Below, piece by piece: positions 1 to 40,170 of a DNA stretch of 40,170 nucleotides. Source of the stretch: Kangiellaceae bacterium (GTDB lineage: Bacteria; Pseudomonadota; Gammaproteobacteria; Enterobacterales; Kangiellaceae); NCBI GenBank assembly GCA_026196875.1, contig JAPHTP010000007.1, forward strand, positions 1-40,170. Direction: 5' to 3'. The position numbers and the translations under genes are program-made. Each line of letters begins with the position of its first letter. Within the stretch, counting starts at the first letter, position 1. The notes beneath the pieces were generated by a model. It worked only from the letters and a program-made list of their open reading frames with translations. It did not search any database and was not told the origin of the DNA.

Positions 1-225
1 AAAGTAAGCGTACTTTTGTTTGGCATCAATTTTAAATACATTAACTGCGTTGCCTTTGGAATCAAAATTAAATTCTTCTCCGGTGAGTCCCGAATATCGG
101 TGGCCAAGTGGGGAAACGTTGCCTTCATCGGTGTACAGGTAACCGAGCATCTGATCAAATGAGCGGTTTTCTAACATTAACACAACGAAGTGTTCTATTT
201 TAGATAACTGAGAATCGCTAGACAT
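1..225 (-). CDS. Phosphoesterase family protein (phospholipase C / acid phosphatase type), 3' part outside window
   Basis: The first 75 codons of a gene that runs off the left edge. The N-terminus carries HFVVLMLENRSFDQMLGYL, the signature of the bacterial phosphoesterase family that includes phospholipase C and AcpA-type acid phosphatases; in that family the Glu-Asn pair binds active-site metal. Members hydrolyse phosphodiesters or phosphomonoesters and are usually exported, but no signal peptide is visible here: the motif starts about 10 residues after the start. I chose ATG at 225 over ATG at 231 because AAGGA (232-236) lies six bases before 225 but directly abuts 231. The substrate cannot be told from this part. 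The gene lies downstream of the DUF2608 gene on the same strand, with a likely terminator between. Confidence 0.8.
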   Translation of the reverse strand, partial: MSSDSQLSKIEHFVVLMLENRSFDQMLGYLYTDEGNVSPLGHRYSGLTGEEFNFDSKGNAVNVFKIDAKQKYAYF

Positions 226-240
226 AATCATTCCTTTTTA

Positions 241-283
241 AATTAATAAAATCGATTAGCACCGCTTAACCAAAAGCTAATCG
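241..283 (-). terminator. Probable Rho-independent terminator after the DUF2608 gene
   Basis: A perfect 8-bp inverted repeat, CGATTAGC (253-260) and GCTAATCG (276-283), with a 15-base loop. Read on the minus strand it is followed by the T-rich tract ATTTTATTAATTT. It lies 114 bases beyond the DUF2608 stop codon and just before the ribosome binding site of the phosphoesterase gene. The long loop makes the call moderate. Confidence 0.5.
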
Positions 284-308
284 ACTAAAACTAACAAATT
301 CAGAAACC

Positions 309-392
309 AACCGGTTCAGATTAATCTACTTGGGTTAACCGATTCAGATTAATCAATTCGGATTAACCAATTGTGATTAAACAATCAGGCAA
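309..392. repeat. Six degenerate 14-bp tandem repeats
   Basis: Units start at 309, 323, 337, 351, 365 and 379. The clearest are aaccggttcagatt, aaccgattcagatt, aatcaattcggatt and aaccaattgtgatt. Alternate units match best, so the array can also be read as three 28-bp units. It fills the space just downstream of the DUF2608 stop codon. A very similar wording occurs in inverse orientation upstream of the BlaI-type gene (18954-18998). Function unknown. Confidence 0.75.
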
Positions 393-396
393 TTAC

Positions 397-1374
397 CTAG
401 TTAAAAGCAGGTTTCAGTAATTCACTCTGCAGGGTGGATTTTATTGCCCGCCAGCGGTTTTGCGCATTTTGCTGCAAGGTATTGGCTTTATCTCCCTCAG
501 TTAAAGCGGCTTTGTGTTTTTGTAAAGCCGTATAATGAAGTGCGGTAACTTGATAATGTTGTTTATCTTTAAAAGCCTGGTAAACGTCTTTTACGTTCGC
601 CAAAGTGTCGTCGATAAAAACAATATTTTTTATTTTCCCTGAATCTGTCCTGGCTAACAGGCATTGCAACATCTCTCCCTTATTCTGTCCGGCAACATAC
701 ATTACACCCTGTTGGTAACTCAACGGGCGTGATGCGTTGCAGTCGGCCGGTTGAAAAGGACTGGCGATACTGGCGATTTGACTTTTCTTGCCTTTCAACG
801 CGTTTGAGTTAATCAGATCTAAAAAGCTTTCGTCGGTCGTTGTAGATTGTTTTACAGATAATTCTTTTACCGCCAACTTTGAGAACTGACTGGTGGTTGC
901 CGATAGGTTGCTGCTACCCCGTGCGGTGAGTACCAGTAACTTAACTCCGGACTGAGTAAGCTGGCCGAGGATATGTGGAATTCTTTTCTCGGTATACACC
1001 ATATTATTCATCGCCAGTAACAGCGCAGCGATATCAAGTAATTCCTGCGAGTTATCGGCAACTTTATATTTTGATTGGGAGTTTAATAGATCTTGCTGCC
1101 AGCTGTACCAGGCCGGACCTCCTAAATACTGGCAGGTTTTTTCTTTCTTTTGATGCGGACAACTCATCATTGTAAGCGTATCATCGTCATCCATTACCAC
1201 CAAAGTGTGGGCTAGTTGTTCGCTTCCTAATTGATTAACTATTTTGTGCAGCTCTTTAAAGCTTTTTACCTTGGAAAGATTTGCTTTTGCTTCAACATTG
1301 TCGTTAATTATCGTTACGTTCAGTAATAGAATAGCGAGAAAAAAAAGAATTTTTTGCATGGTGTTCTCTAACAT
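397..1374 (-). CDS. DUF2608 family protein, HAD-like phosphatase fold, exported
   Basis: A 325-residue protein with an N-terminal hydrophobic signal segment (about residues 7-19) and the ordered HAD motifs: D62-D63-D64-D65-T66 (DxDxT), LLVLTARG around T150, a lysine near 232 and IDD at 255-256. This matches the DUF2608 family, known mainly from Legionella and other gammaproteobacteria, whose members are predicted periplasmic phosphatases of unknown substrate. An open frame extends to 1458, but that extension is made only of a 14-bp tandem repeat. ATG at 1374 has AGGAG eight bases upstream and is the best start; ATG at 1359 (MQKILFF) is an alternative. The downstream gene encodes a phosphoesterase, so a joint role in phosphate scavenging is possible, but that is inference. 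Confidence 0.75.
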   Translation of the reverse strand: MLENTMQKILFFLAILLLNVTIINDNVEAKANLSKVKSFKELHKIVNQLGSEQLAHTLVVMDDDDTLTMMSCPHQKKEKTCQYLGGPAWYSWQQDLLNSQSKYKVADNSQELLDIAALLLAMNNMVYTEKRIPHILGQLTQSGVKLLVLTARGSSNLSATTSQFSKLAVKELSVKQSTTTDESFLDLINSNALKGKKSQIASIASPFQPADCNASRPLSYQQGVMYVAGQNKGEMLQCLLARTDSGKIKNIVFIDDTLANVKDVYQAFKDKQHYQVTALHYTALQKHKAALTEGDKANTLQQNAQNRWRAIKSTLQSELLKPAFN

Positions 1375-1474
1375 AAGTTGTTCTCCTGCGTACATTCTCA
1401 TACGTACACTCTCCAATGTTCTTGCTCCAATGTGCCTTCTCCAATGTATGCGCTCCAAGATAGATTTTCTAACG
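1363..1474 (-). repeat. 14-bp tandem repeat array containing repeated Shine-Dalgarno-like cores
   Basis: Read on the minus strand, about eight 14-base units precede and overlap the DUF2608 start. Three are nearly identical: cattggagaaggca, cattggagcaagaa and cattggagagtgta. They are flanked by more degenerate ones, cgttagaaaatcta, tcttggagcgcata, cgtatgagaatgta and cgcaggagaacaac. GGAG or a close variant recurs at the same phase in each unit. The GGAG of the unit at 1377-1390 is the likely ribosome binding site for ATG 1374. Confidence 0.8.
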
Positions 1475-1548
1475 TCTATTATTTTCCGACATAAATCCTG
1501 ACTGATTGAGTTAATTAGCCTCGCTGATCTGTCGTTTATCGCAGATCA

Positions 1549-4500
1549 CTATTGCGCCGTATAGTAAGGGCGTCGCGCAATATAGGATTGATGTTCCGGG
1601 AACATGGCGATATAAAACTCGCTCCAGCCGCCCTGTCTGACTCTAACGAGATCGTATTTCTCCGGATAAACAAGTGACTGCTGATAGGTATCAGGATCTG
1701 CGGTTGTTACGGTGAGCAAATTGGAACCGATTTTCCCATCGGCGAAGCTTCGGATCACACCTTTCATATCGCTGACAGAAAAGTCTTCATCGATGTTAAT
1801 GTCAACCGGGGAAGCGTTGGAAAGTCCAACATTAATCGATGGCACGTTCCAGTCGTCCAAGCTTTGATAAATATTATAAGGAGTTGTTTGTGGTGGCATA
1901 TCCGATGGGCTCGGCGCTGCGCAAAAATCATCGGCTATAGGATCGCCGGATAAGCGACCGTCTGGAGATGCGCCCATACCTAACCCTAAACCGAGGTTAT
2001 CTTCGAAAGTGCCTACTCCCGGCGTTACCGTAAAGGCAAACTCTCTATCTTTAAGCCGATATTTTTTCTTGAGTTTATCGTAAGATTTTTTAACAGAAGG
2101 GATCGGATCATCAATGCCGTCGCGAATAATTTTCACGCATTTGCCAACAACTTCATCGGCAAATGCTTTAAGCTCATCGCATTTTCCTTCGCCAAATTTG
2201 GGGAGCGCAAGTGCAGCCTGGCGCAGCTCTTTATATCGATGGGCATTGGCTTCTGCGCGTGCTTCGCCGGCAAATTCATTTTGGAAAGGCTCGATCATAT
2301 TTTCACCCCAGTCATTCCAAAGTGCTTGCAAAAGCTCAGGTAAAGTTGTGATTGCCGTTTTTTGCTCAAATACTAGTTTTTTGATCACATAAAGAGAGTT
2401 AATTGCGTTAGTAATGCCACACATCATCGGTGCTACAATATGATATTGGGCTCCGCCGTTACTCATATCCTTACCGGACTCCATGCAGCCGTCTGTCATA
2501 GATGAAAACAGCGGGCTGGGGCAGACGTTCCACAAAGCACCATAGCTATTCATTAAGGTATTGTAGAACTGGCTGATAAGCCATTTATACTGAGTGTAAA
2601 AAATGTCCATAAATTTTTTGAAACTCTCGATGCTTTCTGGAGGTGGAGAATTCCAGCCGGTTTTTAAACCACGCAAATGTACCCAGCCTGCACCTGCAAT
2701 GGTTGCTCCCTGGTTCATCGCCATGCCAACCACAGGTAAGATAGGAACATAACTAAAAGCCCATTCGCTTTTACCCCCAATGATGGGTTCGTAGCATCCG
2801 TCACAAACATAATCCCGAGCGTCGCCAATTTTGAGTGGACCGCTGGCAGCTAATCCTTTGGTGAGTTTGTCATCGTTCATTAGTATCGGGTGAGCGCCGC
2901 CTGAGAGAATTGCCTTGGCTGCTTCATCAAAGATTTTTTTGTGGATGGGCTTATCCATTTTGCCATGGACTCTTAGCGATAGGCAGGGCGCATTTAACGG
3001 TAAACGCCGGGCTGCTCGCAAACAAAGTAAAGTGACTTGATTGCAGCCGTCTTTTGGCGTTTTGGAATTTGTAGGTAAATAGCCGCCCACCGTTACTTGT
3101 TGAACCCACTGATTTAGCGCCGAGCCTTGTGGGAAGTTACCCGCTGAATAAAATACCGCTCCGGTGCCGTAAGTCAGGTAGTCTTGCATATGCTGGCGGT
3201 TGTAGAGGACAGTCTCGTCCATCTTCAGCCAGAAAGCGTCGATGATTTCTTGTGCGCCTTTTTCACTGAGCTTACCCGACTTGATGTCTGTGCGGTAGGC
3301 GTCAATTAAATACTGATCAAGCCGGCCGATTGACATAGGCTCGCCCGTTTGGTGAAGCGCGCAGTTGATGATAAAAATAAGTTGCAGACTTTCGAGCATT
3401 CCCTTGGGTTTTTTATGGGCAATTCTTTTCATTCGTTTGGCAACGTCACGGTAATTTTGTTTTTCTTTTTCCGCAGTTGCCGGGGTAGATTCGGCTAGTT
3501 TTTTGGCAAGCTCGGCATAGCTTAAAATAAAATCCTGCAATCCTTCCAGAGCCCAAATAACTGATTGGTAAAACTCTTTTGGTTCGCTCTTGGTACCTTT
3601 AAGTTTTTCCTGAGCTTCTTCAAGTAAGCCGTCTACGCCAACTTTTAGAACTTTACGATAATTGGGGACATTATGGCCGGTGGCGGAGTACTCGTTAAGC
3701 ATACCAAAAAATGCTTCAATTTTTTCGTCTTGGTTTAAATATTCCATCACCTGTGTACCACTACCCAGGGTCAGTGGCGGCATATTGCCGACTATCAATT
3801 CGTGCGGTTTAATATTGTGTAGGCCTGCTTTTTCGCGGTAAATGTCTCTTTGCAATACGTCAGATAAACTGATCTTGATTGCCAAACCTTTACGTAGTGC
3901 CGCGGACTTAGACTTGCCGAATTTTTTGTATTTTTTCCATTGAGGTTCCTTTAAATGATCTTGTAGATGTCCCAACGAAGGCATGGTTAATTTCTTTTCC
4001 CAGGTATCATTCCACTGGCTAAAGGTTTGTCCAAGCAACAGCATTATTCTGTCGCTAAATTCTGCACCATCGGTTCTCAGCTGCGCCTGATGGAGAAAGT
4101 CCCTGTTGTTATAGTACATTAAGCCATTTCGGCTGCGCAGGTCATAATAATCATTTAATGGCACATCGACGTGGCCTTTTGGGCCAGAAAGTTTTAAATG
4201 CTTGGCGGAGGGAACAAACCAAAAGTTACCGGAAACCGCATGGGTATTGCTGAGCATCTTGTCTTTAATAAAACCCTTGTCAGGGCCCACAATGTTTTGA
4301 ATTAATTCTTCATATACATCGCCGCTGTTAGCATAAGCAACAAAATAAACGCCTTCCTCTTTGCCTTTTCCATCCGGTGTGTGGCCGTAGGGAAGTGCTT
4401 GTCTTAAGATACGTTGTGTCACTCGCTCGCCATTTAATTGGCGCACACATTTAATATGGCTTCTATCATCTTCCATTGGAATAATGGCGTCGTCGCCATT

Positions 4501-5148
4501 ACGTCCAATCATGTTTTCTTTTTCTATCATGTTCATATCATCAAGCTGCGCCCAATTGTGTTTGAACTTTTGCTGGATAACATAGGCTGACCCGCGATAA
4601 TAGCGATCTTCCTCACCGACAATTGCGCGATCGGATAAATTTACCTGATCTACAGGGTTTATCATGGCATCAATAAAACGACCACCGAAAACTTTACCTC
4701 CGTGCATTTTATGCGCCGCGGTGTTGATATATTTATCGGTGACAGGTTTTAATGCTTTGATAATTGCGTCGAGGATTTTTTTGCAGGCTTTTTCGCTGTC
4801 TCCTTTAATATGAAACCAAAGGTCACCTCCGCTATTCACAAAGGGTTTTTGGGTGAGTTGTTGATGGCCTGTTGTGCCTTTGGGTAATGGCATTTTGTAG
4901 GTTCGGCACCATTCTGCCCATAGTTCATAGTCCACGCCGCGAACGCAAACGACTTTGTAGTTTTTATCGGCGCAAAGCTTGTCAGTGATTTGAGCAACTT
5001 TTAGCCATAACTTATAAAGTTCACTTTTGTTGCCTTTCAAAAAAAATGTAGCGAAATGTCCATATACAGGAAAGTCCGCAATACCTTTTTGGCCAAAATT
5101 AATATTGATTTTTTCACTGCGGGCTTTGGGTTTTCGATTGCGAGTCAT
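1549..5148 (-). CDS. DyP-type (YfeX-like) haem peroxidase fused to a glycyl radical enzyme (pyruvate formate-lyase-like)
   Basis: A 1199-residue two-domain protein. Residues about 15-330 resemble the E. coli YfeX class of dye-decolorizing peroxidases: GGRFIDAMINP (catalytic Asp160), SHIKCVR (probable haem-ligand His231), RILRQALPYG (distal Arg249) and GNFWFVPSAKHL. The usual GxxDG reads IDA, so one glycine is replaced. From about residue 455 the protein is a glycyl radical enzyme: GHNVPNYRKVLKVG, the active-site YVCDGCYEP with Cys785, IGSNLLTV, and C-terminal RVRQGGWSEFY with the probable radical Gly1174. Glycyl radical enzymes need a radical-SAM activase; none is encoded in this window. ATG 5148 is preferred over GTG 5154 because AAGGAG lies eight bases before 5148. 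There is no signal peptide, so it is cytoplasmic. The substrate is unknown; this is not an ordinary formate acetyltransferase. Confidence 0.88.
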   Translation of the reverse strand: MTRNRKPKARSEKININFGQKGIADFPVYGHFATFFLKGNKSELYKLWLKVAQITDKLCADKNYKVVCVRGVDYELWAEWCRTYKMPLPKGTTGHQQLTQKPFVNSGGDLWFHIKGDSEKACKKILDAIIKALKPVTDKYINTAAHKMHGGKVFGGRFIDAMINPVDQVNLSDRAIVGEEDRYYRGSAYVIQQKFKHNWAQLDDMNMIEKENMIGRNGDDAIIPMEDDRSHIKCVRQLNGERVTQRILRQALPYGHTPDGKGKEEGVYFVAYANSGDVYEELIQNIVGPDKGFIKDKMLSNTHAVSGNFWFVPSAKHLKLSGPKGHVDVPLNDYYDLRSRNGLMYYNNRDFLHQAQLRTDGAEFSDRIMLLLGQTFSQWNDTWEKKLTMPSLGHLQDHLKEPQWKKYKKFGKSKSAALRKGLAIKISLSDVLQRDIYREKAGLHNIKPHELIVGNMPPLTLGSGTQVMEYLNQDEKIEAFFGMLNEYSATGHNVPNYRKVLKVGVDGLLEEAQEKLKGTKSEPKEFYQSVIWALEGLQDFILSYAELAKKLAESTPATAEKEKQNYRDVAKRMKRIAHKKPKGMLESLQLIFIINCALHQTGEPMSIGRLDQYLIDAYRTDIKSGKLSEKGAQEIIDAFWLKMDETVLYNRQHMQDYLTYGTGAVFYSAGNFPQGSALNQWVQQVTVGGYLPTNSKTPKDGCNQVTLLCLRAARRLPLNAPCLSLRVHGKMDKPIHKKIFDEAAKAILSGGAHPILMNDDKLTKGLAASGPLKIGDARDYVCDGCYEPIIGGKSEWAFSYVPILPVVGMAMNQGATIAGAGWVHLRGLKTGWNSPPPESIESFKKFMDIFYTQYKWLISQFYNTLMNSYGALWNVCPSPLFSSMTDGCMESGKDMSNGGAQYHIVAPMMCGITNAINSLYVIKKLVFEQKTAITTLPELLQALWNDWGENMIEPFQNEFAGEARAEANAHRYKELRQAALALPKFGEGKCDELKAFADEVVGKCVKIIRDGIDDPIPSVKKSYDKLKKKYRLKDREFAFTVTPGVGTFEDNLGLGLGMGASPDGRLSGDPIADDFCAAPSPSDMPPQTTPYNIYQSLDDWNVPSINVGLSNASPVDINIDEDFSVSDMKGVIRSFADGKIGSNLLTVTTADPDTYQQSLVYPEKYDLVRVRQGGWSEFYIAMFPEHQSYIARRPYYTAQ

Positions 5149-5621
5149 AATCACGTCTCCTTGTGAGTGGAGTTTTTCTGGGGCTAGAGTTTTTATTATT
5201 AAAAATAATCATAGTCGCTATTTATTTGTATTGAGGATTAACTTCTATTTTATCTCCGGGTGTAATTCAGAAGATTAATATTGTCCGAATTTTGAAAAGA
5301 AAATCAGGCAAGTAAATAAAGTTGTGTGGCATTGATAGTTTTTGAGATGAACTTATCGGACATATTAAAAGTATTTATTCCTTTCTCAAGTTTCGGGGGG
5401 AGGGGGAGAGGTAGGCTGGGCGTGGGGACTGTATACAAGGCCGGTGTGATTCAAGGAGAGGTAGATGGTAATCTTTGTTAGAAAATCTCTTCTCTTTTTA
5501 TTTGACATTTATTTCACATTTCAACTGCTACCTTGCCATTATTCGGCCAATGGAAAGAACAGTTATGTGAGTCCTTAATTTAGGCTAGTATCGACTCATT
5601 CATAAATTGAGAGGATAAATA
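5149..5621. other. Long intergenic region with a possible promoter and a G-rich tract
   Basis: This divergent spacer lies between the peroxidase/glycyl radical gene (minus) and the small lipoprotein gene (plus). It contains a consensus -35 hexamer TTGACA at 5502-5507, but no good -10 is seen at the usual distance. It also holds a guanine-rich block at 5395-5427, listed separately. I see no convincing coding sequence, RNA gene or inverted repeat in the rest. Confidence 0.5.
5395..5427 (+). other. Putative G-quadruplex motif
   Basis: Runs of six, five, three and four guanines are separated by loops of 1, 11 and 3 bases (G6 at 5395, G5 at 5402, G3 at 5418, G4 at 5424). This stands out against an AT-rich spacer. 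It lies about 250 bp upstream of the peroxidase/glycyl radical gene start on the other strand and about 195 bp before the lipoprotein gene. Confidence 0.5.
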
Positions 5622-6137
5622 GTGAGACTTTTTTTAGCGCTAAGTTCATTAGTATTACTAACAGGTTGTTTGTCAGCGGTTCAAAAGAGCTATCTGGACG
5701 GAGCGGACGCTTTTTTGGCAGGCAATTACGAATTAGCCAAGAACAAATTGCAAAAGTGCGCAGCATCTCGCTTTCCGCAATGTAATTACATTTTAGGCAA
5801 TATAAGCTTAAAACAGGGAAGAACTAGCGACGCTATTGCTTATCTGCAAAAAGATGCGGCAAAAGGTCATAAGGAATCACAGGGCTTTCTTGCTTTAGCC
5901 ATATATAAAGCTTATCTAGATGCAAAGACAAACAACAAAACTCCCGGTAAAGAGGCGGATCTTTCTGAGGCCATTGCCTGGATTTGGGTGGCGAGAAAGC
6001 AAGGTCTTGATGATTCTTCTAATTTATTCTCAACCTTGACATTTGAGTTAGCCGATCAGCTTAATACTAGTCCAGGCCTGGTACCTGGTTTGATGGTTGA
6101 AAAATTGGAAGAGTTTGAAATGAAATACTTACCTTGA
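5622..6137 (+). CDS. Small TPR/Sel1-like lipoprotein
   Basis: A 171-residue protein that starts with a lipoprotein signal sequence ending in the lipobox LTGC (Cys16), so it is probably membrane-anchored in the periplasm. The mature part is helical and has the spacing of tetratricopeptide/Sel1 repeats: GADAFLAGNYELAKNKLQ, YILGNISLKQGRTSDAIAYL and a later Sel1-like AIAWIWVARKQG. Such repeats bind proteins, so a scaffold or assembly role is likely, though no partner can be named. The start is GTG, preceded by GAGAGG seven bases upstream. It is monocistronic by position: the next gene is on the other strand. Confidence 0.7.
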   Translation: MRLFLALSSLVLLTGCLSAVQKSYLDGADAFLAGNYELAKNKLQKCAASRFPQCNYILGNISLKQGRTSDAIAYLQKDAAKGHKESQGFLALAIYKAYLDAKTNNKTPGKEADLSEAIAWIWVARKQGLDDSSNLFSTLTFELADQLNTSPGLVPGLMVEKLEEFEMKYLP

Positions 6138-6173
6138 CCTTTAAGCGAACACATTGAGAAGTTGAATCGTTTT

Positions 6174-6297
6174 TTCAGATACCCGTCAGCTACCTACCGC
6201 CCGTTATTTTGGTCAGGACAGTCAATGTTGGTTTGCGCAGACGTACGAAGTCGTCGATCTGGCATTTAAGACGTAGAATTAAATCAGGGTATCTGAA
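6174..6297. repeat. 11-bp perfect inverted repeats bounding a 124-bp segment
   Basis: TTCAGATACCC (6174-6184) and GGGTATCTGAA (6287-6297) are perfect inverted copies at the ends of a 124-bp noncoding segment between two convergent genes. The size would fit a miniature inverted-repeat element or the trimmed remains of an insertion sequence. I see no target-site duplication. On the minus strand a 36-codon frame crosses the segment, but I do not recognise its product. Confidence 0.4.
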
Positions 6298-6315
6298 TTC
6301 ATGTCAGACTTAAAG

Positions 6316-7638
6316 CTATGAAGATTTATATAAGCTCCTGCCTTTTCTCTTCTTAAAAATTTCTTGAATACCGATAATTTTGTTATTTTCAAACAACACT
6401 TTAAATCTTAAATGTTGTCCTCCTTGAAATCGAAATAAATTGGTATCTAAAACTTCTAGCTTACGCTTTTCCTCACCTTTTCTTTTTGAATACAGGCTGC
6501 CGTTTTCTAAGCTCCAAACAAGGAAGCCAAATTTCCCTTCATACTGTCGAAGCTCTTCATGGCTAAATTTAACTGGCGCTAGCTCTGCTTTCGCAGCCGT
6601 AAGATGCCACTGGTATATTTCTCTCATCTCATTATCTTGTTGAGCTAGTTTTTCCAGCGCTATAACTTGTGCTTTTAGTAAGGCCTTTGCTGCAGATATC
6701 TTCACGTGAGGTATTACTCCGACATCTTGCCAGTTGGTCTTGGTAATGGGATTTATTGCGCGCCCGCTTGGCATCCATATAGTAAACTGATCGCTAATCG
6801 CAATTGTTTCTCCGGGATGAGCACCACCGCCGGTATTTTCTCCAATCAAGGTGGCGCGTTCTAAATGCTTTAAGTCGTAGCTAAAACCTTCTGCAGCAGA
6901 AAAAGTATTGCCGCTAATTAGAATATAAATATCCGTATCAGGTATTCGTTTTCCAGGAACAGAAGTTAGCGTATAAGTGTCGGTGTATTTATCTTCAGGT
7001 CGCCAATAAAAGCTACCCAAATGAACGGGTTTATCATCGAAAAAATAACTACTAATAAACTGTATCATCGATGCTGAGCCACCGCCATTTCGGCGTAAAT
7101 CTATAATCAAGGCGTTAGTGTTACTCAAAAACGCCATAGCAGCGGCAGCCGTGTCTGATGCATATGCTGTATCGGAGAAGTTTCTTAAATCAAGGTAGCC
7201 TAAGTTTCCAGGGAGAATTTTAAGCTGATTAAATCCGAAGTTTTCAAATTGCGCCTTGCTAAGCTCTTTTTTGTCAATAGTTGAATCTTTGGCTAACTTG
7301 CTTTTCGCCAGAACTCGTTGCGCTGTCTTTGGGGAAAAACGTATTCGAATATGCTTATCGTCGTAGATCGACCTGATATCTTGCTGCAGCTCGGCGGCCA
7401 ATTGTTGTGCATTTTTTATCCGAGCATACTTACCCGCGGTATAGTTTTTTTCGATTAGTGCAGCCATTTTTTCGGCCTTATCCGAGAATACATATTTCGT
7501 TTTGAGTAGATTTCCTGTTGAACTAACGACCTGTTCCATTTCTGCCCGAGTTATAGAGGTTGCTTGAGAGTCTGCTGCAGTACAATTAGTGCTGAAAATC
7601 AGTAAGGCCGCTGATATTAGGTTTTTCAATGAGCACAT
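6316..7638 (-). CDS. S41 family peptidase (IRBP/tail-specific protease-like), exported
   Basis: A 440-residue protein with an N-terminal signal peptide (about 1-22). The catalytic core shows S41 features: DDKHIRI with the conserved His96, NLGYLDLRNF, LIIDLRRNGGGS (residues 178-188) and SGNTFSAAEGF with the nucleophile Ser247, then GENTGGG. The N-terminal IRBP-like helical domain comes first, with no PDZ domain, which separates it from classical CtpA/Prc processing proteases. About 100 further residues at the C-terminus are of unknown fold, of the kind seen in bacterial S41 proteins that act on peptides in the periplasm. ATG at 7638 gives a good signal peptide, although the ribosome binding site is weak. 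It stands alone on the minus strand. Confidence 0.85.
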   Translation of the reverse strand: MCSLKNLISAALLIFSTNCTAADSQATSITRAEMEQVVSSTGNLLKTKYVFSDKAEKMAALIEKNYTAGKYARIKNAQQLAAELQQDIRSIYDDKHIRIRFSPKTAQRVLAKSKLAKDSTIDKKELSKAQFENFGFNQLKILPGNLGYLDLRNFSDTAYASDTAAAAMAFLSNTNALIIDLRRNGGGSASMIQFISSYFFDDKPVHLGSFYWRPEDKYTDTYTLTSVPGKRIPDTDIYILISGNTFSAAEGFSYDLKHLERATLIGENTGGGAHPGETIAISDQFTIWMPSGRAINPITKTNWQDVGVIPHVKISAAKALLKAQVIALEKLAQQDNEMREIYQWHLTAAKAELAPVKFSHEELRQYEGKFGFLVWSLENGSLYSKRKGEEKRKLEVLDTNLFRFQGGQHLRFKVLFENNKIIGIQEIFKKRKGRSLYKSS

Positions 7639-7696
7639 CCATTATTTTCGATTTTAAGTGGTGCCAAATTTTGTTTTGACGTCAAAGAATGCCTAG

Positions 7697-7810
7697 AAAC
7701 GGGTCGCTTCTATTAATGGGGTTAAAGCGTTCCAGGAAGCTTATATTGCCGGGGGTTTAACGCTGAAAGCTCAAAAATTGCGTAAGCTCTTAAAAAAACA
7801 ACTAGGATAA
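7697..7810 (+). pseudogene. Possible C-terminal remnant of a lost gene
   Basis: An open frame of 37 codons runs from just after a TAG (7694-7696) to a TAA (7808-7810). It has no start codon with a ribosome binding site, yet it reads like the helical tail of a real protein, with AFQEAYIAGGLTLKAQKLR followed by a basic end. The stop codon sits seven bases before the short reading frame upstream of the M48 gene. I do not recognise the family. A chance open frame is possible. Confidence 0.25.
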
Positions 7811-7816
7811 ACTAAA

Positions 7817-7855
7817 ATGACTACTTTCAAATTCGTAACCGACAATTTCTCATGA
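7817..7855 (+). CDS. Short upstream reading frame coupled to the M48 peptidase gene
   Basis: ATG at 7817 opens a 12-codon frame encoding MTTFKFVTDNFS. AGGA lies nine bases before it. Its stop TGA overlaps the ATG of the M48 gene as ATGA (7852-7855). The M48 gene itself has no Shine-Dalgarno sequence, so its translation may depend on ribosomes finishing this short frame. It could be a leader peptide, or simply a device for translational coupling. Confidence 0.45.
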   Translation: MTTFKFVTDNFS

Positions 7856-8649
7856 TAAAACCTACCGCAAAAATTCTTCTTGTTAGTGTACTGTTCTCCC
7901 TGATAAGCGCCTGCGCCACCAACATTGCTGGCCGCAACCAATTTATGCTTGTTTCTGAAAATAGTGCTATTCAAGCATCCAGCCAAGCCTATACCAATAT
8001 GCTTGAGCCATTTCAAAAGGAAGGCAAGTTAGACAGCAATCCGAAAACAGTTGAAAGGGTTAATCGAATAACCAACAAACTGATTGAACAAGCCAAGATA
8101 TTAAGACAAAATACCCGCAGTTGGGGGTGGAGTGTCAAGGTCATCGATGATGCCGAGACGGTTAATGCCTGGTGTATGGCTGGTGGGAAAATGGCAATTT
8201 ATACCGGCCTTATCAACAAACTAAACGCGACCGATGATGAAATTGCGCAGGTTATGGGGCACGAAATTTCTCATGCGCTGGCCAATCATTCCGCTGAACG
8301 GATGTCAATCGCCATGGCAAACAACATGGCCTTGAAAGCGCTCAAAGACAATACTGAGTTAGGCGATGGAAGTCTGGGACTTGCCGCTGCTGCGGCGCAG
8401 GTAGCCCTGACATTACCTAACAGCCGAACCGGCGAGTCTGAAGCGGATAAAATCGGTATTGAGCTTGCTGCAAAAGCCGGGTTTGACCCCAATGCCGCGG
8501 TGACACTTTGGCAAAAAATGGCGAAAGTAAGCGGTAATGGTGGTATGGAGTGGTTAAGTACCCACCCGTCCCCTGAAAATCGACAAGCGGCTCTTAAGAA
8601 AATGATCCCTGAAATGATGCCTTACTATCGTTCGGCTAAAGGAAACTAA
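7852..8649 (+). CDS. M48 family metallopeptidase, lipoprotein (LoiP/YggG-like)
   Basis: A 265-residue zinc peptidase. The signal sequence ends in the lipobox ISAC (Cys21), which predicts a membrane-anchored periplasmic protein. The catalytic motif is HEISH (His137, Glu138, His141), and the third zinc ligand is the Glu of GESEADK at about residue 197. Size and layout match E. coli LoiP and related Oma1-like M48 proteins, which take part in outer-membrane or envelope protein quality control. No Shine-Dalgarno sequence precedes ATG 7852; a 12-codon frame ends across the start in an ATGA overlap. The gene is followed by a hairpin and a terminator. The exact LoiP, YcaL or BepA-type role cannot be fixed from sequence alone. 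Confidence 0.85.
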   Translation: MIKPTAKILLVSVLFSLISACATNIAGRNQFMLVSENSAIQASSQAYTNMLEPFQKEGKLDSNPKTVERVNRITNKLIEQAKILRQNTRSWGWSVKVIDDAETVNAWCMAGGKMAIYTGLINKLNATDDEIAQVMGHEISHALANHSAERMSIAMANNMALKALKDNTELGDGSLGLAAAAAQVALTLPNSRTGESEADKIGIELAAKAGFDPNAAVTLWQKMAKVSGNGGMEWLSTHPSPENRQAALKKMIPEMMPYYRSAKGN

Positions 8650-9028
8650 ATAATAAAACGCTTTACGATAAGTGAACGTGCAACCAATCATCTCGATTTT
8701 GAGATGCTTGTTCTCCATTCTTGAGTTGGACTGCCCCAGCTCCGACTACAACAATACTTGTTGTATCAATGAGGCCGCGATAGTGAATTAGTACTTCAGT
8801 GTCGCGGTTTCTTTTTGGTAATAGATTTCTTCCTGCTTAATACGAAAAGATCTTTAGGTAATTTCCAATAAAATTTTGAAAGTTAAATATTTGGACTAAT
8901 ATTTAATTGTTAAATTATTGGTTTCAATAGCCTACTAGTTGAATTCGTTATTTATTTGCGAATTTGATGCCGGTAGTAATCAAAACCGGACAGAGTTGAG
9001 CTATCTTAATTTGAGATAAAGAAAAGCA
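8650..9028. other. Intergenic region with hairpin, terminator and AT-rich upstream sequence
   Basis: Downstream of the M48 gene lies a perfect hairpin, TACAACAA/TTGTTGTA with a three-base loop (8747-8765), then a terminator at 8775-8816. The rest, roughly 8820-9000, is very AT-rich and probably holds the promoter of the HDOD gene; I cannot choose one clear -35/-10 pair. No coding sequence is supported here. Confidence 0.5.
8775..8816 (+). terminator. Rho-independent terminator after the M48 gene
   Basis: CCGCGA (8775-8780) pairs with TCGCGG (8802-8807), and an inner TGAA/TTCA extends the stem past a small internal loop. The T-rich tract TTTCTTTTT follows at once. It lies about 130 bases after the M48 stop codon, so it may end that transcript. 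Confidence 0.6.
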
Positions 9029-9880
9029 ATGACCCACATACTTAACACCGTCACAGAGCAACAAACCAAACAGGGATATTTTATCCCTTCTCGAGAGAGT
9101 TTCCTAGAAGAGACTCTGAACCTTTTAGAGTCAGAAAGCACCGAGTTACTCGAGTGTGTGGACTTCATCTCTAAAGATGTGGGTTTGTCAGCCAAGGTTT
9201 TAACAGCGATGAACTCGGGCTTTATGGGGGTACATCGCGCTGTTTTTGATGTTAAACAAGCTGCAATGCTATTGGGTAAGGTTCGACTGCGAGAAATTGC
9301 TGATAAACATCTAAGTTACCAGAAGCAAAAGGAGATTAGTATATGCTTTGAGAGCTTTTGGGAAGAGAGTCATCTTATGGCAACAATTATGGAGTTCATT
9401 GGGGATAGATTTAAGGAAAAGATCCCATTGGAGTTTTTGTATTCCATTGGTTTATTTCATGATGTTGGGATAGCTGCTTTAGCGGTTAATTTTGAAAATT
9501 ATCAACAAAGTTTGGAAAGAGTTAAGGCTGGTGAGTATGCGTCACAAGTGAAAATGGAAGAAGAAATTTATCATACCAACCATGCGATAGTAGGATATTT
9601 CATCGCGAATGGCTGGTTTTTGCCTAAAGATCTTTGCAAATCTATTTTGCTTCACCACGATACCGAAATGCTGAAAAAAGTTGAAGGCACGCAAGAACAA
9701 TTATGCTACGCGATCTTGAAAATGGCGGATGATATAGTCAAGCACAATAAGGACTTTCAAAGTTCCGATGATTGGCACCTCATACGGCATGACGTGTGTA
9801 ATGTCTTGGGGATCACCGAATTGGATTATCTTGATATCAAAGATGATATTGAAACACAAATTTTTCATGAAGCTGCATAA
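9029..9880 (+). CDS. HDOD domain protein
   Basis: A 283-residue soluble protein that matches the HDOD (HD-related output domain) family: CVDFISKDVGLSAKVLTAMN near the start, then VKQAAMLLG, and a helical second half. HDOD proteins usually lack the catalytic HD pair and act as signalling adaptors in c-di-GMP, motility or stress circuits. This one keeps GLFHDVG (His144-Asp145), a later HTNHAI and a HHD near residue 211, so some metal-binding HD character remains. It has no extra domain. The start ATG follows a purine-rich tract. It stands alone between two long spacers, so its partner cannot be read from context, although a GGDEF-EAL protein lies about 2.3 kb away. Confidence 0.8.
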   Translation: MTHILNTVTEQQTKQGYFIPSRESFLEETLNLLESESTELLECVDFISKDVGLSAKVLTAMNSGFMGVHRAVFDVKQAAMLLGKVRLREIADKHLSYQKQKEISICFESFWEESHLMATIMEFIGDRFKEKIPLEFLYSIGLFHDVGIAALAVNFENYQQSLERVKAGEYASQVKMEEEIYHTNHAIVGYFIANGWFLPKDLCKSILLHHDTEMLKKVEGTQEQLCYAILKMADDIVKHNKDFQSSDDWHLIRHDVCNVLGITELDYLDIKDDIETQIFHEAA

Positions 9881-10152
9881 GGTCACATTTTAGCGACTCT
9901 TAGCTTATTTTCTATACTTAAAAATCAGAAGGCACATTTCAGACTTTGGTCTTGGCTTATGTGCTTGTCGGCTAATCTTCTTGTTGAAAAATTCTCCTGC
10001 TTTATTCGGTTAGGGAGTGACACTGTATAGATTTTATAATCTGCGGAAGTTGGGAGAAATGCTCAGGGTATATATCGCGCTTTATCGTTACTGAACTATA
10101 ATAACAAGAACGTTATTCTTGCAGAATTAGTCGCTTTCAATTAGGTCATAAA

Positions 10153-11787
10153 GTGAACTCAGGCCCCTTTGATATAAAATCCGATAGAGAACCCGATAGA
10201 GAATCAAATAGAGAGCTCGGAGAGAATGGATTTATCTTGCAGCTGCAAAATTCCAACGCCTATTCTCACAAAACTCGAAACATTCATCTAACCCAAACCC
10301 ATAGTGCCTGGCTCCTGCTTACCGGCAGTTTTGCCTATAAGATTAAGAAACCCGTTGATTTCGGATTCCTCGATTTTTCAAGTCTAGATAAACGACTCCG
10401 CTTCTGTCAGCTGGAGGTGGAATTAAATAGCCGCTTCTCTCCAGAGCTTTATATCGGAGTCGTCCCCATTACCAGGCATAAAAAACAAATCATTATGGAT
10501 GGACGACAGGGAGAAATTATTGATTATGCGGTTAAAATGAAACAGTTTCCGTCCGATAGTTTACTCAGCGACCTTCAAAGTCGAAGTCAGCTTAATCATC
10601 ATCATATTGAGCAGCTTGAGGAGTTAATCAGTGAGTTTCATCAATCAGCAGAAATTGCCGCGGATTGTTCCAGCTATGGGGCGAAAAAATCGATACTTCA
10701 CTGGGTGGAAGAGAACTTTGAACACATTAATGCCGGTGAAGATCGAAATTTACAACAAGCGAAACTTACCCAGATAAATGAATGGGTTGAAAGGCAAGCA
10801 CAAGTACTGAGTCCGGCATTTAAACTGCGAAAGGCATCTGGGTTCGTTCGCAACTGCCATGGCGATTTGCACTTGAAAAATATCACTCTGGTTGGCGAAA
10901 TAATAAAACTGTTCGACTGCATTGAATTTAACGACGAGTTGCGTTGGATTGATGTGATGAGTGAAGTTGCTTTTTTATTGATGGACTTAGAAGAGAAGGG
11001 AGCGGCTCAACTGGCCAATCAATTCTTAAATGGCTATTTGGAAAATACCGGTGATTATGCAGGGTTAAGAGTGTTGACTTTCTACAAAGTTTATCGTGCG
11101 TTAGTGAGGGCCAAAGTAGCAGTTTTAACCAGTCAACAACTTGAAAAGAATTCTCAAGACTATAAAACCAAAATACAGGAGTACCAACAGTATCTTGACT
11201 ATATTTGCTATGCTATTGTCGAGCCTGAACCTCAATTGATGATCACGTTTGGCTTTTCCGGATCCGGTAAAACCTTCCTGGTCAAACAACTTTGTAATGA
11301 GCGGGGATATATTTATATTCGTTCGGATGTTGAGAGAAAAAGGTTGTCTGGACTAAGAGCATTAGATAAAAGCCTTTCCGATCTCGATAGCGGCCTGTAC
11401 ACAGCGAAACAAACTGAGCAGACTTATCATCGACTAATTGAGTTGGCTGCAGAAGCTATCGACAGCGGGTTTAGCGTCGTATTAGATGCCACGTTTTTGC
11501 AAAAACAATATAGAGAAATGGCTTATAAGCTTGCTCGTGATAAAAAGGTGAAAGCCATCATTTTGCATTGTTTTGCGCCCGAAAGCGTTTTAAGGCAAAG
11601 GATAATTTCAAGACAAAAAGGTGAGAGTGATGCGTCTGAAGCCGATCTAAAAGTATTAGCCTATCAGCAACAAAAATCAGAAATGCTGACAGCGCAGGAG
11701 CATAGCAAAACGATATTGGTGGATACGACTAGAGCTGATTGTTTAGAGACGTTGCTCAAACAAATTAGAAGTACTAAACAATTATAA
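10153..11787 (+). CDS. Bifunctional protein: aminoglycoside phosphotransferase-like kinase domain fused to AAA/P-loop kinase domain
   Basis: A 544-residue cytoplasmic protein. The N-terminal half (to about 345) is a phosphotransferase-like fold: LLTGSFAYKIKKPVDFGFLD near the start, the catalytic loop NCHGDLHLKN (HGDLH at 236-240) and the metal-binding FDCIEF (about 254-259). The C-terminal half (about 360-544) is a P-loop ATPase/kinase with Walker A GFSGSGKT (367-374) and LDATFL downstream, resembling small gluconate- or polynucleotide-kinase-like folds. This two-domain architecture is widespread and uncharacterised; the name does not mean antibiotic resistance. GTG 10153 has AGG seven bases upstream, but the first 27 residues contain a 12-bp tandem repeat (DRE.DRE.NRE) not expected in the family, so a start further downstream is possible. 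Confidence 0.8.
   Translation: MNSGPFDIKSDREPDRESNRELGENGFILQLQNSNAYSHKTRNIHLTQTHSAWLLLTGSFAYKIKKPVDFGFLDFSSLDKRLRFCQLEVELNSRFSPELYIGVVPITRHKKQIIMDGRQGEIIDYAVKMKQFPSDSLLSDLQSRSQLNHHHIEQLEELISEFHQSAEIAADCSSYGAKKSILHWVEENFEHINAGEDRNLQQAKLTQINEWVERQAQVLSPAFKLRKASGFVRNCHGDLHLKNITLVGEIIKLFDCIEFNDELRWIDVMSEVAFLLMDLEEKGAAQLANQFLNGYLENTGDYAGLRVLTFYKVYRALVRAKVAVLTSQQLEKNSQDYKTKIQEYQQYLDYICYAIVEPEPQLMITFGFSGSGKTFLVKQLCNERGYIYIRSDVERKRLSGLRALDKSLSDLDSGLYTAKQTEQTYHRLIELAAEAIDSGFSVVLDATFLQKQYREMAYKLARDKKVKAIILHCFAPESVLRQRIISRQKGESDASEADLKVLAYQQQKSEMLTAQEHSKTILVDTTRADCLETLLKQIRSTKQL
10181..10228 (+). repeat. Four 12-bp tandem repeats at the 5' end of the kinase/ATPase gene
   Basis: Units are ccgatagagaac, ccgatagagaat, caaatagagagc and tcggagagaatg, with GAGA at constant phase. 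In the chosen frame they encode a repeated Asp/Asn-Arg-Glu triplet. They precede the conserved domain and may be an expanded start region rather than a functional peptide. Confidence 0.75.
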
Positions 11788-11788
11788 T

Positions 11789-12160
11789 CTAGTTGGGTTT
11801 TTTAGCCGGTTGCAATAGCGAGTCAGTTTTGGCCGCGCAGGTAAACTCGGACCGCTGGAAGCCTTTGGGTTTTTCGCTTAACCATTTTACAGTCACACTA
11901 CTTTTGGATATTAAAATGACGGGTTGGTGCAACTGCTTTTTTGATAGCTCGAGAATTCTATCGCTAAAATCTACGGCGTCTTCTTCTGAATTAAAATAAT
12001 AAGTTCGTTCCAGACGCAGCTTATCAGCACTTTGTTTTATACGCCACTCCGGCAATTCTGCGATTAATTGCAGCAGCGCTTGTCCATTGAGCTCGAACAC
12101 ACTTCTACCTTCATCGATAGCAGTTTTGGGAGGCGCGGGAGTCTTAGTTGATTTGCTCAT
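11789..12160 (-). CDS. Pterin-4a-carbinolamine dehydratase-like protein with altered active site
   Basis: A 123-residue protein whose residues about 20-115 align with pterin-4a-carbinolamine dehydratase (PCD/DCoH), including LPEW, FS.RI.EL and the KGF...F.CAAKTD end. Compared with the paralogue at 15377-15757, the catalytic His-His-Pro reads His78-Gln79-Pro80, and the later catalytic histidine is glutamate (Glu96). Two of the three histidines expected for dehydration of 4a-hydroxytetrahydropterin are therefore missing. It may have another role, as the DCoH family also acts in protein binding. ATG 12160 has AGGGG eight bases upstream, better than the TTG at 12187. It lies 13 bases after the GGDEF-EAL gene and is probably co-transcribed with it. 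Confidence 0.75.
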   Translation of the reverse strand: MSKSTKTPAPPKTAIDEGRSVFELNGQALLQLIAELPEWRIKQSADKLRLERTYYFNSEEDAVDFSDRILELSKKQLHQPVILISKSSVTVKWLSEKPKGFQRSEFTCAAKTDSLLQPAKKPN

Positions 12161-12173
12161 TAAGCCATCCCCT

Positions 12174-14567
12174 TTAACTGCTAACAACCAGTTTGATATA
12201 GCTGTTGGTCTTTTTACTATCTTTGTGACAAAAGTGGAGTGTTAATAGTCGCTCAAAATCCTCTGAGTTGATTGGCCAGGAATATAAGTATCCTTGTCCA
12301 TAGTCGCAGTTGGCTTTGGTTAGAAGTTGTTGCTGCTCTTTGGTCTCGACGCCTTCCGCAATCACTTTTAAGCCAAGTTTGTGGGCCATACTAATCATCG
12401 CTTCGCACAGGGCCAGGTCGCTGGAGTTTTCGGTGAGGTTTCTTACAAATGACTTGTCGATTTTTAGACAATCTATTTTAAATTGGCGCAGGTAGGCTAG
12501 TGAAGAATAGCCTGTGCCAAAATCATCCAGAGCAATTTGAAAGCCTTTTTCTCTAAGATGGTTGAGGTGGTAGTTGGTAGATTTTCTCGACTCCATAAAA
12601 AGACTCTCAGTTATTTCAAGAGTTATGCTGCTAGGAGACATCCCTAATTTCTCAACTTGATCTCCCCAGTCCAGAAGTTGGGTGCTCCTAAATTGAACAG
12701 GAGAGACGTTAATACTCATTCGTAATTTGTTAGAGTAACTTTGTTGCCAGATTTTTAGTTGCTTAATTGACTCTTGGAATACCCACTCTCCAACAGGAAT
12801 GATTAACTTGGTTTCTTCAAGTGCCGGGATAAACTTATCAGGGCTAATTAAACCCAAGGTTGGATGTTGCCATCGGATTAACGCTTCAATTTTTTCTATT
12901 TCACCGCTTTTTTGGTTGACTATGGATTGATAGTAAAGCTCGAATTGTTCCTCGTTAATGGCAACTCTTAAATCACGAATGAGGCTCATATGGTCAATAG
13001 CGTCCTGTTGCATTTTACTATTGAAATAGCAAAAACGCCCTCGGCCTAAATTTTTGGCTTCATACATTGCCTGGTCTGCCTGTTTGAGTAGTTCTACCGG
13101 GTTACTCGAATCATTTGGGCAAACCGAGATGCCGATGCTAGCAGATATAATGACTTGCTCGCTCAAATCAAAAGGAGCCCGCAGGCAAAGCAGAATTCTA
13201 TTAACTACAAGGTCGATATTTCGTTGTTGATCACCACAATCCAGAATAACTACGAATTCGTCGCCACCAAGTCGGCCTAATGTATCTGTGCTTCTCAGGC
13301 TGCTTTTAATTCGCCTGGCGACTTCAACTAGCAATTGATCACCTTGGTCGTGACCCATGGTGTCGTTGACATTTTTAAAGCCATCTAAGTCAATTAATAG
13401 CAGCGAAAATGGGCGACCGCTACGTTTGCTTGCAGCTAAGGTGTCTTTAAGGCGGTGATGGAAACAGCGGCGATTTGGCAATCCGGTCAAGAAGTCAAAA
13501 TTCGCCTGATGCCACACTTCGCGCTCTCTTTCCTCGAGTTTCTTGTTAGCGCTTCTTAGTCTCAACTGGTGATAGCCTAAGATAATTAAGATTAGGCTAG
13601 CTATCGCCGCGAATTGTAAGAGTCTGTTGTAGTCTTCGGCAATATCATAGCGAACCGTAAGCCAATAGTTTTCAATACGTTTTCTCTGTTCGATTGATAC
13701 CGAGGCAATTGCCTTATTTAAAATATCTTTAAGTATCGGGGATTGCTTTCTAACGCCGATCCCAAGTTCGATGGTAGATAGTTCATCGAAGCCGCCATTA
13801 ATTTTTAAATCGGTGTAATTTTCTACTTGAATCGTATACCCGGCCAAATGAAGGCCACTTAAATAGCCAAATAATTCCCCGGTTCTTACCATTTCAAGGC
13901 CCTGGGTACGATTTTTAACTTCGACCAGGTTAATTTCGGGATACTTATTTCTAAGGAGGTCGACATAGGCGTACCCCTTGTGTACACCCAGTCTTTTCTC
14001 CTTAAGCCCATCCAATTTGGACAGGAAGAATTTATCTTGAGTGGTAACAACTACAAACGGGATCTCAACAAATGGCTCGGTGAATGTTAAGTATTCTTCC
14101 CGTTGAGGGGTTTTTGCTGCTAGCGAAATCATGTCGCAGCGACCGGATTTAACTGATAACAGAGATTGATTCCAGCTCGTAGTATCCATTATTGAGATTG
14201 GTTTTTCGATTAGATTACTGAACAATTTGATGTATTCAGCGCCAATTCCAATATGATTACCTTCTGAAATGGCATCAAGTGGCATGGAGCTGGGATCAAC
14301 ACAAAGTCGGATTTTATCGATTGATTGCAAGAAGGCCCTTTCTGTCGAAGTGAAATTTATCTTGGCGGATGCGAGAACCAAGCTTGGAGTAAGAGAGAAA
14401 ATTAGTGCGATTACACAAACGACTCTAAATAGTATTTGAACTAGATATTGAATTACTTTTGAGACAGGCGTTAATCGAACTCTAGTTTTAGTTCGATTGA
14501 AGCTTTTATCTTGATTCGACAAAAAGTAATTCACCTGATACTCCGACTTCCTGAATTTGATAATCAC
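12174..14567 (-). CDS. Periplasmic-sensor GGDEF-EAL protein (c-di-GMP cyclase/phosphodiesterase)
   Basis: A 797-residue membrane protein. A signal anchor (about 45-65) is followed by a solute-binding-protein family 3 domain (about 85-305) in the periplasm, a transmembrane helix (about 315-331), and cytoplasmic GGDEF then EAL domains. Diguanylate cyclase residues are intact: GGDEF at 434-438, with the inhibitory RxxD site (RSTD, 425-428) five residues before. The phosphodiesterase domain also looks complete: EALIRW (561-566), DDFGTGYSS (681-689) and AEGVE. Both activities are therefore possible, with net direction set by the ligand bound outside. GTG 14567 with GGGGA six to seven bases upstream is the best start. 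The orphan FixJ-type regulator gene lies just upstream on the same strand, and a carbinolamine dehydratase-like gene follows 13 bases after. Confidence 0.92.
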   Translation of the reverse strand: MIIKFRKSEYQVNYFLSNQDKSFNRTKTRVRLTPVSKVIQYLVQILFRVVCVIALIFSLTPSLVLASAKINFTSTERAFLQSIDKIRLCVDPSSMPLDAISEGNHIGIGAEYIKLFSNLIEKPISIMDTTSWNQSLLSVKSGRCDMISLAAKTPQREEYLTFTEPFVEIPFVVVTTQDKFFLSKLDGLKEKRLGVHKGYAYVDLLRNKYPEINLVEVKNRTQGLEMVRTGELFGYLSGLHLAGYTIQVENYTDLKINGGFDELSTIELGIGVRKQSPILKDILNKAIASVSIEQRKRIENYWLTVRYDIAEDYNRLLQFAAIASLILIILGYHQLRLRSANKKLEEREREVWHQANFDFLTGLPNRRCFHHRLKDTLAASKRSGRPFSLLLIDLDGFKNVNDTMGHDQGDQLLVEVARRIKSSLRSTDTLGRLGGDEFVVILDCGDQQRNIDLVVNRILLCLRAPFDLSEQVIISASIGISVCPNDSSNPVELLKQADQAMYEAKNLGRGRFCYFNSKMQQDAIDHMSLIRDLRVAINEEQFELYYQSIVNQKSGEIEKIEALIRWQHPTLGLISPDKFIPALEETKLIIPVGEWVFQESIKQLKIWQQSYSNKLRMSINVSPVQFRSTQLLDWGDQVEKLGMSPSSITLEITESLFMESRKSTNYHLNHLREKGFQIALDDFGTGYSSLAYLRQFKIDCLKIDKSFVRNLTENSSDLALCEAMISMAHKLGLKVIAEGVETKEQQQLLTKANCDYGQGYLYSWPINSEDFERLLTLHFCHKDSKKTNSYIKLVVSS

Positions 14568-14637
14568 AACTCATCCCCTAGATAACAGGATAGGAAAAGT
14601 AGGAGCAAATTAATATACGTATGACTGCTTAAGGAAG

Positions 14638-14657
14638 ACTAAGTACTTATACTTAGT
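14638..14657. promoter_or_regulatory. Perfect palindrome between regulator and GGDEF-EAL genes
   Basis: ACTAAGTA (14638-14645) and TACTTAGT (14650-14657) form an 8-bp perfect inverted repeat around CTTA. It lies about 70 bases upstream of the GGDEF-EAL start and is not followed by a T-tract on the minus strand. An operator dyad is more likely than a terminator. The neighbouring FixJ/LuxR-type regulator is an obvious candidate binder, by inference only. Confidence 0.45.
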
Positions 14658-14725
14658 TCATAGTAGAAATAGGCTTAAGGAGATGTAAGTGCTTGCTTTT
14701 TCGCTTGGGGATTCTTAATTCTGAG

Positions 14726-15331
14726 TTATTGTTTTGTAAGGCACAATTTTACCAAGCTTGCGATTGAATCAACTTCCATTTTTTTCATTACGTTAGTACG
14801 ATGGATTTCGACAGTTCGATAGCTAATGTCTAATATTCTTGCGATCTCTTTGTTAGATTTTCCCTCAACAACCCAATGCATTACTTCTTCTTCACGCTTA
14901 CTTAAGCTGTCAAACTTCTGTTGAGTCAGGGATTGTTGCATTTGGGTTAGTCGATTTTTAAGGTCGAGTTCGAATGCGGATTTAACCACTCTAACGAGTT
15001 GTTCATTATCAAATGGTTTTTCAATAAAGTCGAAAGCGCCATTTTTAAGTGCCTGAATTGAGGCCGAAATCTGGGCACATCCAGAAATGAAGATGATGGG
15101 GATACCGTTGTCTTTTTCGAGTAAAATTTCTTGCAGCTGTAGCCCATCCATCTCCGGCATATTTTGGTCTAACAGCAGGCAACCTTGGTGAGTGAATTTG
15201 CCAGATCCCAAAAATTCCTTGGCTGAGGCGAACCCTTCTACCGGAATATCCGCATTTCTAAGCGTCCTGATGATCGCATTACGCATTTGCTCGTCGTCGT
15301 CAACTGTAAACGCGGTTGGTTGTTGTTGCAT
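14726..15331 (-). CDS. FixJ/NarL-type response regulator, orphan
   Basis: A 201-residue two-domain transcription factor. The receiver domain (about 5-120) has the acidic pocket VDDDE at 10-14, phospho-acceptor Asp55 in LLLDQNMP, Ser83 in the switch position (FISG) and Lys105 in EKPFD. A LuxR-type helix-turn-helix follows (about 137-198): LSKREEEVMHWVVEGKSNKE and ISYRTVEIHRTNVMKKM. Overall it matches the FixJ family. No histidine kinase is adjacent; the nearest partner gene is the GGDEF-EAL sensor downstream on the same strand, so it may control c-di-GMP synthesis or answer to a distant kinase. A perfect palindrome lies between the two genes. The start ATG 15331 gives a normal-length receiver domain. 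Confidence 0.88.
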   Translation of the reverse strand: MQQQPTAFTVDDDEQMRNAIIRTLRNADIPVEGFASAKEFLGSGKFTHQGCLLLDQNMPEMDGLQLQEILLEKDNGIPIIFISGCAQISASIQALKNGAFDFIEKPFDNEQLVRVVKSAFELDLKNRLTQMQQSLTQQKFDSLSKREEEVMHWVVEGKSNKEIARILDISYRTVEIHRTNVMKKMEVDSIASLVKLCLTKQ

Positions 15332-15376
15332 AGCTCAAAAATACCGTTGCTCGTTATAAAAAGTGTATCAAAAGTG

Positions 15377-15757
15377 CTACTCAGAGAGCTTGGATGTTAA
15401 TTGAAGGTAAATATTGTCTGATTTTGCCGCACAAACAAAATCGTTCTTATGCAGTCCCTTAATTTTATGGGTCCACCAGCGAAGGGTCACTTTGCCCCAT
15501 TCGGTTAAAACTGCCGGGTGGTGATTTTCTTGCTCAGCAAGTGCTCCAATGCGATTAGTGAAATCTAACGCTTCGATAAAATTCTTGAATTGATAGTTTC
15601 TCAGGAGTTGAAGAATACTGTGTCGTTCCACAATCTCCCATTCCGGCAATTGAGATAACAGCTGGCTGGCTTCATCTCTTTCTATTTTTGGGGCTCCGAC
15701 TTGACATGCTTCGCAAGTTTGGGAAGATAAATTACCCGCGTCTATTTGATTAGTCAT
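15377..15757 (-). CDS. phhB: Pterin-4a-carbinolamine dehydratase
   Basis: A 126-residue protein with the complete PCD/DCoH signature: ENHHPAV (His79, His80, Pro81), then WWTHKIKGL with His97 and a closing CAAKSD. The enzyme dehydrates 4a-hydroxytetrahydrobiopterin, regenerating the pterin cofactor of phenylalanine hydroxylase, or serves in folate-like pterin metabolism. The first 25 residues are an extension before the usual domain start (EASQLLSQLPEW) and include CEAC. ATG 15757 has AAGGAAG close upstream. No phenylalanine hydroxylase gene is in the window. A paralogue with a broken active site lies 3.2 kb downstream on the same strand, so this copy is the likely active enzyme. Confidence 0.9.
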   Translation of the reverse strand: MTNQIDAGNLSSQTCEACQVGAPKIERDEASQLLSQLPEWEIVERHSILQLLRNYQFKNFIEALDFTNRIGALAEQENHHPAVLTEWGKVTLRWWTHKIKGLHKNDFVCAAKSDNIYLQLTSKLSE

Positions 15758-15801
15758 TTTCTTCCTTTGAATGGGCTTTCAATTAAAGATAGCAAAGATA
15801 T

Positions 15802-15864
15802 GGTTTTATAGACGAGATATCAGGTTTTATAGACGAGATATCAGGTTTTATGGACGAGATATTG
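15802..15864 (+). repeat. Three 21-bp direct repeats upstream of the BaeS-like gene
   Basis: Two identical units (ggttttatagacgagat followed by atca) at 15802-15822 and 15823-15843, and a third with three or four changes at 15844-15864. The 21-base period equals two turns of B-DNA, so proteins bound to each copy would sit on the same face. The array ends 15 bases before a predicted -35 hexamer. It may be a binding site for the OmpR-family regulator encoded downstream. Confidence 0.85.
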
Positions 15865-15878
15865 GGCTTTCCTTATTA

Positions 15879-15907
15879 TTTACACAATTTTCCAGCATAA
15901 TTACTAT
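15879..15907 (+). promoter_or_regulatory. Predicted promoter of the baeSR-like operon
   Basis: TTTACA (15879-15884) and TACTAT (15902-15907) are separated by exactly 17 bases and are each close to the sigma-70 consensus. A transcript from about 15914 would leave a short leader before ATG 15937 and would exclude the TTG at 15907 as the start. Confidence 0.5.
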
Positions 15908-15936
15908 TGTTGAGATCGAGCTTAGCCACTACGAAA

Positions 15937-17415
15937 ATGATGAAACTTAAGATTAAATACAAGCTGTTTTTCGCTATTATAATGGCGAATATTTTTGTGG
16001 TGCTTGCAATTTATATAGTCAGTAGTTTGTCTTTCTCGTCAAGCTTTAGAGAGTATCTGGATGCCAATAGAGAAAAAGAACTTGAGCCCTTCATTCAAGC
16101 CATTGTTAGAGAATATGAGGCTGATCAAGGCTGGGATTGGCTGAAACAGAGAAAAAGTCCCCGTTGGAAGAATCTGGTAGATACTTATATTTTAGGTGGA
16201 TCTAGCTTTCTTGAATTCTTAGGGGAATCTCACCGGCGAGGTCCACCAAGAGATAAGCGTGGCAGAGGGCCTGAGCGCAGACCCCCGCCTGAAGGACGGC
16301 CTCGGCCTCCTCGGGACGAAAATAGGCCTGGCGCCCGGCCTCCCAAGCTATTCGTCGCCGATCAACAGCAGAATATTATTTTGGGGCCGGAGCATGAAAA
16401 ACATCGTGTCAATTGGATCGATATAACCTTGGATGGGCAAGTAATTGGTTATCTCGGGTTTATCAAAACCCATCAGGTAACTTCTGAGCTGGATAGATTA
16501 TTTATCGAAAAGCTCAACAATAACCTCGGACTGTCTGTTGTAATCGCAATTCTGATTTCAACTTTGATTGGAATTGTTTTAAGTCGCTTGCTAACAAAAC
16601 CCATTGTGAGGCTAAGTAAGGCAACTCACAAATTGAGCGGCGGCGAGTACACGACACGGATAAAAGTGACCAGCAACGATGAAATTGGTGAATTATGCAA
16701 GGACTTTAATCGCTTGGCTAAATCCTTGGATAGTAATTTAAAAGCACGCCAGCAATGGATTGCTGATATTTCTCATGAACTACGTACACCTGTTTCAATT
16801 TTGCAAGGTGAACTAGAAGCGATACAGGATGGGATCAGATCAAATGATGGCAAAACGCTAGATTCTCTTTATCAAGAAATCAAGCGGCTAGCCTTCTTGA
16901 TTAATGATCTGCATGAACTTTCAATGTCCGATATCGGGGCATTAACTTACCGGTTTGAATCCACAGACTTGGTTGAAATACTCGATGACGTTATCGATAG
17001 CAAACGTGAAAGTATTGATTCTGCAGACTTTTCTATTGAACATAAACGACCTAAAAATGCCGTTTTAATCAGTGGAGACTTAAATCGATTGACCCAATTA
17101 TTCCTCAACTTGCTCAACAATAGTTTGTTGTATAGTGATAAGGGAGGATTAATTCAAATTCAATATCACTTCTCTGCTCGAGAAGTAATGATACTATGGA
17201 GTGACACTGCACCAGGGGTTAGTGATGAACAATTGCAAAGACTGTTTGAAAGATTGTATCGCGCGGAGTCTTCGCGAAACCGCAATTCAGGTGGTTCGGG
17301 TTTAGGGCTTTCTATATCGAAAAATATTATTGAGGCCCACAATGGAACTATTTGCGCTAAGCATTCTCCTATAGGTGGGGTAACTTTTGTTATTAAGTTT
17401 CCTATCAATGAATAG
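15937..17415 (+). CDS. baeS: Sensor histidine kinase, BaeS-like
   Basis: A 492-residue inner-membrane kinase. The first transmembrane helix spans about residues 10-30. The periplasmic part contains an unusual run rich in Pro and Arg (about 99-137), then a second helix (about 200-218), a HAMP linker, the phospho-acceptor box ADISHELRTP (His280), the N box NLLNNS and the G2 box GSGLGL. Domain order matches BaeS, and the partner regulator is strongly BaeR-like; in E. coli BaeSR answers envelope stress and toxic compounds. ATG 15937 is chosen because a promoter is predicted at 15879-15907, although the ribosome binding site is poor. The Pro/Arg-rich segment is not typical of the family and may be the sensing surface. 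Three 21-bp repeats lie upstream. Confidence 0.85.
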   Translation: MMKLKIKYKLFFAIIMANIFVVLAIYIVSSLSFSSSFREYLDANREKELEPFIQAIVREYEADQGWDWLKQRKSPRWKNLVDTYILGGSSFLEFLGESHRRGPPRDKRGRGPERRPPPEGRPRPPRDENRPGARPPKLFVADQQQNIILGPEHEKHRVNWIDITLDGQVIGYLGFIKTHQVTSELDRLFIEKLNNNLGLSVVIAILISTLIGIVLSRLLTKPIVRLSKATHKLSGGEYTTRIKVTSNDEIGELCKDFNRLAKSLDSNLKARQQWIADISHELRTPVSILQGELEAIQDGIRSNDGKTLDSLYQEIKRLAFLINDLHELSMSDIGALTYRFESTDLVEILDDVIDSKRESIDSADFSIEHKRPKNAVLISGDLNRLTQLFLNLLNNSLLYSDKGGLIQIQYHFSAREVMILWSDTAPGVSDEQLQRLFERLYRAESSRNRNSGGSGLGLSISKNIIEAHNGTICAKHSPIGGVTFVIKFPINE

Positions 17416-17436
17416 CAATACCGGTTTCGCTAAAAA

Positions 17437-17478
17437 CTAAATTGCCGAAATTAAATCTCGGAAAATAAGTCTGGAAAA
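17437..17478 (+). repeat. Three 14-bp tandem repeats upstream of baeR, carrying its ribosome binding site
   Basis: Units are ctaaattgccgaaa, ttaaatctcggaaa and ataagtctggaaaa. The purine end of the last unit (GGAAAA) is placed as the Shine-Dalgarno sequence for ATG 17483. The array fills most of the spacer between baeS and baeR. Confidence 0.65.
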
Positions 17479-17482
17479 GCTT

Positions 17483-18160
17483 ATGTCTACAGAAAATAAT
17501 CGAAAAATTCTTATTGTCGAAGATGAAGAAAAAATCTCTCAGTTGTTAGCTGACTATTTAACCGGTGCTTCATTTGAAGTGGCACAAATTTATCGTGGCG
17601 ATCAAGTAGAGGAATGGTTAGAAAATAACTCGTGTAATTTGGTCTTACTCGACCTGATGTTGCCTGGATTAGATGGTTTGGAAGTTTGCAAAAATATTCG
17701 CCGAAAATCTGATATTCCAATAGTTATGGTAACAGCAAGAGTTGAAGAAATTGACCGTCTGATTGGTTTGGAACTCGGCGCCGATGATTATGTCTGTAAA
17801 CCTTTTAGTCCCAGAGAGGTTGTCGCGAGAGTCAAAGCCGTTTTACGCCGCTATGGCGGCCAAACAACATCATCCGATGATGCTATTAAACTCGAAAATA
17901 TTAGCTTTAAAGTGTTCAACGGCGAACAGCAGTGTGAGCTAACCAAAGTTGAGTTTTTATTATTTGAAGCATTATTTAGTCATCCCGGCAGAATATACTC
18001 TCGTGATCAACTGATGGATGTTATTTATGATGACCGGCATGTTGTCAGTGACCGTACCATAGACAGTCATGTTAAAAAAATTCGAAAAAAACTCAGCGCA
18101 ATAGATATCGATGAAAGCTCCATTCACTCGGTATATGGTGCCGGCTATAAATACGAATAG
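17483..18160 (+). CDS. baeR: OmpR-family response regulator, BaeR-like
   Basis: A 225-residue regulator. The receiver domain has Asp57 in VLLDLMLPGLDGL, Thr84 in MVTARVEEIDRL and Lys106 in CKPFSPREVVARVK. The winged-helix domain ends in SDRTIDSHVKKIRKKL and VYGAGYKYE. The segments LLDLMLPG.DGL, SDIPIVMVTA, GADDY.CKP.SPREVVARVK and DRTIDSH are close to E. coli BaeR, so this is one of the better-supported symbol calls here. It would be phosphorylated by the upstream kinase and, by analogy, activate envelope-stress genes such as the spy-like gene that follows. The 67-base spacer from baeS contains 14-bp repeats that include the ribosome binding site. Confidence 0.88.
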   Translation: MSTENNRKILIVEDEEKISQLLADYLTGASFEVAQIYRGDQVEEWLENNSCNLVLLDLMLPGLDGLEVCKNIRRKSDIPIVMVTARVEEIDRLIGLELGADDYVCKPFSPREVVARVKAVLRRYGGQTTSSDDAIKLENISFKVFNGEQQCELTKVEFLLFEALFSHPGRIYSRDQLMDVIYDDRHVVSDRTIDSHVKKIRKKLSAIDIDESSIHSVYGAGYKYE

Positions 18161-18347
18161 GTCTCTTTTTTAAATTTGTTCCACAAGGCGTATTCGGCCT
18201 TCCTCCTTTTATCTAATTCGATTCTCTGATTTGGATATTAAACAAATCCAGATCCTTATTTTTTGCATATTCTTTGAAAGTTTGGTCGATATGCTTAGCG
18301 CTAACATGGTGGTTGAGTAAGGCTGCCATTTGATTGACTTTAGTTTT

Positions 18348-18383
18348 AGGAAAACAGTAATGAATAGGAGAACAGTAATGAAC
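18348..18383 (+). repeat. 18-bp tandem duplication of ribosome binding site plus start codon
   Basis: aggaaaacagtaatgaat (18348-18365) is followed directly by aggagaacagtaatgaac (18366-18383), 16 of 18 bases identical. Each copy has its own AGGA(A/G) and ATG, in the same frame, so the spy-like gene has two complete translation starts six codons apart. Confidence 0.9.
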
Positions 18384-18821
18384 AAGTTAATTATTGGAAC
18401 GATGGTGACTTTAGGATTAACCGTCTGTGGAGTAACCGGCTATGCTTATACTACTCAGTTTGAGAGCTCCAGCGAGGAAATCAATCATCAGAAAAAAAGA
18501 GGACATGCGCAGAAACGAAAACCCAATTTCGAGAAACTCGCTTTTCTACTCAGTTTAGACGAAACACAAGCATCAGACCTGCAAACAATGATTAATTCAC
18601 ATAGGGCCGAGATGGAGGCCAATCGTGAGAAGCATGCTGAAGGCAGGGAGAATGCCAGAAGCGACGCCAGAGCTCTCCGAGAAAAGCACAGAGCGGAAGT
18701 TGCGGGTATCCTCGATGAATCACAGTTAGAGATTTTTAAGCTGTATATGGATCAATTTCGACCTAAAAGAAAACCACCGCAATCTGAACAGAAAAATAGA
18801 GATAAAGTCGCCAATTACTAG
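18378..18821 (+). CDS. Spy/CpxP-like periplasmic protein
   Basis: A 147-residue protein with an N-terminal signal peptide (MNKLIIGTMVTLGLTVCG...YAYT). The mature part is helical and highly charged and carries two LTxxQ-like motifs, LSLDETQ and ILDESQ, the hallmark of the Spy/CpxP family of periplasmic chaperones and stress sensors. The middle is rich in Arg, Glu and Ala (about 70-105) and is probably a long helix. In E. coli, spy is a main target of BaeR and CpxR, so its place right after a baeSR-like pair suggests a self-contained envelope-stress module, with this protein possibly feeding back on the kinase. Start choice: ATG 18378 gives the cleanest signal peptide, but ATG 18360 in the duplicated start region is equally equipped. 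Confidence 0.75.
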   Translation: MNKLIIGTMVTLGLTVCGVTGYAYTTQFESSSEEINHQKKRGHAQKRKPNFEKLAFLLSLDETQASDLQTMINSHRAEMEANREKHAEGRENARSDARALREKHRAEVAGILDESQLEIFKLYMDQFRPKRKPPQSEQKNRDKVANY

Positions 18822-18890
18822 TGGTTACCTCCAATTATCCATTTTTCAGTATCTATTTGGCTGTTAACAATTTCTTTCTCAACCCCTTAT

Positions 18891-18916
18891 GCGGCTTGTA
18901 TTTTACTTCAAGCCGC
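18891..18916 (+). terminator. Hairpin after the spy-like gene
   Basis: GCGGCTTG (18891-18898) and CAAGCCGC (18909-18916) form a perfect 8-bp stem with a 10-base loop, 70 bases after the spy-like stop codon. The tract after it (TGTAATCTTTCT) is only partly T-rich, so it may be a weak terminator or an mRNA 3' end. Confidence 0.5.
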
Positions 18917-18953
18917 TGTAATCTTTCTGCTACTTGCGTAATAATCAGTGATT

Positions 18954-18998
18954 TAATCCGAAACAGATTAATTCGGAACCAATCAATCTGAAACGATA
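18954..18998. repeat. Three 15-bp degenerate tandem repeats upstream of the BlaI-type gene
   Basis: Units are taatccgaaacagat, taattcggaaccaat and caatctgaaacgata, ending 19 bases before the start codon. The inverse complement closely resembles the repeat wording at 309-392 (TTC-GATTA cores). GGAA/GAAA recurs at constant phase. The array could affect promoter or leader length. Confidence 0.65.
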
Positions 18999-19017
18999 GA
19001 AGAGACCGGCAGCAGAA

Positions 19018-19461
19018 ATGGCAAGAGCATCTGATAAAACCAGTAATAAGAAAAAGTCCAGCAAGCAATCAGCGTCGGATCTACCTGATCTGACTAAAAA
19101 CGAATTGCAATTACTCAATATTCTTTGGAAAAGTGAAGAGGGCTATTCGATACGGGAAGTCCACGAGAAAATTGTTGATGACAACAATTGGGCTTATTCG
19201 ACCACTAAGACAACTATGGATCGAATGGTTAAAAAAGGGCTTTTAATCCGCGAAGATTTTCACGGCGTATTCCTGTATCGAGCAGCTATATCAAAACCGG
19301 CGGGAATTGCGCGCTTGGTTAGTTACTTTATGAATGATGTGCTTGAAATGGATAGCGGCGCATTGATGTCATTATTTGGACGGAGTAAGGCGCTTTCCGA
19401 ATCTGAAGTCGATGAACTCGAGACAATCTTAAAGCAAGGGATCGATAAGAAGAAAAAGTAA
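19018..19461 (+). CDS. BlaI/MecI/CopY family transcriptional repressor
   Basis: A 147-residue winged-helix protein. After a lysine-rich, disordered N-terminus (1-20), LTKNELQLLNILWKSEEGYSI begins the DNA-binding domain, and the recognition-helix region AYSTTKTTMDRMVKKGLL is a clear BlaI/MecI signature. FHGVFLYRAAISK and a dimerisation tail follow. In characterised systems the repressor is cut by the membrane protease BlaR1/MecR1, which de-represses the target. The next gene encodes an M56 protease, starts on the last base of this stop codon and is surely co-translated. No beta-lactamase or PBP gene is near, so the regulon is unknown. Confidence 0.9.
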   Translation: MARASDKTSNKKKSSKQSASDLPDLTKNELQLLNILWKSEEGYSIREVHEKIVDDNNWAYSTTKTTMDRMVKKGLLIREDFHGVFLYRAAISKPAGIARLVSYFMNDVLEMDSGALMSLFGRSKALSESEVDELETILKQGIDKKKK

Positions 19462-20606
19462 TGTCCGATCTTATTCTCAAGCAAAGCTCGAATCTTATTG
19501 AGTTTCTACTATTAAACTCAATTTATGCTTTGTTGCTGGCTGTTTTAGTCCTAGCCATAAAATTCGTTTTTTCGATCTTTTCTGATACCGGCCTATCCAA
19601 AAGAGTAGAGTACGGCCTTTGGTGCGTCGTTTTATTGCGACTAATATTACCCAGTGAATTAAGTTTTGACTATGCCATTTCTGGTGCAGTGAAAGAGTGG
19701 CTGTTGAATCCTTCACAAAACCATTTTCTCTCAGAATTTATTGCTAAGGCATCGGGTTCTGCATCGGCCGTTCAACCAGCAAAACCTTATCAATTGACTT
19801 CGAGCGATATCGTTTATTGCTTTTGGTTGGTAATTGTCGGTCTCGTGTTAATGCGGTATATGTTGTTAAGATTCAAATTGCTTGGCATGATTAATCGCTC
19901 TCAGCCAATTGTCGAGTATCCGCTTGTTGCTCTGGCGAATCGTTGGCGCTTAAACTTCTGGATTAAGCGTCCAGTGCATGTGATAGCGGAAGATAAATAC
20001 CTGTCGCCGTTTACCTTCTTCTTCAAGTCTCCAATTATTTTCATACCACGTAAGATTTTAGCGACTGAGAATGAAGAATTAATTGAGTCGATTATTGCCC
20101 ATGAAATGGCGCATGTAAAACGTCAAGATTCTTTATGGCTGTTAATTCAAAATGTCATTCAGATTATTTATTTCTTTAACCCGTTAGTTTGGTTGGTTGT
20201 GAGGCGTTTAAGTGGCTTAAGAGAAAACATTTGTGACGATATGGTGTTGTCAGCCAAACAAATTGAACCAGAAGTATATGGCAACAGCTTGCTGCAAGTT
20301 TTGAGGTTTAATATTAACGGTGAGTTTGGCGAGCAGCTTTCAAATGCGTTTCTTGGCTATAAAGGACAAATAAAGCATCGAATTGCCGCTATAGGGAATT
20401 TCTCACTCACTCCCAGCTACCCTAAATTTGATCTGGCGGTGGTAATTCTATTTGGAATCTTTTTCTTACCATTTACGCAAAAAGTAGCGATCCAATCACC
20501 ACCTGAAACACTTCAAGCAGTACATAAAAAAGATGAAAACTCGCCTTTTCCTGAGCATGTCCGAGATCAGGTGAAGCTACCGGTTGTTCATCGTGACGAT
20601 GAATAG
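19461..20606 (+). CDS. M56 family (BlaR1-like) membrane metallopeptidase
   Basis: A 381-residue integral membrane protein. Transmembrane segments are visible near 15-38, 50-66, 115-136 and 340-360. The zinc site is IIAHEMAHVKRQD (His214, Glu215, His218), with a probable third ligand in ENICDDMVL (about Glu255). This is the BlaR1/MecR1 protease core, but the penicillin-binding sensor domain that should follow the last helix is absent: only some 20 residues remain. Many bacterial M56 proteins lack that domain and sense other signals. The stop of the repressor gene overlaps this start by one base (TAATG). Together they should form a proteolytic switch that relieves repression, with the inducer unknown. 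Confidence 0.88.
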   Translation: MSDLILKQSSNLIEFLLLNSIYALLLAVLVLAIKFVFSIFSDTGLSKRVEYGLWCVVLLRLILPSELSFDYAISGAVKEWLLNPSQNHFLSEFIAKASGSASAVQPAKPYQLTSSDIVYCFWLVIVGLVLMRYMLLRFKLLGMINRSQPIVEYPLVALANRWRLNFWIKRPVHVIAEDKYLSPFTFFFKSPIIFIPRKILATENEELIESIIAHEMAHVKRQDSLWLLIQNVIQIIYFFNPLVWLVVRRLSGLRENICDDMVLSAKQIEPEVYGNSLLQVLRFNINGEFGEQLSNAFLGYKGQIKHRIAAIGNFSLTPSYPKFDLAVVILFGIFFLPFTQKVAIQSPPETLQAVHKKDENSPFPEHVRDQVKLPVVHRDDE

Positions 20607-20628
20607 TCGAGTCAAAGGCTTCCTTTAA

Positions 20629-21489
20629 TTAGCGAAATCGACGACTTGAACCCATCATTTCTTGGGCTTCCATCACTATCATTAGTGCTTTGGGGTCGAT
20701 TGCGAGGACAATATTTCGTAGCTGTGGGATCCTTCTTGCACCAACTACAACAAACAGAAGCTTCTTATCTTTTTGGGTAACCAGGTTACTACCAGATAAA
20801 ATGGTCCCATCTCTTTCTAATCGTTCGTCGATAGCCACTCCAATTGCTTCTGCTTCTTCGGATACAATGTGAACGATTTTTTCCGGTACAGCCATCGTAA
20901 GAACTTTGTCTATCACTTGCGTAGTCGCATAAATACTCAACATTGCCCAAAGCATTTTTTCCATATCTTGCAGAATCAGCCCGGCTGCAGCGACAATCAT
21001 GGCGTCAATTATCAATACTACTTGGGCGGGTTTTATTGTGGAATAAGTGGAAACAATTTTTGCGATGATTGTAGTGCCTCCTGCAGAAGCGCTGCCTTTC
21101 AAAACTAATCCAACACCGGCTCCTACGCACGTTCCGCCGTAAATCGTAGAGAGTAGCTGGCTGTTTATTTGAGGAAAGCCTCCATATTGAACTAGAAAGT
21201 CGACTAGTACCGCAGAGATCACCATTGAATAGACCGTTCTGAGGGCAAATGGTGTATCGATGAATTTAACCCCGGCTATCAGCAGGGGGATATTGACTAT
21301 CAGCATTGAAATACCGGTTGAAATACCTGTCATAAAATGAATTAGCATTCCCATTCCCGGTGTTCCTCCGGTGGCAATTTCTCCTGGTAGGAGAAAAAAT
21401 GCAACGCCGCAGGCAAGTACCGTTGAACCTAAAGTAATTAGAATTATGTTCTTCAGTTCAGATTTTAGTTTGGATTGATTGTTGGCCAT
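20629..21489 (-). CDS. YitT family membrane protein
   Basis: A 286-residue protein with about five to six transmembrane helices in the first 190 residues (DUF161/YitT repeats, with GGTPGMGMLIHF and GSASAGGTTIIAK) followed by a cytoplasmic DUF2179 domain (about 200-280; KIVHIVSEE, RDGTILSG, VVVGARRIPQLRNIV). This is the standard YitT architecture. The family is widespread and its transport substrate is not established. The gene is convergent with the M56 gene (22 bases between stop codons) and divergent from the GFA-type gene. ATG 21489 gives the expected N-terminus. Confidence 0.85.
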   Translation of the reverse strand: MANNQSKLKSELKNIILITLGSTVLACGVAFFLLPGEIATGGTPGMGMLIHFMTGISTGISMLIVNIPLLIAGVKFIDTPFALRTVYSMVISAVLVDFLVQYGGFPQINSQLLSTIYGGTCVGAGVGLVLKGSASAGGTTIIAKIVSTYSTIKPAQVVLIIDAMIVAAAGLILQDMEKMLWAMLSIYATTQVIDKVLTMAVPEKIVHIVSEEAEAIGVAIDERLERDGTILSGSNLVTQKDKKLLFVVVGARRIPQLRNIVLAIDPKALMIVMEAQEMMGSSRRFR

Positions 21490-21570
21490 TTTATTCGTTA
21501 TCTAAAGTTCGAAACTACTCTAGTTCTTATTATTAAAGGTAGTTCATGTACGTCAAAAGGGCGCACAGAA

Positions 21571-21589
21571 TATACTCTTTCAAAGTATA
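21571..21589. promoter_or_regulatory. Near-palindrome in the divergent yitT/GFA spacer
   Basis: TATACTcTTTcAAAGTATA is a symmetric sequence apart from one extra base in the left arm. It sits about 80 bases before the YitT start and 145 before the GFA-type gene. It may be an operator shared by the divergent genes. Confidence 0.4.
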
Positions 21590-21734
21590 TGCGTTGATAG
21601 AGGTCAAGCAAATACCTTTGTATAGACTTGTTTGAACTACCAATATGACAAAGAGTGATATTCCGTTGATAATCAGAAAAGAGAAACTTACTATCCAATT
21701 GATATGAAAGAATTACGAGAAGGGAGCAATTACC

Positions 21735-22148
21735 ATGAAATTAAATTCGCCTATAAAAGGGAGTTGTTTGTGTGGCGGAGTTGAATTTGAAGTAAGCCAA
21801 ATTGAACCAAGTATCGGCCATTGCCATTGCGGTATGTGTAGAAAATTTCATGGCGCGGCTTTTTCAACTTTTGCTGAAGCCAAACCACAACATTTCAAGT
21901 GGCTAAAAGGAGAGTCTGAGTTAAAAACTTATATAGCCAAAAACAACACCAAAAGGAAGTTTTGCCGCGTATGTGGAAGTAGCATTATTTTTGAGTCGGC
22001 CAAGTGTAATAACATTGAATTTGCTTTGGCTTTACTCGATAGCGATTTTGATTTTAATCCCGATGCTCATATTTATACTGAAAGTGCTGTCAGCTGGTTC
22101 CGGATAAATGATGAGTTGCCAAAGTACCTAAAGGGACGGGACTCATGA
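21735..22148 (+). CDS. GFA/CENP-V family zinc-binding protein
   Basis: A 137-residue protein with the full cysteine pattern of the GFA (glutathione-dependent formaldehyde-activating enzyme) fold: GSCLCGGVEFEV (Cys11, Cys13), GHCHCGMCRKFHGAAF (Cys30, Cys32, Cys35) and FCRVCGSS (Cys77, Cys80), which bind two zinc ions. Despite the family name, most members have no proven formaldehyde activity, and binding of small thiol adducts is a fair guess. GAAGGGAG precedes ATG 21735 by a normal distance. The gene is isolated: it is convergent with the MscS-type gene and divergent from the yitT-like gene. Confidence 0.88.
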   Translation: MKLNSPIKGSCLCGGVEFEVSQIEPSIGHCHCGMCRKFHGAAFSTFAEAKPQHFKWLKGESELKTYIAKNNTKRKFCRVCGSSIIFESAKCNNIEFALALLDSDFDFNPDAHIYTESAVSWFRINDELPKYLKGRDS

Positions 22149-22183
22149 TCTCTAAATAAGATTATTCATTAATCTTTACAGGA

Positions 22184-23257
22184 TCAAGTTAAACCACCAC
22201 TCAAAATTTGGTGAGTGACGGGAGTGTTTAGTCCCAGTTTTTCTTGTTGTGATAATCCAAATGCAATGGTTTGCACTGTGTTTCTGGCATCGAGAAGCCG
22301 ATAAGGATTACTAACATAAAACAGTAACCGCCATGTTACAGCATGGTCACCATTTTCTATTACTACGATTTTGGGCTTAGCATCACTATTGATCCCGGCT
22401 TCATTCTCTGCTGATTGCTGCCAAACTTTATTTAGAAACTCTTGTACCCTTTCTGGTGATTGGTCATATCCGATTTTAAAGTCCAGATATTCGCGAAATC
22501 CGTTTTTGGTACAGTTTGAAATAGTTTCCACCGTAGCATTTCGCAACCTTGAATTGGGAATGGTGATTTCGTGTTTCTGAACTAGATCTCGAATAATCGT
22601 TTGTGAAAGGGTTATTTGTGTTACGACGCCGGTAACGCCAAGTTCTTTTACCCTGACGACAGAACCCGCTTCAACAGAGTAATTATAGTGCATGATTAAA
22701 CCGCTAATCATATCACCCAAAAAGTAGTCCTTTGAAGCAAATAAAATAAGCAGAACTCCACCAATTACGGAAGTTGCCTGGAGCCAATCGTTTAAATCCC
22801 AAATATTAATAATGATCAGAAAAGCAATAGATGAAACCAGGATTAGGCCAATAAGCCCAATCATTTCACTCGCGTATGACTCTCCACGTAACGTTTCACC
22901 ATTGACCTCTTTAACTTTGCCAAAACGAACGATTATCCAACCTTGAACAAAATGCAAAACAACATAGGAAACCAGTATTGTTAAACCCGTTTGGGATATC
23001 TCCACCAGGCTATCTACATGTGCCCCCGCGATACTCAGCCAAAGTACGTCGAATACGTAGATCATAAAGAGCGCCATACTAATCGCTCTTAGTCCCAAAG
23101 TGCTGCGTTTAAGTCTGGTTTCGCTAATTGCTTTGGGTGACATTTTAATGATGTAACCGGCAAACAGAAAAATAATTACATTTATACCGATCACAGGGAG
23201 ATGTATAGCATCGATGGGTGCATTCTCTAAGTATGAATTGAGCCACTGAAACGACAT
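22184..23257 (-). CDS. MscS-family mechanosensitive channel protein
   Basis: A 357-residue membrane protein with about four to five helices (15-35, 52-75, 85-110, 130-150, 160-180) and then the MscS core: KDYFLGDMISGLIMHYNYSV, RVKELGVTGVVTQITLSQT (beta domain) and a C-terminal alpha/beta domain. ITIPNSRLRNATVETIS is the conserved stretch of the family. It should open under membrane tension and release solutes during osmotic downshock. Extra N-terminal helices place it among the larger MscS relatives rather than with the E. coli MscS minimal form. ATG 23257 has AGGAC about seven bases upstream. Confidence 0.88.
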   Translation of the reverse strand: MSFQWLNSYLENAPIDAIHLPVIGINVIIFLFAGYIIKMSPKAISETRLKRSTLGLRAISMALFMIYVFDVLWLSIAGAHVDSLVEISQTGLTILVSYVVLHFVQGWIIVRFGKVKEVNGETLRGESYASEMIGLIGLILVSSIAFLIIINIWDLNDWLQATSVIGGVLLILFASKDYFLGDMISGLIMHYNYSVEAGSVVRVKELGVTGVVTQITLSQTIIRDLVQKHEITIPNSRLRNATVETISNCTKNGFREYLDFKIGYDQSPERVQEFLNKVWQQSAENEAGINSDAKPKIVVIENGDHAVTWRLLFYVSNPYRLLDARNTVQTIAFGLSQQEKLGLNTPVTHQILSGGLT

Positions 23258-23433
23258 TTAAAAGTCCTATTTGTATTTATCAGTTTTATTAGTCTGGAAA
23301 TTGTAAGAACAGCTTGAAATGCTTGACTCATATTAAATGAATCCAGTCTATCATTTGTCCGTTATATAGGTACATTATAAGATAAATCTTGGCAAATGTT
23401 GATTTTGGCTATTAAGGTTTTGTTAGAATAAAA

Positions 23434-24411
23434 TTATTGATCATGAATTTGTTTTTCTATTTTTGCCTGACTATCTGAAAGCATTAAAGAATCAATATAG
23501 AAAACAAAAGGCTGCTTTAGGTCGATGGTAAACAAACTGACGGCGATAATTTCTGACATGTCCATTTGCCTGTTTGACGGGGAAGACTCAATTTCTGCTA
23601 AGTCAAAAGAAAAACGATTGTTACCCGGCAGGAGATTGAGTCGCTTATTATAACGATCATTAAAGTAGTAACCTGATCGCAAGTGCGTCAGGTCATACAC
23701 TTTGAAAACCATGGTTACTGAGTTTTCCGATTCACTATAGATGTCAAAGCTTATTGACTTTTTGTTTTGCCAATCTCTTTCAAAGTAGTCAAGCCTGATA
23801 AAAGGGTATTTACCGGGTAAAAATTCAACGCGCATGGATTGAACACCAGTTGAAGCATGTTGATTGCTCAGACTTATATTCGCGTGTTCAAAGTCCCAGC
23901 GCTCAAGTTCAATGAAAGACTCAAACCCACTAAGCAATGGAAACTCCTGCGACATTCGAAATTCGTCGATTGCCGAGAGAATAAAACCTCGTATACCAAC
24001 TAGACTTAAGACAACTCCAATAAACGTACCGCTTAATAAATACAAAGCAGAGCGACGGGTAAAGGCAACTGAAAATGCTAGTCCAGCCAGCCCGCCTATC
24101 AGGTCATTTATTAAATCTTCGGCCGAAAGATTCCTGCCAATTAGAAGTTGAATAACTTCAGTTATTAGGCCTACTATCAGGGAAAACAATATAGTGAAAA
24201 CGATCTTCTTAGTTAGGCTTGAGTTCTTCAGTGGTGTGTACGACAACAAGGCGAAAGTGAGTATCGCAAACAATATCGCATGACCGGAGTTCCAAAATTC
24301 TTTTATGACTCTGCCACTGTCATCTTGTGGACCGCCAATAAATAGCAAGCTACCCAATACAACAGTCATCGTGGCAAATATGCCAATTTGGATACTATTT
24401 TTGATTTGCAT
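23434..24411 (-). CDS. VanZ-like membrane domain fused to a carbohydrate-binding-like domain
   Basis: A 325-residue protein. The N-terminal part (about 1-150) has four to five helices and the VanZ-like pattern: FWNSGHAILFAILTFALL, LFSLIVGLITEVIQLLIGRN and SAEDLINDLIGGLAG. From about residue 165 a periplasmic beta-rich domain follows (FESFIELERW, STGVQSMRVEFLPG, KSISFDIYSES, PFVFYIDSLMLS), with the layout of galactose-binding-like or CBM11-like modules. VanZ-like proteins are loosely linked to envelope or teicoplanin phenotypes, but most have no known role. A sugar-polymer-binding role at the membrane surface is inferred. The start has no clear ribosome binding site, and 11-bp repeats lie upstream. 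Confidence 0.75.
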   Translation of the reverse strand: MQIKNSIQIGIFATMTVVLGSLLFIGGPQDDSGRVIKEFWNSGHAILFAILTFALLSYTPLKNSSLTKKIVFTILFSLIVGLITEVIQLLIGRNLSAEDLINDLIGGLAGLAFSVAFTRRSALYLLSGTFIGVVLSLVGIRGFILSAIDEFRMSQEFPLLSGFESFIELERWDFEHANISLSNQHASTGVQSMRVEFLPGKYPFIRLDYFERDWQNKKSISFDIYSESENSVTMVFKVYDLTHLRSGYYFNDRYNKRLNLLPGNNRFSFDLAEIESSPSNRQMDMSEIIAVSLFTIDLKQPFVFYIDSLMLSDSQAKIEKQIHDQ

Positions 24412-24442
24412 GTTTGAACGTCACGGCTTTACCTGGTGTTAT

Positions 24443-24475
24443 CTATACCTGAGCTATATCCGCACTATACCCGTG
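24443..24475 (-). repeat. Three 11-bp tandem repeats upstream of the VanZ-like gene
   Basis: On the plus strand the units read ctatacctgag, ctatatccgca and ctatacccgtg; on the coding strand each has GGG/GGA/AGG followed by TATAG. They end 31 bases before the VanZ-like start codon. The period is close to one DNA turn. GATATAG/GTATAG could also act as repeated -10-like elements. Confidence 0.65.
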
Positions 24476-24480
24476 CTTTA

Positions 24481-24735
24481 CTAATCAAGATCAAAAAAAA
24501 CTTTTCTCATTCGCCACATCCAGATCCCGATATAACCGGGAATGGCGTAGAGTACACTGGCAATAACTATTACACTGACGGAGGTGAACAGCCATTGGTT
24601 TTCTGTTTTACTCACATAGATTAATGCGATTATTCCAAACATAGAAACAATAGTACCAACCAGTAATCTTTTTAGCTGCTTTCTGGGCGTTAGTGCCATG
24701 TCACGTAGTCGCTTGTTAAGCGAATCAGGTAGCAT
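24481..24735 (-). CDS. Small membrane protein, unknown function
   Basis: An 84-residue protein with two predicted transmembrane helices (about 24-41 and 48-66) and basic stretches before the first (RKQLKRLL) and after the second (MRRKV-like WRMRKVFF). I do not recognise a family. ATG 24735 is chosen because the upstream open frame, to TTG 24801, has no better signal; neither start has a good ribosome binding site. It lies 69 bases upstream of the VanZ-like gene on the same strand, so the two may share a transcript. A chance reading frame is not excluded, but the hydrophobic pattern looks real. Confidence 0.5.
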   Translation of the reverse strand: MLPDSLNKRLRDMALTPRKQLKRLLVGTIVSMFGIIALIYVSKTENQWLFTSVSVIVIASVLYAIPGYIGIWMWRMRKVFFDLD

Positions 24736-24989
24736 GTGTTTTATATGTACTGCTTCGTCTAAGAAAAGAGAACTATAAGCGACAATTTGATAGAAAAACA
24801 AATAAAACTGGTAATTTTCTTAAAAGTTAGAGCCTTGGTATTGGTTTAGGAATAGACGGAATAGTTAGGAATGGATTGGAACAGAGAGGGGAGCAAAAGA
24901 GCCCTCAACATATAGCGAAGGCTCAATAGAATAGCAAAGCAATGAAATCTTGTTACGACTATAAAAGAACAATAAACAGTTTAGAACGA

Positions 24990-25565
24990 TTAATAGTAAG
25001 GATTTTCTCCCTCGCTGTGTTCAGTAACGTCTTTAACCCCTTTTACTTCAGGCACTTTTTCTAAAAGCGTTTTTTCAATTCCATCTTTAAGAGTTACGTC
25101 GGCCATACCACAACCTTGGCATCCGCCGCCAAACTGTAAGATAGCTATTCCATCTTCGGTAAATTCAGCCAAAGCAACTTGTCCGCCATGGTTGGCGAGT
25201 TGTGGATTTATCTCTGCTTCAATGATATATCGAATACGGTCGACCGGCGGCGCGTCGTCTGGCACTTTTCTCGCTTTAGCGTTTGGTGCACGCAAGGTCA
25301 ACTGACCGCCCATATCGTCGGTCTGAAAGTCAATTTCCGCTTCTTCTAAATAGGGAATACTCTCTTCATCCACATATGCATTGAATTGTTCAAGTTCTTG
25401 CTTCAAATCGTCGTTTTCGACCGCGTCCGGGGGGCAGTAAGAAACGCCACATTCAGCGTGAGGTGTACCTGGATTGACTACAAAAACTCGGATGCCGGTG
25501 CCTTCTTCTTGAGACGAAAGCAACTTTACAAAATGCTCCTGAGCGGATTCGGTGATAGTGATCAT
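24990..25565 (-). CDS. nfuA: Fe-S biogenesis protein NfuA
   Basis: A 191-residue protein matching NfuA in length and layout. The N-terminal degenerate A-type carrier domain (1-95; [20 protein letters not shown]) precedes the Nfu domain (about 105-185) with [15 protein letters not shown]. Cys149 and Cys152 of the CxxC motif coincide with the E. coli residues. NfuA receives [4Fe-4S] clusters and delivers them to targets such as lipoyl synthase and aconitase, especially under oxidative stress or iron limitation. The ATG at 25565 gives the canonical MITITESAQ start. It is a single gene in this strain's layout, without iscRSU neighbours in the window. Confidence 0.96.
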
Positions 25566-25859
25566 TAGATTTTTAACTGCAAAATTACGAATATAGCCAT
25601 CATTTTAACAGATAGAACTCATAAAAAACCCATGTTTTTTATAAGGAATTAATAAATAGAGTCTATATTGAATCGATTAGGGGTTATCTTTTTCGTAACA
25701 ATTTCTGTAAACCCATTGATCTTCAAAGACGCATTTCCTATTCTGCCTGATTAACCGTACTAGGGATTGGAGTGAGCCGGAGAATTCTTGCTTTGTATCA
25801 TTCCTTTGACAAAAATGAACGCCCATCTGGCTAAAACAATCAAAAAACTAGGTTAATGA

Positions 25860-28445
25860 ATGAAAAAATTTCTTAGTGTAGCTCTAATCAGCTTACTTTC
25901 TATGCCGTTGTCTCAATTAATGGCTGAAGAAGACAAGACGCTTTCCCTTGGATATTACTTACCACAAGCTTCAAATTACGATCCTTCAATTCCCACTCCA
26001 AGTTCTTCTCTGGGGTACCAGGTTGGGGAGTGGCACGTAAGGCCGGAACAAATAGCTTACTATTTCGAGAAATTGGCAAACGCTTCCAATCGGGTAAAAG
26101 TTGAGGTTATCGGTTATAGCCATGAGAAGAGACCACTAATTCTCGCTTATATCTCCTCGCCCGAGAACTTACAAAAACTAGAGCAATTGCGGGTAGCTCA
26201 CGTTAAAAATGAAAAGGCTGGTGAGACGCCTTTATTTACCTGGATGGGATATAGCGTACATGGCAATGAAGCTAGCGGGAGTAATGCATCTTTGCTGTTT
26301 GCCTATCACTATGCAGCGGCTAATGATAAAGCAACACTAGCACAGCTGGACAAACAGGTTATCATTGTAGATCCTATGTTAAACCCTGATGGATTGTCCC
26401 GTTTTGCCAGTTGGGTTAATCGTTACAAAAGTAAAACGCCAAATGCTGATCCGTTAGATACGGAGCATAACGAATCTTGGCCTTCAGGCCGAACCAATCA
26501 TTATTGGTTCGATCTCAATAGAGACTGGCTGTTGCAGCAACACCCAGAGTCGCAAGCTAGAGTGAGTCAGTTCCACCGTTGGCGCCCACACATTTTGACT
26601 GACTTCCATGAGATGGGGACTAACAATTCGTACTTCTTCCAACCGGGGGTACACAGCCGTCAAAATCCGTTAACACCGGAAGATAACTTTAAGATGACGG
26701 CTACTATTGCTGAATATCATGCCAAGGCTTTAGACAACATCGGCAGTTTGTATTACAGCAAGGAGTCCTTTGATGATTTTTATTACGGTAAAGGCTCTAC
26801 CTATCCTGACGTACATGGCACGGTTGGAATTTTGTTCGAGCAAGCGAGCGCAAGAGGGCATGTTCAGGATTCGGCTTATGGAAAATTGTCATTTCCCTTT
26901 GCTATTAGAAACCAGTTAACCACGTCATTTTCTACGATTGAAGCCGCGCAGGCCAATTTTGATGCTTTGAAAAACATGCGAAGCAAATTTATTAGTGAAG
27001 GCCAACAGCTTGCCAACAAGGATAAATCAAGGGCGGTTGTAATTTCTTCCAAAGATAAATATCGCTTGGGTCAACTACTGGATATTTTACGCCGCCATCA
27101 AATAGACTATTATCCGCTGGCAAAAAATTTGAAATTAGAATCAAATTCTTTTGATTCATCAACCAGCTACATTATTCCGTTAAAGCAACCTCAATATCGA
27201 TTGATCAAATCACTGTTTGAAACTCGTAAGCAATTCCCCGACAAGGTTTTTTATGATGTTTCGACGTGGAATATGGGAATGGCGTTTGATTTAGATTACG
27301 CATTTGTCAGTCGCTCAAAATATAGTCAGTCATTGTTGGCCAAAAATAAAATAGAATCTTTTGTTGAGCCCATTATTTCTTCTCAAGCATTAGCTGTCGC
27401 CTTCGATTCAGAAAATATGGCAACGGCTCAACTATTGAATGCATTACACCGCGAAAACATCAGAGTACAGGCGACGACTAAGCCTACTCAATTACCTTCC
27501 AGCAATAACAATGACTTAAGCTTAGGGAGCTTAATTGTTCCCCTCAAAGCGCAGAATTTGAGTAGGGCAGAATTGGTGTCTCTGATTCAAAAGCTGGCAC
27601 TGAAATTCAAACTACGACCGATTGAAATTACCGGCGGCCTAGCGGTCAAAGGGGTCGATATGGGGAGCCCAAGCAACCCGGTTCTGAAGCCTGTCAAACC
27701 AGCGTTATTAATTGGCAAAGGGGTTTCATCTTACCAAGCTGGAGAAGTATGGCATTGGCTTGACCAAAGATTATCGCAGCCCGTTACTTTGTTAGACGTT
27801 TCTAAAGTAAACAGGTTGCTTCAGAGTGATTACAGCCACTTGATCATGGTCAGTGGACGTTACGATTTTAGTGAAAAAAACATTAAAGATATTGAGCGCT
27901 GGGTGAAAAAAGGCGGAGTCATTATTGCTCATTCGTCCGGTGCTAAGTGGCTAACTTCACAAAAGTGGACTTCAAGCCAAGTGAAGAAGTTTACCAAGCC
28001 AGTGGATAGCAAAGCTAAATATTCTGATAGAGGACAGCTAAATGCAAAACACGTTGTTGGTGGCGCAATAGCCGATCTGCGGATTGATACTTCTCATCCC
28101 ATCGGTTTTGGACTGGACAATGATTCTATTCAAGTTTTTAAGCGGTCAGAACAGGTGTTTACTGAGCCCAAAGAAGCTTTTGTTGGTGTTGCCAGATTTA
28201 CTGATGCGCCTCATGCTGCTGGATATATGTCAGACGAAGTTATCGATCATTTAAAAGGGCAAACCAGCGTATTTGTACAAGGACTAGGTAAAGGAAAACT
28301 GATTGGTTTTTCGGATAATCCACTCTTTCGTGGATTTTGGTATGGTACTGGAAAATTGTTCAATAATGCTTTGTACTTTAGCCAAGTGATTTCTGCTCCC
28401 GCTAAAAGTAAACCAAAGGAAAGTGACAAAACCAGTAAAAAGTAG
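25860..28445 (+). CDS. Exported M14 family zinc carboxypeptidase
   Basis: An 861-residue secreted enzyme with a signal peptide (1-22, ending LMA). The zinc site is HGNE (His134, Glu137), and TDFHEMG supplies the third ligand (about His250); NPDGLSR and FDLNRDW are further catalytic-site segments of the M14 family. The last 240 residues, beginning KPALLIGKGVSSYQAGEVWHWL, have a glutamine-amidotransferase-like appearance with KKGGVIIAHSSG. M14 enzymes cut C-terminal residues from peptides; large marine forms are thought to digest proteins outside the cytoplasm. It stands upstream of a small acetyltransferase gene (44-base gap) and a second large metalloprotease on the same strand, which suggests a protein-digesting cluster. 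Confidence 0.9.
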   Translation: MKKFLSVALISLLSMPLSQLMAEEDKTLSLGYYLPQASNYDPSIPTPSSSLGYQVGEWHVRPEQIAYYFEKLANASNRVKVEVIGYSHEKRPLILAYISSPENLQKLEQLRVAHVKNEKAGETPLFTWMGYSVHGNEASGSNASLLFAYHYAAANDKATLAQLDKQVIIVDPMLNPDGLSRFASWVNRYKSKTPNADPLDTEHNESWPSGRTNHYWFDLNRDWLLQQHPESQARVSQFHRWRPHILTDFHEMGTNNSYFFQPGVHSRQNPLTPEDNFKMTATIAEYHAKALDNIGSLYYSKESFDDFYYGKGSTYPDVHGTVGILFEQASARGHVQDSAYGKLSFPFAIRNQLTTSFSTIEAAQANFDALKNMRSKFISEGQQLANKDKSRAVVISSKDKYRLGQLLDILRRHQIDYYPLAKNLKLESNSFDSSTSYIIPLKQPQYRLIKSLFETRKQFPDKVFYDVSTWNMGMAFDLDYAFVSRSKYSQSLLAKNKIESFVEPIISSQALAVAFDSENMATAQLLNALHRENIRVQATTKPTQLPSSNNNDLSLGSLIVPLKAQNLSRAELVSLIQKLALKFKLRPIEITGGLAVKGVDMGSPSNPVLKPVKPALLIGKGVSSYQAGEVWHWLDQRLSQPVTLLDVSKVNRLLQSDYSHLIMVSGRYDFSEKNIKDIERWVKKGGVIIAHSSGAKWLTSQKWTSSQVKKFTKPVDSKAKYSDRGQLNAKHVVGGAIADLRIDTSHPIGFGLDNDSIQVFKRSEQVFTEPKEAFVGVARFTDAPHAAGYMSDEVIDHLKGQTSVFVQGLGKGKLIGFSDNPLFRGFWYGTGKLFNNALYFSQVISAPAKSKPKESDKTSKK

Positions 28446-28489
28446 GTTTTAACAATTTTAAATAACCGGTCTTAAAGCGGAGAGGAAGT

Positions 28490-29056
28490 TTGTCAGAGAC
28501 TGATATTAGTAAGTTGGAAATCCCCACAATCGTCGGCGCTAATATATTACTAAGGCCTTGCAAGGCAAGTGACTATGAGGCGATCAGATTTTACCGGCAG
28601 GACGAAGAAAGTTGCCGCTTTATTCGGCCGCCGGAATCTGACCAAAGAATAAAAGAGATCGTTGAGCAACACTGTTCACCCTGGGAGATGAGTGAGGCAA
28701 GGTGGAATGGACTGGTCATTAATTTTATTGGCCAAGAAAAGGTTGTCGGCGAAATCGTATTTAGAATTGAAGAGCAGGAACACTCAAGGGCTGAAATTGG
28801 CTATCGCATTTCACCGGAATGTGCCGGCAAAGGCGTTTGTACTGAAGCCTGTCGATTACTGATAAACTACCTGTTTTCAGAACTCAAGTTTCACAAAGTA
28901 GTTGCAAAGTGTGACCCGGAAAATCATGCTTCTTATCGTGTCATGGAGAAAGTCGGGATGCAAAAAGAAGCCTATTTTAAGAGCCACTTTAAAGTTGGAA
29001 ACCGCTGGACCGATCAAGTTGATTACGGATTATTAGCTTCTGATTGGAAATGGTAG
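28490..29056 (+). CDS. GNAT family N-acetyltransferase (RimJ/RimL-like)
   Basis: A 188-residue protein of the GNAT fold. NILLRPCKASDYEAI starts the domain; GEIGYRIS-type beta strands (AEIGYRISPECAGKGVCTEA) hold the acetyl-CoA pyrophosphate loop, and KVVAKCDPENHASYRVMEKVGM with KEAYFKSHFK closes it. This pattern is typical of RimJ/RimL-like or YdaF-like enzymes that acetylate protein N-termini or small amines; the substrate is unknown. The start is TTG 28490 after a purine-rich GGAGAGG; no ATG fits. It lies 44 bases after the M14 gene, and the two may be co-transcribed. Confidence 0.88.
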   Translation: MSETDISKLEIPTIVGANILLRPCKASDYEAIRFYRQDEESCRFIRPPESDQRIKEIVEQHCSPWEMSEARWNGLVINFIGQEKVVGEIVFRIEEQEHSRAEIGYRISPECAGKGVCTEACRLLINYLFSELKFHKVVAKCDPENHASYRVMEKVGMQKEAYFKSHFKVGNRWTDQVDYGLLASDWKW

Positions 29057-29219
29057 GGGGCTTATGAATAATAAATTTTCTAATTTCGTGGCCTAATACC
29101 TTGATTTTAATGACATAACACCACTATATTGTGTGCAATCTTTGAAATTCTCAATTGAGTTTTTTAGTCGAGTTTGAGCGAAGCAGTGCATTGAACATTG
29201 TAAAACCAAGGAATCTAGC

Positions 29220-31640
29220 ATGAAAAAAACGTTAACCTCGCTTTTAACTACATTAAGTGCTTCTTTACTTGTGTGTAGTTCGTGGTCGGTTGAGGCTAAG
29301 AAGTTAGCAGAGCTCGAGCAACTATATGAATTGGATAGGGGCTTCGTGGGGCTCATTCACGATAAGAAAGAAGATAAGATCTATTTAAAAATAGACAACC
29401 TGGGTGAGGAATTAATCTACCAGACAAGCTTGCCTTCAGGATTAGGCTCAAATGATATTGGATTAGACCGGGGGCAGCTAAGCTATACCAGATTGGTCGA
29501 GTTTCAAAAGGCTGGCAATAAAGTCATGCTGGTACAAAAGCCGGTGGATTATCGAGCAGAAAGCAAAAACAGGAAGGAACGCCAAGCGATTAGCGAAGCA
29601 TTTGCATCATCGACATTATGGGGATTTAAAGTTGCGGACTCAGGCTCGAACTGGGTACTTGTAGATGCCACAGATTTTATGATGCAAGATATCCATGGGG
29701 TCGGTAAACGGTTAGCCAGGGCAAAACAGGGAACGGGTTATAAAGTAGATAAAAGTCGTTCGGCACTTTATATGCCTCGAACAACCGCTTTTCCAGATAA
29801 CACTGAACTGGAGGCGAGTATTACCTTAACCGGGAGCAAGCCCGGTAACTATTTAAGGCAAGTTGCTCCAGAACCCACTGCGATTACGCTCAAAATGCAC
29901 CATAGTTTTGTTCGGCTACCTAAACGCGGTTATAAACCTCGAGTTTTTATACCAAAGAGCGGTTATTGGGATATCGAGTATAAAGACTACGCAACGCCAA
30001 TTAATGACAGCATTACCAAGCGCTATATCGGTCGACACCGACTACAGAAGAAAAATCCAGACGCTGAAATGTCGGAAGCAGTTGAGCCGATCATTTATTA
30101 CTTAGACCCGGGAGTGCCTGAACCGGTTAAGTCTGCTTTGATTGATGGTGCGATGTGGTGGAATAAAGCTTTTGAAGCAATCGGTTATAAAGACGCATTT
30201 CAGGTAAAAATGCTGCCGGACAATGCGGACCCAATGGACGTTCGCTATAACGTTATCCAATGGGTTCACCGGGCCACGCGAGGTTGGTCATATGGTTCAA
30301 CAGTTACAGATCCAAGAACCGGAGAGATAATTAAAGGGCACGTAACCCTTGGGTCATTGCGTGTGCGCCAGGATTATTTAATCGCACAAGGTTTAATGGC
30401 GCCATTTGCACAAGACGAAAATGATAAAGCGCTGATGGATTTAGCGCTCGCGAGAATTAGACAATTGTCAGCTCATGAAGTGGGTCATACCATTGGACTC
30501 GCTCATAACTTTGCCGCGAGTACATATGGCAGAGCATCGGTTATGGACTATCCTCACCCTAAATTCCAATTGCAGGGGAATAAGATTATTGCGCCTAATG
30601 CCTATGGCGTGGGCTTAGGAAAATGGGATTTTGCCGCTGTCGCATATGGTTACAAGGATTTTCCTAAAGGTAAGGAAGATGCTTGGTTAAAACAGTTAAT
30701 CGCTGAAAACGATCAGAAAGGACTGCTCTATATTTCCGATCCTGACTCACGCCGTCCTGGGAGTGCGCATGCTAGAGCCAGCCTTTGGGACAATGGCGGT
30801 GACCCAGTACAAGAGCTTGAGTCGATGAAGCAAATTCGTAGTGTGGCGTTAAGTAATTTCGGCGCTCGTAACCTGAAGCGAGACAGAGCATGGTCTGACC
30901 TTCAAGAAATAATAGTGCCCGTTTATTATTTCCATCGATATCAAATTACTGCTGTTGCAAAGTTAATAGGTGGCATTAATTACGATTATTCGATAAAACG
31001 AAACAACCAAGCCAGGAACGTTTCGGTGGTTAAAGGAGAAAAGCAAGTAGAAGCATTAAACTCAATGCTTTCAACATTAACACCTGAATTCTTAAAGCTG
31101 GCGCCTGAAATCGCCGCTATGATGTTACCCAAGGCAATGGGGCATTATCGGACGCGTGAAGCTGTTCAAGGCAACAGCGGCACTGCATTTGATTCGCTTG
31201 CTATGGCTGAAGCTTCAGCCCAGCATACCTTGTCGCTGATATTACATCCGCAACGATTAAATCGATTGGTGGAACAAAGTGCGGCGGACCCTACAATTCC
31301 ATCAATCGATTCGATCGGCACGAGTATTCATCAGGACATTATTGAGAAAAACTACGATGGGTTTAACGCTACAATTCACCAATCTGTAGTGGCCCTGGTT
31401 TATTCGAATTATCTAAATCTTTTGCATGGTAAAAATGTTTCGCAGCAAGTTAAAATGCAGGTTCTGGGCATACTAATGACAGAAAGAGATTATCTGCAAA
31501 GAAAGCTAACGGCGGTTAGAAAAACTTCCAGCTATTACGGTTTTTATGCCTATCAGTTTAAGCGGCTTGAGAATTTGACAATAGAAGCTAAAGATAAGCT
31601 TATCCAATTGCCTAAAATGCCACCAGGCTCTCCTATCTAG
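29220..31640 (+). CDS. Exported zinc-dependent metalloprotease (DUF5117/DUF4953 type)
   Basis: An 806-residue protein with a signal peptide (1-26, ending VEA). Residues about 30-200 match the DUF5117-like N-terminal region. The metzincin-like site is SAHEVGHTIGLAHNFAAS: His419, Glu420, His423 and His429 give the HExxHxxGxxH pattern, followed by SVMDYPHP, a likely Met-turn. This family of large, exported metzincin-like proteases is common in Bacteroidota and marine Gammaproteobacteria and probably digests external protein. ATG 29220 gives a normal signal sequence. The gene ends before a strong bidirectional hairpin and is the last in a protein-digesting stretch. Confidence 0.9.
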   Translation: MKKTLTSLLTTLSASLLVCSSWSVEAKKLAELEQLYELDRGFVGLIHDKKEDKIYLKIDNLGEELIYQTSLPSGLGSNDIGLDRGQLSYTRLVEFQKAGNKVMLVQKPVDYRAESKNRKERQAISEAFASSTLWGFKVADSGSNWVLVDATDFMMQDIHGVGKRLARAKQGTGYKVDKSRSALYMPRTTAFPDNTELEASITLTGSKPGNYLRQVAPEPTAITLKMHHSFVRLPKRGYKPRVFIPKSGYWDIEYKDYATPINDSITKRYIGRHRLQKKNPDAEMSEAVEPIIYYLDPGVPEPVKSALIDGAMWWNKAFEAIGYKDAFQVKMLPDNADPMDVRYNVIQWVHRATRGWSYGSTVTDPRTGEIIKGHVTLGSLRVRQDYLIAQGLMAPFAQDENDKALMDLALARIRQLSAHEVGHTIGLAHNFAASTYGRASVMDYPHPKFQLQGNKIIAPNAYGVGLGKWDFAAVAYGYKDFPKGKEDAWLKQLIAENDQKGLLYISDPDSRRPGSAHARASLWDNGGDPVQELESMKQIRSVALSNFGARNLKRDRAWSDLQEIIVPVYYFHRYQITAVAKLIGGINYDYSIKRNNQARNVSVVKGEKQVEALNSMLSTLTPEFLKLAPEIAAMMLPKAMGHYRTREAVQGNSGTAFDSLAMAEASAQHTLSLILHPQRLNRLVEQSAADPTIPSIDSIGTSIHQDIIEKNYDGFNATIHQSVVALVYSNYLNLLHGKNVSQQVKMQVLGILMTERDYLQRKLTAVRKTSSYYGFYAYQFKRLENLTIEAKDKLIQLPKMPPGSPI

Positions 31641-31659
31641 AAACGCGTTTTTACTGAAT

Positions 31660-31690
31660 TAACAAAGGAGGCTAAGCCTCCTTTGTTAAT
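31660..31690. terminator. Bidirectional hairpin between convergent genes
   Basis: TTAACAAAGGAGGC (31660-31673) and its perfect inverted copy (31677-31690) form a 14-bp stem with a three-base loop. It sits between the stop codons of the metalloprotease (plus) and the BtuF-like gene (minus), as expected for a shared terminator. Confidence 0.85.
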
Positions 31691-31695
31691 CTTTG

Positions 31696-32502
31696 TCAGG
31701 TGACTTTATTAATTTTGTCAGCTGACAAGGATTCTAAGAACTGCAAACTTCTAATGCCGTACCAGGAAAACAATTCCCCATCTACAAGTGCACAGGGAAA
31801 TCCTAGTTCAAGTAATTCTTGCTTGTAATTGTGAAAAGGGAAGGGTTCACTGGAAAATAATAATAGGGTTTGTTGAGGAAAGTAATCTTCCAGCTCAATG
31901 ACCGGGTATTTTTGGTCAAACTTAACTCTTTGTTCTTCCACTCCGAGTAATTTCAACACTGACTGAATAAAAATACCTTCGCCCGCAGCCATCCATGGTT
32001 TTTTCCAAATCATATAAATTAGTTGTTCAGCATTCTTAGGTTTTTTCCACCACTCCATCACGCCGGGTAACTCGTTTATTTTATAGGAGAAAGTTCTATT
32101 ATTAAGTAGATTTTGCCATCGCTTAGCAATAAGTTTCATTGCATTATTTTCGATAGCGTTTGATAGTTTTTCCAGTTCAGGTGCTACATCCTGCACGCTC
32201 TGAATGTGCAGGGCAATGTAATCAACGGGACAGTTTTGCGCCATTTCCAGAGTGTTTTCTTCTTTGTCCAATATGACCAGATCTGCTTTTAGATCGAGCA
32301 CTTTTTGCCAATCGATATCTTTTGTTCCGCCAACTTTTTTTATTTTATTAACTTCCTCGACGGGGTGGATACAAAATCGGGAACGGCCAACTAGATTAAC
32401 CTTACATTCAATAAGGGTTTCTGTGATGGATGGAACTAAACTCACAATTCTGCGCAAATGAGTTTGTTTGTCTGAATTTATGAGGTGTGAATTACAGTTC
32501 AT
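31696..32502 (-). CDS. BtuF-like corrinoid-binding protein without signal peptide
   Basis: A 268-residue protein of the helical-backbone metal-receptor fold used by BtuF. RRIVSLVPSITETLIECKVN, VGRSRFCIHP and VGGTKDIDWQKVLDLKADLVI are the standard N-terminal half, and MAAGEGIFIQSVLKLLG the linker-helix and C-terminal lobe. True BtuF is periplasmic, but this protein begins MNCNSHLINSDKQTHLRR with no signal peptide or lipobox, and a longer TTG start (32526) would not add one. It may bind corrinoid in the cytoplasm or be exported in some other way. Its gene is divergent from the adenosyltransferase gene and close to the BtuCD-like genes, which supports a B12 role. Confidence 0.8.
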   Translation of the reverse strand: MNCNSHLINSDKQTHLRRIVSLVPSITETLIECKVNLVGRSRFCIHPVEEVNKIKKVGGTKDIDWQKVLDLKADLVILDKEENTLEMAQNCPVDYIALHIQSVQDVAPELEKLSNAIENNAMKLIAKRWQNLLNNRTFSYKINELPGVMEWWKKPKNAEQLIYMIWKKPWMAAGEGIFIQSVLKLLGVEEQRVKFDQKYPVIELEDYFPQQTLLLFSSEPFPFHNYKQELLELGFPCALVDGELFSWYGIRSLQFLESLSADKINKVT

Positions 32503-32725
32503 CTTTAAATTACTAACTATTCCCAATATTATTGCGAAATGAGAACCGATAAGCGTTTCAATTGCAGATTGGTTTCTATAAAATACGCGCCCGCTCAGAT
32601 GTGGTGAAAAAATAAACAGTGCTGTTTTCTTAAGTTTGACGGCTTAGTTTTGCGCTCACACTCTATTTTAAGATCATCTGGCCTTGGCGATAAACAGTCA
32701 ATTAAAAAGATTTTGTGGATAAGCT

Positions 32726-33283
32726 ATGGGAAATCGACTTTCTAAACTAGCAACTAAAACCGGTGACGATGGCACTACTGGAATTTCAGGCAATACTCGA
32801 CTAGCCAAAGATTCCAGTCGAATCGAAGCCATAGGCACGGTAGATGAATTGAATGCGGCAATTGGTATGGTTACCTCTCAGGAATTGCCGGATGATATTA
32901 GCGGGTCTTTAAACGAAATCCAGCATCGGTTGTTTGACCTTGGCGGTGAATTAGCTATGCCGGATTATCAGTTAATTAAAGATGAGCACGTGGCTCAACT
33001 TGATATTTGGTTGCAAGATTTCAATGAGCGTTTACCACCGCTTAAGGAATTTGTTTTACCTAAAGGTAGCATAGCGACTACCAGCTGCCATTTAGCTCGT
33101 ACCATTTGTCGGCGTGCAGAAAGAAGAATGGTCACTTTGTCCAAAGAAGATCAAATCAACCAAGCTGCCCGTATTTACTTAAACCGGCTATCGGACTTAC
33201 TTTTCGTTTTTTGCAGACTATTAAGCCAATCGGATAATTCTGAAGAAATGTGGCAGTCGCGTCGAGTTAAAGCTGATGAGTAA
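32726..33283 (+). CDS. pduO: Cob(I)yrinic acid a,c-diamide adenosyltransferase, PduO type
   Basis: A 185-residue enzyme with the PduO-type signature KLATKTGDDGTTGI at residues 6-19, then GTVDELNAAIG, IQHRLFDLGGELAMP, FVLPKGS and CRRAERRM. It transfers the adenosyl group from ATP to cob(I)alamin or its precursors, giving the Co-C bond of coenzyme B12; in the assimilatory route it acts before the nucleotide loop is joined. The protein is cytoplasmic and trimeric in the family. The start ATG 32726 follows a GTGGA purine tract. A gene of unknown function starts six bases after the stop and is almost certainly in the same transcript. Confidence 0.93.
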   Translation: MGNRLSKLATKTGDDGTTGISGNTRLAKDSSRIEAIGTVDELNAAIGMVTSQELPDDISGSLNEIQHRLFDLGGELAMPDYQLIKDEHVAQLDIWLQDFNERLPPLKEFVLPKGSIATTSCHLARTICRRAERRMVTLSKEDQINQAARIYLNRLSDLLFVFCRLLSQSDNSEEMWQSRRVKADE

Positions 33284-33289
33284 CGCCTA

Positions 33290-33721
33290 ATGAAAGAGCA
33301 AGCAGCGTTGCAAAATACGCTTCCTCACCAAATTCAAATTGACAAAGAAAATAATTTGGCGACGCTGACTTTTGTTGGGCACATTGGCATCAAACAATTT
33401 GCTGACAGTTTTTCAGAGTTGATAAGGCATAAAGATTTTGTTCAGAATATGAATGCCTGTTATCGACTGGAAAATGCATATGTTGATTTAAATATAAACG
33501 ATACAGAGATCCTTTTTCATTTTGCCGCGGGGATGCGCGACAAAAGAGGTGACCAATACCAACTCGCATTTGTTTATAAGGACGAAATGACAAAAATGCT
33601 AGTTGAGTTTTATCGGTTGTTTTTGGTCAGAACAGATATAGAAGTTTTAACCACTCCAAGTATTCAAGAAGCACAAAGTTGGCTTATTCACTCTCACGAG
33701 CCGACGGTTGAGCAACTCTAG
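33290..33721 (+). CDS. STAS/SpoIIAA-like small protein, paralogue 1
   Basis: A 143-residue soluble protein of uncertain family. It shows alternating beta strands and helices: a first strand pair (QIQIDKENNLATLTFVGH), helix (IKQFADSFSELIRHKDF), strand (MNACYRLENAYVDLN), helix, strand (QLAFVYKDEM) and a closing helix with QEAQSWL. This layout resembles the SpoIIAA-like (STAS/SEC14) fold, but no defining motif is present. A clear paralogue is encoded 239 bases downstream (FADSFSELIRHKDFVQNMN against LDQTFIALIEHPDFFYNIN). The start is six bases after the adenosyltransferase stop. No known B12 enzyme looks like this, and no function should be assumed. Confidence 0.6.
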   Translation: MKEQAALQNTLPHQIQIDKENNLATLTFVGHIGIKQFADSFSELIRHKDFVQNMNACYRLENAYVDLNINDTEILFHFAAGMRDKRGDQYQLAFVYKDEMTKMLVEFYRLFLVRTDIEVLTTPSIQEAQSWLIHSHEPTVEQL

Positions 33722-33959
33722 ATTTTCCTAAAGAACGGGTCCCACCTCAAACGAGAATTCGGGATCTTCCTTCATACATTCCTGAAGGTTATGTTTACTA
33801 TTAACAATTATCTAATTATGGCTTGCTATTTTGCGTGAAATAGAAAAGACTTAAACTTATGACGCTAACTATCTGATTTAACTCCGATCTGGTTGTTTAA
33901 TGGTCACTATTATCTAATTACATTGAGTTAAGTTTGCTAGCTAAGGAGCCTGGTATTTC

Positions 33960-34370
33960 GTGGCCTATTCAGATAAGAATAATCAACCGAATAATTGCAA
34001 GATAACAATAAATAAAACAGGACGCTTTGCCGACATTAGTTTTTATGGGGGCGTAACCAAAGAAGCGCTTGATCAGACTTTTATTGCGCTAATTGAGCAT
34101 CCCGATTTTTTTTATAATATTAATGCCCTCTATGACTACTCCGACGCTCAACCCGACATTGAAATGTCTGATATAGAGGAACATTCCCATTTCGTTGCTG
34201 AGCATTTATACCTTCGTGGCAAAGATTACAAACTAGCCATGGTGGCTACCGATACCTTGTCACACGCGCTGTTACAAGTGTATAAGCTGTTAATTTCCAA
34301 AACTCCGGTCGAAGCGGAGGTATTCAATCGAAGAAAGGATGCCATTCTTTGGTTGTTATCCGAAGATTAG
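33960..34370 (+). CDS. STAS/SpoIIAA-like small protein, paralogue 2
   Basis: A 136-residue protein with the same strand/helix order as its neighbour: KITINKTGRFADISFYGG, helix ALDQTFIALIEHPDFF, strand INALYDYSDA, helix, strand KLAMVATDTL and final helix DAILWLL. The paired Asp/Tyr stretch YDYSDAQPDIEMSD replaces the corresponding residues of paralogue 1, so the two have diverged considerably. The start is GTG 33960; AAGGAG is found upstream but 11 bases away, which is long. It has its own spacer of 238 bases and lies just before the riboswitch-controlled B12 genes, so it is probably transcribed separately from them. The function is not recognised. Confidence 0.6.
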   Translation: MAYSDKNNQPNNCKITINKTGRFADISFYGGVTKEALDQTFIALIEHPDFFYNINALYDYSDAQPDIEMSDIEEHSHFVAEHLYLRGKDYKLAMVATDTLSHALLQVYKLLISKTPVEAEVFNRRKDAILWLLSED

Positions 34371-34419
34371 CTTTGGTTAATCAATATTTAGTGTCATTCA
34401 GTTTCATTGCGAGCAATTT

Positions 34420-34436
34420 GGGCGATACTCTCGCCC
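34420..34436. promoter_or_regulatory. Perfect hairpin at the -35 region of the B12 operon promoter
   Basis: GGGCGA (34420-34425) and TCGCCC (34431-34436) flank TACTC. The right arm sits exactly where the -35 element of the extended -10 promoter at 34451 would be. It could be an operator, or a weak terminator of the preceding gene. Confidence 0.35.
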
Positions 34437-34450
34437 CGGTAAACTCGGTG

Positions 34451-34459
34451 TGATATAAT
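34451..34459 (+). promoter_or_regulatory. Extended -10 promoter of the cobalamin operon
   Basis: TGATATAAT contains a perfect TATAAT (34454-34459) with the TGn extension. No good -35 is present, as is usual for extended -10 promoters. Transcription would start near 34466 and give a leader of about 445 bases containing the riboswitch. Confidence 0.6.
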
Positions 34460-34476
34460 TTGCAGCGCTAATCCGG

Positions 34477-34490
34477 TGCGCGTAAGCGCA
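34477..34490 (+). other. Small GNRA-loop hairpin at the 5' end of the leader
   Basis: TGCGC-GTAA-GCGCA is a perfect 5-bp stem capped by a GNRA-type tetraloop, within 10-25 bases of the predicted transcription start. It lies outside the usual cobalamin riboswitch core and may protect the 5' end or join the regulatory fold. Confidence 0.4.
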
Positions 34491-34524
34491 AATGCTATTG
34501 TTACCCAGCCAAGTTCTGAAAATT

Positions 34525-34737
34525 GGCGATAAGGTCCTGATACATTAAAAGACCTTTAGTGTAACTTTATTAGCATTTAGGGAACGCGGTTAAATACCGC
34601 GGCTGTGCCCGCAACTGTAAGTAGAGCGAAAAGCGAATCCACTGGCTAGGGTTATGAATAGGTGATGAGATCTATTCAACCAATGCTGGGAAGGAGCTTA
34701 AGAGGTTAACTCTACAAGCCAGGAGACCTGCCGAATA
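34525..34737 (+). promoter_or_regulatory. Cobalamin riboswitch
   Basis: The conserved elements are in order: AAGGTCCTGA at 34531, resembling the 5' strand of the E. coli btuB element; the GGGAA box at 34580; the GCGGT/ACCGC stem; GCTGTGCCCGCAACTGTAAG; CCACTG; GGGAAGG; and the B12 box AAGCCAGGAGACCTGCC at 34716-34732. The aptamer binds adenosylcobalamin or a related corrinoid and lowers expression of the downstream genes. It heads the transporter and cob genes, so uptake and assembly are repressed when B12 is plentiful. The outer boundaries are approximate. About 175 bases separate it from the first gene, and no T-rich terminator is evident in them, which suggests control of translation. Confidence 0.95.
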
Positions 34738-34883
34738 GCACATTCGCGAATCGAGCGGGTTACTCGGTGGAGCTGTTGCCTATCAGCTAGAATATTCGTT
34801 ACATATCAGAAAGTGCGTAAAGAATATACCTAAGCTTGCAGTTCAGTTTCCTCAACATGTTGTCCTTGTTAGGATAAATATTG

Positions 34884-34915
34884 CCGCTCATTTTTAATTG
34901 AAATAAGTGGTAATG
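34884..34915 (+). promoter_or_regulatory. Ribosome binding site and possible sequestering hairpin of the BtuD-like gene
   Basis: AAGTGG (34905-34910) is the only Shine-Dalgarno-like sequence before ATG 34913. CCGCT (34884-34888) could pair with AGTGG (34906-34910), with one G-U pair, over a mostly A/T loop. That would hide the ribosome binding site and could be the off-state of the riboswitch. Confidence 0.35.
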
Positions 34916-35776
34916 ACAGATTCTATTCTATTACAAGCTAAAGAGCTTTGCTGGCAAGTTAAAGACAAAGTGATCCTCGATAACATGTCTTTTCGTGTTA
35001 CCGCGGGCGAATTTGTTGGCGTTATCGGACCCAATGGTTCTGGCAAGTCATCGCTGCTTAGATGTATTTATGGCAAAAATAAGATTTCATCAGGTCAGCT
35101 AGAATTATTCTCCAAGCCCATTTCTCAATATGATCGCCGTGGTCTCGCACAGAAAGTTGCGGTCGTTTTACAAGAACCACCAACGAGATTTGAACTGAGT
35201 GTTATTGACGTTATCCGAATGGGACTCACTCCAAATAAACCTTTACTTTCTTTTGATACTCCTCAAGATGAACAAAAAATAAAGGTGGCGGCGAACCAAG
35301 TTGACCTGGTTGATAAGCTTGAGCAATCCTTTAACTCTCTTTCGGGAGGAGAAAAGCAGAGGGCTATGATCGCAAGAGCTATTTTGCAATCTCCAGAGCT
35401 CCTGTTGATGGATGAGCCAACCAATCACCTGGACGTAAAGCATCAAATTGAAGTACTAGAACTAGCCAAAAGCTTAGGCAAAACAGTTTTGGTTAGCATT
35501 CATGATCTAAACCTGGCGGCAGCCTATTGTGATCGGTTGATTTTGCTCGATGAAGGTAAAATTTTAGCTAAAGGTCAAGTGGAGGAGGTACTCACGCAAA
35601 CTACCTTGCAAGAAGTGTTTAAGGTCGCTGCTGTAGTTGATAAGCATCCTTTCAATCAGAAACTCCGAATTACTTTTGATGTTAAACCACCCGAAGAAAA
35701 TGCTAGCAATTTAGATGGTACTTTTGAGCAAGTTATAACTGAATCAGTAAACTTGGGTAAAACGAGCAATGGATAA
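34913..35776 (+). CDS. btuD: Cobalamin ABC transporter ATP-binding protein, BtuD-like
   Basis: A 287-residue ABC ATPase of the FecE/BtuD class. Walker A is GPNGSGKS (39-46), the Q-loop VLQEPP, the signature LSGGEKQR (143-150), Walker B LLLMDEP (Asp167, Glu168) and the switch histidine His198 in SIHDLN. About 50 residues follow the usual end and are not conserved. As first gene after a cobalamin riboswitch and overlapping a FecCD-type permease, it should power corrinoid import across the inner membrane. ATG 34913 is preferred over GTG 34907 for spacing from AAGTGG. The coding region overlaps the permease start by eight bases. Substrate assignment rests on the riboswitch and the cob neighbours. 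Confidence 0.9.
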   Translation: MTDSILLQAKELCWQVKDKVILDNMSFRVTAGEFVGVIGPNGSGKSSLLRCIYGKNKISSGQLELFSKPISQYDRRGLAQKVAVVLQEPPTRFELSVIDVIRMGLTPNKPLLSFDTPQDEQKIKVAANQVDLVDKLEQSFNSLSGGEKQRAMIARAILQSPELLLMDEPTNHLDVKHQIEVLELAKSLGKTVLVSIHDLNLAAAYCDRLILLDEGKILAKGQVEEVLTQTTLQEVFKVAAVVDKHPFNQKLRITFDVKPPEENASNLDGTFEQVITESVNLGKTSNG

Positions 35777-36848
35777 TCAAGCCAAGTCCATTGTAGCTGA
35801 TCCTGATAAGCTAAAGCCACGCCGAACCCTGGGATTTACTTCTCAGTTTCAATTGATTGCTATAGTGGCCTTATTATTTTTATTTATCACGATTATTGCT
35901 GCAATTGGTAGCGGCAGCGTAGATCTATCTTTTCAACAAGTTCTAGACGCTTTGTTCGGCTGTTCAAGCGAATCGAGTAGATGTAGCGTAAACCCAATAA
36001 GTGAACAGATCATTTGGGAGATTCGCTTGCCACGAATTCTAATGGCAATGATCACTGGCGCTGGACTTTCTGTTACCGGGGCTATACTCCAGTCGGTAAC
36101 TCGTAACCCATTGGCCGATCCTTATTTATTTGGCATTTCCTCTGGTTCCGCACTAGGTGCCGTGGTGGTTATGTCGAGTTTAACTTCAGCAATTTTGACG
36201 GTGACTGCCGGCGCATTAATCGGTGGAGCATTTTCAGTTATTTTAATGTTGACTCTGGCTGGGCGTGCAGCTGTTCAGGTGGAAAAATTACTGCTTTCAG
36301 GCGTGGCAGTTTCATTTATGTTGAGTGCATTTACTAGCCTAATACTTTATAACTCTGGACCGGAAATGGCTTCGACTCTGCTGTTTTGGATGATGGGAAG
36401 TTTTTCTAATTCTCAGTGGTCGGAATTATGGCTTCCGTCATCTACATTGCTCGTTGGAGTCTCACTATTTTTTGTTTATCGTCGTTGGTTGGTGGTAGTT
36501 CAGGCTGGTGATGAAAGTGCGATAACTCTCGGTATTCCAGTTAATCAACTCAGACTTTTTATGTTGATTGTTTGCTCAACCATCACTGCTGTTTTAGTCG
36601 CACATGTTGGCGGCATAGGTTTTGTAGGGCTGATGATTCCCCATATTTGTCGTTTTATGGTAGGAGCCCAAATTCACCGCATACTGATTATGTCTTTACT
36701 GGTAGGCGGTAGTTTTATGGTGTGGGTTGACGTAGTAGCTCGCTCACTTTTTGATACCCAAGTTCTACCCATTGGAATTGTAACTTCGGCGTTAGGCAGT
36801 TTCTTTTTCTTTGCCATATTAAAGCGAAGAAGCGAGCAAACTAGTTGA
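35769..36848 (+). CDS. btuC: Cobalamin ABC transporter permease, BtuC-like (FecCD family)
   Basis: A 359-residue inner-membrane protein with about ten transmembrane helices. FecCD hallmarks are visible: IRLPRILMAMITGAGLSVTGA, NPLADPYLFGISSGSALGA, the ATPase-contact loop GDESAITLGIP and HVGGIGFVGLMIPHICRFMVG. The first 30 residues are a cytoplasmic extension rich in Lys and Arg. With the ATPase it forms the BtuCD-type importer; the periplasmic corrinoid-binding partner would be BtuF, but the only BtuF-like protein in the window has no signal peptide. The start overlaps the ATPase gene by eight bases, giving translational coupling. A 53-base spacer separates it from cobT. Confidence 0.9.
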   Translation: MDNQAKSIVADPDKLKPRRTLGFTSQFQLIAIVALLFLFITIIAAIGSGSVDLSFQQVLDALFGCSSESSRCSVNPISEQIIWEIRLPRILMAMITGAGLSVTGAILQSVTRNPLADPYLFGISSGSALGAVVVMSSLTSAILTVTAGALIGGAFSVILMLTLAGRAAVQVEKLLLSGVAVSFMLSAFTSLILYNSGPEMASTLLFWMMGSFSNSQWSELWLPSSTLLVGVSLFFVYRRWLVVVQAGDESAITLGIPVNQLRLFMLIVCSTITAVLVAHVGGIGFVGLMIPHICRFMVGAQIHRILIMSLLVGGSFMVWVDVVARSLFDTQVLPIGIVTSALGSFFFFAILKRRSEQTS

Positions 36849-36901
36849 TTGTTAACGGCCAATTTTAAGCAAAAGTAATTATTAAATAATAAAGGTAAAC
36901 T

Positions 36902-37930
36902 ATGTTCGAAATTAATTCCGTCATCAAGTCAAATCGAGCAGCAGTATTAAAAAAAATCGATAATAAAACCAAGCCTCCAGGCGCATTGGGACAACTGGAA
37001 GAACTTGCACTCCAGCTTGCATTGATAACAGGGCCCGAAGAAATTTCTTTGTCGAATCCGACCATGTTAGTGTTTGCGGCTGACCATGGCATTGCGAAAG
37101 AAGGCGTAAGCATTGCGCCACCAGAAGTCACCCAGCAAATGGTATTAAATTTTCTTAATGGTGGTGCGGCCATCAATTGTTTTTGCCAAATCCATCAAAT
37201 AAAACTCGAAGTTATCGACGCCGGGATCCTTGAGCCAATCAATCATCCAAATCTAACTATGCAGTCGCTCGGTCGAGGAACTGCTAACTTTGTTACGTTG
37301 CCGGCGATGACATTGGAGTCCGTTGATAAAGGGATTACACTTGGAGCGAAAGCAGTTTATCGCCACGCATCGGAAGGCTGCAATGTCTTTGGATTTGGAG
37401 AAATGGGCATTGGAAACACTTCGTCAGCTTCTGCGCTGCTCAGTGCATTTAGTGATTTATCTGCGGAGGATTCTGTTGGTCGTGGTACGGGAATCAGTGA
37501 TCAAGTATTGCAGAAAAAAATTCAGTTAATCAGCAAGGCACTAGCAAAACACAAACATGAGTTTCACGATCCCAAAAAGATACTGGCAGCTTTAGGTGGA
37601 TATGAAATTGTACAAATGGTTGGTGCGATGCTGGCGGCAGCTGAATGCCACAGTATTATTTTAGTCGATGGGTTTATCGCGTCTGTCGCCGCCTTGGCGG
37701 CCTTTAAAATCAACCCTAAAGTTCGAGACTATATGGTCTTTTGTCATCGGTCAGAGGAAAAAGCACACCAAAAAAATCTCGAAATTATGAATGCAAAACC
37801 TCTACTCGATTTAGGCCTTAGATTGGGGGAAGGCACCGGAGCTGCAATTGCATATCCATTGTTGTTAGCCGCCCAGTCATTTTACAACAACATGGCAAGC
37901 TTCGAGTCGGCTGGAGTTACTGAAGTATGA
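36902..37930 (+). CDS. cobT: Nicotinate-nucleotide-dimethylbenzimidazole phosphoribosyltransferase CobT
   Basis: A 342-residue enzyme with the CobT fold and motifs: KTKPPGALGQLEELALQLA, VFAADHGIAKEGVS, LNGGAAIN, FGEMGIGNTSSASALL and the catalytic-glutamate stretch RLGEGTGAAIAYPLL near the C-terminus. It transfers phosphoribose from nicotinate mononucleotide to a lower-ligand base such as 5,6-dimethylbenzimidazole, giving alpha-ribazole phosphate for the nucleotide loop of B12. The length is usual for the family. The end overlaps the cobS start by four bases (ATGA), so the two are translationally coupled. Regulation is through the upstream riboswitch if the operon is continuous. Confidence 0.96.
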   Translation: MFEINSVIKSNRAAVLKKIDNKTKPPGALGQLEELALQLALITGPEEISLSNPTMLVFAADHGIAKEGVSIAPPEVTQQMVLNFLNGGAAINCFCQIHQIKLEVIDAGILEPINHPNLTMQSLGRGTANFVTLPAMTLESVDKGITLGAKAVYRHASEGCNVFGFGEMGIGNTSSASALLSAFSDLSAEDSVGRGTGISDQVLQKKIQLISKALAKHKHEFHDPKKILAALGGYEIVQMVGAMLAAAECHSIILVDGFIASVAALAAFKINPKVRDYMVFCHRSEEKAHQKNLEIMNAKPLLDLGLRLGEGTGAAIAYPLLLAAQSFYNNMASFESAGVTEV

Positions 37931-38700
37931 GCTTTGTCAAGGGACAGCTTAATTTATTCATGATTGCGTTGGGGTTTTTTACGCGTATTCCGGTCCCGTC
38001 TAACCTGGACTTTAGCCAGAATAATTTGAATAGAGCGAGTCGTTATTTTCCGTTGGTTGGATGGCTGATAGGAGCTATCTGTGCGTTTGTTTTTTGGGTG
38101 GCGGATCAAGTTTTTAGCTTGGAAGTTTCGGTCTTGCTTTCTATGCTGGCAAGTGTACTTTTGACCGGATGTTTCCATGAAGATGGTCTGGCCGACACAA
38201 GTGACGGCTTTGGTGGAGGTTGGACGACAAAGCAAAAGCTCGACATTATGAAGGATTCTAGAGTTGGAACTTACGGAGCAACTGCCTTATGGTTTGCGCT
38301 TACATTAAAGTTCTTTGCTTTAACCCAGATTGAGAGTGTGGTTGTCGCACTACTAATAGCGCACCCTTTAAGTCGGGGGGTATCAACGGCGCTAATCTAT
38401 TTTCTTCCATATGTTACTGATATCGAATCTTCGAAAGTCAAACCCCTGGCGGAATCGAATCAGAAAAGTGATCTCTTTTGGGGAGCACTAACCGGACTAT
38501 TAGCGCTTTTATTTGTAGGAGAATTCTTTTGGATTGTTTTACTGACTATCAGCATTACTGGAATCATTTCCAGGGCATATTTAAACAAGCAGATCGGCGG
38601 GTTTAGTGGTGATACGTTAGGAGCGGTTCAGCAAGTTTCTGAGTTGGTGGTTTATCTAACTATATTAGCGATACAAATTCAGCTTGGGGCTAGTTTATGA
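37927..38700 (+). CDS. cobS: Adenosylcobinamide-GDP ribazoletransferase CobS
   Basis: A 257-residue integral membrane enzyme with about six helices. FFTRIPVPSNLDFS is the usual N-terminal motif; TGCFHEDGLADTSDGFGGG holds the acidic metal-binding residues, and KLDIMKDSRVGTYGA is a second family signature. It joins adenosylcobinamide-GDP with alpha-ribazole (phosphate), the last step in building the lower loop. It starts within the cobT stop codon (ATGA) and ends in another four-base overlap with cobU, so cobT, cobS and cobU form a tightly coupled block. Confidence 0.95.
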   Translation: MSFVKGQLNLFMIALGFFTRIPVPSNLDFSQNNLNRASRYFPLVGWLIGAICAFVFWVADQVFSLEVSVLLSMLASVLLTGCFHEDGLADTSDGFGGGWTTKQKLDIMKDSRVGTYGATALWFALTLKFFALTQIESVVVALLIAHPLSRGVSTALIYFLPYVTDIESSKVKPLAESNQKSDLFWGALTGLLALLFVGEFFWIVLLTISITGIISRAYLNKQIGGFSGDTLGAVQQVSELVVYLTILAIQIQLGASL

Positions 38701-39227
38701 TCCATTTAGTTCTCGGTGGTGCTCGTTCTGGCAAAAGCCGATTTGCCGAGTCGGTGGCGCAAGGTATTTCAGATACTAATAAAAATAAAGAAATAACATA
38801 TATAGCTACCGCGACAGCCGGTGATGATGAAATGCGAGCTCGAATCGCTCATCATCAAGCAAGCCGCCCTGATGAGTGGCAGCTAATCGAAGAAACGTTG
38901 TATTTGTCAACAAGGCTTGCAGATTTAGCTCCGGGCTCAGTAGTAATAATCGAGTGTTTAACGCTTTGGTTAACAAACTGGCTTTGTTCTGAAAACGAGC
39001 AGAGCTGGCTAATAGAGAAGCAAGCATTTCTTGAGTCGCTTAAACATAGCCAGGCAGAAGTTATTCTAGTTTCTAATGAAGTTGGCAGTGGAATCGTTCC
39101 TCTTGGAGAACTCAGCCGTGAATTTGTAGATCAGGCCGGATGGTTAAACCAATCAGTAGCTGCTATTGCTGATGAGGTTACTTTGGTCGTAGCGGGGTTT
39201 CCCGTTTCAGTCAAATCTAGCAGGTAG
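38697..39227 (+). CDS. cobU: Bifunctional adenosylcobinamide kinase / guanylyltransferase CobU
   Basis: A 176-residue enzyme with the P-loop GGARSGKSRFAES (7-19), the HHQASRP segment that holds the guanylylated histidine in the family (about His52-53), LIIECLTLWLTN-like VVIIECLTLWLTNWL and VSNEVGSGIVPLGELSREFVD. It phosphorylates adenosylcobinamide and adds GMP from GTP, giving adenosylcobinamide-GDP for CobS. It can also serve salvage of imported cobinamide. The gene overlaps cobS by four bases; a 35-base spacer holding a 13-bp repeat separates it from cobC. Confidence 0.96.
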   Translation: MIHLVLGGARSGKSRFAESVAQGISDTNKNKEITYIATATAGDDEMRARIAHHQASRPDEWQLIEETLYLSTRLADLAPGSVVIIECLTLWLTNWLCSENEQSWLIEKQAFLESLKHSQAEVILVSNEVGSGIVPLGELSREFVDQAGWLNQSVAAIADEVTLVVAGFPVSVKSSR

Positions 39228-39231
39228 ATTT

Positions 39232-39265
39232 AATTGAATTTAAAAATTGAATTTGAGAATTGATG
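39232..39265 (+). repeat. 13-bp tandem repeat running into the cobC start codon
   Basis: Units are aattgaatttaaa (39232-39244), aattgaatttgag (39245-39257) and the partial aattgatg, whose last three bases are the cobC start codon. The only Shine-Dalgarno-like GAG is at the end of the second unit. The array makes up almost the whole cobU-cobC spacer. Confidence 0.75.
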
Positions 39266-39889
39266 AACACAGAAATAATTTTGATTAGGCACGGTGAACC
39301 GGTATTGCAAAATGCATTACTCGGTTCAACGGATTCTCCGTTGTCGGAAAATGGATGGAGTCAACTTGAGAAAACTTTTGGCTCAATAGGGCCGTTTGAT
39401 CAATTGATATCAAGCCCACTTACTCGATGCGCAGGTTTTGCACAGCATCTTGGCAGTGAAAGTAATGTTCCATTAGCGATTGAAGAAGCCTGGAAGGAAT
39501 GCCACTTTGGCGATTGGGATGGGCAAACATACCAATCGTTACATCAAAATCACCCGCAGCAAGTCTCTCAGTTTTTTTCTGAACCTGATAAATTTCCACC
39601 ACCAAATGCAGAAAGATTATCAGAGTTTAGTTCAAGAATAGAACAAGCTATAAGCCAGATTTATACAAACTACACTGGTAAGAAAGTTGCCATACTGACT
39701 CATGCCGGCGTGATAAGAACTGTCGTGGCTTGGTGTTTGAAAATGGACTATCGCTCAGGACTTCAGTTTCGACGTTTTAGCGTTGATTATGCGAGTGCCA
39801 CGCGCGTGTCAATCTATCAGGACGACAAGATCTATCCGCAGCTTATGAGCCTTAATCATTGTTTTGATTCTATGGAGCCTCATGAATAA
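39263..39889 (+). CDS. cobC: Alpha-ribazole phosphatase CobC-like histidine phosphatase
   Basis: A 208-residue protein of the phosphoglycerate-mutase-like histidine phosphatase superfamily. The phospho-acceptor is His10 in [23 protein letters not shown] and LTHAGVIRT supply the other catalytic residues. In the B12 pathway CobC removes phosphate from alpha-ribazole 5'-phosphate or adenosylcobalamin 5'-phosphate. The superfamily is broad, so the specific role relies on its place between cobU and cobQ. ATG 39263 is preferred over the TTG at 39260. The stop overlaps the next start by one base (TAATG). Confidence 0.88.
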
Positions 39890-40170
39890 TGAAAACGAAT
39901 GAGGGGCTTATTAAGAGCAAGGGCACATTAATGGTGCAGGGAACAACCTCTGACGCTGGTAAGAGCATTTGTGTTGCGGGTTTGGCTAGAGTGCTTAAAA
40001 GAAGAGGAATTTCTGTGGCACCTTTTAAGCCACAGAATATGGCGCTTAATAGTGCGGTTACTCCATGCGGTGGAGAAATTGGTCGCGCACAAGCTCTGCA
40101 AGCAATCGCGTGTGGAATTGAATTATCTACTGATCTAAATCCTGTGTTATTGAAACCAAGCAGTGATATG
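39889..40170 (+). CDS. cobQ: Cobyric acid synthase, 5' part only
   Basis: The first 94 codons of a gene that runs off the right edge. [18 protein letters not shown] contains the modified P-loop of glutamine-dependent amidotransferases of the CobQ/CbiP type, followed by [13 protein letters not shown] and [11 protein letters not shown]. The enzyme amidates four carboxyl side chains of adenosylcobyrinic a,c-diamide with glutamine and ATP. The first 14 residues ([14 protein letters not shown]) extend slightly beyond the usual start; the one-base TAATG overlap with cobC supports ATG 39889. Its presence implies more corrin-processing genes downstream (cbiB/cobD is expected), outside the window. Confidence 0.95.

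Follow-up and report, generated by a model that had tools for sequence, protein, structure and literature searches.

The window analysed here, i.e., the whole stretch of 40,170 nt from the contig JAPHTP010000007.1 of a Kangiellaceae bacterium, carries on its minus strand one open reading frame in which a DyP-type haem peroxidase domain is followed by a glycyl-radical-enzyme (GRE) domain (Table 1). Pfam, NCBIfam and PDB matches as well as fold matches bear out the single two-domain chain proposed by a first-pass annotation of this DNA, such that the joining of a haem peroxidase and a glycyl-radical-type enzyme in one bacterial gene is confirmed. The fusion is the only PFL-like gene of its genome. 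Promoter and terminator scans gave signals no better than chance (at or below).

Table 1. Features of the fusion locus and the evidence on which each is based
Feature	Position	Strand	Basis and remarks
DyP-GRE fusion gene	1549..5148	-	1199 aa; open frame, relatives, alignment; a GTG at 5154 is an alternative start
DyP-type haem peroxidase domain, about residues 17-325	4174..5100	-	Pfam/NCBIfam/PDB, fold, invariance; limits approximate
GRE (PFL-like) domain, about residues 345-1191; Cys785, Glu787, Gly1174 in R-Q-G-G-W-S-E	1576..4116	-	Limits approximate
DUF2608 gene, HAD-type DDDDT motif, hydrophobic N-terminal stretch (export signal judged by eye only)	397..1458	-	Pfam; gene following the fusion, 90 bp away

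We studied the conservation of both halves in an alignment of 13 fusions (A1), from which L009 (frame break), L013 (split ORF) and L014 (contig end) were excluded. The DyP fold is recovered by fold search, and Asp160, His231 and Arg249 are invariant in 13/13 sequences. Here, we take His231 to be the haem ligand and Asp160 and Arg249 to be the distal residues, while Ala251 presumably stands where DypB has Asn246. In Asticcacaulis, the most distant fusion, Glu replaces Asp160. DyP enzymes are marked by a GxxDG motif, for which the window protein shows F-I-D-A; the residue following Asp160 varies among the relatives (A, G or P), i.e., only some of them have the Gly after the Asp.

The second half is PFL-like by homology (PF02901, 6e-106 for the window protein and present in 13/13; PDB sequence and fold matches). 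Cys785, Glu787 and Gly1174 are likewise invariant in 13/13 fusions, and Cys785 aligns with the active-site cysteine of E. coli PFL, YbiW and PflD. The radical glycine of GREs lies in a C-terminal RVxG[YF] motif. Gly1174 is aligned and invariant, but its motif reads R-[QM]-G-G-W, and the Pfam Gly_radical model, which matches 2/13 members at E<=0.1, is not reached in the window protein. GGW is kept in every relative with that stretch readable, down to 32% identity, and therefore marks the subfamily rather than this gene. The first-pass annotation had thus read the catalytic residues of both halves correctly, and the loss of the haem-ligand histidine or the radical glycine among homologues, named there as grounds for rejecting it, is not seen in the alignment. 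Its readings of IDA for GxxDG and of GGW for the usual G-Y also stand, while an adaptation particular to this gene is ruled out for GGW, which the whole subfamily shares.

Next to the own gene, we inspected 15 further fusion genomes, 9 of which bear MAG or metagenome-bin titles. The fusion is a single full-length ORF in 12/15 of these relatives, including 5 from records not titled MAG. The remaining three, all metagenome-assembled, do not present one full ORF: L009 has frame breaks near the C-terminus, L013 shows two overlapping ORFs and L014 runs into a contig end. These three cases are what speaks for two genes wrongly joined by assembly or annotation. Given the 12 intact single-ORF relatives, which refute such an artefact, and fungal genes of the same design in the accessible text of two publications (PMC5041501, PMC8469222), we consider it hardly conceivable. 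The separation into two proteins in relatives, which had been set as a refutation of the fusion, is accordingly not what the intact relatives show. Among 392 Planctomycetota genomes, no further fusion was found besides the one on which the search was centred.

The two domain trees have 6/11 splits in common, and some of the splits not shared have support >0.9. At the deeper splits, this agrees with co-inheritance; it does not amount to full congruence. DyP-GRE pairing also occurs in unfused form: in Hymenobacter, a GRE of the same type is unfused and a separate Dyp-type gene follows the GRE ORFs after 11 bp.

The earlier question whether this architecture had already been described can be answered from the available text of PMC5041501 (2016), which presents dyprx of Chaetomium cochliodes as a predicted protein with N-terminal DyP and C-terminal PFL, i.e., the same order in one reading frame as in our gene. 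That text also gives transcript induction for the fungal fusion, reports DyP-PFL fusions from further prokaryotes as well as eukaryotes, and infers a transfer of the fusion from proteobacteria to ascomycetes. A second predicted protein with DyP and a PFL-like domain, g1956 of Xylaria grammica, is contained in PMC8469222 (2021). No functional test of the fusion protein was found in the accessible text consulted. The architecture being published, what is new here is the lack of a match over cut-off to the general activase model TIGR02494 in the 16 fusion genomes, and of one to PflA-, NrdG- or YjjW-type models in two of them, together with the unfused pairing in Hymenobacter and the phosphatase-like or phospholipase-like neighbours.

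The gene following the fusion in the window has a DUF2608 homologue at the same place in L002, L003, L004, L007 and L015. All six proteins match PF11019 and keep the MDDDDT, LTARG and DDT blocks invariant, which we take to be HAD catalytic motifs and the protein thus to be a putative HAD phosphatase; no PDB relative of it was found. In total, 11/15 loci have a phosphatase-like or phospholipase-like gene as the first or second neighbour of the fusion. This count leaves out L014 (no downstream sequence) and L058, taken as the same assembly as the L007 genome because their radical-SAM match coordinates are identical. For the secreted neighbours in L005, L006, L008 and L013, the likeness to histidine phosphatases is based solely on a RHVEAHPN motif that was spotted by eye: neither Pfam nor NCBIfam gives a match for the L005 protein, and a profile of the four sequences yields only a chance-level PDB match (E 0.08, a glutamate receptor).

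All GREs characterised so far, to our knowledge, require a radical-SAM activase that is sensitive to oxygen, and their chemistry is restricted to anoxic conditions. The general activase model TIGR02494 scores above its cut-off in 0/16 fusion genomes (own plus 15 others) compared to 3/14 control genomes, where PFL-like matches are also found in 3. In 14 of the 16, the search comprised TIGR02494 and TIGR04337 only, while two genomes were scanned protein by protein with the PFLA, NrdG and YjjW models. In the own genome, none of the 19 radical-SAM matches, all scanned, is at the cut-off of the PflA, NrdG or YjjW model. Oceanospirillum beijerinckii (L015), which has an intact fusion, shows 23 radical-SAM matches and none of PflA, NrdG or YjjW type; here, 14 were profile-scanned and the other 9 were assigned solely through BLAST against named proteins of the own genome. 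The NCBIfam scan used a strict E-value of 1e-25, and nameless proteins as well as L082, L068 and three own-genome proteins were scanned at 0.001. Radical-SAM proteins left without a family are L030, L031, L032 and L038 in the own genome and L077, L081, L082 and L089 in Oceanospirillum. By BLAST, L077 matches L031. L038 matches NrdG2 (8e-6), PFLA (1e-5; 25 bits vs. cut-off 232) and NrdG (3e-4) weakly and is therefore a further activase candidate. Within these scopes, a cognate PflA-type activase is not found, which is negative evidence and drawn in part from genomes with MAG or metagenome-bin titles. Since an activase is a trait of GRE activation and not of the fold, its absence weakens the case for classical GRE behaviour and leaves the case for homology as it is. 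The earlier suggestion of a radical made without a classical activase gains indirect support from the lack of a canonical match over cut-off, but is not proven. The alternative offered there, a peroxidase guarding the radical domain, is conjectural.

It is possible, if somewhat doubtful, that the protein is a conventional GRE whose radical comes from an unrecognised radical-SAM activase, most likely AmmeMemoRadiSam (or L038), while the DyP half removes peroxide or oxidises separately. AmmeMemoRadiSam is a distant, little-understood relative of PflA. Of all radical-SAM proteins in the own genome, its representative there (TIGR04337, 644 bits) matches the PFLA model best, i.e., with 62 bits at a cut-off of 232 compared to 45 for QueE, 34 for RlmN and 25 for L038. 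It is present in 11/16 fusion genomes vs. 99/396 sampled Pseudomonadota without fusion (one-sided Fisher test, p 0.0004; two fusion genomes taken out of the background) and, within the own family, in 3/3 genomes with vs. 5/37 without fusion (p 0.006). However, neither test takes account of kinship between genomes or of incomplete MAGs, and genus confounds the family-level test. AmmeMemoRadiSam is found in 101/398 genomes, 99 of these without fusion. Neither Oceanospirillum beijerinckii nor four of the metagenome-assembled fusion genomes have it. Furthermore, tblastn did not find it in those flanks of the fusions that were retrieved. Its MEMO and AMMECR1 partners adjoin it in 4/5 genomes inspected (Pfam 2, tblastn 2; none found in G010). 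Its absence from Oceanospirillum and the adjoining partners rule it out as a proven activase. A fungal AmmeMemoRadiSam protein B is named, not as an activase, in the accessible part of PMC12235711.

We tentatively favour, as a possibility that is not proven, a GRE-type lyase that needs no classical activase to start and may be started by the fused haem instead. The more specific form, in which haem peroxidase and H2O2 start thiyl/glycyl radical chemistry in the fused (in Hymenobacter, adjacent) barrel of an activase-free enzyme, we rate as unlikely. We infer radical transfer, direction of chemistry and substrate as follows. In a real, long-lived two-domain enzyme, the radical would be installed not by a PflA-type radical-SAM activase but by the haem domain, where H2O2 would yield a ferryl/porphyrin radical. 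The hole might then move via subfamily-specific tryptophans to Cys785/Gly1174, and in the GRE-fold half a thiyl radical at Cys785, with Gly1174 behind it, would abstract hydrogen. As substrate, a small alcohol or phospho-alcohol is probable, which the enzyme would process in concert with the phosphatase or phospholipase encoded next to it. W379, W383, W681, W947 and W1175 are constant in the 13 fusions as well as in Asticcacaulis and Hymenobacter; YbiW and PflD lack them. Against a start by haem counts that the W383 position is also W in PflB, that Asp160 is replaced by Glu in Asticcacaulis, and that O2 destroys glycyl radicals and is not removed by DyP. An AlphaFold model based on 13 sequences (pLDDT 60) is too poor to give a haem-to-Cys785 distance or path, and fold searches confirm the two folds only.

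The absence of a canonical activase would also fit halves acting on successive steps of one pathway, or a GRE-fold half that no longer uses a glycyl radical, with DyP as a plain peroxidase and the fusion only channelling an intermediate. The unusual radical-site motif mostly missed by Pfam, neighbours suggesting a hydrolytic pathway, and the faster divergence of the DyP half (25-80% identity to the window protein vs. 36-86% for the GRE half) point the same way. Yet the radical machinery keeps its Cys, Glu and Gly without exception even at 32% overall identity, which would be difficult to account for had the radical been lost, and we judge this account quite improbable.

A GRE subfamily with a haem peroxidase, kept radical residues and no standard activase over cut-off would imply a second route to start a glycyl/thiyl radical, or a job for AmmeMemoRadiSam. 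If an activase-free start holds, GRE chemistry could proceed with no radical-SAM activase in cells living under micro-oxic or aerobic conditions; an oxygen-compatible GRE would be of value for biocatalysis.

Among known systems, the fungal DyP-PFL fusions have the same design, likened by description and not by sequence; for Chaetomium, the available text of PMC5041501 reports a putative PFL activase, which counts against an activase-free reading, whereas the bacterial fusion genomes have none of canonical type over cut-off. Rhodococcus DypB and Shewanella TyrA have the fold and the positions of haem-ligand His, distal Arg and Asp in common with the fusion, which differs in showing F-I-D-A-M-I-N instead of GxxDG and in being joined to a GRE. 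E. coli YbiW (27% identity in a profile alignment) and PflD, of the glycerol/diol-dehydratase group, share the GRE barrel, the Cys-x-Glu loop and the aligned Gly. Unlike the fusion, they are without DyP domain, read RVAGYS where the fusion subfamily has R-x-G-G-W-S/T-E, and adjoin genes annotated as their activases (ybiY, pflC). The YbiW gene also adjoins the sugar phosphatase gene ybiV, comparable to the phosphatase-like neighbours of the fusion. In class I ribonucleotide reductase, a radical passes from a metal centre to a cysteine far away. The proposed route, which would lead from a metal/peroxide site to a remote barrel cysteine, parallels it in mechanism only; homology is not claimed, and the fusion, in contrast to the reductase, retains Gly1174.

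Its open frame on the minus strand, together with Pfam, NCBIfam and PDB matches, bears out that one 1199-residue chain holds both a DyP haem peroxidase and a glycyl radical enzyme (GRE). Pfam places Dyp_perox_C at residues 158-316 and the PFL-like domain at 481-1009 (numbering follows the 1199-residue form throughout, as in the first-pass annotation), and the N-terminal part exceeds the cut-off of the NCBIfam Dyp-type peroxidase model. PDB sequence searches return DyPs for the N-terminal part and glycerol/diol dehydratases as well as choline TMA-lyase for the C-terminal part. The AlphaFold model is weak (pLDDT 60), yet about 22..321 superposes on DyPs and about 355..1187 on GREs.

Coordinates of the fusion and of further features (L and G prefixes denote loci and genomes outside the window)
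Feature	Coordinates	Strand	Remark
DyP-GRE fusion	1549-5148 or 1549-5154	minus	open frame; 1199 aa from ATG or 1201 aa from GTG
RHVEAHPN proteins	L005:11753-13036, L006:5627-6910, L008:11705-12991, L013:13536-14843		signal-like N-terminus; betaproteobacteria, near fusion
AmmeMemoRadiSam (L017, L098)	G000:C136:7259-8305		source genome of the window
Radical-SAM protein L038	G000:C138:3244-3612		436 aa; source genome of the window
Asticcacaulis plasmid fusion	L095:4631-10729		
Hymenobacter plasmid GRE, DyP, PLD-like and HAD-annotated genes in a row	L096:8019-14056		
Two similar-looking small genes	11789-12187, 15377-15757		pterin carbinolamine dehydratase-like by eye
Adjacent small paralogous-looking proteins	33290-33721, 33960-34370		by eye

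A scan of genome contigs yielded 15 relatives; judging by record titles, one is from a planctomycete and the others are from alpha-, beta- or gammaproteobacteria. Single full-length ORFs are found in 12/15, i.e., the close relatives do not point to two separate proteins joined by an assembly error; the exceptions, all metagenome-assembled, show a frame break near the end (L009), are split (L013) or run off the contig (L014). We aligned the window protein with the twelve full-length relatives (52-84% identity to it). Asp160, His231, Arg249, Cys785, Glu787 and Gly1174 are invariant in all 13 fusions. That is, the claim that both halves keep their catalytic residues holds, and neither the haem histidine nor the radical glycine varies among the homologues. 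Profile alignment pairs Cys785 and Gly1174 with the cysteine and the glycine of two E. coli enzymes, PFL and YbiW. It counts against the radical-glycine assignment that the Pfam Gly_radical model does not match the window protein and matches only 2/13 fusions, weakly.

Two more distant relatives are both plasmid-borne, namely a fusion from Asticcacaulis (32% identity) and an unfused GRE from Hymenobacter (36%). Both retain Cys-x-Glu and the Gly within R-M-G-G-W-T-E, and GGWSE is also present in L009 (in a different frame) and L013. Since the motif is kept in the fusions as well as in both plasmid proteins, R-[QM]-G-G-W-[ST]-E is the signature of a GRE subfamily. The first-pass annotation had read GGW as a hint at an adapted mechanism; the motif is real, but it is common to the whole subfamily among the relatives. 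The Asticcacaulis fusion has Glu for Asp160 and retains the haem His and Arg. According to the record annotation, SUMF1/EgtB-type and DUF2278 genes precede it.

The fusion is rare, with 2/398 sampled genomes in Pseudomonadota, 3/40 in the window's own family and 1/392 in Planctomycetota, where each count takes in the genome used as centre. Its occurrence across a wide taxonomic distance is a first sign of DyP-GRE coupling. The Hymenobacter plasmid provides the second: a GRE given as two ORFs is followed, after an 11-bp gap, by a separate gene annotated as Dyp-type, which matches the Pfam Dyp N-domain (3e-13; fusions: 2/13, weakly). This is a single case, and because both frames look interrupted the pair either consists of pseudogenes or contains sequencing errors. 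The DyP and GRE trees share 6/11 splits, the deeper ones among them.

The window fusion is the only PFL-like gene of its genome. TIGR02494, the general model for GRE activases, reaches its cut-off in 0/16 fusion genomes (own and 15 others) and shows sub-cut-off matches in 14/15 of the others, for which the model searches covered TIGR02494 and TIGR04337. Profile scans of all 19 radical-SAM matches in the own genome identified NirJ, RimO, MiaB, MoaA, HemW, HemN, MtaB, BioB, LipA, PA0069-type, RlmN, YgiQ, EpmB, QueE and one AmmeMemoRadiSam, while L030, L031, L032 and L038 are over the cut-off of no model. Oceanospirillum beijerinckii carries an intact fusion; among its 23 radical-SAM matches (14 by profile or both routes, the rest by BLAST to named own-genome proteins) none was identified as a PflA, NrdG, YjjW or AmmeMemo type, and four (L077, L081, L082, L089) have no assignment.

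In the main rival explanation, the GRE radical would be set by a radical-SAM protein that escaped recognition as an activase, be it AmmeMemoRadiSam or a different one, and DyP would act as guard. The own-genome AmmeMemoRadiSam scores 644 bits to TIGR04337 and 62 bits to PFLA (cut-off 232). TIGR04337 is found in 11/16 fusion genomes (own and 10/15 others) compared to 101/398 sampled Pseudomonadota, a nominally significant enrichment (11/16 vs. 99/396, p 0.0004; family level p 0.006) that ignores kinship and MAG incompleteness; it is, however, absent from O. beijerinckii despite the intact fusion. Pfam assignments put MEMO and AMMECR1 close to the AmmeMemoRadiSam gene of the own genome and of G006, and homologues lie near it in G003 and G007; none was found near it in G010. 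The fetched flanks of the fusion loci revealed no AmmeMemoRadiSam gene. L038, with weak viperin, NrdG2, PFLA and NrdG matches, is a further activase candidate. For the own genome, this candidate slightly favours the rival, but no comparable protein was seen in Oceanospirillum, and the balance between the two explanations does not shift.

We tentatively prefer, by a small margin, a haem-started GRE without a classical activase. Radical and haem residues are intact, no standard activase is over its cut-off and DyP and GRE are paired. The radical would begin at the haem and be passed to Cys785/Gly1174. Five tryptophans (W379, W383, W681, W947 and W1175) recur without exception in the 13 fusions and in the Asticcacaulis and Hymenobacter proteins and could serve as hole carriers from haem to barrel; outside the conserved core the alignment is uncertain. 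In YbiW/PflD the five positions read V/T, gaps, L/gap, F/F and Y/Y; PflB also has W at the W383 position. A difficulty is that glycyl radicals are destroyed by O2, which DyP is not known to remove, and the system may therefore work at low O2 in the presence of H2O2. The own genome encodes NirJ of haem d1 synthesis, which suggests denitrifying capacity.

Phosphatase-like or phospholipase-like neighbours occur in 11 of the 15 loci with downstream sequence. A DUF2608 HAD-type gene lies 50-147 bp past the fusion in 6/15 (window, L002, L003, L004, L007, L015), with an additional PF04185 gene beyond it in L002, L003 and L004; the one encoded in L002 is similar to non-specific phospholipase C of plants. 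PF04185 genes flank the fusion on both sides in L012, the upstream one 5 bp off. An RHVEAHPN-motif protein, which may be phosphatase-like judging by its motif, is encoded by the next gene in L005, L006 and L008 and the next but one in L013; the family has no credible PDB match, and the one member scanned has no Pfam/NCBIfam match. No such gene was recognised among the neighbours scanned in L009, L010, L011 and L016. In Hymenobacter, a PLD-like and then a HAD-annotated gene (Pfam score below cut-off) follow DyP. Elsewhere in the window, the two pterin carbinolamine dehydratase-like genes are near a GGDEF/EAL-like and a response-regulator-like gene, and the paralogous-looking pair lies beside a cobalamin-related cluster.

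The neighbours hint at a substrate that is set free from phosphate or bears phosphate; E. coli ybiW likewise adjoins a sugar phosphatase gene. The DyP-PFL architecture itself is not new, since such genes are already described for Chaetomium (PMC5041501, citing an earlier report, Strittmatter 2014) and, as a similar gene, for Xylaria (PMC8469222). Excerpts of both papers do not mention the bacterial activase gap, the arrangement as unfused neighbours, the adjacent phosphatase genes or the subfamily signature. The PMC5041501 excerpt calls the significance of the fusion elusive, names a putative PFL activase in Chaetomium and reports induction of the fusion transcript, 3-fold with H2O2 and 18.5-fold with peroxyacetic acid.
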